Source of the DNA: Arenibacter latericius DSM 15913
GTDB taxonomy: Bacteria; Bacteroidota; Bacteroidia; Flavobacteriales; Flavobacteriaceae
Direction: 5' to 3'
Length of the DNA: 64,000 nucleotides
NCBI RefSeq assembly: GCF_000424985.1
Contig: NZ_AUKX01000011.1
Location: 1-64,000, forward strand
Within the stretch, counting starts at the first letter, position 1, and each line of letters starts with the position of its first letter. Shown here one piece after another: positions 1 through 64,000 of this stretch. Under the pieces are notes generated by a model, which did no database searches, was not told the origin of the DNA, and saw only the letters and a program-made list of their open reading frames with translations. Both the position numbers and the translations under genes were made by a program.

Positions 1-1
1 A

Positions 2-22
2 TAGAGGTCAGTATTTAAATAC
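2..22 (+). repeat. Left terminal inverted repeat of the IS
   Basis: Starts with TAGAGGTCAGTA, the exact reverse complement of the right end. The match continues with three mismatches to position 22. Confidence 0.85.
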
Positions 23-53
23 GTATCTTTATTTATAGTAAAGATATAATATT

Positions 54-947
54 ATGGATGTTTTCAAGGGTCAAAATCTTCTAGAGTTCTCTGATCGGTT
101 CAAAACCGATGATGATTGCAAGGAATACTTAGCTTCGATAAAGGCTAAAAGTGCTTATAAATGTACTCGTTGCAACCATACCGCCTGTCAAATCCGCAAG
201 GACTTCGGCAGACAGTGCAATATCTGTGGCCATATCGAATCCGCTACCGCCGATACACTTTTCCATAAGGTCAAGTTCGGTGTCAGAAAAGCGTTTTTCA
301 TCTGTTTCGAGATGGCAACCACCACCAAGAGCCTATCGGCAAGTTATATGTCGGTTCGCTACGGTGTTACGGAAAAGACCGCCAGGCTTTTTATGCACAA
401 GGTCAGGGAAGCAATGACCTCCAGCGGCAACGATCCCATGGACGGAGAAGTACACGTTGACGAGTTTGTCCTTGGCGGAAGGGACGAAGGCAAAACGGGA
501 AGGAGCTATGATGGCAAGAAAAAGAAGGCCGTGACAGCCGTACAGCTTACCCAGGATGGCAAGGTAAAGAGAATGTATGCAATGAAGATCGATGATTTCT
601 CCGCACGGTCCCTACAATACATCTTTGTGAACCACATCAGTCGGGAAGCGCAGGTAACAACCGATAAGTGGAGGGGCTACAGGCCCATAGCCAAAGCATA
701 TGACATCACCCAGATAGAAAGCAACAAGGGGCTGAACTTTAAAGCACTCCACACAATGATCCACCAAGTGAAATCTTGGATAAGGACAACCTATTCCTGG
801 GTGAGCGATGATAATCTGAACAGGTACTTCAATGAATTCTGTTTTCGGATCAACCGATCACAGAGCAAGGCAACCATATTCAACAACCTTATCACCAAGA
901 TGGTGCAGGGAGAGAAAATATATCAATCACAATTAATAAGTAACTAA
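54..947 (+). CDS. IS1595-family (ISXO2-like) DDE transposase
   Basis: Transposase of 297 aa that would move the surrounding IS. The N-terminus carries a zinc ribbon with CxxC pairs at Cys37/Cys40 and Cys55/Cys58. The C-terminal DDE-type domain shows Asp136 (in VHVDEF), Asp204 (TTDKWRGY) and Glu261 (NEFCFRINR), and the LHTMIHQVKSW segment typical of the family just before the last acidic residue. The ORF is intact and full length, with no frameshift, so the element may still be active. Codon usage is GC-richer (many GCC, ACC, AAG codons) than in neighbouring genes, consistent with transfer. Family assignment is from motifs; the exact subgroup is not determined. Confidence 0.9.
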   Translation: MDVFKGQNLLEFSDRFKTDDDCKEYLASIKAKSAYKCTRCNHTACQIRKDFGRQCNICGHIESATADTLFHKVKFGVRKAFFICFEMATTTKSLSASYMSVRYGVTEKTARLFMHKVREAMTSSGNDPMDGEVHVDEFVLGGRDEGKTGRSYDGKKKKAVTAVQLTQDGKVKRMYAMKIDDFSARSLQYIFVNHISREAQVTTDKWRGYRPIAKAYDITQIESNKGLNFKALHTMIHQVKSWIRTTYSWVSDDNLNRYFNEFCFRINRSQSKATIFNNLITKMVQGEKIYQSQLISN

Positions 948-960
948 CTACTGACCTCTA
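940..960 (-). repeat. Right terminal inverted repeat of the IS
   Basis: Ends with TACTGACCTCTA, the mirror of the left end. The transposase stop codon lies only about 10 bp inside it. Confidence 0.85.
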
Positions 961-1090
961 AAAGATTAATTTAGAATAATAGTATTTGCTAGCCAACAAA
1001 TTTCGACCGAGAACGTAGGGGGTACGCTGTTGGTGCTAATCAGGGTAATTTTGGTGAAACTTACTAGTAGTAAATAGTTCTTGACTCATT

Positions 1091-1999
1091 TTAACGAACT
1101 CCTTTAACGTTCATTTCTAGAGTGTAAACAGAATTCATCGCTGTGATAAATAATGTTTTTTGTTCTTTTCCTCCAAATGTAACATTGGCGGTCCAATTTT
1201 GATCTATAGGAATATGATGAATTTTCTCACCTTCTTTATTAAAAATAATTACTCCTTTTCCGGTAAGGTAAACGTTCCCCTTGTTATCTAGCGTCATTCC
1301 ATCTGATCCCAAATTGGTGAATAGGGTTTTATCGCTCAAACTCCCATCAGTATTTACCCTATAAGAATAGGTTTTGTTATCGCCAACATCCGCCACATAA
1401 AGTGTCTTACCATCGGCGCTTCCTATTATCCCGTTTGGTTGTTGTAAGTTATCAGCAACTACTGTTATATTCTTCTTGTTAGGAGATAAGTAATACACCT
1501 GTTGTTTTTCTAATTCCATTTCGGTTCTCGTCCAATAATCACGTTGATAATAAGGATCGGTAAAATAGATACCTCCCTTTTTATCTACCCAGAGATCATT
1601 GGGACCATTTAATTTTTTGCCTTTATAATCATCTATTAAAACGGTAACTTTTTTATTAGGATCTATTTGCCATAGCTGATTCTTATCATCGGCACAGGCT
1701 AGGAGATTCCCCTCGTTATCAAAATATAGGCCGTTAGACCTTCCCGACGGCTCCATAAATACGGAAACAGAATTGTCAGTGGCAGACCATTTTAAAATAC
1801 GGTCGTTTGGCTGATCGGTGAAATAGACATCTCCATTGGGAGCCATTGCAGGCCCTTCTGTAAAAGAATAGGTGTTAGCAACTACTTTTAGTTCCGCGCC
1901 ATCGGCAATTAGTGGGGTTTCTTGAGTTATACAGGAAAAGCTTATCAATAGGGAAAATCCTATAATGAAATTTAAAACTGAATAGGGTGTAGTGGTCAT
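1091..1999 (-). CDS. SMP-30/gluconolactonase/LRE family lipoprotein
   Basis: A 302-aa protein with a lipoprotein signal: hydrophobic stretch at residues 9-22 and a lipobox ending SFSC, with Cys23 as the likely lipidated residue. The rest is a six-bladed propeller of the SMP-30/gluconolactonase type. Repeated blade motifs include FTEGPAMAPNGDVYFTD, NGPNDLWVD and QPNGIIGSADGKTLYVAD, the last carrying the Asn/Asp metal-binding pattern. Members hydrolyse sugar lactones with a bound divalent cation, but the substrate here cannot be read from sequence. It stands alone, divergent from mazG and about 130 bp from the IS right end, so it is intact and not interrupted by it. Confidence 0.85.
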   Translation of the reverse strand: MTTTPYSVLNFIIGFSLLISFSCITQETPLIADGAELKVVANTYSFTEGPAMAPNGDVYFTDQPNDRILKWSATDNSVSVFMEPSGRSNGLYFDNEGNLLACADDKNQLWQIDPNKKVTVLIDDYKGKKLNGPNDLWVDKKGGIYFTDPYYQRDYWTRTEMELEKQQVYYLSPNKKNITVVADNLQQPNGIIGSADGKTLYVADVGDNKTYSYRVNTDGSLSDKTLFTNLGSDGMTLDNKGNVYLTGKGVIIFNKEGEKIHHIPIDQNWTANVTFGGKEQKTLFITAMNSVYTLEMNVKGVR

Positions 2000-2183
2000 A
2001 TTATGATTAATATTTAAGGAGTTTATAAGATGAATTTAGACTCAATTTTTAGTAGGATAATTTAATCCAATTGGTAAGGAAGAGAACTTAGTTACTAACC
2101 CATTACCTCTCGCTTTACGGTTATTTGACTAAAGTTAGCTAAAAAACTCGGGATTTGGGACGACACATGCCGTGGGGACTTTG

Positions 2184-2191
2184 TATTTTTG
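2184..2191 (+). promoter_or_regulatory. -7 promoter box TATTTTTG upstream of mazG
   Basis: Exact match to the Bacteroidota -7 consensus TAnnTTTG. It overlaps the TTG codon at 2189, which therefore cannot be the start. This points to the ATG at 2207 for mazG. No good TTG -33 box at 19 nt spacing is visible. Confidence 0.6.
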
Positions 2192-2206
2192 TGCAAAAGC
2201 TATTTT

Positions 2207-2980
2207 ATGAATTCCAGAGAAACCCAATTACAGGCCTTTGATCGATTGTTGACAATTATGGATGAGTTGCGAGAGCAATGCCCATGGGACAAAAAGCAGA
2301 CTATGCAAAGTCTACGACATCTAACTATTGAGGAAACCTACGAATTAGGAGATGCAATTTTAGAAAACGACTTAGAAGAGGTTAAGAAGGAGTTGGGAGA
2401 TGTGTTATTACATATTGTTTTTTATTCGAAAATTGGTAGTGAAACCAAGGATTTTGATATAGCTGATGTGGCTAATGAGATCTGTGATAAATTGATTAAT
2501 AGACATCCACATATATATGGAGATATAGAAGTTCAAGATGAAGAGGAGGTGAAGCGGAATTGGGAAAATATTAAGCTTAAAGAAGGGAAGAAAAGTGTCT
2601 TAGAAGGAGTTCCTAGAGGATTGCCCGCTTTAGTTAAAGCCAACCGTATTCAAGATAAAGTAGCTGGAGTTGGATTCGATTGGGAGAAGCCAGAACAAGT
2701 TTGGGAGAAGGTGAAAGAGGAGTTGAAAGAATTTGAGGAAGAAGTAAACAATAATGATCACGATGCAATGGAAGCCGAATTTGGAGATGTGCTATTCTCT
2801 ATGGTTAACTATGCCCGATTTTTAAAAATAAACCCCGAGAATGCCTTGGAACGAACTAATAAAAAATTTATAAAAAGGTTCCAGTACTTAGAAGAAAAGG
2901 CTAAAGAGCAAGGAAAAGCTTTAAAGGATATGACTTTGAATGAAATGGATGTGTTTTGGGAAGAAGCTAAATCAGTTTAA
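2207..2980 (+). CDS. mazG: MazG nucleoside triphosphate pyrophosphohydrolase
   Basis: About 257 aa with two tandem MazG all-alpha domains. The first has the EExxE...ExxD metal-binding pattern (IEETYELGD near residues 41-49, then KKELGD near 61-65). The second is around EAEFGDVLFSMVNYAR. MazG hydrolyses (d)NTPs to NMP and pyrophosphate and is linked to house-cleaning of aberrant nucleotides and to (p)ppGpp control. Length matches the typical two-domain enzyme. The frame opens earlier at a TTG (2189), but that codon lies in the promoter -7 box, so I chose the ATG at 2207 (MNSRETQ). Monocistronic. Confidence 0.93.
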   Translation: MNSRETQLQAFDRLLTIMDELREQCPWDKKQTMQSLRHLTIEETYELGDAILENDLEEVKKELGDVLLHIVFYSKIGSETKDFDIADVANEICDKLINRHPHIYGDIEVQDEEEVKRNWENIKLKEGKKSVLEGVPRGLPALVKANRIQDKVAGVGFDWEKPEQVWEKVKEELKEFEEEVNNNDHDAMEAEFGDVLFSMVNYARFLKINPENALERTNKKFIKRFQYLEEKAKEQGKALKDMTLNEMDVFWEEAKSV

Positions 2981-3184
2981 CCTATAAATTCAAATTTCTA
3001 ATTGTTTAGGTTAAGTCGTTATCAGCACGCTGCCTTAATGGTCTCCTGAGATTACATTGTAAGCCCGCCTATAAAATTATTTTGATTAATATATTCTGGT
3101 GTTACCCCTTCTACTGTAGATGGGAGTAGGTTGTAATAGAAATATATTTAGGTGTTTTCAATGCGCTATTGCGAAATTATACAC

Positions 3185-3214
3185 TTGAAAACCGAGGAGG
3201 ATGCTTTATCTTTG
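3185..3214 (+). promoter_or_regulatory. Promoter TTG-N19-TATCTTTG for the MATE gene
   Basis: TTG at 3185-3187 and TATCTTTG at 3207-3214 are separated by exactly 19 nt, the classic Bacteroidota sigma-A arrangement. The gene starts 19 nt further on. Confidence 0.75.
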
Positions 3215-3233
3215 CACCTTAAAAAAATAAATC

Positions 3234-4616
3234 TTGCTACAGAAATATACAAAGGAGTTTAAGTATAACCTGATGCTTTCCTTTCCAGTTATTTTGGGAA
3301 TGCTAGGGCATACTTTTGTTCAGTTTGCCGATAATATTATGGTGGGGCAATTGGGAACAGCAGAATTAGCTGCAGTCTCCTTGGGGAATAGCTTTGTTTT
3401 TATAGCTATGTCACTAGGAATTGGATTCTCTACTGCTATTACCCCTTTAGTAGCGGAAGCCGATGGGGCTAACAATACAGCAGATGGAAAAAGCGCATTA
3501 AAACATGGATTGGTCCTCTGTACCATTATGGGACTTGGTTTATTTGGGGTAATTCTACTAGCTAAACCACTAATGTTTATGATGAAGCAGCCAGTGGAAG
3601 TAGTAGAATTGGCAATGCCTTATTTGGATTTAGTTGCCTTTTCTCTTGTGCCTATGATAATTTTCCAAGCGCTTAAACAATTTTCTGAAGGTCTGTCACA
3701 AACAACCTATCCCATGTATGCCACGGTAATTGCAAACGTGGTTAATATTGTACTGAACTACTTGCTTATTTTTGGAAGTTTTGGTTTTCCAAAAATGGGG
3801 ATTGTAGGTGCTGCAATAGGAACCTTAATTTCCCGAGTGGTCATGGTTGTATTTTTGTGGATGCTTATAAAACGAAAAGAGAAGTTTAAAGAGTACGTAA
3901 CCGGTATTAATTTTAAGGTGATAGAGAAAAAGGTGATGAAAAAAATCATTTCTCTTGGTTTTCCTTCTGCCCTACAAATGTTTTTTGAGGTGGCTATTTT
4001 TACTGCAGCTGTTTGGATTAGTGGTGTTCTTGGTAAAAATGCACAAGCAGCTAATCAGATTGCACTAAACTTAAGTAGTATGACCTTTATGGTGGGAATG
4101 GGGCTTGGTGTTGCTGCTATGGTAAGGGTAGGGAACCAAAAAGGGTTGGGCACCTTTAAAGAACTTAGACGAATTGCCCAATCCGTTTTTTTGCTCACCT
4201 TTTTATTGGAGGTGGTATTTGCTATTTCTTTTATTCTTCTAAAAGACTGGTTGCCTACTATTTATTTGGACGTTGGTGATACAGCTAATTTACAGGATAA
4301 TACGGAAGTAATAAAGTTGGCAGCACAACTCCTTCTTGTTGCAGCATTTTTTCAGATATCAGACGGAGTGCAAGTAGTTGTTTTAGGAGCTTTGCGAGGT
4401 TTACAAGATGTTAAGGTGCCTACTATCATTACTTTTATAGCATATTGGCTAATTGGTTTTCCAACTAGCCTTTATTTAGGGGTTTATACCTCTCTAGGTA
4501 GTATGGGAATATGGATTGGATTATTGGTGGGACTCACCGCATCTGCTATAATGTTGTATATTCGATTTAATCATTTGACCAAAAAATTAATAGAGACCAA
4601 GGAAGCTTTGGTCTAA
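3234..4616 (+). CDS. MATE family efflux transporter (NorM-like)
   Basis: A 460-aa inner-membrane protein with about 12 hydrophobic helices in two MatE halves, starting from FPVILGMLGHTFVQFADNIMVGQLG, a typical N-terminal helix 1. Family members export cationic drugs or metabolites using Na+ or H+ gradients; the substrate here is unknown. The start is a TTG (3234), preceded by an in-frame stop at 3228. The first ATG lies inside the first membrane helix region, so TTG is preferred. It has its own well-formed promoter and is separated by about 70 bp from the small gene that follows. Confidence 0.9.
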   Translation: MLQKYTKEFKYNLMLSFPVILGMLGHTFVQFADNIMVGQLGTAELAAVSLGNSFVFIAMSLGIGFSTAITPLVAEADGANNTADGKSALKHGLVLCTIMGLGLFGVILLAKPLMFMMKQPVEVVELAMPYLDLVAFSLVPMIIFQALKQFSEGLSQTTYPMYATVIANVVNIVLNYLLIFGSFGFPKMGIVGAAIGTLISRVVMVVFLWMLIKRKEKFKEYVTGINFKVIEKKVMKKIISLGFPSALQMFFEVAIFTAAVWISGVLGKNAQAANQIALNLSSMTFMVGMGLGVAAMVRVGNQKGLGTFKELRRIAQSVFLLTFLLEVVFAISFILLKDWLPTIYLDVGDTANLQDNTEVIKLAAQLLLVAAFFQISDGVQVVVLGALRGLQDVKVPTIITFIAYWLIGFPTSLYLGVYTSLGSMGIWIGLLVGLTASAIMLYIRFNHLTKKLIETKEALV

Positions 4617-4693
4617 AGAAACATATAAAAAACATTGGTGTATTCTTTCCTTAATGAGGAGAGGTTGCATGTAATTTAAAAATAAAAATGCTT

Positions 4694-4921
4694 ATGGAAT
4701 TCCCTAAATTTTTACTAGGTGATAATACTGATTATCCTACTGCTATTTTTGTAGTTCATACTGAATACCCAAGATTTATCATCAACTTAGAAAATGATGA
4801 GGTAGAATGGTTAGAGGACTTCACCAAAGAAGATGAAAAGGAACTAGAAGAAGAATCTGTGAACTTAATTGAAGCTGCAACAGCCTTTTACGATAGGGAA
4901 GTTTCTAGATACGAAGAATAG
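4694..4921 (+). CDS. Conserved small acidic protein, function unknown
   Basis: About 75 aa (start at the second ATG, MEFPKFLLGDN; an ATG two codons earlier at 4688 is also possible). The protein is acidic, with a run of Glu/Asp in the middle (DEVEWLEDFTKEDEKELEE) and no membrane segment or signal. I recognise the N-terminal pattern FPKFLLGDNTDYP as recurring in Flavobacteria but know no function. It ends 5 nt before the PAP2 gene and is probably cotranscribed with it. Confidence 0.75.
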   Translation: MEFPKFLLGDNTDYPTAIFVVHTEYPRFIINLENDEVEWLEDFTKEDEKELEEESVNLIEAATAFYDREVSRYEE

Positions 4922-4926
4922 AAAAG

Positions 4927-5496
4927 ATGTTGGAAGAACTAGTGAAGTATGACAAAGAGTTGTTTCTCTTCCTCAATCATTTGGGAAACGCTCAATGGGA
5001 TGGTTTTTGGCTATTTATAACAAGTAAGTGGAGCGCTATACCCCTTTATATGTTTTTAGCTTATGTTACTTATAAGACCTTTGGTGTAAAACAATTACTC
5101 CTAGTTTTGGTCAGTATTGCAGTCCTTATATTGGCCACCGACCAGTTAGCTAACTTCTTTAAATACGGAGTAGGTCGTTTACGACCTTGTTACGATTTGG
5201 AAATAGGGGATGCAGTACGTTTGGTAAAGGCTTCTTGCGGTGGGCAATTTGGATATTTTTCCGCCCATGCTGGGAATTCTTTTGCGGTAGCTACTTTCTT
5301 TACCCTTTTGCTAGGATCCAAATACAGAGCTCTAGGGATATTTTTGGTGGTTTGGGCCATGGTAGTCGCCTATAGTAGAATCTATATTGGAGTACATTTT
5401 CCTTTGGATATCCTTACGGGAGCAACTATCGGGTTAGGAATGGCTAGCCTCTTCTATTACTTATTTGAAAGAATTAGGGTAAGGTATAAGCTCTAA
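4927..5496 (+). CDS. PAP2 superfamily membrane phosphatase
   Basis: A 189-aa polytopic protein with the three PAP2 signatures: KxxxxxxRP (Lys79 to Arg86-Pro87), SAHAGNS with His114 in place of the usual PSGH, and SRxxxxxHxxxD (Ser150-Arg151, His157, Asp161). Such enzymes remove phosphate from lipid substrates such as undecaprenyl diphosphate, phosphatidate, or lipid A phosphates on the periplasmic side. The substrate is not decided here. The start is 5 nt after the stop of the small acidic gene, indicating an operon. Convergent with the 5597-9256 operon. Confidence 0.88.
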   Translation: MLEELVKYDKELFLFLNHLGNAQWDGFWLFITSKWSAIPLYMFLAYVTYKTFGVKQLLLVLVSIAVLILATDQLANFFKYGVGRLRPCYDLEIGDAVRLVKASCGGQFGYFSAHAGNSFAVATFFTLLLGSKYRALGIFLVVWAMVVAYSRIYIGVHFPLDILTGATIGLGMASLFYYLFERIRVRYKL

Positions 5497-5596
5497 TATA
5501 AAAATTTCCTTACTGTTTTAGTTAAGCAACATCGATTCTAAAACCATGCGGTTAAGAGTTATAAGAATTCCAGTACCTATTTTTTTATACTTGGTT

Positions 5597-6286
5597 CTAT
5601 TCGTCGCTTTCCTTCTTTTTCTTTTTAAAGATCCACTGATTTAGGGGGCCTAGAAATATTAAGAAAAATATTAGTCCAAAGGCAAACTCGTACACTTCCC
5701 AAGTCCTATCTGCCGGATTAAGGGCTACAAAAACGGTAGCCAATAAAAAGGCGATGGTATGGTGCCATTTCACTATAGGTACAGCAAAGTTATCGGCTAA
5801 ATTTTTAAACCAAGTTTGTTTACGATATAGGATAGGGGATACAATAAGGTAAAGAAACATTACCACAAATAACAATTGGCTAAAAATAAGCTTGTTAATT
5901 TTCTTTTCTCCCACTACTAGGTTGTGTAAGTTGGTTTCGCCCTGGGCGTTATTTTGTAGGAAAAACTCACTAGATTCTACCTCGAAAATGCGTTGTCCCC
6001 AAGAAATTTCTTCTCCAGCTCCAAAAAGGAAGAGAACTACAAAAGCAAAGGTGCCTATTCTCCAAAGTGATTTTTTATAATTCCATAACGAAATTAGGTG
6101 ATACAAAGACAGCATAGATATTCCGAAAAGCATTATAGCAGTAGCCCACTCTACGGTTCCATCTTCTTGGGCAAACTTAGTGTTGAAATACGTTTCATCT
6201 GTTATGCCTAAATAAAGTCCGAATAAAATAATTAGGAGTAAAATAGTGTAAGCTATTTTTTCAAATTTTGTCAAAAGATTCATCAT
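5597..6286 (-). CDS. Polytopic membrane protein with a GAGEEISWGQ motif, function unknown
   Basis: A 229-aa protein with about six hydrophobic segments and a Lys-rich C-terminus. Between helices 3 and 4 it carries a striking polar block, GAGEEISWGQRIFEVE followed by NAQGETNLHNL (roughly residues 90-125). I recognise this block as conserved in membrane proteins of unknown function. Paired glutamates, Gln/Arg and a His next to a membrane look like a catalytic or ligand-binding site; that is inference. Last gene of the four-gene minus-strand operon; its start overlaps the ArnT-like stop by 4 nt, implying translational coupling and a role in the same pathway. Confidence 0.8.
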   Translation of the reverse strand: MMNLLTKFEKIAYTILLLIILFGLYLGITDETYFNTKFAQEDGTVEWATAIMLFGISMLSLYHLISLWNYKKSLWRIGTFAFVVLFLFGAGEEISWGQRIFEVESSEFFLQNNAQGETNLHNLVVGEKKINKLIFSQLLFVVMFLYLIVSPILYRKQTWFKNLADNFAVPIVKWHHTIAFLLATVFVALNPADRTWEVYEFAFGLIFFLIFLGPLNQWIFKKKKKESDE

Positions 6287-7932
6287 TGTTTTTTTACTAT
6301 ATATAAATTGTTTACCAATCTGTCTTTATGTCCCTTGCTATCTGGATCTGCATACGAATTTAAATCGAATTTCCTCTTTAACTCATAAACATATCCAGTA
6401 CCAAAGATACGTTTAAATTCAATTTCATCTACTTGAGCAACAAGTACGCCAAAGGTCTCTTCCTCAGGGATTATAATATTATTTTCTGCTTTTAGGTCTG
6501 GTAGACTGCTTCCAAAATCCCATATCATTTCCGGAGATACCTCTCCAAAGCTATATATTGTAATCCCCTTATCCAACATGTTAGTCTTTAAGTTTGCTAT
6601 GGGATAATACGCTGTGTTTTTTTTGACTCCTCCGGCTAAAGGCATGGCCAATAGCTTTATGGAGGCAATTAACCCGATAGACAATAGGAAGCAATGAAAA
6701 ACTTTCCGTTTTCCAAGAAAAATAAAAGTAAAGATACCTATAGCCATAAGAACTATGGAAGAGATAATATAGTAAACCCAATATCCATCTATGCTATTTA
6801 ATACAAAATAGATAGCTATGGGGAATGCTATACCAATTACCCCCACAATCCCAAAATGTAGGTTGATAGGGAACCTTTCTTTGGCGCTTAATTTTGTTTT
6901 AAAATGAGTGAAAATGTACGAAAAGTAGATCCCTATATTAAGTGCTAATGGAATTAAAACGGGAACGAGGTAGCGCGACTTTTTTTCCGGAATGATGGAA
7001 AGTAACACTACAGCGATAATAGTCCATAAAAAGGTGAGTTTATAAACCTGTTTGTATTTAACACGTTTTATTAGGTAGGGGTAAAATAGACTTACCAAAG
7101 CAGGGATAGTCCACAATCCGCTTTGTACAAAAAAGCTCCAATAATAATAGAAGGGCCTTACGTTATAGCTATGCCAGTTGGAGGTCTCTTTTTTTGTGAT
7201 GGCTAGGAAAGCATCTGGGTCTGCAAACCGTACATAGACAAACCACCATAAGCCTACACCAAGAGCTATTACAATTATTAAGAGCGTTGGAAGAACCTTT
7301 TTACCTTGCCTAAAGCCTTTGTACTTATATACTATGCCGTATGCTAAAAGGAATGGTAACAGGAGCCCGTAGAAGGAAATAGGACCTTTACTCATTATAG
7401 ATAGCCCTATAAAGATACCTGCAAGTATACTATTTCTCCATTGATTGTGCAGTCCATTGAAAAATGGATAAAGAAAATAAATTCCCATTAACATAAAACC
7501 ATGGGTATAGATATCCCAAGGAGCCTCCACGGTGATTCCAATGATATAAAAAGAGGTTAAGAGTACCAAAGCACTTACTAGTGCGTCTAATTTATTGTTC
7601 AGTAGTTTAAGGGATAACTTATAAGCGGTGTAGCCCAATAGAATGGCCATTAACATAGTGGGGAAACGAAGCGCTACAACGTTATTTATTCCAAATATCC
7701 ATCCGAAAATAGCGGTAATCCAACTGGGTAACGGAGGTTTTTCATATCTTGGAAGTTCATTCATAGTCGTTAACAACCAATTCCCATCAATAACCATTTC
7801 CCTCGCAGTAATAAAATTTCTGGCCTCCATAATACTTACAGGGATAACCCCTAAATGAAAAAGGAAAATTGCAGATCCAGTTAAGAGAAGGACTAAAACG
7901 GGATTATTTTTTATCCAATTCATTGTTTTCAT
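6283..7932 (-). CDS. ArnT/PMT-like glycosyltransferase (GT83 type)
   Basis: A 549-aa integral membrane glycosyltransferase with about 12 N-terminal hydrophobic helices and a C-terminal periplasmic part (roughly residues 440-549). The first periplasmic loop has SIMEARNFITAREM with the acidic residue used by GT-C enzymes, followed by RYEKPPLPSW, the typical ArnT/PMT signature. ArnT transfers aminoarabinose from undecaprenyl phosphate to lipid A; here the transferred sugar and acceptor are unknown. The start overlaps the preceding LAB_N gene by 29 nt (an internal ATG at 7923 would overlap by 20). Neighbours GT2 and LAB_N fit a lipid-linked sugar pathway. Confidence 0.88.
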   Translation of the reverse strand: MKTMNWIKNNPVLVLLLTGSAIFLFHLGVIPVSIMEARNFITAREMVIDGNWLLTTMNELPRYEKPPLPSWITAIFGWIFGINNVVALRFPTMLMAILLGYTAYKLSLKLLNNKLDALVSALVLLTSFYIIGITVEAPWDIYTHGFMLMGIYFLYPFFNGLHNQWRNSILAGIFIGLSIMSKGPISFYGLLLPFLLAYGIVYKYKGFRQGKKVLPTLLIIVIALGVGLWWFVYVRFADPDAFLAITKKETSNWHSYNVRPFYYYWSFFVQSGLWTIPALVSLFYPYLIKRVKYKQVYKLTFLWTIIAVVLLSIIPEKKSRYLVPVLIPLALNIGIYFSYIFTHFKTKLSAKERFPINLHFGIVGVIGIAFPIAIYFVLNSIDGYWVYYIISSIVLMAIGIFTFIFLGKRKVFHCFLLSIGLIASIKLLAMPLAGGVKKNTAYYPIANLKTNMLDKGITIYSFGEVSPEMIWDFGSSLPDLKAENNIIIPEEETFGVLVAQVDEIEFKRIFGTGYVYELKRKFDLNSYADPDSKGHKDRLVNNLYIVKKQ

Positions 7933-8542
7933 TTTTTAGGATAAATAAATTTCTTAAATATACGACTAGTCCCAAGCTATGTCCTACAAATAGAACAGGG
8001 TCTCTTCTAAATATCGCATAGGTTAAGATTAGGGAAGCCCCTATTAGACTAAGTAGCCAAAATCCAAATGGAAGACTAGACGCCTTCTTTTTTTCGGAGT
8101 ATAACCATTGATATACAAATCTAAAGGTGAAAATTAGTTGAGCTATACTTCCTAATAACAATAGCCATAGTGGAATATTCTCATTTTTAAAGAGACTATC
8201 TATATCGTAGGCGTTATTGTTATACCCATAAACAGTAATAATTACTGGAAAAACATATAGAAAAATTCTGAGAAATTTGGGTAGTTTATACCATTCACCC
8301 TGCATTTGAATGTTTCTTATATAAATAAAATAAGTAATTGCTTGGCCCAACATTATGGCAAAATCATCACGTAGCCATCCGTAAACGAATAGTAAAAAAG
8401 AGGCTAGGAGGCTAAGTTGCCAAAAAAGCCTTGGCGTAATTACCTTTTTATTTTTTTCAGAAATTATCCATTGGACCAGCATCCTGCTGGAAAAAAGAAT
8501 TTGGGCTAAAAAACCTATCGCATAAACTATCCAATCTGTCAT
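7904..8542 (-). CDS. Duplicated LAB_N-domain membrane protein (lipid A biosynthesis-like)
   Basis: A 212-aa membrane protein built of two copies of the LAB_N domain (named for the N-terminus of some lipid-A-disaccharide synthases). Copy 1 is about residues 1-85 (IGFLAQILFSSRMLVQWI, then SLLASFLLFVYG). Copy 2 is about 120-205 (LGSIAQLIFTFRFVYQWLYSEK, then LSLIGASLILTYAI). The repeated Q-x6-R-x3-QW pattern is clear. There is no glycosyltransferase domain attached. In other bacteria such stand-alone proteins accompany GT2 plus ArnT genes, and a lipid-linked sugar transport or flipping role has been suggested; that is inference. Abuts the GT2 gene with no gap. Confidence 0.85.
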   Translation of the reverse strand: MTDWIVYAIGFLAQILFSSRMLVQWIISEKNKKVITPRLFWQLSLLASFLLFVYGWLRDDFAIMLGQAITYFIYIRNIQMQGEWYKLPKFLRIFLYVFPVIITVYGYNNNAYDIDSLFKNENIPLWLLLLGSIAQLIFTFRFVYQWLYSEKKKASSLPFGFWLLSLIGASLILTYAIFRRDPVLFVGHSLGLVVYLRNLFILKNENNELDKK

Positions 8543-9256
8543 TTACCCAATTTTCTCCACTTGGTAGTTGATATACTTTTTCTTCATCCATAAATAGGCG
8601 AAGCAATCTATTAGCGGGCCAATTAGTCGATTCCATAACCCATATTTTGCTGTTCCTGCCATTCGTGGAAAATGACGTATGGGGACTTGTAATATGGTTC
8701 CTTCTTGCAAAAGTATCATGGCCGGTAAAAATCGGTGTAGACCATTAAACATGGGTATTCTTTTAGCGTAATCTGTTTTTATCACCTTTAAGGGGCAGCC
8801 AGTATCGTCCATACCATCCTTGGTAAAAGTACGTCTAATGCCATTGGCAATTAAAGAAGAAGCATTCTTCACAAAAGAATCTTTTCTGTTCTCCCTAACT
8901 CCTGTGACTAAGTCATAAGGACCTATTTTTTCTAATAGTAGGTTAAAATCTTCAGGGGAGGTTTGTAGATCAGAATCTATATACCCTAACAGAGGAGTAT
9001 CCACATGATCGAACCCAGCTTTAATTGCTGCACTCAATCCCCTGTTTTGTGCAAATTTTAAATATTGAAAATCCGTATTACGATTGCAGATAGCTTCAAT
9101 AATTTCCTGACTTCTGTCCTTGGATCCGTCGTTTACGAAAAGTACTTTTGCCTTTTTAGTGCAGATTGTTAAGTAATCTCCTAGTTCTTTTTCTACACGT
9201 TCCAAATTGTCTTCTTCGTTGTAGACAGGTACTATTATAGTGAATTCATAAGTCAT
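8543..9256 (-). CDS. Family 2 glycosyltransferase (polyprenyl-phosphate sugar synthase type)
   Basis: A 237-aa cytoplasmic GT2 enzyme resembling dolichyl-phosphate mannose synthase and ArnC. It shows FTIIVPVYNEEDNL at the N-terminus (nucleotide binding), NDGSKDRS, and the DSDLQTSPED metal-binding segment. It lacks the two C-terminal membrane helices of ArnC/GtrB proteins, ending shortly after LIDCFAYLWMKKKY. Likely role: load a sugar from a nucleotide donor onto undecaprenyl phosphate for the ArnT-like transferase downstream. First gene of the operon, with a consensus -7 box about 40 nt upstream. Confidence 0.88.
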   Translation of the reverse strand: MTYEFTIIVPVYNEEDNLERVEKELGDYLTICTKKAKVLFVNDGSKDRSQEIIEAICNRNTDFQYLKFAQNRGLSAAIKAGFDHVDTPLLGYIDSDLQTSPEDFNLLLEKIGPYDLVTGVRENRKDSFVKNASSLIANGIRRTFTKDGMDDTGCPLKVIKTDYAKRIPMFNGLHRFLPAMILLQEGTILQVPIRHFPRMAGTAKYGLWNRLIGPLIDCFAYLWMKKKYINYQVEKIG

Positions 9257-9298
9257 TATTCCTGGGCTATGTTAATCTGAATCTAACATTTAATGGGT

Positions 9299-9306
9299 CA
9301 AAGATA
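9299..9306 (-). promoter_or_regulatory. -7 promoter box TATCTTTG for the GT2/LAB_N/ArnT operon
   Basis: CAAAGATA on the plus strand reads TATCTTTG on the minus strand, an exact TAnnTTTG match upstream of the GT2 start. No clear TTG at 19 nt. Confidence 0.6.
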
Positions 9307-9366
9307 ATAACTTTGCAAAGCTATATGGTATTAATTATATTCCTTATTTATATAATTGTAAGTTGA

Positions 9367-10407
9367 CTAATCTTCTTTGGAAAGTTTAATAAGTTTTTCT
9401 GCTGCAGAAAATGGAGATAATTTACCTTCTAAAACTTGGGAAGTCATCTTTTCCATTAGTGGCCCTATTTTTTTGTTCTGATAAAAATCTTGTTTAAGGA
9501 GGTCGTCAATCGTTTGTAATAACCAATATTTATTTTGTTCTTTTCGGTTAGAGTTGAAGTGTCCATTATTCTTGGTTTTTTCTGCAAATTCCTTAATCAC
9601 TTCCCATATTTCCTCAATACCGGTGTATTCTGTGGCAGAACAGCTAAGCACCTTAGTTGTCCACCCATTTCTTTTAGGGGGATATAAGTGTAACGCCTTA
9701 GAAAATTCCATTTTTGCTTGTTTAGCTTGTTCTAGGTTTTTTCCGTCTGCCTTATTGATGGTAATTAGGTCTGCCATTTCCATAATTCCGCGCTTAATTC
9801 CTTGTAGCTCGTCCCCAGCACCAGCTAGTTTTAGTAATAAGAAAAAGTCGGCCATTCCATGTACTGCGGTCTCGCTTTGTCCTACCCCTACAGTTTCAAT
9901 CAATATTATATCGTACCCAGCTGCTTCACACAATACAATACTTTCCCTTGTTTTTCTAGCTACTCCTCCCAAAGAACTACCGGCAGGGGAGGGGCGTATA
10001 AAGGCATTAGGGTCTCGTACTAATTCTTGCATACGAGTTTTATCGCCCAAAATACTTCCTTTACTGATGGAGCTAGATGGGTCTACTGCTAATACTGCAA
10101 CTTTTTTCCCTAATTTGGTAAGGCTCCTTCCAAATGCTTCTATAAATGTACTCTTACCAACACCGGGTACCCCAGTGATACCAATGCGAATGCTTTTGCC
10201 GCTATGGGGTAAACACCTTTCGATAATTTCTTGAGATGAGTGGCTGTGTTTTTTATTACTGCTTTCTATCAATGTGATGGCTCTTGCCAATGCAGAGATA
10301 TCTCCTTTTAAAATACCAGTAACTAATTCTGAGGTAGAGGGAATATTCTTTCTAAAGGATTTTATTTTAGAAATATTAGTTGTTCTGAAATGTTTGTCTG
10401 TATTCAA
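9367..10407 (-). CDS. meaB: Methylmalonyl-CoA mutase-associated GTPase MeaB
   Basis: A 346-aa G3E P-loop GTPase that protects and reloads adenosylcobalamin in methylmalonyl-CoA mutase. Visible motifs: Walker A GVPGVGKST (79-87), the base-binding/switch segment DPSSSISKGSILGDKTRM (109-126), ETVGVGQSE (171-179) and the NKADG guanine-specificity motif (218-222). Length is normal. It follows the DUF2911 gene with a 1-nt gap, so they are probably cotranscribed. The mutase genes are not in the window. The PduO-type adenosyltransferase at 21807-22385 is the other B12-pathway gene here. Confidence 0.95.
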   Translation of the reverse strand: MNTDKHFRTTNISKIKSFRKNIPSTSELVTGILKGDISALARAITLIESSNKKHSHSSQEIIERCLPHSGKSIRIGITGVPGVGKSTFIEAFGRSLTKLGKKVAVLAVDPSSSISKGSILGDKTRMQELVRDPNAFIRPSPAGSSLGGVARKTRESIVLCEAAGYDIILIETVGVGQSETAVHGMADFFLLLKLAGAGDELQGIKRGIMEMADLITINKADGKNLEQAKQAKMEFSKALHLYPPKRNGWTTKVLSCSATEYTGIEEIWEVIKEFAEKTKNNGHFNSNRKEQNKYWLLQTIDDLLKQDFYQNKKIGPLMEKMTSQVLEGKLSPFSAAEKLIKLSKED

Positions 10408-10408
10408 C

Positions 10409-10969
10409 TTAATGATGAATTGGTAAGCTTACTTTAGTTTGATCCCATAATAAGCTTAAATATACACTATCGCCTTGATCAAATTGTATGGTGAAGCGCT
10501 CAATAGGAGCTTTAAGTTTAGTAACAGGTGCCGTAACTTTTACTACATCCCATAGAGGCTCTCTTGTGGTTTCTTTACCGCCACTTAAAATAGTTACGCC
10601 CCAATCCGGGACTTCACTATTAAAAATTATCTCCCAACTAGACTCGTTAGGAATTGTCCATAGGGAATAGGTGCCTGCAGCCAAATCCTTTCCTTCTATA
10701 GTTACCTTTGTAGCGGTAGTAAAAGTAGTTGGTTCATTGGCGCCGGTCCTCCATACAATGCCATAAGGGACTAAGTCTCCAAAAATAACACGATCTTTTT
10801 TATATGGGCTGGAATAGTTAACAATAATATCCATCCCATTTTCATTATAGGTAGCTGTTCTTTCGGGACTGTGTTTTTTGGTCTGTTTTATTAAATAAGA
10901 CTTTCCTCCTAAAAAGAATGCTAGGACAAGTACCGCAATAATTAGCAATAACCATTTTAAGAATTTCAT
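10409..10969 (-). CDS. DUF2911 domain protein with N-terminal membrane anchor
   Basis: A 186-aa protein with one N-terminal hydrophobic helix (about residues 4-21) and a periplasmic DUF2911 domain. The recognisable core runs VNYSSPYKKDR..IFGDLVPYGIVWRTGANE, then LAAGTYSLWTIPNESSWEIIFN. Function is unknown; the family is widespread in Bacteroidota. It lies 30 nt downstream of the aldose epimerase and 1 nt upstream of meaB, so it may be read with either. Confidence 0.88.
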   Translation of the reverse strand: MKFLKWLLLIIAVLVLAFFLGGKSYLIKQTKKHSPERTATYNENGMDIIVNYSSPYKKDRVIFGDLVPYGIVWRTGANEPTTFTTATKVTIEGKDLAAGTYSLWTIPNESSWEIIFNSEVPDWGVTILSGGKETTREPLWDVVKVTAPVTKLKAPIERFTIQFDQGDSVYLSLLWDQTKVSLPIHH

Positions 10970-10999
10970 AATTAGTAGATTAGGTGCTGTTAGTACTTC

Positions 11000-11908
11000 C
11001 TAAGTTACAAAACCAAATCTATATTCTGTTTCATTATGATAGGATTCTCCTGGATTTAGAATGCTATTTGGGAAGTTTGGTTGATTGGGTGCATCTGGAT
11101 AATTCTGTGTTTCAAAACAAATTGCCGCAAATTCGGGCGGGGTATAAACTACCATTGAATGTTGATTGGTTATTACCTCCATAGTTATACCAGACTTATT
11201 GGTGGCTAATTTAGTGTTGTAGGGTAAATTGGTATCTAATACAAAAGGGGTGTCTAATTGTGTTTCCCCTATTTTTCTTTGGTGTAAGAAGTCATAATCG
11301 CTTCCTTTTACCGATACTACTTCTCCTGTAGGCATTAGCTTGTGATCTAGCGCTATAAAATCTGAGCAAGGCATTTGTAAATCGTAATGATTCAGTTGCT
11401 CCTCACCATCTAAATTAAAATAGGAGTGATTGGTAAGGTTAATAGGGGTAGACTTGTCCGTAGTTGCTTCATGGATGATATGTAAAGAAGCGCCTATCAA
11501 TTTATAGGTAAGCGTAACGCTGAGGTTGCCAGGATAACCTTCTTCCATGTCCTTACTAAAATAGGTGAGGGTAATATGGGGGTTTTCTCCTTCGTGAACT
11601 TCTTTAATGTTCCATGTTTTTTTTCCAAACCCTTCTTTTCCACCGTGTAGATGCACTCCATTCTCGGAATATAGGGGGTAAGATATCCCATCAATAGTAA
11701 AGCTACTATTAGAAATCCTACCTGCATAACGACCAATACATGCACCAAGAGACTTATTGTCTGTTAAATATTTTTCGGGCTCTTCAAAGCCAACCACTAC
11801 ATTGGTGTCTTTTCCATGTTTATCTTTTAGGACTAGTTTCTGAATAATTGCCCCATATTCTAGTACCGTAAGGGTAATATAATTGTTTTGTATAGTTGCC
11901 AGTTTCAA
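11000..11908 (-). CDS. Aldose 1-epimerase (galactose mutarotase)
   Basis: A 302-aa mutarotase of the GalM family that interconverts alpha and beta anomers of hexoses. Family residues are present: NR-type segment GRYAGRI (59-65), HLHGG (86-90), catalytic acid His161 in NLTNHSYFNL and catalytic base Glu266 in CFETQNYPDAPNQPNF. It is shorter than the approximately 340-380 aa forms and has no signal peptide, so it is cytoplasmic. It begins downstream of a strong terminator that insulates it from the Gfo/Idh operon. Confidence 0.92.
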   Translation of the reverse strand: MKLATIQNNYITLTVLEYGAIIQKLVLKDKHGKDTNVVVGFEEPEKYLTDNKSLGACIGRYAGRISNSSFTIDGISYPLYSENGVHLHGGKEGFGKKTWNIKEVHEGENPHITLTYFSKDMEEGYPGNLSVTLTYKLIGASLHIIHEATTDKSTPINLTNHSYFNLDGEEQLNHYDLQMPCSDFIALDHKLMPTGEVVSVKGSDYDFLHQRKIGETQLDTPFVLDTNLPYNTKLATNKSGITMEVITNQHSMVVYTPPEFAAICFETQNYPDAPNQPNFPNSILNPGESYHNETEYRFGFVT

Positions 11909-12084
11909 GGTTTTTCTTTTTTAATTAACGATAAAAATACTCTTTTTTATGAAAAAGGAAATTACCTCCTATCCATTCAGAAAACGTAGTTTAGTTTCTA
12001 AATCTTAGAATGAGATACGCTTAAAGAGTATTTTCCCAATTACTGCTTAAAAAGTAAATTTCAGGAGGTTTACTACTAAATAAA

Positions 12085-12111
12085 AAGGCGAAGTAATTTC
12101 TACTTCGCCTT
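12085..12111 (-). terminator. Rho-independent-type terminator of the DUF1080/Gfo-Idh operon
   Basis: A perfect 11-bp stem (AAGGCGAAGTA with TACTTCGCCTT) with a 5-nt loop, followed on the minus strand by TTTTTATTT. It lies 25 nt after the oxidoreductase stop codon. Confidence 0.88.
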
Positions 12112-12135
12112 AATGACTTGAAATATGTAAGTTAA

Positions 12136-13464
12136 TTAAATTTTTGGTTCCCAACCTTTTTCATATTCTCTTGTCCAGTGGGACATGGCTTCAGGATCAT
12201 TCTTTATTTTTCCTGTTGTTGTGTCTATATTAATAGTTCTTCCCACATCCTGTGCAATATTACCAAGATGGCAAAGCATCGTAGATATACTGGCATCGGT
12301 AATAGGGGAGTTCTGAATCTTGTCTTCCCTAATCGCATCAAAAAAGTTATGTACGTGGTTCACGTCTAATCCTCCCATCCCTTGGGTATTGGTAGTGGCA
12401 CTTTCAACACCTTCTTCCACCTTTTTAATCAGACTTCCGTCTAAATTGTACAATTCATAGGCGTTTCTAGAAAGGGTGATTGTTCCCTTACTTCCATATA
12501 TTGTGGCGCCTCTTCCCGGCTGATCGGGTTTTATTACTCCACGACTATGGCCTGTCCACGTGATAAATTTCTCGGCCCCATATTTAAAAGTCACTTGTTG
12601 GTTGTCTACAAATTCCCAGTCATCTTGATAGGTATACTTTCCACCAAAGGAAGTTACGCTATCTGGCAAATCTACTCCTAGTGCCCATCGGCATACATCT
12701 ATTTCATGTGTGCCATTGTTATGTAGTTCACCTGTTCCCCAAGTTCGGAACCAGTGCCAATTGTATGGGTGGATATTATCGCGAAAATCTTCTCTTGGTG
12801 CTGGTCCTTGCCATAAGTCCCAATCCAATGTTTTGGGAACGTCTACCTTATTTCCGATACCAATAGACCCTCTATTGTTAGAATAATAAGCCTCCCCTTT
12901 ATAGACTTCCCCAATAATCCCTTCTTTAATTTCTTTTACCGCCAACATGGAGCTTTGTGCTGATCGCTGTTGGTTGCCCATCTGAACTTTTTTACCGTAT
13001 TTTTTTTGTGCAGCTACTAGTAATTCATTTTCATGTGGATTGTGACTACAGGGTTTTTCTACATAAACGTGTTTTCCTGCTTGTAATGCCATAATAGCCA
13101 TAGGAGCATGCCAATGTTCTGGAGTAGCAATAAATACCGCATCTACATTTTTGTCGTCTAGTATTTTTCTAAAGTCTTTTTCCACTTTAGGGACGTATCC
13201 GATATTCTTTTGACACCATTCATTATGCTCAGCAATTATCACGTCATCTACATCACAATTGTATATTATCTTGGCATTAGGATCTTGGTGTATGGCCACT
13301 ATATGTGCTTTAGCCCTGCTTCTAACACCTATTACTGCAACATTTAATTGATCGTTAGCACCTAAAATATTTCCGTATCCCATTTGGGGTAGGACTAGAC
13401 CACCCAAGGTAACAGCGGCACTTCCTGCTGCCGTTTTTTTAATAAAATTTCTTCTAGTATTCAT
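12136..13464 (-). CDS. Tat-exported Gfo/Idh/MocA family oxidoreductase
   Basis: A 442-aa NAD(P)-dependent sugar oxidoreductase with a twin-arginine signal (RRNFIKK at 4-10 followed by a hydrophobic, Ala/Gly-rich stretch). The Rossmann segment is VAVIGVRSRAKAH (from about 42), and EKPCSHNP carries the conserved Lys137-Pro. The C-terminal substrate domain includes HNNGTHEIDVCRWAL. Tat export fits a cofactor-containing enzyme folded before export. It is immediately downstream of the double DUF1080 lipoprotein with zero spacing, so the two form one operon, likely oxidising and cleaving glycosides through a 3-keto intermediate in the periplasm. The reaction is inferred from family and context. Confidence 0.9.
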   Translation of the reverse strand: MNTRRNFIKKTAAGSAAVTLGGLVLPQMGYGNILGANDQLNVAVIGVRSRAKAHIVAIHQDPNAKIIYNCDVDDVIIAEHNEWCQKNIGYVPKVEKDFRKILDDKNVDAVFIATPEHWHAPMAIMALQAGKHVYVEKPCSHNPHENELLVAAQKKYGKKVQMGNQQRSAQSSMLAVKEIKEGIIGEVYKGEAYYSNNRGSIGIGNKVDVPKTLDWDLWQGPAPREDFRDNIHPYNWHWFRTWGTGELHNNGTHEIDVCRWALGVDLPDSVTSFGGKYTYQDDWEFVDNQQVTFKYGAEKFITWTGHSRGVIKPDQPGRGATIYGSKGTITLSRNAYELYNLDGSLIKKVEEGVESATTNTQGMGGLDVNHVHNFFDAIREDKIQNSPITDASISTMLCHLGNIAQDVGRTINIDTTTGKIKNDPEAMSHWTREYEKGWEPKI

Positions 13465-14856
13465 TTACTCTTGGTTTTTTATACGCTTGATTTTGATATT
13501 CTTAAAAGATACGTGATCACCGTGATCCTGAAGAAGGATGTGACCCTCATCGCTTTCACCAAAATTTGGCCATTTTACATATTTACTTTCTGCTACCAAT
13601 TTGCGGTATTCAGGGCTTTTACGTTCATATTCTAACACCTTTGTTCCGTTTAGCCAATGTTCTACATGATTGTTGATTGACTTAATATGTGCAGTGTTCC
13701 ATTCCCCAATGGGATTAATGGGCTTATTTGGATCTGCTTGGATAAGGTCGTACAAGGAGGCTACTGTTCTGCTTCCTTCATGATTGCCTTGGTTAGCGTC
13801 AGGGTGGCGGGCATCATCTAATATTTGGTATTCCAGTCCAATAGAAGATCCAGGTCCTTTGTTGAGGTCCGTATTCACATAATATTTAATGCCACTATTG
13901 GCACCTTCGGTAAGTTTAAAATCTACCTTTAACTCAAAATCTCCGAAAAGTTCGGTGGTTACAATATCACCACCTGCTGCCGACTCCTCACCGCCAGAGG
14001 CTAATACGTTTAGTACTCCGTCTTTAATTTCCCATCCTTTTTCAGGAAAGTTATCTAGTCTGGCGCCTCGCCATCCATTAGTGGTTTCTCCATCCCATAG
14101 CAATTCCCAATTGTCCTTAGCTTCATTTACTGTAAGCTTGTTTTTGGTGATTATAGGAGTCAAGGGCGAATTTGTGGAATAGGTGTCTAGATCTTCCGTA
14201 AGGATTCTTATATTTTTCCAAATAATAGGAGTGCCCTCGGTCTTATCTTTTCCAATGCTGTGTACTTGAAGGGCTATAAAGCCACTTGCCGTTTTATCAT
14301 CTATTAAATAAGCGGCTGGTACTCCGTTGATCCATGTTTTAATAGTATCTCCAATAGCTTCTATTCTATAGTGATTCCAATCATTTTGTTTGAATGCTTT
14401 TTGAGCTTCAGGATTATTCTCTAAGGTGTTTAGCCATCCCCGTCGACTTTCGTCATATATGCCTGCGCTCCATGCTCTTTTAGATGGGTCTATTTCTATC
14501 TGATACCCGTGTACTCTACCATTTTTATAGGTCGGAATACTATTGCTCCTGATTTGAATACCAGAATTCATGCTAGAATCTACTTTATATTCTAGTTCAA
14601 GAATAAAATCGGCATACATTTTATCAGTGGCTAAAAAGGAATTAGGAGTTCCATGGACCGTAGTCCCTATAATAGTCCCATCCTTAACGGTGTAATTGGC
14701 CTCACCTCCCTTTTGGTTCCATCCTTTTAAAGTGGATCCGTCAAAAAGAGCTACCCAAGGGGTATTGTCTTTTTTAGACTCTGAGCAAGAAATGATTAAT
14801 AGGGTAAATAGAGTAATAGTAGTAACGAAAATGTGGTTCTTTAAATTAGATTTCAT
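13465..14856 (-). CDS. Lipoprotein with two DUF1080 (3-keto-glycoside hydrolase/lyase-like) domains
   Basis: A 463-aa lipoprotein (hydrophobic signal, lipobox LIISC, Cys24). Two DUF1080 concanavalin-like domains follow: about 35-225 ([18 protein letters not shown] ... NSGIQIRS) and 250-460 ([15 protein letters not shown] ... NSGIKYYV, then GEWNTAHI). DUF1080 proteins include enzymes acting on 3-keto-glycosides. First gene of a two-gene operon with the Tat-exported oxidoreductase, whose product could be its substrate. A duplicated DUF1080 in one chain may bind or process two sugar units; that part is inference. Confidence 0.9.
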
Positions 14857-14996
14857 TGTATTGGAATGAATGGTGGTTGATTAATTTATTTCTTCAACTT
14901 AGAAAGATATAAAAAAGTGCGAATTATTCCTTATATGCTTATTATGGTTTTATACCTAAAGCGCTCATTTTTAATAAATGATATGGATGAAGCAGT

Positions 14997-15680
14997 CTAT
15001 TTTAACAATTCAGTAAATTTTTGTTGGAATTTTTTTAGTCTGGGAATAGAAACACTTTTAATATAGGGGTTGTCTGGGTGTTTTTTTTCGTAATCCTGAT
15101 GGTATTCTTCTGCTTTATAAAAAACGGTATGGGGTTTTACCTCTGTAATAATTGGAGAGGAGTATATCTCCTGTTCTGTTAATTTAGAAATATATTCTGT
15201 TATGATTTTCTTTTCGGTATCCGTTTTGTAAAAAGCAATAGATCTGTATTGTGGACCTTTGTCCGGGCCTTGCCTATTTGGTGTGGTAGGATCGTGTGAT
15301 CCAAAGAAAACCTTTACTAGGGTTTTAAAGGAAACCACTTTTGGGTCGTAATACACGGCAACGGTTTCTGCATGGGAAGTTTTACCATAGGCAACTTCTT
15401 CATAGGTGGGATTGGTTTTTTTTCCACCTGCATAACCAGAAATGGCTTCTTCTACCCCTTTTACATGTTCAAAAATTGCTTCTACACACCAAAAGCAACC
15501 ACTCGCAAAATAGGCAGTTTCTAAGTTTTGTAGGTCTTGAGGAGGAGGAACTTTTATGTGGTTTGTATTGCTATTTCCTTTGTTATTAGATAAACACCCC
15601 ATAGTAAAAAAACTTACTATCAATAATACACATAAGCGTACTATGGGCAACTTCTTGTTGTTGTTTTCAATCTTAATCAT
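14997..15680 (-). CDS. msrA: Peptide-methionine (S)-S-oxide reductase MsrA, exported lipoprotein form
   Basis: MsrA of 227 aa, reducing methionine S-sulfoxide in proteins. The catalytic motif GCFWC is at 61-65 (nucleophile Cys62, possible partner Cys65), with the usual GYAGG, SHAETV and YHQDY segments. The N-terminus is extended: a hydrophobic signal at about 12-28 ending FTMGC, with Cys29 as the lipidation site, so the enzyme probably acts in the periplasm or on the cell envelope. No C-terminal resolving cysteine is seen. No msrB lies beside it. Confidence 0.93.
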   Translation of the reverse strand: MIKIENNNKKLPIVRLCVLLIVSFFTMGCLSNNKGNSNTNHIKVPPPQDLQNLETAYFASGCFWCVEAIFEHVKGVEEAISGYAGGKKTNPTYEEVAYGKTSHAETVAVYYDPKVVSFKTLVKVFFGSHDPTTPNRQGPDKGPQYRSIAFYKTDTEKKIITEYISKLTEQEIYSSPIITEVKPHTVFYKAEEYHQDYEKKHPDNPYIKSVSIPRLKKFQQKFTELLK

Positions 15681-16092
15681 ATTATTAAATTATTATATAA
15701 ATAAAGTTGTTTTAGAAATCTTCAGTTAAGTCGTATAGAAATATGCTGTATGTACTATTCTGAATGGTTTTTTTTGGTAGCCATAAGATAACAAATTAAA
15801 GCGCTAACTAAGGCTGCCGGTATATGCAAAATGAATTTATCAGCCTTTTATAGAACACCTCTGCCTACTGTTTTCTCTAAGTTAATTAATAATAATTAGT
15901 GTTCTGTATTTAGTTATTTAACTGATTATAAATTAATTAGGTCGATAATTTTTAGTGCCTGAGTATTATAACTGATATTTTACACACTTTATCTGACGTT
16001 TTGTTGATCACCGAAAAGTTATGCCGATTAACGGATTAGATCTCATAGTGTACACAATAGGGCGTTATCATTGCACTACAATATTCCAAATT
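15681..16092. other. AT-rich intergenic region between msrA and a small secreted protein gene
   Basis: Should hold the divergent promoters of msrA and of the plus-strand gene at 16093. No exact TAnnTTTG box is present next to either gene; the closest is TATCATTG near 16066. The only coding-like stretch is the short minus-strand frame at 15755-15829, listed separately. Confidence 0.5.
15755..15829 (-). other. Tentative 24-codon hydrophobic frame (micro-ORF or gene remnant)
   Basis: On the minus strand, a TTG-started frame encodes a hydrophobic stretch (HIPAALVSALICYLMATKKN) ending in a charged tail and a stop, which resembles a single membrane helix or the last helix of a lost transporter. 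The frame stays open a few codons further upstream without an ATG. No promoter or conservation evidence; it may be chance. Confidence 0.2.
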
Positions 16093-16329
16093 ATGAAGGC
16101 GTTTTTAATTTTTATTTTTATTCTTTTTGTCGGTATTTCTGTTCAAGCTCAAAGTACAAGTGATAAAGTTGTTTTGGTATCTAATTCAATGGAGGTTGAA
16201 GTTGGTAGTAAGGTAGAAGCTATAACACAGAATGCTGATGAGGTTGCACGAGTATATAAATTTAAAAATGCTAGGATTATGAAGGCGTTGTCTTTTAAAA
16301 CGAAATTGGATAAGTCCAGACTAACGTAA
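16093..16329 (+). CDS. Small secreted protein, function unknown
   Basis: A 78-aa protein with a clear signal peptide (MKAFLIFIFILFVGISVQAQ) and a mature part of about 58 residues rich in Val, Glu and Lys. The end resembles YKFKNARIMKALSFKTKLD, a pattern I recognise from small secreted flavobacterial proteins. The frame is open further upstream to 16021, but the ATG at 16093 gives a proper signal peptide and is chosen. No cysteines in the mature part. Convergent with the histidine kinase gene. Confidence 0.7.
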   Translation: MKAFLIFIFILFVGISVQAQSTSDKVVLVSNSMEVEVGSKVEAITQNADEVARVYKFKNARIMKALSFKTKLDKSRLT

Positions 16330-16394
16330 TCAATATTGCTTTAACCTCTTTCTTGAGTAGTACAACACCTTGGTTTAATATAGTTTTCGCAATG

Positions 16395-17624
16395 TTATTT
16401 GACTATTGTTTTTGGGTCGGGAATAAATTGATGTTTTACTTCAGAGAAGGTTACAATATAATAAGTTCCTTTTTTGGAATGATCCCTATTAATAGTTCCT
16501 TGTAGTTGTCTTACTAAATTATGTATTAACTTAAGTCCTAACGTTTCCGAGTTATTGAAATTTACATCTTTAGGAAAACCTGCACCATTATCTCCGATAA
16601 CCAGTTCATAATCTAGCTTGTTTAGCTTTTTTATTTCAATATAGATTTCCCCATGTCCTTTATCTTCAATTCCGTATTTCAAGGCATTGGTAATTATTTC
16701 ATTAATTAGGAGCCCCAAGGGAATGGCTGTATCGATTCCTAATTTTACGTCTGGAATAACAATGTTTAGAGTGATATTGTTTTCTGAACCTTTGAAGGAC
16801 TTTATTAAATAATCTCCCAGTTCACGGACATAGGAGCTATATTCAATTTTTGAGAGGTCTTTTCGCATATAAAGCATTTCGTGAACCATTGCCATAGAAA
16901 TGACTCGATTTTGGCTGCTTTTAAGAATATTCTTAATTTTTTTGTCCTCCGTGCTTCTAGATTGAAGACTAAGGAGACTAGATACAGTTTGAAGATTGTT
17001 CTTAACCCTATGGTGAATCTCTTTAAGTAAGGTGTCCTTTTCCTTGATACTAATTTCATTATCTTTTTTGATCTTATGTAGGTCACTATGTGCTTTAAGA
17101 AGGTTTTTGCCAACAACACTTCCAAGCATATAAACAGAAAATATGATACTGAAAAGGCTGAAAAGGTTTCTACTTTCAATAGGGACTACGTTTGGGGTAA
17201 AATTAAATTCTGCTACACTTTGAGAATAGATTAAGACAATGATTAAGATATTGAGGTTTAAATAAACCCTTCCGTAAGTTTGAGTGCTTATATATCCTGT
17301 AAATACGATAATTGCTAAAACAAAAATAAACGGACTATTTATACCGCCACTGAATAAAGTAATGGCTATGGCAGTAGCAAGCCCCATTATAGAGCTTATA
17401 TTATAGGTGAGATTTAGAGATCTATGTTTAAAATAAAAGTAGGTGTTCACCAAGTTCAATATTCCAAATGAAATAAATAGATAGGGAATAATTTGGGTTA
17501 TACTAAGGAACGTAATACAGAGAATCCCAAATATAATGGTAAGTAAAGATGAGATATAGTTAACCCGTATAGTTAGTTGTACCTTATCCTTTAATTGATG
17601 TATTTCCTCAAGGGGTCTGAGCAT
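16395..17624 (-). CDS. Membrane sensor histidine kinase (HisKA_2/HATPase)
   Basis: A 409-aa kinase. Residues 1-175 hold about six membrane helices with short loops and no large periplasmic sensor. A coiled linker (about 178-200) leads to the HisKA_2 phosphoacceptor EIHHRVKNNLQTV with His204, and then the ATPase domain with N-box INEIITNALKYG and G1 box GDNGAGFP. This class often works with unusual regulators rather than a paired OmpR-type partner, and no response regulator lies next to it. It could sense a membrane or small-molecule signal; the ligand is unknown. Confidence 0.9.
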   Translation of the reverse strand: MLRPLEEIHQLKDKVQLTIRVNYISSLLTIIFGILCITFLSITQIIPYLFISFGILNLVNTYFYFKHRSLNLTYNISSIMGLATAIAITLFSGGINSPFIFVLAIIVFTGYISTQTYGRVYLNLNILIIVLIYSQSVAEFNFTPNVVPIESRNLFSLFSIIFSVYMLGSVVGKNLLKAHSDLHKIKKDNEISIKEKDTLLKEIHHRVKNNLQTVSSLLSLQSRSTEDKKIKNILKSSQNRVISMAMVHEMLYMRKDLSKIEYSSYVRELGDYLIKSFKGSENNITLNIVIPDVKLGIDTAIPLGLLINEIITNALKYGIEDKGHGEIYIEIKKLNKLDYELVIGDNGAGFPKDVNFNNSETLGLKLIHNLVRQLQGTINRDHSKKGTYYIVTFSEVKHQFIPDPKTIVK

Positions 17625-17938
17625 TTTTAGTAATGGTTGTTTTTGGTGGTTATGTTGTGTAATAATACCTTTAGATTAAAGAAGCATATAGCTTATATCT
17701 AATTATTTAAACTTATAAATTTTGTCAAATTCATAAATAGGAAATTTGATAATTGATAAGTTTTCATTTTAAGCCTTAGCATGGTGAGGCGTGTAAAATA
17801 TGGGGCAAAAAACTAGAACACCGATTAACCTTATATAAGACTAAGGATATTCTCGTTATTTATAAATCTATAAAAAAAAGCGCGACAATTCTAAAATTGT
17901 CGCGCTTATGTGGTCAAAGCTGTTTATTTGTTGATTGA
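17625..17938. other. Intergenic region between the histidine kinase and secA
   Basis: Contains the upstream region of the kinase (about 17625-17870, no consensus promoter seen) and the secA terminator. No further gene is visible. Confidence 0.6.
17878..17907 (-). terminator. secA terminator
   Basis: A perfect 13-bp stem (AAGCGCGACAATT with AATTGTCGCGCTT) and a 4-nt loop, followed on the minus strand by eight T residues. It lies about 30 nt after the secA stop. Confidence 0.93.
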
Positions 17939-20900
17939 TTACTCTTCAATCAACACCCATTCTCCCTTTATTAATAGGGGTTCGGCCTGCTTATATTTTA
18001 CCGTTTTGCTTTCGCCAGACATTACATTCTTTATAGTTACTCGTTCATTACGCCCAATCTTAGCCTTTTCCCTAACTATAGTTTCTGTAACTTGTGGTCT
18101 ACTAGACTGGTTTTGTCCGACAGCCCTGTTCTGAGCTGCCATCTCATCACTATTTGGAATCTCCTCCTTAGAGGTTTTTAAGTTTTCCTTAGGTCTGCTT
18201 ATGTTTCTAGCCTCTTGGATCTCATTACTTTGATTAGGTAACTCTCCTTTGAATAAAAAGGAAACAATTTCTTTGTTTACTTTTTCAATCATTTGTTTAA
18301 AGAGCTCAAATGCTTCAAACTTATAAATAAGCAAAGGGTCTTTTTGTTCGTGTACTGCCAATTGGACTGATTGTTTTAATTCGTCCATTTTTCTAAGGTG
18401 AGTCTTCCAAGAATCATCAATGATGGCCAAGGAAATATTCTTCTCAAAATCGGTTATCAATTGTTCTCCATTGGTGTCGTAAGCCTGCTGAAGGTTAGTA
18501 ACTACATTCAGGGACTTTATACCATCCGTAAAGGGAACAACAATTCTTTCAAAGTTATTGGCATTGTCCTCATACACGTTCTTAATAACAGGAAATGCAA
18601 TGGCTGCATTACGCTCCATTTTATTTTTATAATGCTCGTAAGTAGCCTTATAAATGATATTTGACAATTCCTGTACTCCCATATTTGTAAACTCTTCTTC
18701 GCTGATAGGAGAGGTGATGGAAAAATATTTTATAAGTTCAAACTCAAAGTTCTTGTAGTCGTTAGCCCCTTTGTTGGTTTCTGTGATCACCTCGCAGGTA
18801 TCATAGATCATGTTGGCAATATCTACTTTTAAGCGCTCACCTTGTAGGGCGTGGCGTCTTCTTTTGTAGATAACTTCCCTTTGGGCATTCATTACGTCAT
18901 CATACTCCAATAGTCTTTTACGGATACCAAAGTTGTTTTCTTCTACTTTCTTCTGCGCGCGCTCAATAGATTTGGTCATCATGGAATGTTGAATTACTTC
19001 TCCTTCTTCCAATCCCATTTTGTCCATCATTTTAGCTACTCTGTCCGAGCCAAATAAACGCATCAGGTTATCTTCCAAGGAAACGTAGAACTGCGAGCTT
19101 CCTGGATCTCCTTGTCTTCCAGATCTACCTCTTAACTGTCTATCTACCCTTCGAGAATCATGACGTTCTGTTCCTATAATAGCTAGACCGCCTGCTTTCT
19201 TAACTTCGGCGCTTAACTTAATATCTGTACCACGACCCGCCATGTTGGTGGCTATAGTCACTACCCCAGCATTTCCTGCCTCAGCAACAATATCTGCCTC
19301 TTTTTTGTGCAATTTAGCGTTAAGGACATTGTGAGGTACCTTTCTTATGTTTAACATTCGAGAAAGTAATTCCGATATTTCTACGGAGGTTGTTCCAATC
19401 AAAACTGGCCTTCCAGCCTGGGATAATTTGGTAACCTCTTCAATAATGCCGTTATATTTTTCGCGTTTGGTCTTGTAAATTAAATCCTGTTTATCGTCTC
19501 GAGCAATTGGTCTGTTAGTAGGAATCTCTACAACATCTAGCTCATATATTTCCCAGAATTCGCCTGCTTCGGTAATAGCAGTACCCGTCATTCCCGAAAG
19601 CTTGTTATACATTCTAAAATAGTTCTGTAAGGTTACAGTTGCAAAGGTTTGGGTCATTGCCTCAATCTTTACATTTTCCTTAGCTTCAATAGCTTGGTGT
19701 AATCCATCAGAATACCTACGGCCATCCATAATACGACCGGTCTGTTCGTCTACAATCATCACCTTATTGTCCATGACTACGTATTCTACATCCTTTTCAA
19801 AAAGGGTGTATGCTTTTAAAAGCTGGTTCATGGTATGGATTCTTTCGCTTTTAATGGCAAAATCCTTAAACAATTCTTCTTTTAGTTCTGCTTCTTTATT
19901 AATCTCAAGATCTTGACCTTCAATTTTAGCAATTTCATTACCAATATCTGGCATCACAAAGAAATCCTTATCTCCTTCACCAGAGAGGTATTCCACTCCT
20001 TTTTCCGTAAGTTCTATCTGATTGTTTTTCTCATCAATCACAAACCAAAGCTCCTCATCAATTTGGTGCATTTCTCTGTTGTTGTCTTGCATGTAGTAAT
20101 TCTCAGTCTTTTGCAGCAACTGTTTAACACCTTCTTCACTTAGGAATTTAATTAGAGCCTTATTTTTTGGTAATCCCCTATATACTCTTAATAGAAGAAA
20201 TCCTCCTTCTTTGGTATTGCCTTCGTGAATTAACTTTTTTGCTTCGGCCAAGACTCCAGTTAAAAATGCCTTTTGCTTACTTACAATATCCCCAACTTTT
20301 GGTTTAAGCTCGTTAAATTCGTGACGATCTCCTTCTGGCACTGGACCAGAGATAATTAAGGGAGTACGAGCATCATCTACAAGAACAGAATCTACCTCAT
20401 CCACAATGGCAAAGTTATGTGGTCTTTGTACAAGATCGGATGGGGTATGGGCCATGTTATCCCTTAAGTAATCAAACCCAAACTCGTTATTGGTACCGTA
20501 GGTTATATCTGCATTATATGCTGCTCTTCTTCCATCAGAATTTGGCTGATACTTATCAATACATTCTACAGATAGTCCGTGGAACTCAAATATAGGAGCC
20601 ATCCAAGCGCTATCTCTTTTTGCTAAGTAATCGTTCACGGTAACCAAATGAGCACCATTCCCAGTAAGGGCGTTTAGGTATAGGGGTAGGGTAGCCACCA
20701 AAGTTTTACCTTCTCCAGTTTGCATTTCTGCGATTTTTCCTTGGTGTAAGGCAATTCCACCAATCAACTGCACGTCGTAGTGGACCATATCCCAAGTAAC
20801 TTCTTTTCCTGCAGCATCCCAGGAATTTTTCCAAATTGCCTGCTCTTCACTTAAAGTTACATAGTCCTTAATGCCAGATAATAACCTGTCATTCTCGGAA

Positions 20901-21298
20901 GCCGTAACGGTTAGAGTTTCGTTATTTGCAAACCTTTTGGCTGTTTCCTTTACAACGGCAAAAGCCTCTGGAAGTATTTCATTTAAAGTAGCTTCAGAGG
21001 TTTTGTATATTTCTTCTTTTAACTTGTCTACTTCTCCATAAATATCTTCATTCTTATCGATGTCCGTGGAAGCTTTTACCTCTTCTAAAAGTGCGTTTAT
21101 CTTATCTTGGTTTTCTTTGGTCGCCTCCTTAATCTTATTCTTGAAAAAGATGGTTTTCTCACGAAGCTCATCGTGGGAAAGTTTTTCTAACTGTGATTCA
21201 AAGGACTTTATTTGATCTACCAAGGGCTGCATGCTTTTTACGTCTTTCTTGGACTTATCGCCTACAAATGCCTTTATTATGGAGTTTAAAAAATTCAT
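17939..21298 (-). CDS. secA: Preprotein translocase ATPase SecA
   Basis: The Sec motor ATPase, 1119 aa. Walker A GEGKT is at 195-199 in [15 protein letters not shown]. The DEAD-type box is [16 protein letters not shown], and the second nucleotide domain has NMAGRGTDI and [13 protein letters not shown]. It is far longer than the 840-900 aa of E. coli or B. subtilis. The extra sequence is largely a Lys/Glu-rich block after the [11 protein letters not shown] segment (about 330-490) and an N-terminal coiled insert near 60-100, as seen in Bacteroidota SecA. The C-terminus lacks the zinc-binding Cys motif and ends in a basic tail. A hairpin (21320-21339) lies in the leader. Confidence 0.97.
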
Positions 21299-21319
21299 AA
21301 AATATATTATTATTAATGA

Positions 21320-21339
21320 AAAGTCCTATTGCGGACTTT
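21320..21339 (-). other. Short hairpin in the secA leader
   Basis: A 7-bp stem (AAAGTCC with GGACTTT) with a 6-nt loop about 20 nt upstream of the secA start. Position suggests a leader structure; no mechanism can be assigned. Confidence 0.35.
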
Positions 21340-21405
21340 CGTATATGTGCTTGCCTATTTGCTAGGTTTAGTAATAGCATTAAGCAATTTCAAATTTACG
21401 TAAAA

Positions 21406-21429
21406 AAAAAGCCTCTTATGAGACTTTTT
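21406..21429 (-). terminator. Terminator between the DUF2795 gene and secA
   Basis: A 10-bp stem with one mismatch (AAAAAGCCTC with GAGACTTTTT) and 4-nt loop. On the minus strand the stem ends in a T-run (TTTTTTTTT). It lies about 20 nt after the DUF2795 gene. Confidence 0.75.
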
Positions 21430-21450
21430 TGTTGTAATTCCGTTAATATT

Positions 21451-21675
21451 CTAATATTCGTCTTCGTTCCAAAGGTAATCTTCTTCGGTAGGATAGTCGG
21501 GCCAAATTTCTTCAATTGACTCATAGATTTCCCCTCCTTCTTCTTCCATAGATTGTAGGTTCTCGACAACCTCCAAGGGGGCACCGGTTCTAATTGAATA
21601 ATCTATCAACTCATCTTTGGTTGCTGGCCAGGGTGCATCACTTAAATAGGATGCTAATTCTAAAGTCCAATACAT
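21451..21675 (-). CDS. DUF2795 domain small acidic protein
   Basis: A 74-aa very acidic protein. The N-terminal half, YLSDAPWPATKDELIDYSIRTGAPLEVVENL, is a typical DUF2795 three-helix domain. The tail is rich in Glu/Asp (IWPDYPTEEDYLWNEDEY). Function is unknown; I recall it beside secA in other Flavobacteria, but a terminator separates them here. It has one of the best promoters in the window. Confidence 0.88.
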   Translation of the reverse strand: MYWTLELASYLSDAPWPATKDELIDYSIRTGAPLEVVENLQSMEEEGGEIYESIEEIWPDYPTEEDYLWNEDEY

Positions 21676-21699
21676 CGCAATAGTATATTATAATTTTTG

Positions 21700-21729
21700 C
21701 AAAAGTAATTTTTAAAGTGTAATGTGCAA
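21700..21729 (-). promoter_or_regulatory. Promoter TTG-N19-TACTTTTG for the DUF2795 gene
   Basis: On the minus strand TTG (21729-21727) and TACTTTTG (21707-21700) are exactly 19 nt apart, a full Bacteroidota consensus. The gene starts 25 nt downstream. Confidence 0.78.
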
Positions 21730-21806
21730 GTTATTTCGCTTGAAATATAACTATTTTATCAACATTATGTCACTTTTTTTGATTTTTTTCAAAAGCTAGT
21801 TAAATT

Positions 21807-22385
21807 TTATTGTTCCTTTTTCTCAGGAATCCATAAAACTTCTTCTGCTTTAAGTTGTTTGGACAAGTTTCGTGCCAACACAAATAAAAAATCAGAAAGT
21901 CGGTTAATATATGCCATTAAGGTAGTATCTACTGCTGATGTCTGATGAAGTTGTGCTACTAAGCGCTCCGCTCTACGACAAATTGTTCTAGAAATATGAC
22001 AATATGACACGGTAGGATGACCCCCAGGAAGTATAAAATGAGTCATAGGAACTAAGCCTTGTTCCATACGATCAATCTCTACTTCTAAAAATTCTAAATC
22101 ACTCGAATTTATTTTGGGAATGTTTAGGCGGTCTTTTCCATTTTTTAATTTTTCCTTTTTAGGATCAATGGCTAACAAAGCTCCAATGGTAAAAAGCTTT
22201 TCCTGGATGGTTTTTAAAATTTCTTTACTTATGGGATCTATTTTTTGATCCCTTATAAGGCCTATCCACGAGTTTAATTCATCTATTGTCCCGTAACTTT
22301 CTATCCTAATGTGATGTTTGGGTACTCTGGTTCCGCCAAATAATCCCGTTGTACCATCATCTCCCGTTTTGGTGTATATTTTCAT
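21807..22385 (-). CDS. PduO-type ATP:cob(I)alamin adenosyltransferase
   Basis: A 192-aa enzyme that attaches the adenosyl group to cob(I)alamin. The N-terminal signature MKIYTKTGDDGTTGLFGG is the ATP-binding loop. The segment YGTIDELNSWIG is conserved, and CRRAERLV with NRLSDFLFVLAR carries the conserved Arg and Asn/Asp residues of the active site. Length is normal. It supplies cofactor to the B12-dependent mutase implied by meaB at 9367. Monocistronic. Confidence 0.95.
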   Translation of the reverse strand: MKIYTKTGDDGTTGLFGGTRVPKHHIRIESYGTIDELNSWIGLIRDQKIDPISKEILKTIQEKLFTIGALLAIDPKKEKLKNGKDRLNIPKINSSDLEFLEVEIDRMEQGLVPMTHFILPGGHPTVSYCHISRTICRRAERLVAQLHQTSAVDTTLMAYINRLSDFLFVLARNLSKQLKAEEVLWIPEKKEQ

Positions 22386-22502
22386 TATAATAAGTTATTG
22401 TTGTAGATAGAAATGTAAATATCCTTAAAGGTATAAGTTAAACTGGATTTGGAACGTTAAACCCATTGTAGGTTTGTTGATGTGTAATAAGGGTAGTGTT
22501 GC

Positions 22503-22664
22503 TTAATTTTCTTTTTCTTCCCTTGATTTATTTCGGTTTTCCTCTCTGTAGCTCTCCATGAATTTTCTTGATTTTCTATCCTTATTTTTCTTTCTGGTCA
22601 TACCTTGAGTCATAAAAAACACGATTGCTAATGCTGCCAGAACGATGTATATTGTATAATCCAT
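22503..22664 (-). CDS. 53-aa single-helix membrane protein, function unknown
   Basis: A short ORF starting at the ATG at 22664: an N-terminal membrane helix (DYTIYIVLAALAIVFFMTQG) followed by a strongly basic then mixed-charge tail with many Lys, Arg and Glu (KKNKDRKSRKFMESYREENR). The topology is typical of real small bacterial membrane proteins, and the frame fills an otherwise empty gap. A TAAATTTG sequence (22676-22669) lies 5 nt upstream, which would give a nearly leaderless transcript. Not recognised as a named family. Confidence 0.6.
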   Translation of the reverse strand: MDYTIYIVLAALAIVFFMTQGMTRKKNKDRKSRKFMESYREENRNKSREEKEN

Positions 22665-22709
22665 TATTCAAATTTAGGAATTTCTTGTCAGAAGTGTGAA
22701 GGTAAGGGG

Positions 22710-23210
22710 TTATACTCTAATTTTAAAATCTTCCTTGGCCTGCTCTTTTCTAAAAAAAAGTAAACCTCCATAAAACATATCTATGCTTACAGACACTTTT
22801 TCTAGTTTTTTTAAAGTTTTCCAATAGTCAGTTCTATTCTTATCGCTATAGATGTGTGGAATATAAATAATGCTATTGTTCTTAATCTCTGGGTTGTTTA
22901 ATACGTATTGGTCTAGGGTTTGTTGGGTAAGGGTTTCCAAGTAAATTAAATCAGGCAAACTGTCAGAAATAGAAATCTCTCTTAACGTAAGTTGCTTATT
23001 GATTTCTTTTTCATCCCCTACCAATTGTACTTGTTTTAAAGAAAAATAATCTAATGTTTTTAATAAGATTGCAAGGCTTTTAGATGTTTTGTAATAAGGT
23101 GGTTTGTAAAGGCTTTTGGTAATAAAACTATATACAAAAGGGGAGTGAACACCGTGTTGATTAGTGGCGCTTAGCCAAAATTTTATTTTTGAAAATAATC
23201 TATAGCGCAT
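22710..23210 (-). CDS. Shrunken relative of a class I SAM-methyltransferase family, cofactor motif missing
   Basis: A 166-aa protein. The start (RYRLFSKIKFWLSATNQHGVHSPFVY) and the end (VSIDMFYGGLLFFRKEQAKEDFKIRV) match a Bacteroidota family of class I methyltransferases that is normally about 240-260 aa. The middle, where the glycine-rich SAM-binding ELGTSLG-type motif should be, is missing; only a short segment (VQLVGDEKEINKQL ... PDLIYLE) remains. The reading frame is intact, so this is either an in-frame-shortened protein with a new, non-catalytic role or a decaying gene. It is probably not a working methyltransferase. Confidence 0.75.
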   Translation of the reverse strand: MRYRLFSKIKFWLSATNQHGVHSPFVYSFITKSLYKPPYYKTSKSLAILLKTLDYFSLKQVQLVGDEKEINKQLTLREISISDSLPDLIYLETLTQQTLDQYVLNNPEIKNNSIIYIPHIYSDKNRTDYWKTLKKLEKVSVSIDMFYGGLLFFRKEQAKEDFKIRV

Positions 23211-23270
23211 TTCAGTATTTTCCGCTTTAACTTAACCTTAAATTATTTATGTAATTTTTTTAACCTGATC

Positions 23271-25139
23271 TTACAATGAAAGTTCAAACCAACGCTCTGT
23301 TTTCTTGTCTATTTCTTCTTCTATTTCACTTAGCTGAATGGAGAGTTCGGTGATTTTATCTCCAGAAAGCGTAGCATCTGTGAACTTATTTTGAATTTCT
23401 ATTTTTTTAGCTTCTAATTTTTTAATATCCTTTTCTAGTTGCTTAAATTCCTTTTGCTCTAAATAGCTTAGTTTTTTCTCCTTGTCAGGCTGATTTCTGT
23501 TGGGTTTAGACTCTTTTGGTTCGCTTTCTTTTTGCTTTGCAGCTCTATTATCCTGTTCTATGCTATCCTCATAGGTTCTGTAGTCAGAATAATTACCTGG
23601 GAAATCTTCAATCTCTGCATTGCCTTTAAAAACAAATAAATGATCTACGATTTTATCCATAAAATAACGGTCGTGAGATACTACCATGAGGCAGCCAGGG
23701 AAATCTAAGAGAAAACTTTCCAAAACATTTAGGGTAACTACATCCAAATCATTGGTAGGCTCATCTAGGATTAGGAAATTTGGATTTTGGATAAGTACTG
23801 TACATAGGTAAAGACGTTTACGTTCTCCTCCACTAAGTTTTTCTACAAAATCGTATTGCTTTTTCCGATCAAATAAAAAGCGCTCCAGCAATTGTTGGGC
23901 AGATATCTGTCTCCCTTTTAAGAGTGGAATATAATCTCCATACTCTCTGATGACATCAATTACTTTTTGTCCTTCCTTTATTTTTATACCGCCCTGAGTA
24001 TAATACCCAAATTTGATGGTTTCCCCAATAATAACTTTACCACTGTCTGGTGTATCTTTTCCTGTTATGATGTTTAGAAAAGTAGATTTTCCCGTTCCAT
24101 TTTTTCCTATAATTCCAATCCGTTCTCCTTTTATAAAGTTGTAGTTGAAATTATCTAAGATGGGTTTGTCAGGATAGGCTTTAGAGACTTTAATGAGCTC
24201 TACAACCTTGCTTCCCATGCGCTCCATGTTAATTTCTAGTTGGATCTCATGCTCACTTCTACGCTTGTTGGCTCTATCTTTTATGTCTTGGAAATCGTCT
24301 ATTCTAGACTTAGACTTGGTGGTACGTGCTTTAGGTTGTCTACGCATCCAATCTAACTCCTTTTTGTAGAGAAGTTTAGATTTATGCTGTTCTACTGCTT
24401 CCTGCTCTATCCTAGCTTCCTTCTTTTCTAAATAATAGGAGTAATTCCCTTTATAGTTGTACAATTGTCCATTGTCTAACTCTATAATTTCATTACACAC
24501 TCGCTCTAGGAAATACCTATCGTGGGTCACCATAAATAAGGTGAGGTTTTCTTTAGCGAAATACTGCTCCAACCATTCAATCATTTCTAAGTCTAGGTGG
24601 TTGGTAGGCTCATCTAAAATAAGAAGGTCTGGCCTATTTATTAATGCATTGGCCAATGCTATTCGTTTCTTTTGCCCTCCAGATAATAGGCTTACCTTTA
24701 TAGATAGGTCTTCTAATTTTAACTTAGATAAAATTTGCTTGTATTGGGTTTCAAAGTCCCATGCGTCATAGCGTTCCATTGCCTCAAACGCCTTTTGGTA
24801 TGCATCTGTATCCTCTGGATCTGCTAGGGCATGCTCGTAGTTCTGAATTACCTTTAGTACTTCGTTGTCCGAAGCGAAAATAGTTTCTTCTATAGTTAAA
24901 TTTGGATCTAGGTTAGGCTCTTGTTCTAAAAAGGAGATTCTTATCCCTTTCCGCATGTTAACTTGGCCAGTATCGGAAGAGTCTCTGCCCGCAATAATAT
25001 TTAATATGGAGGTTTTACCACTACCGTTTTTTGCGATAAAGGCAATTTTTTGTCCCTTGTTAATCCCAAAAGAGATTTCTGAAAAAAGGGTCAACTCGCC
25101 AAAAGATTTGGAAAGGTTTTCTACAGTGAGAAGATTCAT
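23271..25139 (-). CDS. ABC-F family ATPase (Uup-like)
   Basis: A 622-aa soluble protein with two ABC ATPase domains and no membrane helices. Domain 1 has Walker A KNGSGKTS and LSGGQKKR; domain 2 has Walker A GKNGTGKST and LSGGERKR. Both have LDEPTN Walker B boxes. A linker of basic, coiled character (about 240-310) joins them, and the C-terminus is a Lys/Glu-rich coiled coil (about 545-620), which favours Uup among ABC-F proteins. Such proteins act on the ribosome or on branched DNA rather than in transport. Located 8 nt downstream of the DUF4105 gene, likely one operon. Confidence 0.92.
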   Translation of the reverse strand: MNLLTVENLSKSFGELTLFSEISFGINKGQKIAFIAKNGSGKTSILNIIAGRDSSDTGQVNMRKGIRISFLEQEPNLDPNLTIEETIFASDNEVLKVIQNYEHALADPEDTDAYQKAFEAMERYDAWDFETQYKQILSKLKLEDLSIKVSLLSGGQKKRIALANALINRPDLLILDEPTNHLDLEMIEWLEQYFAKENLTLFMVTHDRYFLERVCNEIIELDNGQLYNYKGNYSYYLEKKEARIEQEAVEQHKSKLLYKKELDWMRRQPKARTTKSKSRIDDFQDIKDRANKRRSEHEIQLEINMERMGSKVVELIKVSKAYPDKPILDNFNYNFIKGERIGIIGKNGTGKSTFLNIITGKDTPDSGKVIIGETIKFGYYTQGGIKIKEGQKVIDVIREYGDYIPLLKGRQISAQQLLERFLFDRKKQYDFVEKLSGGERKRLYLCTVLIQNPNFLILDEPTNDLDVVTLNVLESFLLDFPGCLMVVSHDRYFMDKIVDHLFVFKGNAEIEDFPGNYSDYRTYEDSIEQDNRAAKQKESEPKESKPNRNQPDKEKKLSYLEQKEFKQLEKDIKKLEAKKIEIQNKFTDATLSGDKITELSIQLSEIEEEIDKKTERWFELSL

Positions 25140-25147
25140 TTATAATT

Positions 25148-26329
25148 TTATTTTAAACGGGTTGATTGCTGAAAATAGTTCCATAAAAAAAGATATCTTA
25201 TTCCAAGCATAATAAGTAACGGTGCTATTAGTGGGGAAAAGGATTGAATATTAAAAATCCATAAAATCACTGTTAGTACCAGCATCGCCAATAGCAATAT
25301 TAAATATTTGGGAAGCCATGAAGCCTCCGTATTTTTTTTAAAGAGTATAAAAGCAACTATGGTGTTCAATGGGAAAACCCATAGTATATTAAAGTTATAT
25401 ACTGTTGCTGTATGGTCAGTAAAGAACCATAAAAACAGTAACAATATTCCTGCTAGTCCAGTTATGATAAACAATCCAAAATCTAAGACTCGACTTCTTA
25501 CTTTGTTTTTATAGTTTAAATAGGTGATGATAATAACTAATAACAATAGTGATAATATCCAAAATAGGGGAGTGGTAATAAAGTTAGTCCCTGCTTTACG
25601 TTCTTTAGGATTAATGATTGTTCGCTCTTTACTCACTAGTTTGGAACGGCCTAAAGTGGAATTGCCTAATTGTTTCATCACATAATCGGGCAAAAACATA
25701 TGTTCCTTGTTAGAGGCTGTTTGGTCTATAACCGAACCTAAGGCCAGATCTATCCCAAAGTTAGACCAAGAATTTAAGGTTAATTTTTGATGTAGCAATT
25801 CTCGAAAAGTGTATTTTTCCTCTAATTGGTCTTCAAAATGCAATTTGGTGCCTAGAGTTTCTTCAAGGACATCTCCAATTTTGGTTGCACAGTTATTGTA
25901 AAAGAAATCGTATTTATAATCCCTGTTTTCTGGTAGGTGATTAATTTCAAGGAATTTGTATAGTTTGTTTTTTTGAGCAAGATCAAGATCCAGCTGCTGT
26001 TCCTTAACCCATCTGTTTTCTAATTCATAGGCATATAAAAAGTAGGGTGTTTCCTGCTTACTGAGGGAATAAAACAAATTGCCCTTGGCAAAATCCACAT
26101 AAAACATTGGGGGGTTAAAATCAAAGGTACCATAGTTGTAAACTACATCAATTCCTTGCACGGGATCTTGTACTCTAAAAGCGCTATGACCAAAGGTGGT
26201 ATACAGATCGTCACCAGCCCCACAAGTGAGTACGCTTATTTGTGCATTGGGAGATATCTGGCTCTGTTGAGCACCACAGAATATGGAAATACTGAAAAAA
26301 AATAAAAATATTTGATTTTTTAACCACAT
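25148..26329 (-). CDS. DUF4105 membrane protein, candidate lipoprotein N-acyltransferase (Lnb-like)
   Basis: About 393 aa from the ATG at 26329 (a longer frame to 26371 lacks support; MWLKNQIFLFFFSISIF is a proper signal). The exported DUF4105 domain has GHSAFRV with a His, NYGTFDF, and NNCATK with a Cys, a His/Cys pair placed as in NlpC/P60-like thiol enzymes. The C-terminal third holds about five membrane helices. DUF4105 proteins in Bacteroides have been linked to N-acylation of lipoproteins (Lnb). With many lipoproteins in this window and no apolipoprotein N-acyltransferase Lnt seen here, that is a reasonable but unproven role. Confidence 0.82.
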   Translation of the reverse strand: MWLKNQIFLFFFSISIFCGAQQSQISPNAQISVLTCGAGDDLYTTFGHSAFRVQDPVQGIDVVYNYGTFDFNPPMFYVDFAKGNLFYSLSKQETPYFLYAYELENRWVKEQQLDLDLAQKNKLYKFLEINHLPENRDYKYDFFYNNCATKIGDVLEETLGTKLHFEDQLEEKYTFRELLHQKLTLNSWSNFGIDLALGSVIDQTASNKEHMFLPDYVMKQLGNSTLGRSKLVSKERTIINPKERKAGTNFITTPLFWILSLLLLVIIITYLNYKNKVRSRVLDFGLFIITGLAGILLLFLWFFTDHTATVYNFNILWVFPLNTIVAFILFKKNTEASWLPKYLILLLAMLVLTVILWIFNIQSFSPLIAPLLIMLGIRYLFLWNYFQQSTRLK

Positions 26330-26552
26330 ATTGTAATGGGAGAGGTTATTAGTAGCCGATAATTGTCGCAAATATCGAATAAATAAAAGGATTTAAGAAC
26401 ACCGGGTGGCCGGATTATAAAAAAGTACATATATTTTAACAGCTTTTTTTAATAAGTGGTATTTTTACCCCTATTTACCTATCTTGGTTCTATATGATTT
26501 AAAGATCCTTGTTACGGTTAGGTACAATATTTTACAAAAGAAATCTAAATCT

Positions 26553-27317
26553 ATGAAAAGGCATATACCAAACTTTATTACTTTGTTAAACGTACTTTGC
26601 GGTTGTATTGCAACTGTATTTGCGGTGAAAAATCAATTGGAGATTGCAGCCCTTTTTGTTTTTTTAGGGATTTTTTTCGATTTCTTTGATGGCTTGGCAG
26701 CCCGAGCCTTAGATGTTAAAAGTGAATTGGGATTGCAGTTAGACTCGTTGGCTGATGTAATTACTAGTGGATTAGTTCCTGGAATTGTAATGTATCAATT
26801 GTTGAGTATGGCTATCCATGGGGGGTGGAATACCGGAGCAACTTCCGTAGTAACGGAAACATTTACAGAAAGTATTTCTGAGATGTCATGGTTCCCTTTC
26901 TTGGGATTTTTAATCACTATGGGGTCCGCTTATCGCTTGGCAAAATTCAATATTGATGAAAATCAAACTTCCTCTTTTGTAGGATTGCCAACGCCCGCAA
27001 ATGCCATGTTAATATTGTCTTTTCCGCTGATTCTTAGGTATCATAATAATGACCTCTTAAATGATATTATCCTTAACGATGTCTTTTTAATAGTCACAAC
27101 ATTGTTGAGTACCTTTTTATTAAATGCTCCTATTAAGTTGTTTGCCTTAAAGTTTGACAATTGGAGCTTTAAGGAAAACGCGTTGCGATATATCTTTATC
27201 GTAGTGAGTTTAGTGCTGATATTAACCATTAAGTTTATGGCTATCCCAGCAATTATATTCCTATATGTATTAAGCTCTATAGTAATTCAGTTAGATAGCA
27301 GAAAAAAAGTGGAATAG
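26553..27317 (+). CDS. pssA: CDP-diacylglycerol--serine O-phosphatidyltransferase
   Basis: A 254-aa membrane enzyme making phosphatidylserine, the precursor of phosphatidylethanolamine. The CDP-alcohol phosphotransferase motif DGxxARx8Gx3Dx3D is complete (FDGLAARALDVKSELGLQLD then SLAD). About seven hydrophobic helices. The frame is open to 26484, but the ATG at 26553 (MKRHIPNFITLLNVLCG) matches the family N-terminus and is chosen. Divergent from the DUF4105 gene, convergent with lptB. Confidence 0.95.
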   Translation: MKRHIPNFITLLNVLCGCIATVFAVKNQLEIAALFVFLGIFFDFFDGLAARALDVKSELGLQLDSLADVITSGLVPGIVMYQLLSMAIHGGWNTGATSVVTETFTESISEMSWFPFLGFLITMGSAYRLAKFNIDENQTSSFVGLPTPANAMLILSFPLILRYHNNDLLNDIILNDVFLIVTTLLSTFLLNAPIKLFALKFDNWSFKENALRYIFIVVSLVLILTIKFMAIPAIIFLYVLSSIVIQLDSRKKVE

Positions 27318-27433
27318 CTGTTATTCTTTAAAGATTTCTTGCTAAGAGAGATATTTCCTAGGAATAATATTAGCTAAATATGCTAAGGTCTAAGTGAGTA
27401 TTTTAGTAAAGGGGCGGCAGACTATAAAAACTA

Positions 27434-28174
27434 TTAAAAATCTAATTTCTTTTTACGGAGTTCAAAGTTTTGTCCCAGATATACTTTACGAACCATTTCA
27501 TCAGCAGCCAAATCTTCGGGTATACCGGATTTTAAAATTCCACCTTCAAACATTAGATAAGAGCGTTCTGTAATAGCTAGTGTTTCTTGAACGTTATGGT
27601 CCGTAATTAAAATACCTATATTCTTATTTTTAAGTTGAGCTACGATTCGCTGTATATCTTCAACGGCTACCGGGTCTACCCCAGCAAAGGGTTCGTCCAA
27701 TAAAATAAATTTAGGATCGGTTGCTAGTGCTCTAGCTATTTCAGTACGTCTTCTTTCTCCCCCAGACAATAGATCGCCCCTGTTTTTACGAATATGACCG
27801 AGGCCAAACTCTTCAATAAGGGATTCCATTTTCATCAACTGTTCCTTCTTACTTAATTTGGTTAGCTGTAATACACTCAGAATATTTTCTTCAATACTTA
27901 GTTTTCTAAAGACGGAAGCTTCCTGAGCCAAGTAACCAATTCCGTTTTGGGCCCTCTTGTACATGGGGAATTTGGTGATTTCCATTTTGTCTAGAAATAT
28001 TTTGCCACCATTAGGTTTAATCAAACCTACGATCATGTAAAAAGAGGTTGTTTTTCCGGCTCCATTTGGCCCTAGTAAACCTACAATTTCACCTTGATTG
28101 ACTTCTAAGGAAATTCCTTTAACTACTTGTCGTCCTCGGTAGGACTTCATTATATTTTCCGCTCTTAGCTTCAT
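27434..28174 (-). CDS. lptB: Lipopolysaccharide export ABC transporter ATPase LptB
   Basis: A 246-aa ABC ATPase energising LPS extraction from the inner membrane with LptFG. Walker [11 protein letters not shown]-loop region [19 protein letters not shown] (the EASVFRKL sequence is diagnostic of LptB), signature [16 protein letters not shown] and Walker [14 protein letters not shown] are all present. Full length. Partner genes lptF/lptG and lptA/lptC are not adjacent. It has its own -7 box TAGTTTTG, so it is probably transcribed separately from the tatC operon. Confidence 0.96.
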
Positions 28175-28193
28175 ATTTTCTGTTGCTATTCCT

Positions 28194-28201
28194 CAAAACT
28201 A
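28194..28201 (-). promoter_or_regulatory. -7 promoter box TAGTTTTG for lptB
   Basis: CAAAACTA on the plus strand reads TAGTTTTG, an exact TAnnTTTG match 20 nt before the lptB start. No TTG at standard spacing. Confidence 0.55.
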
Positions 28202-28239
28202 ACGCTTATCTTATTCAGGGAAAAGAAATTGTAGATTTT

Positions 28240-28590
28240 TTAACCTTGTAATTCTTCTAGTGCTTCCCAATATTCATAAGCTCTACGTAGGTGTGGTACA
28301 ACAATTGTACCTCCAACCAATGTAGCAATCCCTAAGGTTTCCATCACTTCTTCCTTAGTGGCTCCCTCATTATGTGCGCTTTCTAAGTGATACTTTACGC
28401 AGTCATCACAACGTAATACGGCAGAGGCTACTAAGCCTAAAAGCTCCTTAGTTTTAACGTCTAAGGCTCCAGCAGCGTATGCATTAGTGTCTAAATTGAA
28501 GATTCGCTTTATTAATTTGTTATTATCTCCCAAAATCTTTTCATTCATTTTGGAGCGATATTCATTAAACTCTTTAACTTGATTTGGCAT
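28240..28590 (-). CDS. Carboxymuconolactone decarboxylase family (AhpD-like) protein
   Basis: A 116-aa all-helical protein with a redox-type CxxC (CDDCVKYH) followed by a His three residues later, then EVMETLGIATLVGG, the usual AhpD/CMD fold core. The CxxC...H arrangement suggests a thiol peroxidase or disulfide role rather than decarboxylation. It overlaps the end of tatC by 17 nt, so it is cotranslated with tatC and the isomerase. Confidence 0.88.
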   Translation of the reverse strand: MPNQVKEFNEYRSKMNEKILGDNNKLIKRIFNLDTNAYAAGALDVKTKELLGLVASAVLRCDDCVKYHLESAHNEGATKEEVMETLGIATLVGGTIVVPHLRRAYEYWEALEELQG

Positions 28591-29413
28591 TGCGTTTCAT
28601 TTTTTTAGCTTCGTTTCTTAAGACTACTTTTGAAATATAGATGCTTACCTGATATAGTATCAGTATGGGGATTGCTACAATAATTTGACTCGCCACATCG
28701 GGAGGAGTAATAACTGCTGATAGGATTAATACTACTACCAAGGCTATTTTACGGTATTTGCGTAATACCTCTGGTGTAACTAGTCCAATTTTAGTTAAGA
28801 AATAGATAATTATAGGAAGTTCAAATATTAATCCACATGCTATTACTGCTGCTCTTACCGTTGAGATATAGGAACTTAGGTCTATTTCTCTTATTACAGT
28901 GTCGCTAATAGAGTAACCTCCTAGGAAGTTAATAGATAGCGGTGCTACCACATAATAACCAAACAATACACCCGTGAAAAATAGAGCAGAGGCTATAAAG
29001 ATGAAGCCTCTTGCATTTTGTCTTTCAGAATCATAGAGTCCAGGAGCTATAAATTTCCAAAGCTCATAGAGCACATAGGGAAACCCTACAATAAAACCTG
29101 CCCAAATAGAGGTCCAGATATGTGCAGAAAACTGTTCAGACATCTGTCTACTTTGCACTGTAAACAACGGCTCGGCACTACAAAAAGCCTCGCTAAAACC
29201 TAGCATCTTAGATAGGTTACAAAAAACTTCATAAGTTGGGAATTCGGGCATCATTGGCCCAAAAATTACGGTGCCAAATATGAAGTCCTTCATTAAAAAG
29301 GCGATACTCCCTATTATTACAATAGCTAAGGTTGCACGTATTAAATGCCATCTTAACTCCTCTAAATGGTCTAGGAAAGACATTTCATCGGGGGTCTTTT
29401 TGTTTTTTGCCAT
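28574..29413 (-). CDS. tatC: Twin-arginine translocase subunit TatC
   Basis: A 279-aa membrane protein with six helices and the conserved N-terminal MSFLDHLEELRWHL, where signal peptides dock. It also carries YELWKFIAPGLY, GVLFGYYVV and FELPIIIYFL typical of TatC. An insert with two cysteines (CNLSK ... FCSAEP, about 66-79) sits in the first periplasmic loop. It exports folded cofactor proteins such as the Gfo/Idh/MocA enzyme at 12136. Overlaps its neighbours on both sides (1 nt with the isomerase, 17 nt with the AhpD-like gene). tatA is not nearby. Confidence 0.96.
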   Translation of the reverse strand: MAKNKKTPDEMSFLDHLEELRWHLIRATLAIVIIGSIAFLMKDFIFGTVIFGPMMPEFPTYEVFCNLSKMLGFSEAFCSAEPLFTVQSRQMSEQFSAHIWTSIWAGFIVGFPYVLYELWKFIAPGLYDSERQNARGFIFIASALFFTGVLFGYYVVAPLSINFLGGYSISDTVIREIDLSSYISTVRAAVIACGLIFELPIIIYFLTKIGLVTPEVLRKYRKIALVVVLILSAVITPPDVASQIIVAIPILILYQVSIYISKVVLRNEAKKMKRNAKSS

Positions 29414-30378
29414 TATAGTATTCCTTCTTTTATTAAATTATGTAAATGTACTATTCCTTTGTAATTGTCTCCATCCACAGCCAATAATTGCGAAATGCCT
29501 TTAGCCTGCATTAGTTCTAAGGCTTTTATGGCTAAAACATTCACATCTATCGTTTTTGGGGTGCTGCTCATAATATCTTTAGCAGTTAAGCCGTAGATGG
29601 TATCAAATTTGTTTAACATGCGTCTGATATCTCCATCGGTCACGATGCCTACAATCTTATTATTCTCCATGACAGCAGTGGCACCAAGCATTTTTTCTGA
29701 AATTTCTACAATTACAGACTTTACATCGCTTGTTATATCAACTTTAGGAACTTCGTTAGTAGTGGCTAGATCGCCAACGGTTAGGTAAAGTTTTTTACCC
29801 AATGCTCCTCCAGGATGGTATTTTGCAAAATCTTTACTACTAAACCCTTTTAGTTCTAATAAACATATCGCTAGAGCATCTCCCATTACCAATTGTGCTG
29901 TTGTACTAGTTGTCGGGGCCAGATTATTGGGACAGGCCTCTTTTTCAACATAAGTATTTAGTACAAAGTCTGATTGCTGTGCTAAAAAGGAATCTGTATT
30001 TCCGGTCATCCCTATTAGCTTGTTATTCCCGCGTTTAATTAAAGGAACTAGCATTTTTATTTCCGCGGTATTACCACTTTTAGAAATGCAGATTACCACA
30101 TCGTTTTCCTGGATGGTTCCTAGGTCGCCATGTATGGCATCTGCAGCATGCATAAAAATAGCAGGGGTGCCAGTTGAATTTAGAGTAGCAACTATTTTTG
30201 AGGCTATAAGGGCACTTTTTCCGATACCCGAAATAATAACCCTACCTTTGGAGGTGCGTATGCATTCAACGGCTTTGGAAAAATCATCGTTTAACAGTGA
30301 GGAAAGTTGGTTTATTGCCTCTGCTTCGGTTTCAATTGTCTTTTTCGCTATCGCCAGAATAGCATTATGATTGCTCAA
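29413..30378 (-). CDS. D-arabinose-5-phosphate isomerase (KdsD/KpsF/GutQ family)
   Basis: A 321-aa enzyme converting ribulose 5-phosphate to arabinose 5-phosphate, the first step of Kdo synthesis for LPS. A SIS domain at about 35-170 shows SGIGKSALIASKIVATLNSTG and CISKSGNT. Two CBS domains follow (about 205-262 and 270-321). The start is a TTG codon at 30378; no ATG is close and the N-terminus from here fits the family. First gene of the isomerase-tatC-AhpD-like operon. Confidence 0.93.
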   Translation of the reverse strand: MSNHNAILAIAKKTIETEAEAINQLSSLLNDDFSKAVECIRTSKGRVIISGIGKSALIASKIVATLNSTGTPAIFMHAADAIHGDLGTIQENDVVICISKSGNTAEIKMLVPLIKRGNNKLIGMTGNTDSFLAQQSDFVLNTYVEKEACPNNLAPTTSTTAQLVMGDALAICLLELKGFSSKDFAKYHPGGALGKKLYLTVGDLATTNEVPKVDITSDVKSVIVEISEKMLGATAVMENNKIVGIVTDGDIRRMLNKFDTIYGLTAKDIMSSTPKTIDVNVLAIKALELMQAKGISQLLAVDGDNYKGIVHLHNLIKEGIL

Positions 30379-30580
30379 AATAATGTTAAATTATGTTGTG
30401 AAATTTCTATCGTAAAAGAAAGTATTATATTTAAAACTGTAAAATTACATAAACTAAAGTATATAGGATATATTTAAATATTAAGAATTTATTTCTGGAC
30501 AATATTTAATTTTAATCTGAAAAATTACTTAACTTTTGGTGTGGTTGCCAAAAAATATGATGAAAATGGTAAAGTACGGA

Positions 30581-32782
30581 ATGAGTATTGAAGATGTTGA
30601 TTTAGCTGCGTCTCTAAAGAAGTATTTTGGGTTCTCCCAATTTAAAGGTTTACAAAAGGGAGTAGTAGAAAATATAATACAAGGGAATAACACCTTTGTA
30701 ATTATGCCCACCGGAGGGGGAAAATCCCTGTGTTATCAGCTACCTGCATTAATGCAAGAAGGAACAGCGATTGTGGTCTCTCCATTAATAGCCTTAATGA
30801 AAAACCAGGTTGATGCCATCAGGGGGCTTTCAGAAAATGCTGGGGTAGCTCATGTTCTTAACTCCTCTCTTACCAAAACTGAAATTAAACAGGTTAAGAA
30901 AGATGTTAGCGAGGGAGTAACTAAGCTATTATACGTAGCTCCAGAGTCTTTAACTAAGGATGAGTATGTTGATTTCTTACAAGGTGAAAAAATTTCTTTT
31001 GTCGCCGTGGACGAAGCACATTGTATTTCTGAATGGGGACATGATTTTAGACCAGAATACAGAAATCTGAAATCCATTGTAAAAAGATTAGGGGATGGGA
31101 TTCCTATTATTGCGCTAACCGCTACTGCTACCCCTAAGGTACAGGAAGATATAATAAAAAACTTAGGTATTGGAGACTCAAAAGTCTTTAAGGCTAGCTT
31201 TAATAGGCCTAATTTATTTTATGAGGTGCGCCCAAAAACCCAAAATGTAGATGCAGATATTATTCGTTTTGTAAAACAAAATAAAGGGAAATCGGGAATT
31301 ATATACTGCTTAAGCCGTAAGCGAGTAGAAGAATTGGCCCAGGTGTTACAGGTAAATGGAGTTAGTGCAGTGCCTTACCATGCCGGATTTGATGCTAAGA
31401 CCAGATCTAGGCATCAGGACATGTTCTTAATGGAAGATGTAGATGTGGTAGTTGCTACAATTGCCTTTGGAATGGGAATAGATAAACCCGATGTACGCTT
31501 TGTTATCCACCACGATATTCCTAAAAGTATAGAGAGCTATTATCAGGAGACAGGTCGCGCTGGTAGAGATGGTGGCGAAGGTCATTGCCTGGCGTATTAC
31601 TCATATAAGGATATTGAGAAATTAGAGAAGTTTATGTCTGGCAAACCCGTTGCAGAACAAGAAATAGGGAATGCTCTTTTACAAGAAGTTGTTGCCTTTG
31701 CAGAGACCTCAATTTCCCGAAGAAAGTTTATCCTTCATTATTTTGGAGAAGAGTTTGACGAAATAAATGGAGAGGGAGCAGATATGGATGATAATTCTCG
31801 TAACCCTAAAGAAAAACAAGAAGCCAAGGATAATGTTCTTAAGGTGCTTCAAGTTGTGACTGGCACCAGTGAGAAATTTAAATCTAAGGAGGTAGTAAAG
31901 GCCCTAACAGGAAAGAGTAATGCTTTAATCTCCTCCCATAAAACCGATGAAAAAGAATTTTTCGGAATCGGAAAGGAAAAGGATAAAGGGTATTGGATGG
32001 CGTTGATTCGTCAGATGCTAGTAGCCGGTTTATTGAAAAAGGAGATAGAGCAATATGGAATTCTTCATGTTACTCCTGCTGGGAAAGAGTTTGCAGAAAA
32101 TCCTACCTCGTTTATGATGACTATGGATCATGTGTACAATAAAGAATCTGATGATGCTATTGTAAGTGCAGCAAAAGCAGGAGGGGGAGTGGCAGATAGT
32201 AAGTTGTATGCAATGTTAAAAGACTTAAGAAAGAAGCAAGCTCATAAGTTAGATGTCCCTCCATTTGTAGTGTTCCAAGATCCATCATTAGAGGATATGG
32301 CCTTAAAATACCCAATAACCGTAGAAGAATTGGTTAATATAAACGGAGTAGGGGAAGGGAAGGCTAAGAGATATGGGAAACCATTTTTAGAGTTAATTGC
32401 TTCTTACGTTGAGAATAATGATATAATAAGACCCGATGATCTTGTTGTAAAAAGTACGGGTGCTAATTCTGCATTAAAACTATATATTATTCAGAATGTT
32501 GACAGGAAACTACCTTTAGATGATATTGCTTCCGCGAAAGGATTGGAGCTAAATGAACTGATAAAGGAAATGGAACAGATTGTATTTAGCGGTACTAAAT
32601 TAAATTTAAGCTATTGGATTGATGATATTCTAGATGAAGATCAACAAGAAGAAATCCATGATTACTTTTTAGAAGCTGAATCTGATAATTTAGAAGACGC
32701 ATTAAAAGAGTTTGATGGTGACTATGAGGACGAGGAGCTCAGGTTGTATCGACTTAAATTTATTAGTGAAGTGGCCAATTAG
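30581..32782 (+). CDS. recQ: ATP-dependent DNA helicase RecQ
   Basis: A 733-aa 3'-5' helicase for recombination and fork repair. Helicase motifs: MPTGGGKSLCYQLP (Walker A), AVDEAHCISEWGHDFRPEY (DEAH), and the second RecA domain with ATIAFGMGIDKPDVRFVIH and QETGRAGRDG. RQC and HRDC domains follow (HRDC near PITVEELVNINGVGEGKAKRYG), with an acidic C-terminal tail. The frame opens at a TTG (30536) inside a TAACTTTTG promoter-like box. ATGs at 30557 and 30581 are possible, and 30581 (MSIEDVDLAASLKKYFGF) fits the family best. Confidence 0.95.
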   Translation: MSIEDVDLAASLKKYFGFSQFKGLQKGVVENIIQGNNTFVIMPTGGGKSLCYQLPALMQEGTAIVVSPLIALMKNQVDAIRGLSENAGVAHVLNSSLTKTEIKQVKKDVSEGVTKLLYVAPESLTKDEYVDFLQGEKISFVAVDEAHCISEWGHDFRPEYRNLKSIVKRLGDGIPIIALTATATPKVQEDIIKNLGIGDSKVFKASFNRPNLFYEVRPKTQNVDADIIRFVKQNKGKSGIIYCLSRKRVEELAQVLQVNGVSAVPYHAGFDAKTRSRHQDMFLMEDVDVVVATIAFGMGIDKPDVRFVIHHDIPKSIESYYQETGRAGRDGGEGHCLAYYSYKDIEKLEKFMSGKPVAEQEIGNALLQEVVAFAETSISRRKFILHYFGEEFDEINGEGADMDDNSRNPKEKQEAKDNVLKVLQVVTGTSEKFKSKEVVKALTGKSNALISSHKTDEKEFFGIGKEKDKGYWMALIRQMLVAGLLKKEIEQYGILHVTPAGKEFAENPTSFMMTMDHVYNKESDDAIVSAAKAGGGVADSKLYAMLKDLRKKQAHKLDVPPFVVFQDPSLEDMALKYPITVEELVNINGVGEGKAKRYGKPFLELIASYVENNDIIRPDDLVVKSTGANSALKLYIIQNVDRKLPLDDIASAKGLELNELIKEMEQIVFSGTKLNLSYWIDDILDEDQQEEIHDYFLEAESDNLEDALKEFDGDYEDEELRLYRLKFISEVAN

Positions 32783-32804
32783 GCTGTGTTCACTATGCTG
32801 ATAT

Positions 32805-32838
32805 AAAAAATCCCCGCTTATTTAAGTGGGGATTTTTT
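32805..32838. terminator. Bidirectional terminator between recQ and the LD-carboxypeptidase gene
   Basis: A 16-bp stem (AAAAAATCCCCGCTTA with TAAGTGGGGATTTTTT, one G-T pair) with A-run on one side and T-run on the other, so it can act for both convergent genes. Confidence 0.9.
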
Positions 32839-32860
32839 TATATTTCTTAGTTTCTTCAAT

Positions 32861-33916
32861 TTATTGTACAGAGGTTTCCAATAAAGTAAGTTTCATTTTA
32901 TCGGCATCTAGTGAAGCCATTGTTCCTATTGGAAATGTAAAGTTATGATCTATATGACCAAAGGTAAGTCCGTATACGGCAGGAACATTTAAAGGGGCTA
33001 TTCTATCCATTATAACCTCTTTCAGGGTGAAAGTTGTGGGGGCTGGAATGCGATCACACCCTTTAAATACCCCTAAGGCAAATCCAGCTGCTTTATGGAA
33101 GGTTTTGCTGTGAATCAATTGAGTAAGCATTCTGTCTATACGGTATGGTGCTTCTTCAATTTCTTCTAAACAAACAATGGCGTCTGTAAAGTCTATTTCA
33201 TCGGGAGTGCCAACTAGCGCACTTACCAAAGTAAGACTTCCACCAACTAGTTTTCCACTTACTTTTCCAGGGCAGATAATATATTGGTCATATTCGGGTT
33301 TCTTAAACTCGGAATTAAGGGGGTATACTTTATTTTTTAGAGCTTGTTTTGCTCTAGTATGCATTACCACTCGCTTTAATTGAGCTATACTATAGTCATC
33401 CGTGATTGTGCTTCCCACTGGTCCGTGGAAGGTTATTAAGCCTGTTTTTTGATATATCCCGTTTAAAAGAGCTGTGATATCACTAAAACCGATAAATGTT
33501 TTTGGGTTATTTCTAATAATATCATAATCAATCATGTGCATAATGCGGGTACATCCGTACCCTCCCCTTGCACAAAGGATACCATCTATCTTAGGGTTTG
33601 CAAACATTTCGTTTAGGTCTGCAGCTCTTTCCTCATCTGTATTGCTAAAGTAACCATGATTGCCTAGAATTCTATCTGTATGATAAGGGATAAAACCCAT
33701 TTTTATCAGTGTTTCCTTGGCTTTCTCTAATACAAATAATGGGATGGCAAAACCTGGAGCTACTAACCCAATAGTGTCCCCTTTTTTTAGTGCTTTTGCT
33801 TTAACTGATGATATGTGAGGTGCTGGTGTAGATGACTGAGATAATAATATAGATGGGGTCATACACGCCATTCCTACCCCAGTGGCTTTTTTTAAGAATT
33901 CTCTTCTCTTTTTCAT
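32861..33916 (-). CDS. LD-carboxypeptidase (peptidase family S66)
   Basis: A 351-aa serine peptidase of the muramoyltetrapeptide carboxypeptidase family, trimming D-Ala from murein tetrapeptides during recycling. Catalytic residues are in place: Ser145 in FIGFSD, Glu251 in CLEEIEEAPYRIDR and His321 in FGHIDHN. An N-terminal RRxFLKK-type stretch with a hydrophobic segment (residues 4-26) looks like a Tat or Sec signal, so the enzyme is probably exported, unlike the cytoplasmic LdcA of E. coli. Confidence 0.9.
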   Translation of the reverse strand: MKKRREFLKKATGVGMACMTPSILLSQSSTPAPHISSVKAKALKKGDTIGLVAPGFAIPLFVLEKAKETLIKMGFIPYHTDRILGNHGYFSNTDEERAADLNEMFANPKIDGILCARGGYGCTRIMHMIDYDIIRNNPKTFIGFSDITALLNGIYQKTGLITFHGPVGSTITDDYSIAQLKRVVMHTRAKQALKNKVYPLNSEFKKPEYDQYIICPGKVSGKLVGGSLTLVSALVGTPDEIDFTDAIVCLEEIEEAPYRIDRMLTQLIHSKTFHKAAGFALGVFKGCDRIPAPTTFTLKEVIMDRIAPLNVPAVYGLTFGHIDHNFTFPIGTMASLDADKMKLTLLETSVQ

Positions 33917-33960
33917 AAAATTGGGAATATGAGCTAAAATAACAAAATTCCATAAAAAAA

Positions 33961-33991
33961 GGGGGGAGATACAAAGGTATCATCCCTCCCT
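33961..33991 (-). terminator. Terminator of the CarboxypepD_reg-like gene
   Basis: On the minus strand a GC-rich imperfect hairpin (GGGAGGGATGATAC pairing with GTATCTCCCCCC) is followed by TTTTTTT. It starts about 25 nt after the stop at 34015. Confidence 0.65.
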
Positions 33992-34014
33992 AATAAGTAT
34001 TGTGAGCTGTAAGC

Positions 34015-35346
34015 TTATTTAACTGGTTGATTGTTCTTATCCCCCGACCGTCTTAATTGTCTCTGAATTTTTTTAATTGCCGATTCTATAGATTTTTCTG
34101 GCTCTATGATATTATATTCTCCCCAAAATTCTGGATCGGAAAAGCCCGTTGCCTCATCATTTAATATAACCGATGATTTTAATCGATTTTTAAACTTTGG
34201 AATATCACCAGTGGTATTCTTTTCCCAATCCGTTACAGCCATTTCAGAGGTCATGCTATAAACAGAGTTAAACAGTTTGTCGTCCCAATTAATCTTAAAT
34301 ACCAATAACACATTACTATATCCATAGTACCATTTCCCATTCTTCTCCCTGTAATCTACTCTATAAGCAATATCTGTGGGCCACACATTTGCTTTTGCTG
34401 GCTTTTTACGGACAAATAATCTAGCAGCTTCTTCCTTGTTAGTTATATTTAAGGAAAATACGGCACTGGTTAATACTTTTCTTTCTCCATCTATATATAA
34501 TTTACCTTGATATAGAGGTGCGGTTATGGTTTCTTTTTGCTTAAAATTTATCACATAGATTAGGCTGTTATTGATACGGGTATAATTTTCAAAACTAAAA
34601 TTATAATCATCAAAGGTATCATCGCTGAAAATGTATTGGGGGTATTTTACCAAATCAACAAACAAGGTGTTAAATGGACCTCCCTGCAATTTCAAGACCA
34701 CTGTATCTAATTTACTGTAATCCGTGCTTTTTCTAGATTTGTATAATGTTATGGCATCCCTTCGGTCTGTGTTATAAGGAGTTTTGTAAATATTGACAAC
34801 CGCTTCAGATAGGGATACGTTCTTTCTTCTTTTTTTAATGGTTTCCCTGTAAAAGGCCGTCATTATAGTAGGTTCATCAAAGTAATTGTCGCCTCTTCTC
34901 TTTAAGGTTTCCCATACCAAAGCTTTGGCATCTTTGGGAATAGCAACACTTACTTCCGGCAACTCTATAGCTGAGGCTTCCAAAGCAATCCTATTTTTAT
35001 TATTCTTTAATTGAGTTAAAGGGATTTTTGTAGTTCGGTATCCTAAAAATGAAATGATTACGTTACCCTGTGTAATGTCTTTTGGGATTTTTAACGAAAA
35101 GTCGCCCTCAGCGTTGCTTACGGTGGTAATATTAGAGTTTTCCAAGGAAATATTGGCTAATACCAAAGGTTTGTTGGATTGACTATCAGTTATAGTACCC
35201 TGATAGATGGTATAGGAGGTTTCTTGGTCCTGAATGTCTTGAAACATAGTGGTAGCCCATAGTTGATGAGTTGTTCCTAGAAACAACAACACCTGAAGTG
35301 TCACCACTATTATTCTTGTTCTTATATTTATGGTTATTTGTTGCAT
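34015..35346 (-). CDS. Exported protein with carboxypeptidase-like regulatory domain
   Basis: A 443-aa exported protein: a signal at about 10-32, then a CarboxypepD_reg-like beta-sandwich (about 48-130; YQGTITDSQSNKPLVLANISLENSNI ... VSNAEGDFSLKIP) as in TonB-dependent receptors. The remaining 310 residues form a beta-rich domain (ETLKRRGDNYFDEPTIMTAFYRE, then YSNVLLVFKINWDDKLF) common to Bacteroidota proteins of unknown function. No TonB plug or barrel follows. It probably sits in the periplasm or at the outer membrane. Function not known. Confidence 0.8.
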   Translation of the reverse strand: MQQITINIRTRIIVVTLQVLLFLGTTHQLWATTMFQDIQDQETSYTIYQGTITDSQSNKPLVLANISLENSNITTVSNAEGDFSLKIPKDITQGNVIISFLGYRTTKIPLTQLKNNKNRIALEASAIELPEVSVAIPKDAKALVWETLKRRGDNYFDEPTIMTAFYRETIKKRRKNVSLSEAVVNIYKTPYNTDRRDAITLYKSRKSTDYSKLDTVVLKLQGGPFNTLFVDLVKYPQYIFSDDTFDDYNFSFENYTRINNSLIYVINFKQKETITAPLYQGKLYIDGERKVLTSAVFSLNITNKEEAARLFVRKKPAKANVWPTDIAYRVDYREKNGKWYYGYSNVLLVFKINWDDKLFNSVYSMTSEMAVTDWEKNTTGDIPKFKNRLKSSVILNDEATGFSDPEFWGEYNIIEPEKSIESAIKKIQRQLRRSGDKNNQPVK

Positions 35347-35806
35347 AGAATACTTTTTTTAAAATCAGTATTGTAAAATGTCGAGATTTGCTATCTAGGA
35401 TTTGAGTCAATCAATTTTGCTTCCCTTCATTGATATTAGTTGATAAGGTCTATTGATTGTATCCGAACACAAGAGTGGAGAGATTGAAGATTAAGTTATC
35501 GCCAATGTCCTAATCTGGTTGTTTATTTTAGTATTACTCATTCTTACGTTATAACGAGTATTTTTCCAGATTTTAGTTAAAGTTATATTGCTTAAATGAG
35601 GAAGCTTCCTATTTCTAAGATAATGAATTTAAGTGAATTACCCTAAATTTATTTAAACTTAATTATGGAGGGAAATGGTAGCTATAGTACCATAGTTCAA
35701 TGAGAAGGAGGGGAGCATAGCTTACCTATTCCCATTCTTCTAAATTTATTAATCAACCGAAGATCAAATTCTTAGGACGCAGCGTTTAAGGATCTAAGTT
35801 TGTGTT
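35347..35806. other. 460-bp AT-rich gene-free region
   Basis: No ORF, tRNA-like or repeat structure of substance was found on either strand. A weak 6-bp hairpin (ATGGTA with TACCAT, 35675-35693) is the only symmetry seen. It contains the upstream region of the gene at 34015-35346; no consensus promoter box is visible. Confidence 0.6.
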
Positions 35807-37351
35807 TTAAGGGTTTAATTTTCTTAGATCAAAGATGTCTTTTCTTCTGTCTTTTAAATTTCTGACACTTCCAAACTGATTTAATTCTGTTAATAGATCT
35901 AAATCTAGATCAACTATTAAGATCATTTCGGTATTTGGCGTAGCTTCTGCCTTAATTCCATTGGCGGGAAAAGCAAAATCACAAGGGGTGAATACCATGG
36001 ATTGTGCGTATTGGATATCCATATTGTGTACCTTGGGTAAGTTACCTACACTCCCTGCGATTGCCACATAACATTCGTTTTCTATAGCTCTTGCTTGGGC
36101 ACAATTCCGCACTCTAGAGTATCCGTTTTGGGTATCTGTTAGAAAGGGAACAAAAAGTATGTCCATCCCTTCATCGGCAAGGAGTCTGCTTAATTCTGGG
36201 AATTCTGAGTCGTAACAGATTAGGATACCAATCTTACCACAGTCTGTATCAAATGTTTTTAATTGATTACCACCCTGCATCCCCCAAACCCGTTCTTCAT
36301 CTGGAGTAACGTGTAATTTTTCGTATCTTTCTTTAGTACCGTCTCGTTTACACAAATAACCTACATTATAAAGCTTGCCATCCTTTACTTCTGGCATGCT
36401 TCCCGTAATAATATTGATATTATAGGATATGGCTAATTCGGAGAATTTCTGAACTATGGTAGAGGTGTGTAAGGCTAGATTACGAATAGCTTCTGGCTCT
36501 GATAGGTGATTGTCTTCAGCCATCAAAGGGGCATTGAAAAACTCTGGGAACAACGCGAAATCTGAACGATAACTAGAAACAGAATCGATAAAAAATTCCG
36601 CTTGTTGAAGTACATCTTCCAAGTTTTTGTATGGCCTCATTTGCCATTGTATTAGACCTAATCTAACTACCCTTTTATTGGTGGAAGGTTTTTTATTTAC
36701 TTTTTCATAATAAATATTGTCCCATTTTAATAGTACAGCATATTCATTGGATGCGGCATCACCCTCCAAATAATGTTTTAAGATCCTAGTAGGATGAAAG
36801 TCATTTGAAATTTGGAAATTAAGTACAGGGTCGTGAATCTCCTTACTCTTCACTTTTTCTATATACGCTTTAGGAGTAAGCGTATCCATATATTTGTGGT
36901 AGTTGGGTATTCTTCCGCCAAAGGCAACCCCTTTTAAATTTAGGCGTTCACATAGATCTTTCCTATAATCATAGAGTCGTCTTCCTAATCGCATACCTCT
37001 ATACTCGGGTTTTATAAAAACGTCTATACCGTATAATATATCCCCATCCGAAGAATGCGTGTTAAAGGTGTAATCTCCGGTAATCTGTTGGTAGGTATGT
37101 TGATTGTCAAAATCGTTATAATTAATAATAATGGACAGGGCGCAACCAGCAATTTGGTTATTCACCTTAATAACTACTTGCCCTTCTTGAAACCGCTTAA
37201 TTAGCGTTTCTATCTGATGCTCTCTCCAATAAGAATGAGGCATAGTAGTATAGGACGCAATCATAGCGGACTTTAATTCCTGATAGTCATCCAAGCTTAA
37301 ATAGGACAGTTCTATGTTCTCTATATCCTCTATGTTTATTTTATTGTCCAT
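35807..37351 (-). CDS. Fusion of GNAT acetyltransferase and carbon-nitrogen hydrolase (nitrilase family)
   Basis: A 514-aa two-domain protein. Residues 10-215 are a GNAT domain (FIKPEYRGMRLGRRLYDYR carries the acetyl-CoA loop). Residues 228-510 are a nitrilase-superfamily domain with the Glu-Lys-Cys triad: Glu270 (FALFPEFF), Lys345 (YEKLHVTP) and Cys379 (ILICYDSEFPE). The combination is known across bacteria, but the substrate is not established. One domain may acylate and the other deamidate the same amine metabolite; that is inference. Starts 24 nt downstream of the pseudouridine synthase. Confidence 0.92.
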   Translation of the reverse strand: MDNKINIEDIENIELSYLSLDDYQELKSAMIASYTTMPHSYWREHQIETLIKRFQEGQVVIKVNNQIAGCALSIIINYNDFDNQHTYQQITGDYTFNTHSSDGDILYGIDVFIKPEYRGMRLGRRLYDYRKDLCERLNLKGVAFGGRIPNYHKYMDTLTPKAYIEKVKSKEIHDPVLNFQISNDFHPTRILKHYLEGDAASNEYAVLLKWDNIYYEKVNKKPSTNKRVVRLGLIQWQMRPYKNLEDVLQQAEFFIDSVSSYRSDFALFPEFFNAPLMAEDNHLSEPEAIRNLALHTSTIVQKFSELAISYNINIITGSMPEVKDGKLYNVGYLCKRDGTKERYEKLHVTPDEERVWGMQGGNQLKTFDTDCGKIGILICYDSEFPELSRLLADEGMDILFVPFLTDTQNGYSRVRNCAQARAIENECYVAIAGSVGNLPKVHNMDIQYAQSMVFTPCDFAFPANGIKAEATPNTEMILIVDLDLDLLTELNQFGSVRNLKDRRKDIFDLRKLNP

Positions 37352-37375
37352 TATTTATTTGTAGTAAGGGGAATG

Positions 37376-38110
37376 TTAGGGTTTTGGTGTTTTAGTGGAA
37401 GTATTAACCATGGTGGTTATTTCCTGTAGTTCCTTATCGGTTAAATCGCGCCAAGTACCTACAGGTATATCTAACTTAATGTTCATAATGCGTATCCGTC
37501 TTAAGGAGGTTACGTTGTAGTTGAAATACTCACACATCCGCCGAATTTGTCTGTTTAGTCCTTGGGTTAGGGTTATTTTAAACTCAAATTTACCAAGCTT
37601 CACTAGCTTACATTTTTTGGTCATTTGGCCTAAAATAGGAACCCCATTACTCATGTTTTCCAAGAATTCTTCGGTAATAGGACGATCTACGCTAACGATA
37701 TAATCTTTTTCGTGATTATTGCTAGCACGTAAAATTTTATTTACAATATCCCCGTCATTGGTCAATAGAATTAGCCCTTCACTAGGTTTGTCTAACCTTC
37801 CAATTGGAAATATTCTACTTGGGTAATTAATGAAATCTACAATATTGTCCTTTTCTCGTCTTGTATCAGTAGTACAAACAATACCGATAGGCTTGTTAAA
37901 CGCAATATAGACAGGTTTGGCCTGTGGTTCTGAAATGAGTTTTCCGTCTACACGTACTTCGTCTCCCTCAGAAATTCTAGTGCCCATTTCCGGTACCTTG
38001 CCGTTAATAGTAACCTTACCTTGATCTATTAGTTTGTCTGCTGCTCTTCTAGAGCAGTAGCCCATTTCACTTAAATATTTATTTATTCGTGTGCCTTCCT
38101 TCTCTTTCAT
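37376..38110 (-). CDS. Pseudouridine synthase of the RsuA/RluF family
   Basis: A 244-aa enzyme with an N-terminal S4 RNA-binding domain ([31 protein letters not shown], 7-38) and a catalytic domain with GRLDKPSEG, where Asp107 is the catalytic aspartate. The [16 protein letters not shown] wording and the overall length are closest to RluF (23S rRNA U2604), though RluB or RsuA cannot be excluded from motifs alone. Probably cotranscribed with the GNAT-nitrilase gene. Confidence 0.88.
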
Positions 38111-38241
38111 ATCCGCTCCTTAAGCCCAATTTGAGTATCGGGTTTTAGTGCCGAAATATACTGAAATAAACTTTTATAAAGGATAAGATCACTGCAATAA
38201 ATTTATTGACTGCTATCGACTGTTTATAATGTATTTTCCAG

Positions 38242-40347
38242 TTATTTTTTTAATGGATCTGAAATTTCCATATACATTTCTTTTTCTAGCTCTTCGTCTA
38301 ATTTTTCAAAAAATAACATCTCGGCATAAAATTGCCAATCGAAGTTCAAAGATTGATTTGCTAGATGTACATGGTGATCCTGATCTAGAATATAATTTTC
38401 CGGTTTATTGAGTATTCTAGTTTTTCGATATACATTTTCTAGCTCTTTTCTAAGGGAATTAAATCCTGACTTCAATTCCTTTAGTTTTTCGGAAGAGGCA
38501 ATAATTTCATCTTGATTTTTTGCACTGTCATACTCCGCTAATGTCAATAATATTTTAGGACTATACTGGGCTAATTTATTTACCTGCTCGTATACTTGTA
38601 AATTATAATCGTTTCTAAGGGCCTTAGATCTAGCTGCGGTGATCTTTTTTGCAATACTGTCTGTTAATTCTATATACTGAGCTGCTTTTTCCAGTCGGTC
38701 TTCATTAGCAATACTCCATGCTCCTTTATCGTTAATGTTTGGGAAGTCCATAAGACCGTCTTCCATAGGGTTTTGCATGGTTTTTAAATAGTTGCGTTTG
38801 TTGCCTTTTAATAAGGCATTTTTCCAAAACGCTACTGGTTCTTCCAAATCGCTTATAAAAGCATTTTCAGTTGCTGCTAGGGGGTAACCATATTCTCTTT
38901 GCCTAAAGGCAGATTTTATCTCTTCGTTACTGCGTTTATCTCCCGTCCATGAATATTCGGCAAAGGCTAAAATTCCACGCATATACAATTCAAAGTGAGG
39001 GGAGTCATCATCCCAAAGTGTTAATAATAAACCTTTGGAACCACTTTCTATAGAGCTAACAGCAAAGGATCTAATATTGTCCATATTACTGTCGTTTTGT
39101 GGCATTAATACCCATCGTGTCTGGCCAGCGGTAGCACCCATAACTTCCATTCCATGATCCGTAAACCATTGCATGGCTTTTATATTGCCTGGAGCTTGGG
39201 GAGTTTCGTAATTCCATCGCATATAAATACAGTTCTTTGGAAAATCATCCAAAAAGGCAAGTAGTTTATGTTCGTTCTCTTCCCAAACCTTTTCTACTTC
39301 TTCTTCGGTCATTTCTGGCTTAAACATAGGAGCGTACACGTCTGCCTGTAATAAGGGCATGTCGTCCCAGAATATTGGAGTCCTATTATGCTCTTCAGCA
39401 AATTTAGATACCTTGTCTAACCAGATTAACTGAAGTTTTAAAGCAGGTTCTTTACTGTCTCTTCCTGTAGTATGTACCTCGTCTCCCCCTACATGAAGGT
39501 ATTTTCCATGAGGAAAGGCCTCCATAGCGTCTAAATATAAGTCAAACTGAACCTCATAAGTTTTGGGGTCTAAAGGGTTAAAAGCCCAATCACTATTTGG
39601 GTTGTCACGTAAGTCGTGATATTCTGGATGCTTTAAAATAAAGGAAGCGTGACCAAGACCTTGTACTAGCGGACTAATCTCTATATTTCGCTCTTTAGCG
39701 TAATCACTAATTTTCCTCCATTCTTCAATGCTTAGAGCATCCTCGGAGGCGATAGTAGGTTGTCGTTTAAATTTTAATTTATCTTCTATTTCTAAGATTA
39801 TTCCGTTTACCTTATAACTAGCAAGTTTGTTCATTAAACCGTAGTAATAATCCGTTTTTTCCAAGTGATGCTTTACATCTATATGTACGGCCCTATAAGA
39901 TAGTTTTGGGTAATCTGTAATTTCACATAAGGGTAGATTTACTTTTTGATCCTTGGCATCTTCATATAACTGCTCTAGGGTAGCAAAAGCATAAAAAAGT
40001 CCGGCTTCATCCTTTGCTTTAATATCTATAGATTCTTTTGCTATAGAAAGGGTATAGCCTTCAGAGGGTATATCCATAGCGGCATCTATTTGGTAGTTGA
40101 GATGCGATTTCCCCTTGTTATCGTCTTCTTTTAAAGGTAGAATGCCACGGGTAAGTATGGGTAACGTTTCTTGGTTAAGGCCTGCATGCGCTATCTCCAT
40201 GGATGGAGAAAAAGTGCTTACTCCAGTGATGTTGAATTCTTGTGGTTGTGGTAGTAATTTAAATTCGCCCATTTTTTGCTCTTGAGAAGAACAGGCGAAT
40301 AGCAAAATAGTAAAGGATAAAAGAAATAGAAATGAGGTGTTTTTCAT
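38242..40347 (-). CDS. GH20-type beta-N-acetylhexosaminidase-like lipoprotein
   Basis: A 701-aa lipoprotein (LLFAC lipobox, Cys19). A GH20 N-terminal alpha/beta domain (about 28-150) precedes a TIM barrel with the hallmark HVGGDEVH, where Asp289-Glu290 are the substrate-assisted catalytic pair. The last about 150 residues form a helical, Lys/Glu-rich domain (coiled-coil-like near 620-665). Likely trims N-acetylhexosamines from chitin-like, murein or glycoprotein glycans at the cell surface or periplasm. No SusC/SusD pair lies beside it, so it is not part of a typical PUL here. Confidence 0.88.
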   Translation of the reverse strand: MKNTSFLFLLSFTILLFACSSQEQKMGEFKLLPQPQEFNITGVSTFSPSMEIAHAGLNQETLPILTRGILPLKEDDNKGKSHLNYQIDAAMDIPSEGYTLSIAKESIDIKAKDEAGLFYAFATLEQLYEDAKDQKVNLPLCEITDYPKLSYRAVHIDVKHHLEKTDYYYGLMNKLASYKVNGIILEIEDKLKFKRQPTIASEDALSIEEWRKISDYAKERNIEISPLVQGLGHASFILKHPEYHDLRDNPNSDWAFNPLDPKTYEVQFDLYLDAMEAFPHGKYLHVGGDEVHTTGRDSKEPALKLQLIWLDKVSKFAEEHNRTPIFWDDMPLLQADVYAPMFKPEMTEEEVEKVWEENEHKLLAFLDDFPKNCIYMRWNYETPQAPGNIKAMQWFTDHGMEVMGATAGQTRWVLMPQNDSNMDNIRSFAVSSIESGSKGLLLTLWDDDSPHFELYMRGILAFAEYSWTGDKRSNEEIKSAFRQREYGYPLAATENAFISDLEEPVAFWKNALLKGNKRNYLKTMQNPMEDGLMDFPNINDKGAWSIANEDRLEKAAQYIELTDSIAKKITAARSKALRNDYNLQVYEQVNKLAQYSPKILLTLAEYDSAKNQDEIIASSEKLKELKSGFNSLRKELENVYRKTRILNKPENYILDQDHHVHLANQSLNFDWQFYAEMLFFEKLDEELEKEMYMEISDPLKK

Positions 40348-40513
40348 GGTTTTAAAATAGGGTGATTATTCGTTGTTTTTTTATCATAATTTCCAATCAT
40401 GGAACGCGTATGAAAGAAAAACCTTAAATATATAGAATAAAACAAAAGGTAATAGATAAGGGGGCTATAATAGCGTATTATGTTTCAGGTTTAACAAAGT
40501 TGCCCCCTAACGT

Positions 40514-40966
40514 TTAAACGCCAAATTGCTCTAGATGATGGTTAAGGTGTTTGTAAAAGAGATTGTTCCATTCTGACTTAGATAATTTTCCAAAAGAATG
40601 TGATTCTTTTTGATGAAAATATTCTTCTCCTAGTTTCTGGGTTTTTATAAGGTATTCCGTTAATCGGCTTTTTTCTTTTTCAAAATCTCTTTCATCAGCT
40701 ATTATAAACGCTGGAGCCGTCCTGCTATTTTTCTTGTATGGCTTTTCATTGACTACGGTTTGCTTTACAAATAGCTTTAGCATTAACTTCATCAATCCGT
40801 TGGGCTGAGGATGTTTGTCTGTGTACACCATTTCATAAGGTACGTTGCAATGGGCTAGCATTTGTGCTACGTTCATCTTACCCCATTTTGGAGCTGTGGT
40901 TGGGGTTAGCCTATTTACTCTACTTATGATTTCTTCTGTAACTTTAGAATCAAATATATTCTTCAT
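40514..40966 (-). CDS. DUF1569 (DinB-like) protein
   Basis: A 150-aa cytoplasmic four-helix-bundle protein. It has WGKMNVAQMLAHCN near the N-terminus and LNHHLEQFG at the C-terminus, giving the three-His metal site expected of DinB/DUF1569 proteins. Exact role unknown. Stands alone. Confidence 0.85.
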   Translation of the reverse strand: MKNIFDSKVTEEIISRVNRLTPTTAPKWGKMNVAQMLAHCNVPYEMVYTDKHPQPNGLMKLMLKLFVKQTVVNEKPYKKNSRTAPAFIIADERDFEKEKSRLTEYLIKTQKLGEEYFHQKESHSFGKLSKSEWNNLFYKHLNHHLEQFGV

Positions 40967-41169
40967 GATACTTTGGTATTGACGTCCTTATCTGGATAGG
41001 ATGATCCATAAATGAATTGGATGTAAATATAGTTTAATTTGAATTGAGCCGATTTAGGTGAAAATAACTATTGCTAGAATATTCTATCTATTGAATGTTC
41101 ATTTCCCCCACTTTATATACGAGGAGCTTATAATTTTCTTGAAAGATTTACTCGATAATCGAGATTTAA

Positions 41170-41262
41170 ATGCTCCGAGGCTGTCTTGCCCGAATCTTCC
41201 AGGCAGGCCTCGAAATCAATCCGTTTTTTTCTTTTAATTCCTTGTGGGCTTGCCCCGAGGTA
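41170..41262. repeat. Cluster of G+C-rich palindromic segments downstream of the Gfo/Idh gene
   Basis: In an otherwise AT-rich gap, CGAGGC (41176-41181) and TGCC (41187-41190) can pair with GGCA (41202-41205) and GCCTCG (41207-41212). About 30 nt further on lies a second G+C block, GGGCTTGCCCCGAGG (41246-41260), with CGAGG and TTGCC words in common. A T-run (41224-41230) sits between them. This looks like a REP/BIME-type repeat or decayed terminators; copies elsewhere in the genome were not checked. Confidence 0.45.
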
Positions 41263-41264
41263 GT

Positions 41265-42377
41265 TTACTTTAAATTTATCCATTTTCCTGTCCGGGCACT
41301 TTCTTTAGCAGCTTCCAAAATTTCTACTACCAACATATTATTCTCTAGCGCTGGGAGATCGTGGTCCTGTAGAATAATCTCGTTATTTATAACCGCTACT
41401 AATAAGCTGAAGGGATCTTTATACGGATTGCTAAGTGGTTTTAGTCGCTCCTTTTGTTCAGACTTGTCGTTTTTATATCTAAATCTCATGTCAGTGCTAT
41501 TGTCACTAATAAGGTACCCTGTATTACCATACACCTCCATGTCTTTTCTAGAAAAAGGCCAATTCCAGGAAGCTTGAATTATACCTTGCATTTTTGGATA
41601 TCGCAAAATAATAGTAGCCTCATCATCTACCTTCGGATATATTTCGGGTTTCATGGTTTGGGTCAATGCCATTACTGCTTCCGGTTTTTCGCCTTTTGTG
41701 AGCCAAGTAATTAAATTGGCTCCGTAACAACCGAAGTCTGTTAAGGCCCCTGCACCGTTTAATTTTGGATCGGTAAGCCATTTTAAAAACTCTTTGCTTA
41801 CCCCAATCTCTTTAGGGCCTTCATGGCCGTCATGAACCACAATTTTACGCAAATCCCCAATTTTATTGGATTGAACCATCTCATTCACCTTATGGTTAGA
41901 AGCATACCAAGTTGTTTCATAGTTGGTGAGGAGATGAATATTATGTTTTTCGGCTAGCGACTTCATTTTTAAAGCGTGATCCATACTAACTGCCAAAGGC
42001 TTCTCTACCATTACATGGATTCCTTTAGGAGCACAGGCTTCTACCACGGAGAGGTGATCATAAATACTGCCAAATGCGGCAACAGCTTGTGGCTTTACTT
42101 GGGTGATCATCTCCTCCAAAGTGTTAAATACTAGGTCCATAGAAAATCCATAGTGTTTTGCATGTCTTGCCACTAGCTCTTTATTGGGTTCTACAATCCC
42201 AACAATCTCTATATCCCCTAAATCAGGCCTGCTCAGGATCCAATGAACATGGTCATGGGAGAGTCCGGCTACTCCAAGCTTAAGTGGTTCCCTTGAGGAC
42301 TGACCAATTATGGACATTGGGTTTAGATAAAGTAGTATTACAAGAATATTAAAGCTAAAAAGCTTAGAAATTTTCAT
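41265..42377 (-). CDS. Exported Gfo/Idh/MocA family oxidoreductase
   Basis: About 370 aa from the ATG at 42377, which gives a signal sequence (MKISKLFSFNILVILLYLN ... GQ). A longer frame to 42464 would place the hydrophobic segment internally and overlap the ALDH gene, so it is rejected. The Rossmann start LKLGVAGLSHDHVHWIL and the VEKPLAV motif with the conserved Lys-Pro are present, and the substrate domain has LTDFGCYGANLITWL. No twin-arginine motif is visible. It follows the ALDH gene by 11 nt, so both may act on the same aldehyde or sugar. Confidence 0.85.
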   Translation of the reverse strand: MKISKLFSFNILVILLYLNPMSIIGQSSREPLKLGVAGLSHDHVHWILSRPDLGDIEIVGIVEPNKELVARHAKHYGFSMDLVFNTLEEMITQVKPQAVAAFGSIYDHLSVVEACAPKGIHVMVEKPLAVSMDHALKMKSLAEKHNIHLLTNYETTWYASNHKVNEMVQSNKIGDLRKIVVHDGHEGPKEIGVSKEFLKWLTDPKLNGAGALTDFGCYGANLITWLTKGEKPEAVMALTQTMKPEIYPKVDDEATIILRYPKMQGIIQASWNWPFSRKDMEVYGNTGYLISDNSTDMRFRYKNDKSEQKERLKPLSNPYKDPFSLLVAVINNEIILQDHDLPALENNMLVVEILEAAKESARTGKWINLK

Positions 42378-42388
42378 AGTACAATGCA

Positions 42389-43756
42389 TTATCCTATCAG
42401 TCGTTTTATCCATTTTAGTTTGCTTTTGGTATGGGGGTGATATTTTAGATTCGGTTCTATCCATGTAGCTTTGTCTAATATTCCTTTATAATGTGAGAAT
42501 GCCCTAAACCCATGCTCTCCATGGTAAGCTCCTATACCACTATCTCCAACCCCACCAAAGCCTAAATTACTGTTGGCAATATGCATCACGGCATCGTTAA
42601 CAGCACCTCCGCCAAAGGAAATCTGATCTAATACTTTTTGTTTTGCCTCACTATCTTTCGTAAACACATAGCAGGCCAAGGGTTTTGGTCGCTCTTTTAT
42701 TTTGGCAATAATAGCATCAAGTTCATCATATTCGATAACCGGAAGTATTGGTCCAAAAATTTCGTCCTCCATCACCTCGTGGTCAAAAGTTATATCGGTT
42801 AAAATGGTAGGTTCTATAATTCGGGTATCAGTGTTGTATTTCCCTCCAGTGTATATCTTATCGGCATCTATCAAAGAAATTAGTCGCGTTACGTTGGCAT
42901 CATTTATAATTTGCACATAGTTATCCTCCTCCACTAAGAACTTGGATTCTTCTATTTCCTGTTTTGCCATTTCTAAAAATTGATCTTTTATAGATCGATG
43001 AACTACAACATAGTCTGGGGCGATACAGGTCTGACCAGCATTTAGGAATTTCCCCCAAATTAACCGCTTTACCGTGATCTTAAGATCGCAATTTTCAGTG
43101 ATTATAGCAGGACTCTTACCTCCTAGTTCTAGGGTTACGGGAGTAAGATTTTTTGCAGCGGCCTGATACACAATTTTACCTACGGGAATGCTTCCAGTAA
43201 AGAATATCTTATCAAATTTTTGATTTAAAAGTGCTGTTGTTTCTGGAACACCACCTTCCACAACCTTAAAGAAATTTGGGTTAAAATTCTCGTTAATCAG
43301 CTTGGCCATGGCATTACTGGTATTTATGGGAAGCTCGCTTGGTTTTAACACAACCGTATTTCCGGCGGCAATGGCAGCTATTGCAGGGGCAAGGGATAGT
43401 TGATACGGATAATTCCATGCGCCAATAATTAAACTTACTCCCAAGGGTTCAGGAATAATATACGATCTTGCGGGAAGATTGGCTAAATTGGTCCTAACCC
43501 GCTTTTTCTTAGACCATTTTGAAACGTTCTTTATAGCTTCTTTAATATCGTGATAAAGCAGGCTGATTTCTGTCGTATAGTTTTCAAAGACCGATTTTTT
43601 AAAGTCCTTGTAAATAGCCTCATGAAGAGCATCTTCATTTTCTCTAAGTACAGACTCTAACTTTCTTAATTGAGTAATCCTAAATGCTACCTCTTTGGTA
43701 GTATTAGATTGGAAGAACTCCCTTTGAAGGTTTACTGCTTCTTGTATATTATCCAT
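42389..43756 (-). CDS. Aldehyde dehydrogenase family protein
   Basis: A 455-aa NAD(P)-dependent ALDH with catalytic Cys244 (GQTCIAPDYV) and general base Glu210 (LELGGKSPAII). The cofactor loop is FTGSIPVGKIV and the membrane-associated class 3-type organisation (IIGAWNYPYQLSLAPAIAAIAAGN) suggests fatty or aromatic aldehyde oxidation. The C-terminus is basic and Trp/Lys-rich. Lies 25 nt after the M14 peptidase stop and 11 nt before the Gfo/Idh gene. Confidence 0.93.
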   Translation of the reverse strand: MDNIQEAVNLQREFFQSNTTKEVAFRITQLRKLESVLRENEDALHEAIYKDFKKSVFENYTTEISLLYHDIKEAIKNVSKWSKKKRVRTNLANLPARSYIIPEPLGVSLIIGAWNYPYQLSLAPAIAAIAAGNTVVLKPSELPINTSNAMAKLINENFNPNFFKVVEGGVPETTALLNQKFDKIFFTGSIPVGKIVYQAAAKNLTPVTLELGGKSPAIITENCDLKITVKRLIWGKFLNAGQTCIAPDYVVVHRSIKDQFLEMAKQEIEESKFLVEEDNYVQIINDANVTRLISLIDADKIYTGGKYNTDTRIIEPTILTDITFDHEVMEDEIFGPILPVIEYDELDAIIAKIKERPKPLACYVFTKDSEAKQKVLDQISFGGGAVNDAVMHIANSNLGFGGVGDSGIGAYHGEHGFRAFSHYKGILDKATWIEPNLKYHPHTKSKLKWIKRLIG

Positions 43757-43781
43757 AATAATTGGTCTGGTTGTTTTATAT

Positions 43782-46238
43782 CTATTGCACCATGAAAAGG
43801 GCGTTCACAAAAAAAAGCTTCCCATTCTCCCAAAAGCCTCGGAATAAAGGATTGTCTACCATATAGATAACCTGTCCCTTTCCGTGGTTTTCTACTCCAA
43901 AAACTAGTGTTTCCTGTATTTCTTTTAATGCCTCACTTCCCGCAAAACCAGAAACAGGAGAACTATCTTTTTCTAAATAGGCCACACTACCTGTATCTAA
44001 CTTTTCATAGGCTGCTTTCCCAAGCTTAAGTGAAAAATAATGATCGGGATACCCATATGCTAAAGGGTGTGTTGGGTCTACCTTGGTTTTAAAAATAGCC
44101 CCAGTGATAGTGTTTTTTATGTATTCTCTTTCAGAATCGTCATGTAGAGGATAATTTTCTAAGCTATCCTTCTCAATTTTCTTTTCCTTTATTGCAAAAC
44201 CTTTTTTACCACTTATACCTTTTATGGCCCCTTGCATAGCTATTATTTTTCCGCCTTTTAGGACAAACTGCTTTAAACTAGCCAGTTTTGAGTCATTAAA
44301 AAAGTTGCCATACCATCCATTAGGTAGAATTAGTACATCGTATTCGGATAGGTTAACACTACTGTAGTATTTAGAATCTAAAATTGTTACCGGGTAATTC
44401 AATTGTTGCTCAAAGAAATGCCAGATTTCACCAAATTGCAATGTGCTTGTAGGATCTCCAGATAAAATGGCAATCTTGGAGTCGGTGATCATAGGTACAG
44501 AGCTAGAACCAAAATCTTTTCCTTTTTCTACAAAACCAGATTCGGTAGCGGTAAGCTTAATTTGATGCTTTTTTGAAACAGCTTCTAATGAAGTTACAAA
44601 AGTCTTGTGGTTCTTATTATCGGCTGTAGTGATGATTAAACTCCCTCGATTAAACGCCTTTCCATTCACGGTAAACGGATGGTTGGCATAACGGATTCGT
44701 ATATTTTGTTTTATAAGTTCCGATAAAAATCGAGCGTCCTTCATACTGGTCCAATCTGCAATATAGGCGTAAGCATTTTTAGGCAAGTCATTAGAGGTGT
44801 TCCAAGAGTCTGAAGAGTGATCCTTAGAGCCTATCTTTATCAATGTTTTTGAGGCTATCGCATCTAAACCGTAAGCATAGGGTAAAGACCAAGCAGTAAT
44901 GTCATAGGTAAGAGAATCGCTTAATTTGGTTTTAGGTTCCATAAGTACTTTTGCCATGGTTCCTTTAGGTTGGTCTGTAGAGACTACCATATTTTTGGAT
45001 GAGGTTTTTTTAGAGGTTGTTTTTCCTGAACCGTAATCATATCCTTTAACAGAACTATTTTCTGCCCAACCATAATTAATTTCGTGTAATTGTAATAAGT
45101 TGCCCAAGGCTTCTAATTTGTCAGGATCTCCGCTTAGTACGTAGCTCTTATATTCGAAATCATTATTTTGAAAGAATTTTTTAAACTCCTTATTTAATAG
45201 GGCTGTATTTTGGGAAGCTATCTCTACAGTAGAGAGGCCAGTTGTTAAATGATGTGATATACGGTCCTTTAAGGTAAGGGTGTCGCCAATACTAGTTTTT
45301 ATTGCCAATCCGGCGCGGCCACTACCGCCTTGCTCATAGGTCATTCCAATGCTACCGTTGTAAGTAGGGTAGGTGTCACCATAACTAGGATAGAGTAGGT
45401 CAAAAATCTCTTTGGTGAAATAAAACCAACCCTTAGCGTCGAAATATTTTGCGTTATTTTTCCCGATAACCTTTTGGAAATTGCGTTGAAAATCGGTGAC
45501 TACCTCATGATAGGGTTCGGCAGCAGGAGCAAAGAAATAGGGGTTGTCTACACCCTGTTCATGAAAATCTACATGAATATGTGGGAGCCATTGGTTGTAT
45601 ATTTTGATACGTTGCTGACTTTCTACTTGGGTTAACCATGCCCAATCTCTATTTAAATCGAACATGTAGTGATTAGGTCTCCCGTTTAACCATTCTTCGT
45701 GATGCTCTTTGCTGTTTGGATCTACGTTGTGGGGAGTGTTTTTGTTTTGGTAATACCAATTAACATATCTATCGCGTCCATCCGGATTAATACAAGGATC
45801 TATAATTACTACAGTGTCTTCCAAAAAATCAGACTTTTCGGTTAATAATTCATAAATGGTTTGCATGGAGGTCTCTGTACTAACACTTTCGTTGCCGTGT
45901 ACATTATAACTAAGCCACACAATGGCTTTTGTTGGTAACTCTCTGCCTTTAGTGTTGTTTATATGTGCTTCTCTAATAGACTCCAGATTGCTAATATTTT
46001 CTGAACTAGAAACATAAGCTAATATTAATGGCCTTTGCTCATTAGTTACTCCATATTCTATTAATTGCACACGGTCTGGAGCATTGGAAGCAAGGTGGTT
46101 GTAGTAATCTACTACTCTGTGATGCCTTGTAAAGGCCGTGCCTAATTCATATCCCAGAAATTGAGAGGGCGATTTAATTTCTTGGGCAATTGCTACTGCA
46201 GTAATCAAAAACAGTATAGAGAATAGTAATCTTTTCAT
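43782..46238 (-). CDS. Exported M14 family zinc carboxypeptidase with C-terminal class I GATase-like domain
   Basis: An 818-aa secreted metallopeptidase. Signal peptide at 1-19 (ends VAIAQ). The M14 domain (about 25-345) shows zinc ligands HGNE (His114, Glu117) and a later His in VDFHEQG (near 226), the Arg of NPDGRDRYVN, and YEQGG with the catalytic-type Glu. The C-terminal about 220 residues (from ILSGDPTSTLQFGEIWHFF) resemble a GATase1/beta-galactosidase-trimerisation fold with DVLILPNGWYG. It ends without a T9SS sorting domain. Probably degrades peptides in the periplasm or at the surface. Confidence 0.9.
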   Translation of the reverse strand: MKRLLFSILFLITAVAIAQEIKSPSQFLGYELGTAFTRHHRVVDYYNHLASNAPDRVQLIEYGVTNEQRPLILAYVSSSENISNLESIREAHINNTKGRELPTKAIVWLSYNVHGNESVSTETSMQTIYELLTEKSDFLEDTVVIIDPCINPDGRDRYVNWYYQNKNTPHNVDPNSKEHHEEWLNGRPNHYMFDLNRDWAWLTQVESQQRIKIYNQWLPHIHVDFHEQGVDNPYFFAPAAEPYHEVVTDFQRNFQKVIGKNNAKYFDAKGWFYFTKEIFDLLYPSYGDTYPTYNGSIGMTYEQGGSGRAGLAIKTSIGDTLTLKDRISHHLTTGLSTVEIASQNTALLNKEFKKFFQNNDFEYKSYVLSGDPDKLEALGNLLQLHEINYGWAENSSVKGYDYGSGKTTSKKTSSKNMVVSTDQPKGTMAKVLMEPKTKLSDSLTYDITAWSLPYAYGLDAIASKTLIKIGSKDHSSDSWNTSNDLPKNAYAYIADWTSMKDARFLSELIKQNIRIRYANHPFTVNGKAFNRGSLIITTADNKNHKTFVTSLEAVSKKHQIKLTATESGFVEKGKDFGSSSVPMITDSKIAILSGDPTSTLQFGEIWHFFEQQLNYPVTILDSKYYSSVNLSEYDVLILPNGWYGNFFNDSKLASLKQFVLKGGKIIAMQGAIKGISGKKGFAIKEKKIEKDSLENYPLHDDSEREYIKNTITGAIFKTKVDPTHPLAYGYPDHYFSLKLGKAAYEKLDTGSVAYLEKDSSPVSGFAGSEALKEIQETLVFGVENHGKGQVIYMVDNPLFRGFWENGKLFFVNALFMVQ

Positions 46239-46264
46239 TTAGAATTAAATTTATTGCTAGTAAT

Positions 46265-46272
46265 CAAATCTA
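46265..46272 (-). promoter_or_regulatory. -7 promoter box TAGATTTG for the M14 peptidase/ALDH/Gfo-Idh unit
   Basis: CAAATCTA on the plus strand reads TAGATTTG on the minus strand, an exact TAnnTTTG, 27 nt before the M14 start. Confidence 0.55.
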
Positions 46273-46406
46273 AGGAATAATGCTGATATTATTATCTTGG
46301 TATAAGGATATAGCTAGATATGTGAATTTCATGGCAGTGGCAAACTCAAATTCCTACATTAAAATGGGAAATTAAACTTCTTAACGTATTTTTAGGACGT
46401 GAAAAA

Positions 46407-46426
46407 AGGGGTAACCCCTATCTTTA
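46407..46426 (+). promoter_or_regulatory. Palindrome AGGGGT-A-ACCCCT abutting a -7-like box upstream of bshC
   Basis: A 6-bp inverted repeat (46407-46412 and 46414-46419) directly touches TATCTTTA (46419-46426), one base off the -7 consensus, 23 nt before the bshC start. Placement in the promoter spacer suggests an operator. No regulator is named. Confidence 0.4.
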
Positions 46427-46448
46427 CCTAAGAAATTACCAATATTTT

Positions 46449-48050
46449 ATGGACATCAAAGGCATACCCTTTAAAAAAACCGGTTATTTTTCTGACTTAA
46501 TATGTGATTATTTGGAGGGGATTCCAGCGTTGGATCCCTTTTATAATAGAAAGCCTCAGCTGGCCGAATTTAAGGAGCAAATTAAGGAGAAATCTAGTTT
46601 TTCCTCTGCAAACAGACAGGTATTGTCTGCCGTGCTAAAAGAGCAATATCAAAACATCAAAACCTCCAGTACAACAGAAACCAATATTTTACTGTTAAAG
46701 GAAAAGTCGACTTATACCGTTGTTACGGGGCATCAATTAAATTTATATACAGGTCCTCTGTACTTTTTATATAAGATTATTACCACTATTAATCTTACAA
46801 AAAAACTAAAGCGTGAATTTCCAGAAAATGATTTTGTCCCTATTTATTGGATGGCGACCGAAGATCACGATTTTGAAGAAATTAATTTCTTTAATTTCAG
46901 AGGGAAAAAACTTCAATGGAACAAACAAGCTTCGGGAGCAGTTGGCTCTTTAGATACAGATGGCTTACAAGCAATATGTGATGCTTTTTCTAATGAAATA
47001 GGGAAAAGTATAAACGCCAACAAGCTTAAACAATGGTTTGAAAAAGCCTATTTAGAGCATAACTCTTTGGGTGAAGCCACCCGATATCTTGCTAATGAGC
47101 TTTTTGGTGAATATGGACTGGTGATTTTAGATGGGAATGATCCGCAACTAAAAAGCCTCCTAATTCCGTATGTAGAAAAGGATCTTTTGGAACAAACCTC
47201 CCATAAAATGGTAGATAAGACCATTGTTGGATTAGAGGAATTAAAAGGAAATTATGGAATTCAGGTTAACCCTAGAGAAATTAATTACTTTTATTTGATA
47301 GATGGGGTGCGCGAGAGAATTTTAGAGCAAGACGGGAAGTATTTTGTTAACGACACTAAAATCCGATTTACAAAAGAGGAGATTCTAAAGGAATTGATGG
47401 ATCATCCGGAAAGATTTTCACCTAATGTTCTCACTAGACCCTTATATCAAGAAGTTATACTTCCTAATCTATGTTATATTGGAGGAGGAGGTGAACTGGC
47501 TTATTGGTTACAGCTAAAAGCCATGTTTAACGAAATGGAGGTGCCTTTTCCAATGCTTTTACTTCGTAATTCTGCCTTGGTGATTACGCAAAAGCAATAT
47601 GAGAAATTGGATAAAATGAATATCTCCATTGCAGACTTATTTTTAGATCAAAGCAGTTTTATCAATAAGAAAATTCGGGAAATTTCTAATATAGATATCG
47701 ATTTTACCCCTCAAAAAGAGCATTTAATAGAACAATTTAAAGGTCTTTATGAATTGGCAAAAATTACAGATGCATCATTCTTAGGAGCAGTAAAAGCTCA
47801 GGAAGTGAAGCAGCTTAATGGGTTAGATCATCTAGAGAAACGACTATTACGTGCACAAAAAAGAAAATTAGAGGATCAGGTGTTGCGAATGACCGAAATT
47901 CAAAATCAGCTTTTCCCTAATAGGTCCCTGCAAGAGCGCAACCTTAATTTCTCAGAACTCTATTTGGAATATGGTGAGCGGTTGATTCCTTCTTTAATAG
48001 AAGCGCTCGATCCTTTGGCGGGAGACTTTACTATTATAATGATGGATTAG
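46449..48050 (+). CDS. bshC: Bacillithiol biosynthesis cysteine-adding enzyme BshC
   Basis: A 533-aa enzyme that adds cysteine to GlcN-malate, the last step of bacillithiol synthesis. Characteristic segments are TVVTGHQLNLYTGPLYFLYKI and YWMATEDHDFEEINFF (the nucleotide-like binding region), LTRPLYQEVILPNLCYIGGGGELAYW and the C-terminal coiled coil. Length is normal for the family. bshA and bshB are not in the window. Divergent from the M14 peptidase. Confidence 0.94.
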   Translation: MDIKGIPFKKTGYFSDLICDYLEGIPALDPFYNRKPQLAEFKEQIKEKSSFSSANRQVLSAVLKEQYQNIKTSSTTETNILLLKEKSTYTVVTGHQLNLYTGPLYFLYKIITTINLTKKLKREFPENDFVPIYWMATEDHDFEEINFFNFRGKKLQWNKQASGAVGSLDTDGLQAICDAFSNEIGKSINANKLKQWFEKAYLEHNSLGEATRYLANELFGEYGLVILDGNDPQLKSLLIPYVEKDLLEQTSHKMVDKTIVGLEELKGNYGIQVNPREINYFYLIDGVRERILEQDGKYFVNDTKIRFTKEEILKELMDHPERFSPNVLTRPLYQEVILPNLCYIGGGGELAYWLQLKAMFNEMEVPFPMLLLRNSALVITQKQYEKLDKMNISIADLFLDQSSFINKKIREISNIDIDFTPQKEHLIEQFKGLYELAKITDASFLGAVKAQEVKQLNGLDHLEKRLLRAQKRKLEDQVLRMTEIQNQLFPNRSLQERNLNFSELYLEYGERLIPSLIEALDPLAGDFTIIMMD

Positions 48051-48123
48051 TTAAAGACTACTTCACAACTCATTTAAGACTAACAATTAATTAGGATTTT
48101 ATTCTTTTAAAATATTGCAGATT

Positions 48124-49500
48124 ATGTCCATGCACAAAGTAGATTTTGAAATGGTAGAAATGACTTTAGATGTCATGAAATATGCCATAGGTCGACTAAC
48201 ACACCCTTCCCCGGAATTGGGAAAACCAAAAAACGAAGCAGAACTAAAGGCTTTGGTAGGGGAAACAATTACGCCCTTAGGAATTGGAGGGGAAAAGGCA
48301 TTTAATTTGTTTAAAGATGTATTAATAAAGGCTACTGTGCCAATAGATCACCCTCGGCATTTGGCATTTGTGCCAGCATCTCCTACCAAGGCTGCGGTGA
48401 TGTTTGACCTTGTTACTTCGGCTTCCAGTATTCACGGTGCCTATTGGATGGAAGGGGCTGGCGGAATTTTCTGTGAGAATGAGGCTATGAAGTGGTTGGT
48501 GTCATTAACTGGCTTACCAGAAGGAGCGTTCGGAGTTTTTACTAGTGGAGGAACAGCTGCCAATCTTTCGGCTATGGTAACAGCAAGAGAATTTTGGAGG
48601 AAGGATCCTAGTAATAGAGGCAAAAAAGGAATAGTAATTACGTCTAGTGGAGCTCATTCTTCGGTAAAAGCAATGGCTAAGGTTATAGATTGCGATGTGC
48701 TATTGGTAGAAACAGAAGAGGAAATGACCTCTAAGGCGCTTAAAGAAAAAATAACAAGTTTAGATCCGCAAGAGCGTCAACGTTTATTTGCTGTGGTGGC
48801 AACAGGCGGTACTACCAATGCGGGGATTATAGATGATCTTTTTGGAATTGGAGACCTTTGCCAGGAGGAAAATCTTTGGTTTCATGTAGATGCAGCCTAT
48901 GGAGGAGGAGCATTGGCCTCTAAAACGGCTAGGTCACTTTTTAAGGGGTTGGAGAAAGCTGATAGTATTACTATTGATCCTCATAAATGGCTTTTTTCAC
49001 CTTATGATTGTGGCGCAATTCTATATAGAGAACCAGAGCTAGCCAAGGAAGCGCATTCCCAAGAAGGTTCTTACTTGGAGATTTTTAATGATGACGGTGC
49101 TCGCGGTTTTAATCCTTCTGACTATCAGATTCAGCTTACTCGTAGGGTTAGAGGTTTACCATTGTGGTTCTCCTTGGCAATGCACGGTACAGATAAATAT
49201 TCTTGGGCAGTGGATAGGGGAATAGAATTGGCGAATTTAGCTGGAGAACTAATCACCAAGAATCCATTAGTTGAATTGGTGAGGGAGCCTAGTCTTTCCT
49301 GTGTGGTTTTTAGGAGGTTAGGGTGGTCTTCGGAGGACTATACTAAATGGACCTATAAAAATCAACGCGAAGGTTTTGCTTTGGTGACTCCTACTAAATT
49401 TAAAGTTCAAGGAGAGTATGAAACGGTAGCTCGTTTTTGTTTTATTAATCCCGCGACTACTGAAGAGGATATAAGTATGATCTTAGCTTCTATGGAGTAA
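48124..49500 (+). CDS. Pyridoxal-phosphate-dependent decarboxylase (group II)
   Basis: About 458 aa. PLP site residues are present: stacking His in SGAHSSV (near 178), Asp in WFHVDAAYGGGA (near 256) and the Schiff-base Lys in ITIDPHKWLF (near 288). The family decarboxylates amino acids such as glutamate, aspartate, tyrosine or diaminobutyrate; the substrate is not decided. The frame opens at a TTG (48115), but the ATG at 48124 is the likelier start. About 70 bp after bshC, convergent with the PNPOx-like gene. Confidence 0.92.
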   Translation: MSMHKVDFEMVEMTLDVMKYAIGRLTHPSPELGKPKNEAELKALVGETITPLGIGGEKAFNLFKDVLIKATVPIDHPRHLAFVPASPTKAAVMFDLVTSASSIHGAYWMEGAGGIFCENEAMKWLVSLTGLPEGAFGVFTSGGTAANLSAMVTAREFWRKDPSNRGKKGIVITSSGAHSSVKAMAKVIDCDVLLVETEEEMTSKALKEKITSLDPQERQRLFAVVATGGTTNAGIIDDLFGIGDLCQEENLWFHVDAAYGGGALASKTARSLFKGLEKADSITIDPHKWLFSPYDCGAILYREPELAKEAHSQEGSYLEIFNDDGARGFNPSDYQIQLTRRVRGLPLWFSLAMHGTDKYSWAVDRGIELANLAGELITKNPLVELVREPSLSCVVFRRLGWSSEDYTKWTYKNQREGFALVTPTKFKVQGEYETVARFCFINPATTEEDISMILASME

Positions 49501-49523
49501 AACTGCAATTAGAAGATTAGTAA

Positions 49524-50069
49524 TTAAGGGACCAGAAATTCGCTCTCCCATTCGCTCTCCACCTTGGAAAATCGGACTCGGGTATGGTTAGGGCGACCCA
49601 ATTTTAGGTACTCCATTTTATGAGGGAAGATCTCTACAATGCAGAAGTGATTGTCTTCGGAAAGGTATTCTAGCTTGTCGGGGTCGTTTATAATGGTCCC
49701 TGGGGATTTACTAGTGGTATATTCTTTTTTGGAAAAATCTGGAATTGAACTCCAATGCACTTCCTTGGTAGTTGTATCGGAATTATAAGTGGCTATTCCT
49801 TCTATTCTTAATTGGAGTAGTTTTTCTGGGTGATAAAAGATAAGGCTTACCTTTTTGTTTTCTTTTATGTGGGTTATCTTTTTAGAGCGTTTGTCAGTGT
49901 AGAAAGTAATCTTTAAATCCTTATCTACATCGCGCATTACCACGGTTCGCAATCGGGCTACATGATCTAATCCAACCGTTGCAAAAGTAAAGAATCTAAA
50001 AGGATGGCCTTTTTCTTTGGGACCCCGTTGTAATTCCTGTCTAATCTCTTCTAAATAAACCTTACCCAT
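49524..50069 (-). CDS. Pyridoxamine 5'-phosphate oxidase-like FMN-binding protein
   Basis: A 181-aa split-barrel flavin protein of the Pyridox_oxase_2 type. Flavin-contacting segments: FATVGLDHVARLRTVVMRDVDK, FYTDKRSKKITHIKENKKVSLIFYHPEKLLQLRIEG. It lacks the C-terminal PNP-oxidase dimer signature of PdxH, so it need not make PLP. Its position next to a PLP decarboxylase is convergent, not an operon. Confidence 0.85.
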   Translation of the reverse strand: MGKVYLEEIRQELQRGPKEKGHPFRFFTFATVGLDHVARLRTVVMRDVDKDLKITFYTDKRSKKITHIKENKKVSLIFYHPEKLLQLRIEGIATYNSDTTTKEVHWSSIPDFSKKEYTTSKSPGTIINDPDKLEYLSEDNHFCIVEIFPHKMEYLKLGRPNHTRVRFSKVESEWESEFLVP

Positions 50070-50323
50070 GATGCATAATTATTAGATAAATAAAGGTAAA
50101 AAGAAATATTGAAGTGAGGTGGTTTTGGAACGTTATAACTATAAATAACCATTGTCTCTAAAGGTCTTCTTAGGAAGCTGTATTAACAAGCCTCAATATT
50201 TTCCTAGTTATATTGTTATAATTAATCTATAGAGATGTAAATTAAATGGGTATTTTTGGGCCGGATTTATGAAGTAATTCATAAATATCCTTTAAACATG
50301 TTTTTCAAAAATTTTCAATTTAC

Positions 50324-50331
50324 TATTTTTG
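50324..50331 (+). promoter_or_regulatory. -7 promoter box TATTTTTG for guaA
   Basis: Exact consensus 4 nt before the ATG at 50335, implying a nearly leaderless guaA mRNA. It overlaps the TTG at 50329, excluding that start. Confidence 0.6.
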
Positions 50332-50334
50332 CCC

Positions 50335-51867
50335 ATGCAAAATAACGTCCTCATTTTAGATTTTGGTTCCCAGTATACGCAACTCATTGCCAGAAGGGTT
50401 AGGGAACTTAATATTTTCTGCGAAATTAAACCATATAATAAGTTACCTGAAGATTTATCGGTCTACAAAGCGGTAATCCTTTCTGGGTCACCATTTTCTA
50501 TTCGCGCCGAAGATGCTCCGCATCCAGATCTTTCGCAAATAAAAGGTAAGAAGCCACTCTTAGCAATTTGTTATGGTGCTCAATACTTGGCACATTTCAA
50601 TGGCGGGAATGTTTCTCCTTCTAGTACTAGGGAGTATGGTAGAGCTAAGCTTTCATTTATTGAAAATAATGAACCTTTCTTTAATGGAATTGCTGAAGGG
50701 AGTCAGGTATGGATGAGCCATAGTGATACTATAAAAGAATTGCCTACAGGCGCTACTAGATTGGCGAGCACACCAGATGTAGAGAATGCTGCATATAAAA
50801 TAAATGGCGAAGATACCTATGCAATTCAATTCCACCCAGAAGTGTATCACACTACAGACGGGAAGCAATTATTGGAGAACTTTCTTGTGCATATTGCCGG
50901 ATTAGCGCAAACTTGGACGCCCGACTCTTTTGTAGATTCAACAGTAGCTGAGCTTAAGAATAAAATAGGGAACGAAAAAGTAATCCTTGGACTTTCTGGG
51001 GGAGTAGATTCTACGGTAGCAGCTGTGCTCTTGCATAAGGCTATTGGGAAAAACCTTCACTGTATTTTCGTAAATAACGGATTACTTCGTAAAAACGAAT
51101 TCCAAGCTGTGCTAGATCAGTATCATGGGATGGGGTTAAATGTAAAAGGAGTTGACGCTTCGGCACGCTTTTTGGATAATCTGGAAGGGGAGAGCGACCC
51201 AGAAACTAAAAGGAAAACCATAGGAAGGGTATTTATTGAGGTTTTTGATGACGAATCCCATAAGGTGGAAGATGCTAAATGGTTAGGACAGGGTACAATT
51301 TATCCCGATGTGATAGAATCAGTTTCCGCTACAGGAGGACCTTCTGCAACTATTAAAAGCCACCATAATGTTGGTGGATTGCCAGACTATATGAAGTTGA
51401 AAGTAGTTGAGCCCTTGAGGATGTTATTTAAGGATGAGGTGAGAAGAGTAGGTGCTAGTTTAGGAATAGATAAAGAACTGTTGGGAAGACATCCTTTCCC
51501 AGGTCCAGGACTAGCTATTCGTATCCTAGGTGATATTACTCGTGAGAAAGTAGAAATTCTTCAAGAGGTTGATGCAATCTTTATTAACGGTCTTAAAGAA
51601 TGGGGACTTTATGATAAGGTATGGCAGGCAGGAGCAATACTCTTACCAGTAAATAGTGTTGGAGTAATGGGTGATGAACGTACTTATGAAAAGTGTGTAG
51701 CTCTTAGAGCTGTTGAAAGTACAGACGGAATGACAGCAGATTGGGTGAATTTGCCTTATGAGTTTTTACAAAAAACTTCTAACGATATTATCAATAAGGT
51801 GCGTGGAGTGAATAGAGTGGTGTACGATATCAGTTCTAAACCACCAGCAACTATTGAGTGGGAATAG
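50335..51867 (+). CDS. guaA: GMP synthase (glutamine-hydrolysing)
   Basis: A 510-aa enzyme aminating XMP to GMP. The N-terminal class I glutamine amidotransferase has the nucleophile Cys in [12 protein letters not shown] (near 79) and FHPEVYHT with the His-Glu pair. The ATP pyrophosphatase domain has the P-loop [14 protein letters not shown], and the C-terminal XMP-binding dimer domain ends in PPATIEWE. Full length. The longer TTG start is inside the promoter box. Followed by the LysM/PBP1 gene after about 85 nt. Confidence 0.97.
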
Positions 51868-51950
51868 AAGGTTGTACAGAAGAATAAATTTGTGTTAATC
51901 ACGTTTAGAAAATAGTCTTGAGTTGAGTTTAATCTATAAAATCCAGGATA

Positions 51951-54137
51951 GTGAAATTAAATAAAAAAGCAATATTATCAACATTTCTCATGCTATTCAT
52001 TGGGGTGTGTGCAGTTGCCCAAAAATTCACCACCCATTCTGTAAAGGAAGGGGAGACCTTGGAAAGCATTGCAAAACAATACAAGGTTTCTGAACTTGGA
52101 ATTTTAAATTATAACAAGGAAGTAAAAAAAGGTCAGGCTATTAAAGCTAACACTATCCTGGTAATTCCCCTTGTTAGTGACATCAATGAGAAAAAAGCTG
52201 TAGAACAGAAAACAGAGGTTGGTGTAAGTGACCTATTGGAGAAGCTAGATGGAGAAGGAGAGAATGTAGGTAAGCAAGAGCCTGTTGGATTTATTTCTCA
52301 TAGGGCAAGAAGGAGGGAAACCTTATATGGAATTGCCAGAAAATACAATGTTACCGAAGATGATATAAAGCGGTACAATAGGGAATTGTATTCAGTGCAA
52401 TTGAAAAGAGGTATGACTCTGAAGGTTCCTAAATACCGAAAGGCAAAGGAGCCAGAAAATGTTCATGTGGAAGAGAATTATGAGGTGTACACAGTTCAGC
52501 CTAAAGAGACCAGATGGAGTATTGCACATAAATATGGAATTACTCAAGACAGTCTTTTAGTCTTAAATCCCGACTTATCTAAAACTACGGATCACTTGGC
52601 AAATGGACAGGAATTGTTGGTACCTAAACTAGTAAAAGGAAAGATTAAAGATCAACAAACCCAATTGTATACTTCCTATACTGTTCCTCCAAAACAAACT
52701 TTATATAGTTTGCAGAAGAAGTTTGATCTTAGCTCCGAAGAGCTTATGAAGTTAAACCCAGAAATTAAAGAGCGTGGTGGTTTAAAAGAAGGTATGGTTC
52801 TTCAAATCCCTGTTAAAACAGCTAATTCTGGTGTGGTTAATACCGAGAACTTTAATTTTTATGAGGTAAAACCAAAGCAAACCGAATTTTCCCTTACTAG
52901 GAAATTTGGAGTTACATACAGAGAATTGTTAGATCTGAATCCAGATTTGAAAGATGGTTTGAAAGCTGGGATGGTATTAAAGCTACCAAAAGGTCAGACT
53001 GGTAATTTTGATGTGAAAAACGCACTTATTTTAGATAAGATTAATCTGGTAGATAGTATAAATCCTCTTAATAAACCTAAGGTTATGTTCTTACTACCGT
53101 TTAGGTTTGATAGATTGGATTTAAATGATACCGAAGGGGTGTCTAATGCTATAAGAAAAAGAAAGGACGTAAAATACAGTCTTGGTTTGTATTCCGGAGC
53201 GCTGATGGCAATAGACTCGGTAGCCAAATTAGGAATATCCGTAGACGTAAAAACTTTTGATACAGAACTTAGTTTGAATCGTGCAAGAAGTATAATGCAA
53301 CAGGAAAATCTAAATGGAGTTTCAGCTATTTTTGGTCCATTAGATCCTGTTTCTCTTAAAGAAGTAGCATTAATAGCAGCGAATTACAACGTTCCTGTAA
53401 TTGCACCTATGACTGAGGGTAGTGATTTAAGTTTGAGTAATGTATATTTTACTCTTCCTTCTAAGAAGGTGATGAGAGAGCAGTTATTAGATTATATCTC
53501 GGATATTAGGACAGATCAAAAAATAATAGTCATTGCCGACTCTAAGAGTAAATCCACTGAAGCATTGTTATTAAGACGATTTCCAGGGGCTAGTACGGTG
53601 ACTTTAAAAGAAGACAGAACCTTGGATATTAATAGGCTTTCTGCTTTACTATCCGAAACATCTGATAACTATGTGTTTTTGGAGACGGAGCAAGCCACGG
53701 TGGTGCATCATGCAGCCTCCTTGCTAAACTCTTTGGTTAGCGGCAAGAAAAAAATTAAGCTGTTAACAACGGATAAAAACTCCGCTTTTGATAATGAAGT
53801 GGTCTCTTATTCTCATTTGTCTAATCTAAGATTTACCTACCCTTCTCCTGCGCGTAGATTCGATGGTAAATCCAACTCCTTTACCAAAGCTTATAGTGCT
53901 AGGTTTGGATCAGAACCAGATGAGTATGCAATAAGAGGTTTTGATATCACTTATGACTTGCTATTAAAACTTGCCTATAAAAATAACTTGGCAGATGCTT
54001 CCAAATTAATTGGTGGTACAGAATATACTGGCAACAAATTTAATTACGCTAAAAATTTTACTTCTGGATATTTTAATACTGCCGCCTATATATTAGAGTA
54101 TAAAAATATGGAAGTCGTAGAATTAAAAGAAGAATAA
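51951..54137 (+). CDS. Exported LysM-repeat protein with PBP1-like domain
   Basis: A 728-aa protein starting at GTG. A signal peptide (about 1-24, ending VCAVAQ) is followed by five LysM repeats: about 26-75, 112-160, 175-225, 240-290 and 297-345. Each has the SIAKQYKV/GIARKYNV/SIAHKYGI/SLQKKFDL/SLTRKFGV-type helix. The C-terminal about 360 residues resemble a type 1 periplasmic binding protein (PKVMFLLPFRFDRLDL, VSAIFGPLDP, PVIAPMTEGSDLS). It should bind peptidoglycan and, perhaps, a ligand. Followed 2 nt later by osmC, so likely cotranscribed. Confidence 0.9.
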   Translation: MKLNKKAILSTFLMLFIGVCAVAQKFTTHSVKEGETLESIAKQYKVSELGILNYNKEVKKGQAIKANTILVIPLVSDINEKKAVEQKTEVGVSDLLEKLDGEGENVGKQEPVGFISHRARRRETLYGIARKYNVTEDDIKRYNRELYSVQLKRGMTLKVPKYRKAKEPENVHVEENYEVYTVQPKETRWSIAHKYGITQDSLLVLNPDLSKTTDHLANGQELLVPKLVKGKIKDQQTQLYTSYTVPPKQTLYSLQKKFDLSSEELMKLNPEIKERGGLKEGMVLQIPVKTANSGVVNTENFNFYEVKPKQTEFSLTRKFGVTYRELLDLNPDLKDGLKAGMVLKLPKGQTGNFDVKNALILDKINLVDSINPLNKPKVMFLLPFRFDRLDLNDTEGVSNAIRKRKDVKYSLGLYSGALMAIDSVAKLGISVDVKTFDTELSLNRARSIMQQENLNGVSAIFGPLDPVSLKEVALIAANYNVPVIAPMTEGSDLSLSNVYFTLPSKKVMREQLLDYISDIRTDQKIIVIADSKSKSTEALLLRRFPGASTVTLKEDRTLDINRLSALLSETSDNYVFLETEQATVVHHAASLLNSLVSGKKKIKLLTTDKNSAFDNEVVSYSHLSNLRFTYPSPARRFDGKSNSFTKAYSARFGSEPDEYAIRGFDITYDLLLKLAYKNNLADASKLIGGTEYTGNKFNYAKNFTSGYFNTAAYILEYKNMEVVELKEE

Positions 54138-54139
54138 AA

Positions 54140-54544
54140 ATGACTTCAAAAGTTACCTATTTAGGAGACCTTAGAACTAGTTGTGAGCATTTGCTATCGG
54201 GAAATAGTTTTGTAACAGATGCACCTCTAGATAACCACGGGCTAGGACAGGCTTTTTCACCTACAGATACCATTGCTACAGGATTGGCAAGTTGTATGTT
54301 CTCTGTTATGGGAATTAAAGCTAGAAGTCTAGAAGTAGATCTTGTAGACTCTACAGCTGAGGTGACAAAGTTTATGGAGGCAGATCCTAGAAGGATAGTA
54401 AGAATTGATGTGAAATTTAAACTGCCTAAAAATATTTCTGAAAAGAACAGGAAAATTTTAGAAAATACCGCAAGGACTTGCCCCGTACACTATAGTCTTC
54501 ATCCAGATATCGTTAGAAATATATCGTTTCACTGGGAATTTTAA
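54140..54544 (+). CDS. OsmC/Ohr family peroxidase
   Basis: A 134-aa protein with the two redox cysteines of the family: Cys in TGLASCMFSVMG and Cys in TARTCPVHYSLHPDI. The Arg/Glu residues around the first helix fit a thiol-dependent organic hydroperoxide reductase. Starts 2 nt after the LysM/PBP1 gene stop, indicating translational coupling. Confidence 0.9.
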   Translation: MTSKVTYLGDLRTSCEHLLSGNSFVTDAPLDNHGLGQAFSPTDTIATGLASCMFSVMGIKARSLEVDLVDSTAEVTKFMEADPRRIVRIDVKFKLPKNISEKNRKILENTARTCPVHYSLHPDIVRNISFHWEF

Positions 54545-54553
54545 AAGTTATTC

Positions 54554-54614
54554 TAGTTTTCATCCTTTTGCTGTGTAAACCTTACTTCCACTATTAGCAA
54601 ATGGATGAAAACTA
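54554..54614. repeat. Long inverted repeat just downstream of osmC
   Basis: Two 19-nt arms (54554-54572 and 54596-54614) match as reverse complements at 18 of 19 positions, with a 23-nt spacer. The arms are AT-rich, and there is no T-run after the second arm, so it is not a classical terminator. Confidence 0.7.
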
Positions 54615-54814
54615 ATCCATAAGAATTATGGTTGTCATGGTTCTTAATTAAAGAATAACTTTCTCTTGGCTTTGATGCTTAGAGTATTTTTTCCTGTTTA
54701 TTTCCATTAAATTATTCGCTTTTAGAAATAAAAATACGGTAGATGCCGGTTTTTAAGAAACTCCTTCTTTCATTTCTTAAATTTGAAAGGCTATAAATGC
54801 AACTCCTAATATAC

Positions 54815-54846
54815 TGCTGCTTACCTATTAAATGCAGCATTTTTAT
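54815..54846 (+). terminator. Possible weak terminator
   Basis: A 6-bp stem (TGCTGC with GCAGCA) with a 13-nt loop, followed by TTTTTATT on the plus strand. It is far (about 270 nt) from the preceding gene. Confidence 0.35.
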
Positions 54847-55042
54847 TAAAACGAAATATCTTTTTACTTTGGGACATAAGAATGCTCTTGAACTTGTTTG
54901 CTGAGACCTTCAGGTGATTATCGATTTGTAATCGCATTTTTTTATTTTGTTTTTCAAAGGTTTTTTTTATTGTGGGGATTTATAAAATAAAGAAGGTGGT
55001 AGATTAAGAAAGGATAAATTCCCTGTAAAATTTATTTCACAA

Positions 55043-55073
55043 TTGGTTGGCTAATCTGAAGGTGGTATATTTG
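55043..55073 (+). promoter_or_regulatory. Promoter TTG-N20-TATATTTG for the DUF3820 gene
   Basis: TTG at 55043-55045 and TATATTTG at 55066-55073, spaced 20 nt. The gene starts 15 nt downstream. Confidence 0.65.
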
Positions 55074-55088
55074 GATATATTATAAATT

Positions 55089-55325
55089 ATGAATGTAGCT
55101 CCAGATAAAAGAAAGTTAATCGAATTGGCCCATTACAAGATGCCATTTGGAAAATTTAAAGGGAGGTATCTAGTAGATCTTCCAGAGCCCTATTTAGTGT
55201 GGTTTCAGCAGAGTGGATTTCCTACAGGAAAGCTTGGCGATTTGCTTAAATCCATGCTAGAGATTAAAATAAATGGATTGGAAGGGTTAATTCGTAAAAT
55301 TCAAAAAGATTTTCCAAGGTATTAA
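55089..55325 (+). CDS. DUF3820 family small protein
   Basis: A 78-aa protein with the DUF3820 signature MPFGKFKGRYLVDLPEPYLVWFQQ (about residues 17-40) and a helical basic tail. Family function is unknown; nucleic-acid or exonuclease links have been proposed for related domains, not shown here. It stands 60 nt before pyrG but pyrG has its own -7 box. Confidence 0.85.
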   Translation: MNVAPDKRKLIELAHYKMPFGKFKGRYLVDLPEPYLVWFQQSGFPTGKLGDLLKSMLEIKINGLEGLIRKIQKDFPRY

Positions 55326-55348
55326 CTATAAATTGTGATTGCAATTTG

Positions 55349-55356
55349 TATTTTTG
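55349..55356 (+). promoter_or_regulatory. -7 promoter box TATTTTTG for pyrG
   Basis: Exact TAnnTTTG, 30 nt before the pyrG ATG. No TTG at the normal spacing. Confidence 0.6.
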
Positions 55357-55379
55357 CTCGCGTTAAGAATTCAACCTAA

Positions 55380-57020
<1,641 letters not shown>

Positions 57021-57146
57021 TAATAAGATTATGTTCCAATAGTATATCGATTGCTGTTGGATATATATTTGCAAATTAAAATACTTGTTTCTAGCTGGAC
57101 AAAAAATTTCTAAATAGTCAAAGGATCAAGTAAAATAATACGATAG

Positions 57147-59003
57147 ATGGAAGAAAAAAAAATGGATATTAATACCATAATTGGCTTTGTGCTGATTTTT
57201 GGTATCCTTGTTTTTATGTTTTGGCAAAATCAACCAACTCCAGAAGAGTTGGCTGCGAAAAAAGCTGAACAAGAGCAGGTAGAGGCTGCTAAAGCGGTCC
57301 AATCCGAAGCAAGTGAACCTCTTGCTACTGCACCAATTCCTGTAGATGCTAATGACTCTATAGCTGTTGCAAAATATAAAAGCGCAATGGGTGCGTTTGG
57401 TTATACTTCGCCTAACGAAGGAACAACGGTCTTAGAAAACGACCTTCTTTATCTGGAAATCAGTAATAAAGGAGGGCAGATCGTAGAGGCCACTATGAAG
57501 GATTACGTTACGTACGACTCTATTCCTGTTTATCTTGTAAAAGATAACAATGCTAGTTTTGGTATTTCTTTCTCTACTTCAGATAATAGGGTGTTGCATT
57601 CCAAAGATTTATTTTTTGAGCCTTCCCTTACTACCTCTGGAGATACTCAAATATTATCTATGAAAGCCAAGGTGGCTGCAGATAAGTATTTGGAGTATAG
57701 ATATGAAATGAGACCAGATGAGTATTTGGTTGGATTTCAATTACGTTCACAAGGGTTAAATGGGGTGATTAATAATAGTAACCCAGTAAATTTAGATTGG
57801 AAATTAAAAGGAATACGCCACTCTAAAAGTGTGCAGTATGAAAATAGATATACCAGGCTTACCTATAACCATGAAGATGGTAAAATTAGTAAACTCTCTG
57901 AAGGAAGTTCTGATGAGGAGTTGGAGAAGGATGTGAAATGGTTATCGTTTAGACAGCATTTCTTTAGTTCCATGCTTACAAATGCGAATAATTTTGAATC
58001 TGCTAAATTAAGTTCTATTAATTTGGTTGAAGAAGAAAGTCGTACTCAAGGGTTTACTAAAGAATTTGCTGCTGAAATACCTTTAAAATTAGAAGGCGGA
58101 GAATTAGCCTATAACCTAAATTGGTATTACGGACCTACGGATGTAAAAGTTTTGGCTCAATATAAAGAGTTAGGCCTAGATGACTCTATTCCTTTTGGTT
58201 GGGGAATCTTCGGGTGGATTAACCGCTATATGTTTACACCGATTTATACTTTCTTAAGTTCCTTCTTCCCCTACGGAATCGCAATTGTAGTTATGACTAT
58301 TTTAGTGCGTTTGGCAATGTCTCCGGTTACCTATAAGTCTTATTTGTCTCAGGCTAAAATGAAGGTTTTAAAACCTGAAATTACCGAGCTGAATGAGAAG
58401 TTTAAGGATAACCCTATGAAGAAGCAGCAGGAAACTATGAAACTTTATAGCAAGGCTGGGGTGAGTCCTATGAGTGGGTGTGTTCCTGCATTATTGCAAA
58501 TGCCTATTTTCTACGCATTATTTATGTTCTTCCCAACTTCCTTTGCCATGAGGCAAAAGTCGTTCCTATGGGCAGATGACCTTTCTTCCTATGATGCAAT
58601 CGCGCATTTACCGTTTAGTATTCCATTTTATGGGGATCACGTAAGTTTATTCCCAATTTTGGCTTCTGTAGCTATATTCTTTTATATGATGATGACTACA
58701 GGACAAAATATGCAGACCCAACCGGGAATGCCTAATATGAAGTTTATATTGTATCTATCTCCGCTAATGATGTTGTTTTTCTTTAACAACTATGCAAGTG
58801 GATTGAGTTTGTACTACTTTGTGTCTAACCTTATTACCATCTTTATAATGTTAGCAATTAAGAACTTTATCCTTGATGAGGATAAGATTCATGCTCAAAT
58901 TCAGGAGAATAAAAAGAAACCTAAAAAGGAAAGTAAGTTCCAAAGAAAGATGAGGGAAATGATGGAACAGGCCGAAGAACAAAAAAAGCTAGGGAAGAAA
59001 TAA
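57147..59003 (+). CDS. yidC: Membrane protein insertase YidC
   Basis: A 618-aa Gram-negative-type YidC: first membrane helix at about 8-25, a large periplasmic beta domain (about 60-350) and the five-helix insertase core (YGIAIVVMTILVRLAMSPVTYKSYLSQAKMK with the conserved Arg, then MSGCVPALLQMPIFYALFMFFPTS). A Lys-rich C-terminal tail can contact the ribosome. It inserts and folds inner-membrane proteins with or without SecYEG. Ends before a strong terminator. Confidence 0.97.
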   Translation: MEEKKMDINTIIGFVLIFGILVFMFWQNQPTPEELAAKKAEQEQVEAAKAVQSEASEPLATAPIPVDANDSIAVAKYKSAMGAFGYTSPNEGTTVLENDLLYLEISNKGGQIVEATMKDYVTYDSIPVYLVKDNNASFGISFSTSDNRVLHSKDLFFEPSLTTSGDTQILSMKAKVAADKYLEYRYEMRPDEYLVGFQLRSQGLNGVINNSNPVNLDWKLKGIRHSKSVQYENRYTRLTYNHEDGKISKLSEGSSDEELEKDVKWLSFRQHFFSSMLTNANNFESAKLSSINLVEEESRTQGFTKEFAAEIPLKLEGGELAYNLNWYYGPTDVKVLAQYKELGLDDSIPFGWGIFGWINRYMFTPIYTFLSSFFPYGIAIVVMTILVRLAMSPVTYKSYLSQAKMKVLKPEITELNEKFKDNPMKKQQETMKLYSKAGVSPMSGCVPALLQMPIFYALFMFFPTSFAMRQKSFLWADDLSSYDAIAHLPFSIPFYGDHVSLFPILASVAIFFYMMMTTGQNMQTQPGMPNMKFILYLSPLMMLFFFNNYASGLSLYYFVSNLITIFIMLAIKNFILDEDKIHAQIQENKKKPKKESKFQRKMREMMEQAEEQKKLGKK

Positions 59004-59024
59004 TTTACTATTCCTTTAAAAAGC

Positions 59025-59069
59025 AAAAGCTCCCATTTTCCAATACTTAGTTGGATTTTGGGAGCTTTT
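59025..59069 (+). terminator. yidC terminator
   Basis: An 11-bp perfect outer stem (AAAAGCTCCCA with TGGGAGCTTTT), a 3x3 internal loop, a 5-bp inner stem (TCCAA with TTGGA) and a 7-nt loop, followed by a T-run. About 20 nt after the yidC stop. Confidence 0.88.
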
Positions 59070-59242
59070 TGGTTTAGTTTGGTAACATTTGGGACTGTAA
59101 AGATTCACATTAAATACAGTTCCTCAAACTAATAGTTGTAAAGGGATTCTTTTTGTAGGTTAACCTAGGGGCTTTTGATGTTTGGCTCAATTTTTGGGAA
59201 ATCATTAGAATTATATTTTAAGGCAGCCAATTGGCAATTTTG

Positions 59243-59250
59243 TATTTTTG
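59243..59250 (+). promoter_or_regulatory. -7 promoter box TATTTTTG for mnmA
   Basis: Exact consensus 18 nt before the ATG at 59268. Supports ATG 59268 over the GTG at 59265. Confidence 0.6.
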
Positions 59251-59267
59251 CATAATAATTAAAGGTG

Positions 59268-60458
59268 ATGAAAAAGGTAGTAGTAGGACTTTCAGGTGGA
59301 GTAGATTCTAGCGTAACCGCATATCTCTTAAAAGAACAAGGATATGAGGTGATCGGGCTTTTTATGAAAAATTGGCACGACGATTCGGTTACTATCTCTA
59401 ATGAATGTCCTTGGTTAGAGGACAGTAATGATGCTCTTATAGTGGCTGAAAAATTGGGAATCCCTTTTCAGACAGTCGACTTAAGTGCTCAGTATAAGGA
59501 GCGTATTGTAGATTATATGTTCCGTGAATATGAAATGGGAAGAACCCCAAACCCAGATGTACTGTGCAATAGAGAAATTAAGTTTGATGTGTTTATGAAA
59601 ATTGCCATGCAACTAGGTGCCGACTATGTTGCTACGGGGCATTATTGCAGAAAGGGGACTATAATTAATGAAGACGGATCGGAAACCTATCAGCTATTGG
59701 CCGGTGCCGATGCTAATAAGGACCAATCCTATTTCTTATGTCAGCTTTCTCAAGAACAACTGGCAAAAACCCTTTTCCCTATCGGAGAGCTACAGAAATC
59801 TGAAGTAAGACAGATTGCAGCAGAAAATGAATTGATTACCGCCGATAAAAAAGATTCACAAGGACTTTGTTTTATTGGAAAAGTAAGGTTGCCAGAATTT
59901 TTACAACAAAAACTAAGTCCTAAAAAAGGTGTTATTGTAGAGGTGCCTTCAGTATTGCCACAATTAAATAATGAAACTCCCAAGTTTAATTCCAAATTGG
60001 AGGAGCTAACTTTTTATGCTCAAAAACCAGTTTATCAGGTATCCGATGGTAAGGTAGTGGGCGAACACCAAGGAGCACATTATTTTACAAAAGGACAACG
60101 AAAAGGACTAGATGTAGGTGGAACTAAGGAACCTTTATTTGTCATAGAAACTGATGTGGAAGAGAACGTTATTTATACAGGGCAAGGTAAGAGTCACCCT
60201 GGACTATATAGAAAAACACTCTTTGTAAACCTAGAGGAGCTTCATTGGGTGCGTACAGATATGGCTTTGAAGGTGGACCAATCTATGGAGGTTATGGCTA
60301 GAATCCGTTACCGTCAGCCTCTACAGAAAGCCACGCTATACAGAGTAGATTCCGGTTTATATGTAGATTTTGAGGAAAAACAGTCCGCTATGACAGAGGG
60401 GCAGTTTGTAGCTTGGTATATTGGTGAAGAATTAGTAGGTTCGGGGGTAATATCTTAA
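59268..60458 (+). CDS. mnmA: tRNA 2-thiouridine(34) synthase MnmA
   Basis: A 396-aa enzyme that thiolates U34 of Lys, Glu and Gln tRNAs. The P-loop [10 protein letters not shown] is near residue 7. The first catalytic Cys is in [12 protein letters not shown] and the second in SQGLCFIG; the GHYCR and FTKGQRKGL segments are typical. The ATG at 59268 is chosen; a GTG one codon earlier is also in frame. Full length, with its own promoter. Confidence 0.97.
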
Positions 60459-60573
60459 TAGTCCATAACTTTTTCATCTAATGATGAATTCTTTGGACAG
60501 TTATGTTATGAGATTTTACCGTTTCAAACGGATTTAATTTACAAGGTTATTTATTCCAAAATTCGGGCAATTA

Positions 60574-61515
60574 ATGCAGAACAGAATCACTACGCTTTTT
60601 AATATATCCTATCCTATAATTCAGGCAGGTATGGTCTGGGCCAGCGGCTGGCGATTAGCCTCTGCAGTTTCTAATGCAGGTGGTTTGGGAGTCATTGGCG
60701 CTGGGTCTATGTACCCCGAAGTGCTTAGGGAGCATATTCTTAAATGTAAGCAGGCTACAGACAAGCCTTTTGCCGTAAACGTGCCTATGTTATATCCAGA
60801 TATTGATAAGCACATGGATATTATTGTGGAGCTAGGGGTAAAAATTGTTTTCACTTCGGCAGGAAATCCCAAAACCTGGACTAAGTTTTTAAAGGATAAA
60901 GGCATTACTGTAGTGCATGTAGTTAGTAGTGTAAAGTTTGCTCTAAAAGCAGAAGAAGCTGGGGTAGACGCCATTGTTGCAGAAGGGTTTGAAGCAGGAG
61001 GTCACAATGGAAGGGACGAAACTACTACACTAACGCTAATACCTGCTGTTAAGGAGAAAATAAACATACCTATTATTGCTGCTGGCGGAATCGCTACAGG
61101 AAAATCAATGTTGGCAGCTATGGTATTAGGAGCCGATGGGGTTCAGGTAGGTAGTAGGTTTGTGGCTAGTGATGAGGCTTCATCTCATCCCGATTTTAAA
61201 CAAAAAGTAGTAGAAGCCGGTGAAGGAGCTACCAAGTTGACCTTAAAGGAACTTGCCCCCGTGAGAATGCTTAAAAATAAGTTTTTTCACGATATTCAAG
61301 ATGCATATGCTAAGGGGGCTACCGTAGAGGATCTTAAAACTTTATTGGGACGTGCTAGAGCGAAACGTGGAATGTTTGAAGGAGATATGGAAGAAGGAGA
61401 ATTAGAAATCGGCCAAGTAGCAGCTATCATTCACGATATAAGACCAGCGGCAACTATTGTTCAGGATATGATTACTGAATTTAGAGAGGCGCAAAAAGAA
61501 GTTGCTAAGTTTTAA
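60574..61515 (+). CDS. Nitronate monooxygenase/FabK-like flavoprotein
   Basis: A 313-aa TIM-barrel FMN enzyme. Start ITTLFNISYPIIQAGMVW and ASAVSNAGGLGVIGAGSM are the FMN-binding N-terminus; EAGGHNGRDET carries the active-site His; IIAAGGIATGKSMLAAMVLGADGVQVGSRF binds phosphate. Related members are nitronate monooxygenase or enoyl-ACP reductase II; motifs alone do not separate them. Convergent with the DinB gene. Confidence 0.88.
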   Translation: MQNRITTLFNISYPIIQAGMVWASGWRLASAVSNAGGLGVIGAGSMYPEVLREHILKCKQATDKPFAVNVPMLYPDIDKHMDIIVELGVKIVFTSAGNPKTWTKFLKDKGITVVHVVSSVKFALKAEEAGVDAIVAEGFEAGGHNGRDETTTLTLIPAVKEKINIPIIAAGGIATGKSMLAAMVLGADGVQVGSRFVASDEASSHPDFKQKVVEAGEGATKLTLKELAPVRMLKNKFFHDIQDAYAKGATVEDLKTLLGRARAKRGMFEGDMEEGELEIGQVAAIIHDIRPAATIVQDMITEFREAQKEVAKF

Positions 61516-61543
61516 AAAGCTATCAAATAACTACCTTATAGAT

Positions 61544-62050
61544 TTATTGCAAAACGCGTATGGTCACCAACATCTGACCAATATGGCGCTGACTGTGTTC
61601 TGCAGCATGAAATAAGAGACCGAGAACTGTAGAGGGCAATTTTTTACGACCTACCGTTCGGGTCATAGTAAGTTCAGATTCTGGTAATTGTTTGAACATA
61701 TATAGTGCTTGCTCTACCTTTTTATCAAAATGCCCTACTAAATCGGAAACCCTTATGCTAGGATTTGGTTCTCCTTCCTGTTTTAAGTATTCAAATTGTT
61801 GCTCGGAAAGTGACTTCTCCTGAGTATAGGTCATCATCCGATCTAAGACCCCTGTTAAATGCTGCATATGAAACCCTACTGAAGCACAGCCCGAAGGTTT
61901 TTCCCATAGGAGGTTATCCGGAAAATTGGCTGTATAATGTGTTAATTCCTTTCTAGATTGCAATAAGGCATGGGCTGCAGGTTGCAATAGGGGAGGTATC
62001 CCTTCAATAGGACCTCGTAACCAATATTCAGGTTCTGTTGGAGTAATCAT
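61544..62050 (-). CDS. DinB family protein
   Basis: A 168-aa four-helix-bundle protein with the three-His metal site expected of DinB: His in GFHMQHLTG and two in HAAEHSQRHIGQML. The family includes thiol-dependent transferases, some using bacillithiol, which fits bshC in this genome; that link is inference. Starts 14 nt after the DUF2007 stop, probably one transcript. Confidence 0.88.
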   Translation of the reverse strand: MITPTEPEYWLRGPIEGIPPLLQPAAHALLQSRKELTHYTANFPDNLLWEKPSGCASVGFHMQHLTGVLDRMMTYTQEKSLSEQQFEYLKQEGEPNPSIRVSDLVGHFDKKVEQALYMFKQLPESELTMTRTVGRKKLPSTVLGLLFHAAEHSQRHIGQMLVTIRVLQ

Positions 62051-62064
62051 TTTGGCAATAGGTT

Positions 62065-62301
62065 TTATTCCGAATCAGTAATTGCCGAAATCCGATCTAC
62101 TACGGATTTAGCCTTTTCGACTTCCTCACTTTGAACATAGATTTCTTGAACTCCCTGCATGGCTGAAGGAAAACCTGCTAATCGTCCAGATTCCGACTCG
62201 TCTTTTATAACGGGTGTTATGCCAATTTCTATTAGTTCTGCTTTAATCCTATTTGAAATAAGAAAGTTTCCAGAAAATATTTTTATATAATCCTTGTCCA
62301 T
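62065..62301 (-). CDS. DUF2007 domain small protein
   Basis: A 78-aa protein of the DUF2007 (putative signal-transducing) type: YIKIFSGNFLISNRIKAELIEIGI, then IKDESESGR and IYVQSEEVEKAKSVVD. It has a ferredoxin-like beta-alpha fold with no catalytic residues known. Located directly upstream of the DinB gene. Confidence 0.85.
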   Translation of the reverse strand: MDKDYIKIFSGNFLISNRIKAELIEIGITPVIKDESESGRLAGFPSAMQGVQEIYVQSEEVEKAKSVVDRISAITDSE

Positions 62302-62404
62302 AGTTTCCAGTTTTAATGTTCACTTAAAGTTAACAAATAATAAGAAACAGTATACGCAATTATCAATTTATAATTATTAGGAATTACAGGGTAGATAGGA
62401 GGAT

Positions 62405-63064
62405 CTATTTTTCAGTTTTAAGGAGGTCAATATCTTTCATCAATCGTTTCACTTCTTCATCAAGAGTGCCATTGTAAATTCCCCTAATCTGTTTTTGCTT
62501 ATCTACTAAAACAAAATTTGGGGTGTGGATAAAATCTTGAAATCCGCCATCTCCTTCATCCACTGCCGCAAAAAAGCTTTTTCGTGCCAAATCGTAAATA
62601 TGCTTTTTATCCCCTGTAGTAATATTCCATTTGGGTTGGACTGCTCCATTTTTACTAGCATATTCTCGTAATACAGGTACACTATCTAATACTGGAGTTA
62701 CAGAAAGGGAAAGTAGCTTTACTTCATTGTCTTCTAAAAAGAAATTTTGCAACTTATTCATATTATTGGTCATAATAGGGCAAATACTAGGGCAGCGAGT
62801 AAAGAAGAAATCTGCCACATAAATTTTATTCTGATAATCTAGGTGGGTAATGCTATCTCCATTTTGATTGATAAGACTAAAATTGGCCACAACATGATTA
62901 ATAGAATCCCTTTGTTTGCTAAGATCCACTAATTCTGAGTTGAAGTCTGTGGGATTGTAGATGGGGAGTTGATTCTTTTCCGCTGTTAAATTTTTACTTA
63001 TATAAACAAGTAGTATTGCAATAATTAATATTGTTATACTACTTGCAAACCTCCTGTTTCCCAT
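62405..63064 (-). CDS. SCO1/SenC family protein
   Basis: A 219-aa protein anchored by one N-terminal helix (about 8-24), with a thioredoxin-fold domain carrying the copper/redox motif TRCPSICP (CxxxC) and the downstream His in FIHTPNFVLVD. Members insert copper in the CuA centre of cytochrome c oxidase or control its thiols. No oxidase genes lie in this window. Confidence 0.92.
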   Translation of the reverse strand: MGNRRFASSITILIIAILLVYISKNLTAEKNQLPIYNPTDFNSELVDLSKQRDSINHVVANFSLINQNGDSITHLDYQNKIYVADFFFTRCPSICPIMTNNMNKLQNFFLEDNEVKLLSLSVTPVLDSVPVLREYASKNGAVQPKWNITTGDKKHIYDLARKSFFAAVDEGDGGFQDFIHTPNFVLVDKQKQIRGIYNGTLDEEVKRLMKDIDLLKTEK

Positions 63065-63117
63065 GCTTTTCGTCTTAATTAGCTCATTAAAAATAAACTT
63101 CTATAACATTATCATAT

Positions 63118-63999
63118 TTAAAGTACAGAGCTGTTAATAGTTAAGTCGGCATACTGCCATGCGGCATCAAATTCTTTTTTTATGTCATTGGCTTCTTCCA
63201 TTTTGTTCTGTGCCTTTAAACTGTGGTACAATCCAATAAGGGACCACCCGTTTTGGCGAAGTGCATTTAGATCTTCTTTATAGCGCATCTCTGCTTCTTC
63301 ATATTTTTCGGCTTTCAATAAGACTGCGCCTAAGCTTTGTCGTACAGGGATATGCCAAGGAGCAGGTTCGCTATAAATTAATTGATCCTCAAAGTTCACC
63401 CCTTTGTTTAAATGTTCTATTGCCTTAGTTAGATTTCCTTCGGCAGCGGCAAGTTCACCGGCTACCACTTCGTAGGCCACTTTAGCTATAATAGAAGAGG
63501 GGTTGGTATAATTAGCAATGATTTTTTCTAGTTCGGGGTTGTTCCGCATTTTATTAAGTGCATCTAATTCTTCTTTAGCTTCTTTTAAGTTGTTTTTTCT
63601 TATAAAAGCGATGCCACGTGTGTAATGCCAAATAAGTTTAAGGTGCGAATATTGATCCCCAGGATAAGGAGTAGTTAAAATATCATTCCATTTTCCAAAT
63701 CGGGTATACGCTAAAAGTGGGGTGGAAGCGAAATCTTGTAAAAAATGTAAGTTTTCTAACTCCCCAACGGGGACTTTTTCGGTGGTTTTTTTAGCTGCGT
63801 CAATTGCAGTTTCGCTATCTCCCAATAAGCTGGCAGCTGACCATAAGAAGTGAAGGTTATGTGGGTAGTAGCCTAGGGGATACATTCCTTGAGCATAACA
63901 TTGTGAAATATAATCTTCATCTGCTAAAATCGCCGCTTTATTGACTTCTACGGCATCTTTATATCTGCCAACACGGATATAAATATGAGAAGGCATGTG
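63118..63999 (-). CDS. TPR-containing protein, 5' end outside the window
   Basis: The C-terminal 293 or more residues. The frame continues upstream of the first internal Met (the codon before it encodes His, giving HMPSHIYIRVGRYKDA), so the true start is beyond 64000. Tetratricopeptide-like helix pairs are visible (GRYKDAVEVNKAAI, GNLTKAIEHLNKG, EKYEEAEMRYKEDL). The HMPSHIYIRVG sequence is a known motif of TPR proteins of this type in Bacteroidota. Probably a periplasmic or cytoplasmic scaffold; no function assigned. Confidence 0.85.
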   Translation of the reverse strand, partial: HMPSHIYIRVGRYKDAVEVNKAAILADEDYISQCYAQGMYPLGYYPHNLHFLWSAASLLGDSETAIDAAKKTTEKVPVGELENLHFLQDFASTPLLAYTRFGKWNDILTTPYPGDQYSHLKLIWHYTRGIAFIRKNNLKEAKEELDALNKMRNNPELEKIIANYTNPSSIIAKVAYEVVAGELAAAEGNLTKAIEHLNKGVNFEDQLIYSEPAPWHIPVRQSLGAVLLKAEKYEEAEMRYKEDLNALRQNGWSLIGLYHSLKAQNKMEEANDIKKEFDAAWQYADLTINSSVL

Positions 64000-64000
64000 T

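Follow-up and report, generated by a model that had tools for sequence, protein, structure and literature searches.

Do the four genes that abut or overlap at positions 5597-9256 of this window (the whole 64,000-nt stretch of DNA analysed) form a single sugar-transfer system, and is the last of them part of it? All four open reading frames lie on the minus strand, with a GT2 glycosyltransferase gene first and a gene of the EEISWGQ family last. The original prediction had read them as one tightly packed unit, and the reading frames and their spacing bear this out: 0 nt separates the GT2 and LAB_N genes, the LAB_N and ArnT-like genes overlap by 29 nt, and the ArnT-like and fourth genes overlap by 4 nt (Table 1). 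The genome from which the window comes is near Arenibacter certesii.

Table 1. Coordinates and identities of the four genes and of their convergent neighbour.
Feature	Position	Strand	Details
GT2 polyprenyl-phosphate monosaccharide synthase, ArnC/GtrB-like	8543..9256	-	237 aa, DSDLQ motif; Pfam PF00535 4.1e-26
Double LAB_N protein, SWEET/PQ-loop-type, helices 3-1-3	7904..8542	-	212 aa; Pfam LAB_N 8.1e-60
ArnT-like GT-C glycosyltransferase	6283..7932	-	549 aa; Pfam PMT 1.6e-9, over cut-off
EEISWGQ-family six-helix membrane protein, optional partner	5597..6286	-	229 aa; GEEISWGQR = residues 91-99
PAP2 phosphatase, LpxE-like, convergent neighbour	4927..5496	+	Pfam PAP2 1.9e-23; LpxE 6ebu 1.3e-7

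The two glycosyltransferases are closest to enzymes of the Arn pathway, in which ArnEF occupies the place held here by LAB_N. Among solved structures, the best relatives of the GT2 are ArnC (9hwj, 1e-26) and sll0501 (5eke, 6.8e-17), while residues 36-412 of the GT-C match ArnT (5ezm, 1.3e-4); ArnC and ArnT are likewise the closest NCBIfam models, but both proteins score far below the equivalog cut-offs (94.4 against 529 bits for ArnC and 83.5 against 567 bits for ArnT). Of the Pfam models LAB_N and PMT, searched across the window's genome, each matches solely this locus.

Elsewhere the first three genes recur together. Among 59 LAB_N loci from Bacteroidota, LAB_N is immediately preceded by a GT2 gene and immediately followed by a GT-C gene in 45, and three others (L200, L205 and L207) retain GT2 and LAB_N with PAP2 in the place of the GT-C. 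In Pseudomonadota, GT2 precedes LAB_N in 28/30 loci, and a GT-C follows in 15/30 as judged with a flavobacterial GT-C profile. GT2, LAB_N and GT-C are thus a recurrent unit of three genes.

The LAB_N protein is the least conventional member of this unit. Its LAB_N match comprises two LAB_N stretches, and the only other Pfam family matched is MtN3_slv (25.4 bits against a cut-off of 23.7), which places it outside the GtrA, SMR and MATE flippase families as Pfam defines them. An AlphaFold2 model (pLDDT 87.1) has the 3-1-3 helix pattern that, together with the sequence match, characterizes SWEET/PQ-loop proteins; SWEETs rank top in Foldseek with a probability of 0.98 and weak E values (best 0.062), and both halves match SemiSWEET-type PDB chains (2.8e-4 and 0.0094). 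The protein reaches 29.2 of the 100 bits curated for SemiSWEET in NCBIfam. A LAB_N-LpxB fusion, that is, a lipid-A-disaccharide synthase, was considered and rejected, as the protein has only 212 aa and covers positions 9-219 of the 610 in PRK01021, at 94.7 of 1033 bits. MPDU1 and the SWEETs belong to one PQ-loop family, among whose annotations is a lipid A biosynthesis N-terminal profile; the sections of that account cited here also state that all known dolichol-P-monosaccharide reactions need MPDU1 and that how it acts is unexplained (PMC3281891). We propose, from the modelled fold and the gene linkage, that the LAB_N protein is a candidate flippase or presenter of lipid-phosphate-sugar. The original prediction that GT2, LAB_N and GT-C act in a single path for a lipid-linked sugar, in which LAB_N is the possible carrier, gains support from this SWEET-like fold and sequence and from the GT2 linkage in two phyla.

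The same linkage could be read differently, with LAB_N as a membrane anchor or partner of a short GT2 and not a flippase, in the way that DPM2 and DPM3 serve DPM1. That GT2 accompanies LAB_N in both phyla, and in Pseudomonadota more regularly than GT-C does (by the flavobacterial profile), would fit such a role, as would a GT2 of 237 aa, less than the length of ArnC and GtrB (322-363 aa in the three ArnC chains listed). We consider this unlikely, however, given that the SWEET fold is one of transporters and that GT2 persists without LAB_N in 6/7 Cellulophaga GT2 loci.

Known systems offer several points of comparison for a carrier-type LAB_N. Gtr-type systems (GtrA/GtrB/Gtr) likewise encode a polyprenyl-P-sugar synthase, a membrane carrier candidate and a GT-C together, and at this locus the GT2 resembles ArnC/GtrB-type chains in sequence and the adjacent GT-C passes the Pfam PMT cut-off. 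The flippases proposed for three-component pentofuranose systems, in the text cited, are GtrA, SMR or MATE proteins (PMC11127046), whereas the carrier here is of LAB_N/SWEET type and an optional extra gene is present. Rgt decoration of lipid A with GalA (RgtE, RgtD, RgtF) likewise joins a bactoprenyl-P-sugar synthase to transferases, there specific for GalA (PMC7663294). At the level of protein families, the eukaryotic use of dolichol-P-mannose by DPM1, MPDU1 and PMT-type enzymes has a comparable logic of GT2, PQ-loop protein and GT-C, MPDU1 being a PQ-loop family member (PMC3281891); it differs in that the genes here are bacterial and lie in a single operon. By analogy, MPDU1 may fill the position of flippase in eukaryotes, as we propose for LAB_N here. 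The LAB_N/SWEET-type carrier candidate is of a kind not usually tied to such sugar transfer, and a literature search judged by titles returned no paper on LAB_N proteins in glycosylation systems of this sort.

The reading that we favour, at a probability of roughly 60%, is a periplasmic glycosylation system of three components, with a SWEET-type protein as putative flippase and a fourth gene that is optional. Judging by its family, the GT2 would load a monosaccharide onto undecaprenyl phosphate in the cytosol; the double LAB_N protein, by its fold and linkage, would flip or present the lipid-phosphate-sugar on the periplasmic side; and the ArnT-like GT-C would move the sugar to a lipooligosaccharide acceptor, most likely a core phosphate. 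A SWEET-like protein whose gene accompanies that of a polyprenyl-P-sugar synthase in both phyla would provide a compact bacterial test system.

Whether the fourth gene belongs to this path was judged by its co-occurrence with the other three. Its 38 best loci (L032-L069) were scored for partners on the same strand at E < 1e-20, and GT2, LAB_N and ArnT-like genes are all present in 29 of them; in six of these 29, LAB_N and the ArnT-like gene are separated by further genes. Because the trio accompanies the fourth gene this often, the four-gene order is beyond chance. Among the remaining nine loci, two (L057, L063) run into contig ends, L054 combines GT2 and LAB_N with a GT-C that is no more than distant, and L038 has GT2 as its sole partner; at that threshold, all three partners are missing from the other five (L041, L053, L056, L065 and L068). 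The fourth gene persists with the trio partly or wholly gone in Cellulophaga, Spongiivirga and Urechidicola, and 14 of 24 genomes with members of its family are without LAB_N. In the other direction, of 120 Flavobacteriaceae genomes 57 have LAB_N, 12 have a close homologue of the fourth gene and 11 have both, which leaves 46/57 LAB_N genomes without a close copy. Co-conservation of the last gene, the check set by the original prediction, thus gives a mixed picture, holding within part of the Flavobacteriaceae only, and a dedicated, co-conserved role for that gene is not supported; it is an optional companion of the trio and not a fixed part of it. With fourth-gene presence as label, an 88-row LAB_N tree requires seven changes and rejects a single clade (p 0.013); at least two of its labels are wrong (L219 by a gene-calling error and L195 by a contig end, both genomes holding a copy), and its sample includes loci picked for the fourth gene, so it supports a patchy distribution only. 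The fourth gene is patchily distributed.

A looser association extends beyond the trio. At 41 more distant fourth-gene loci, a GT-C lies within two genes in 9/41 (12 of 155 neighbour genes), compared with 0 of 334 among genes at distances beyond four. The count of nine comes from a GT-C profile built on other loci; a profile built partly from these very neighbours gives 11/41, and L076 and L097 drop out under the independent one. PMT_2 is matched by 15 of the 16 GT-C neighbours scanned. The fourth gene therefore adjoins GT-C genes more often than expected. It could still be a bystander that encodes a membrane enzyme unrelated to the trio and was drawn into the operon through synteny: outside Bacteroidota its surroundings vary (AdoHcyase, BNR repeat proteins, metal-related plasmid regions), and in L041, where the trio has been lost, the genes on either side of it are unchanged. 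This is possible but, we think, doubtful: linkage to the trio survives differing surrounding synteny in L047, L066 and L069, GT-C neighbours recur in other Bacteroidota, and in five Cellulophaga genomes without LAB_N or a GT-C match the gene stays beside GT2.

As for what the fourth protein might do, no Pfam family passes its cut-off (the one match, at E 0.056, lies below it). Its AlphaFold2 model is confident (pLDDT 92.9, pTM 0.89). Considered as a possible GT-C, the protein shows six long helices and an acidic first outer loop but, in Foldseek, no PDB fold match at E up to 0.001 (best 0.44). The conserved acids, histidine and arginine lie on the predicted periplasmic face. At least 556 stretches of the family were confirmed in one scan, and the members tested pass no Pfam model. 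The alignments behind the conserved positions were drawn from motif-based searches: A2 (64 rows from 80 loci) from a scan that sought the motifs EEISWGQ and ETNLHN, and A1 (22 rows from 31 loci) from open reading frames filtered by motif pattern. Relatives outside them carry EEIAWG (L021, L022, L026, L027), EEISYG (L025), EERSFG (L024) or the HN motif only (L016), and because these left-out relatives vary there, S95 and W96 are not invariant across the whole family. The EEISWGQ family is a widespread, unnamed membrane-protein family with a strongly conserved polar site predicted to be periplasmic.

Several identities for it were tried. CAAX/CPBP proteases are marked by EE followed by R, and these residues are present, but there is no Pfam match of that kind and the identity was dropped. 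A Wzy_C-like O-antigen ligase is a mere lead: 6/64 members match Wzy_C at E up to 0.05 (best 1.2e-4), the best score of 22.3 bits is below the Pfam cut-off of 31.7, the three members inspected singly cover different regions of the profile, and no Wzy_C-like fold is among the best 50 of 438 Foldseek matches. Rhodopsins account for many Foldseek matches, but with E values no better than 0.44 and TM at most 0.37, and were rejected; polyubiquitin matches in the family's profile search were taken as artefacts.

The weakest step of the three-component path with optional fourth gene is its last, in which the EEISWGQ protein, often encoded near GT2 or GT-C genes, would act apart from the trio, as a membrane enzyme or accessory factor that faces the periplasm and tailors the lipid-linked sugar or the acceptor; the path would not require it. 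A bolder version, which we regard as rather improbable, would make the EEISWGQ family a new class of periplasm-facing enzymes acting on polyprenyl-phosphate sugars or acceptors and able to work with GT2 alone, as in the Cellulophaga pair; in it, the LAB_N protein would also be what corresponds to MPDU1 in bacteria. If the latter were so, the unsettled role of MPDU1 could be tested in a three-gene bacterial operon.

The acceptor remains to be placed. According to the cited portion of the source, the core of A. certesii contains monosaccharides joined via phosphodiester bonds (PMC3210612), and a phosphodiester-linked monosaccharide is, by analogy, the bond that an ArnT-like enzyme would make and the product expected of the GT-C step. 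The original prediction had named lipid A or a glycan as the possible target, and a stricter form of it would have four obligate genes place a sugar on a lipid A phosphate with the fourth protein essential. The overlapping operon, the closeness of the GT-C to ArnT, the adjoining LpxE-like PAP2, and Bacteroidota lipid A that can carry D-mannose (Cellulophaga, PMC11065906) or GalA (Echinicola, PMC8707317) are in its favour. We nevertheless hold it to be very unlikely, since trio and fourth gene so often occur apart, and lipid A as the target is not supported by A. certesii itself, for whose lipid A a review describes ordinary C1 and C4' phosphates and, in the section cited, does not mention an added sugar (PMC4052302). 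In the flavobacterium Zunongwangia, too, the excerpt cited gives lipid A with phosphate or PEtN and no extra sugar (PMC9470727). The trio is also unsupported as the source of the Cellulophaga mannose: across 18 Cellulophaga genomes the LAB_N protein occurs in one and a close GT-C in one, with a distant GT-C in three more, so the trio does not seem to be needed for that decoration. The single Cellulophaga genome with the trio (G744) might belong to a species whose lipid A is published. The PAP2 gene, finally, is a convergent neighbour in 10/11 loci (L001-L011) and also adjoins trios without the fourth gene; it is probably a conserved neighbour outside the operon.

The four open reading frames of the window were confirmed on the - strand where the original prediction had placed them, with a spacing of 0 nt and then overlaps of 29 nt and 4 nt. 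By Pfam, the first encodes a glycosyltransferase of the GT2 family, the second carries two LAB_N domains and the third is a GT-C transferase of PMT type; together we call them the trio. No Pfam family scores above its cut-off in the fourth protein (EEISWGQ family), for which the closest named relative found is from Arenibacter certesii (locus L032; 90% identity across the protein). Within this genome the fourth protein matches only itself, and Pfam LAB_N and PMT (a count of PMT and not of PMT_2) each occur only at this locus. We favor, at a probability of about 0.6, a three-component periplasmic glycosylation system with an optional fourth gene; our confidence is slightly lowered because an independent GT-C profile gives a smaller neighbor count and because motif conservation was partly selected. 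Of the proposed four-gene system the trio held, whereas the fourth gene is often absent from LAB_N genomes or present without the trio, which leaves that claim weaker than predicted.

Coordinates of the features discussed (locations without a locus number are in the window)
Feature	Location	Strand	Length
GT2 gene	8543-9256	-	
Double LAB_N gene	7904-8542	-	
ArnT-like GT-C gene	6283-7932	-	
Fourth gene (EEISWGQ family)	5597-6286	-	229 aa
Convergent PAP2 phosphatase gene (LpxE-like)	4927..5496	+	
ORF, presumably resembling an ISXO2/IS1595-type transposase	54-947		297 aa
EEISWGQ-family gene, conjugative Roseovarius plasmid	L112:8902-9600		
EEISWGQ-family gene, conjugative Roseovarius plasmid	L113:8833-9594		
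Membrane sulfatase-family protein	L054:7949-9874		

In a sample of 120 family genomes, to which the window's own belongs, 57 have the double LAB_N protein; in a 296-genome phylum sample, 18 do. LAB_N was called in 59 of 60 regions taken around listed LAB_N places, and in these 59 loci GT2 lies immediately before it in 53, GT-C immediately after it in 46, and both in 45. In many family loci the trio has a GTPase gene, which we take to be MeaB-type, near one end and a convergent PAP2 gene near the opposite end. In Pseudomonadota, LAB_N occurs in 45 of 299 genomes, with one match per gene except in genome G497, which has two. Across 30 Pseudomonadota loci (29 fetched, L242-L270, plus L224; tolerating overlaps caused by ORFs called too long), GT2 precedes LAB_N in 28, so the label 'lipid A biosynthesis N-terminal' may misguide annotation, and GT-C follows in 15, as detected with a flavobacterial profile. 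The trio order recurs in Bacteroidota and Pseudomonadota, and the unit therefore crosses phyla. At two loci (L206 and L208) the LAB_N gene is preceded by six other same-strand genes of similar sizes, with GT2 and GT-C not adjacent, possibly a different LAB_N pathway. In Lutibacter and relatives (L046, L051, L052, L058, L061 and L067), extra GT-C and mostly also GT2 genes lie between LAB_N and the ArnT-like gene, as if the locus were gathering sugar transferases.

GT2 resembles ArnC and GtrB-type structures and GT-C resembles ArnT across residues 36-412, but both score far under the ArnC and ArnT family cut-offs. The AlphaFold2 model of the LAB_N protein has a 3-1-3 helix order (pLDDT 87.1), and eukaryotic SWEETs rank best in a Foldseek search of the PDB (probability up to 0.98, best E 0.062). 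By sequence, each half alone matches SemiSWEET-type chains, and Pfam MtN3_slv is above its cut-off. Encoded between synthase and transferase, this SWEET-type protein is best read as a predicted flippase or presenter of lipid-linked sugar. As a whole, the trio is a promising candidate three-component glycosylation system whose carrier is of SWEET type. PMC11127046 proposes GtrA, SMR and MATE proteins as flippases; searched for there, the terms LAB_N and PQ-loop gave 0 occurrences. Among CC-licensed literature, no paper on LAB_N proteins in a flippase role was found by title.

ArnT transfers sugar onto a phosphate. Locus L032 comes from a DSM strain that presumably corresponds to type strain KMM 3941T of A. 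certesii, a species covered by two reviews. The lipid A of KMM 3941T has canonical C1 and C4' phosphorylation, with GalA mentioned alongside a core figure (PMC4052302, in part), which makes lipid A a weaker target than had been claimed. In the A. certesii core, monosaccharides are linked via phosphodiester bonds (PMC3210612, in part), exactly the bond that an ArnT-type reaction makes, and we predict a core phosphate rather than lipid A as acceptor. Excerpts of two further papers describe sugars on lipid A, D-mannose in Cellulophaga (PMC11065906) and GalA in Echinicola (PMC8707317). The LAB_N protein was unmatched in 17 of 18 Cellulophaga genomes and GT-C in 14 of 18, which speaks against the trio producing the Cellulophaga mannose.

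Of all parts of the locus, the fourth family is the most novel and the one we understand least. Its AlphaFold2 model is confident (pLDDT 92.9, pTM 0.89) but finds no counterpart in the PDB (best E 0.44); weak Wzy_C matches, all under cut-off, in 6 of 64 members are only a lead. Alignment A2 of its relatives (64 rows) has 19 invariant columns, among them E41, D42, E46, E92, E93, S95, W96, R99, N113, Q115, E117, N119, H121, N122, E197 and E200, and the more divergent A1 (22 rows) has 14; both sets were collected or filtered by motifs, so this conservation is partly selected. Left-out relatives differ at S95 and W96, and E41, E46, E197 and E200 lie outside the motifs used in the search. The first outer loop is acidic with few Lys/Arg and the opposite-side loops are basic, which by the positive-inside rule places the conserved site, as a prediction, on the periplasmic side. 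We think that the protein is an enzyme, perhaps metal-dependent.

Close homologs of the fourth gene (E up to 1e-40) occur in 12 of 120 family genomes, the window's own counted, and in 11 of the 57 with LAB_N; any homolog (E up to 1e-3) occurs in 25 of the 120 and in 5 genomes of the 296-genome phylum sample. The 38 best loci from other genomes (L032-L069) include 29 in which the complete trio accompanies the fourth gene; of the rest, L038 retains GT2 alone, L054 retains GT2 and LAB_N with GT-C distant, five have none of the trio and two more are interrupted by contig ends. LAB_N had no match in 14 of 24 searchable genomes with a fourth-family member. The 18 Cellulophaga genomes hold GT2 in 7 and LAB_N in 1; of the seven GT2 loci, five show the order GTPase-GT2-fourth gene-PAP2, a single one contains the trio and another lacks the fourth gene. 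Together, these patterns indicate that the fourth gene can persist with GT2 without the other two, and elsewhere without any of the trio. Genome G072 carries three consecutive EEISWGQ-family genes (L021, L026 and L027) with GT2-like sequences close by.

Mixed contexts outside Bacteroidota, including AdoHcyase in Bdellovibrionota and BNR repeat proteins, count against a meaningful linkage of the fourth gene. On Roseovarius plasmids it lies near L,D-transpeptidase genes and one for a cation P-type ATPase, and L113 has copper genes as well. Points for linkage are recurrent GT-C neighbors and a trio link retained amid different surrounding genes (L047, L066 and L069). With a profile from other loci, GT-C lies within two genes of the fourth gene in 9 of 41 distant loci (from L068-L111, three not located; several Bacteroidota groups, not independent), L069 with its trio being one of the 41, and makes up 12 of 155 neighbor genes versus 0 of 334 beyond a distance of four genes; a profile made partly from these neighbors gives 11 of 41. 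PMT_2 matches 15 of 16 GT-Cs within three genes. In L054 the gene adjoining the fourth gene encodes a membrane protein that matches Pfam Sulfatase, and members of its sequence cluster also lie beside the fourth gene in L053 and L076; this protein may act as a phosphotransferase on lipids or glycans.
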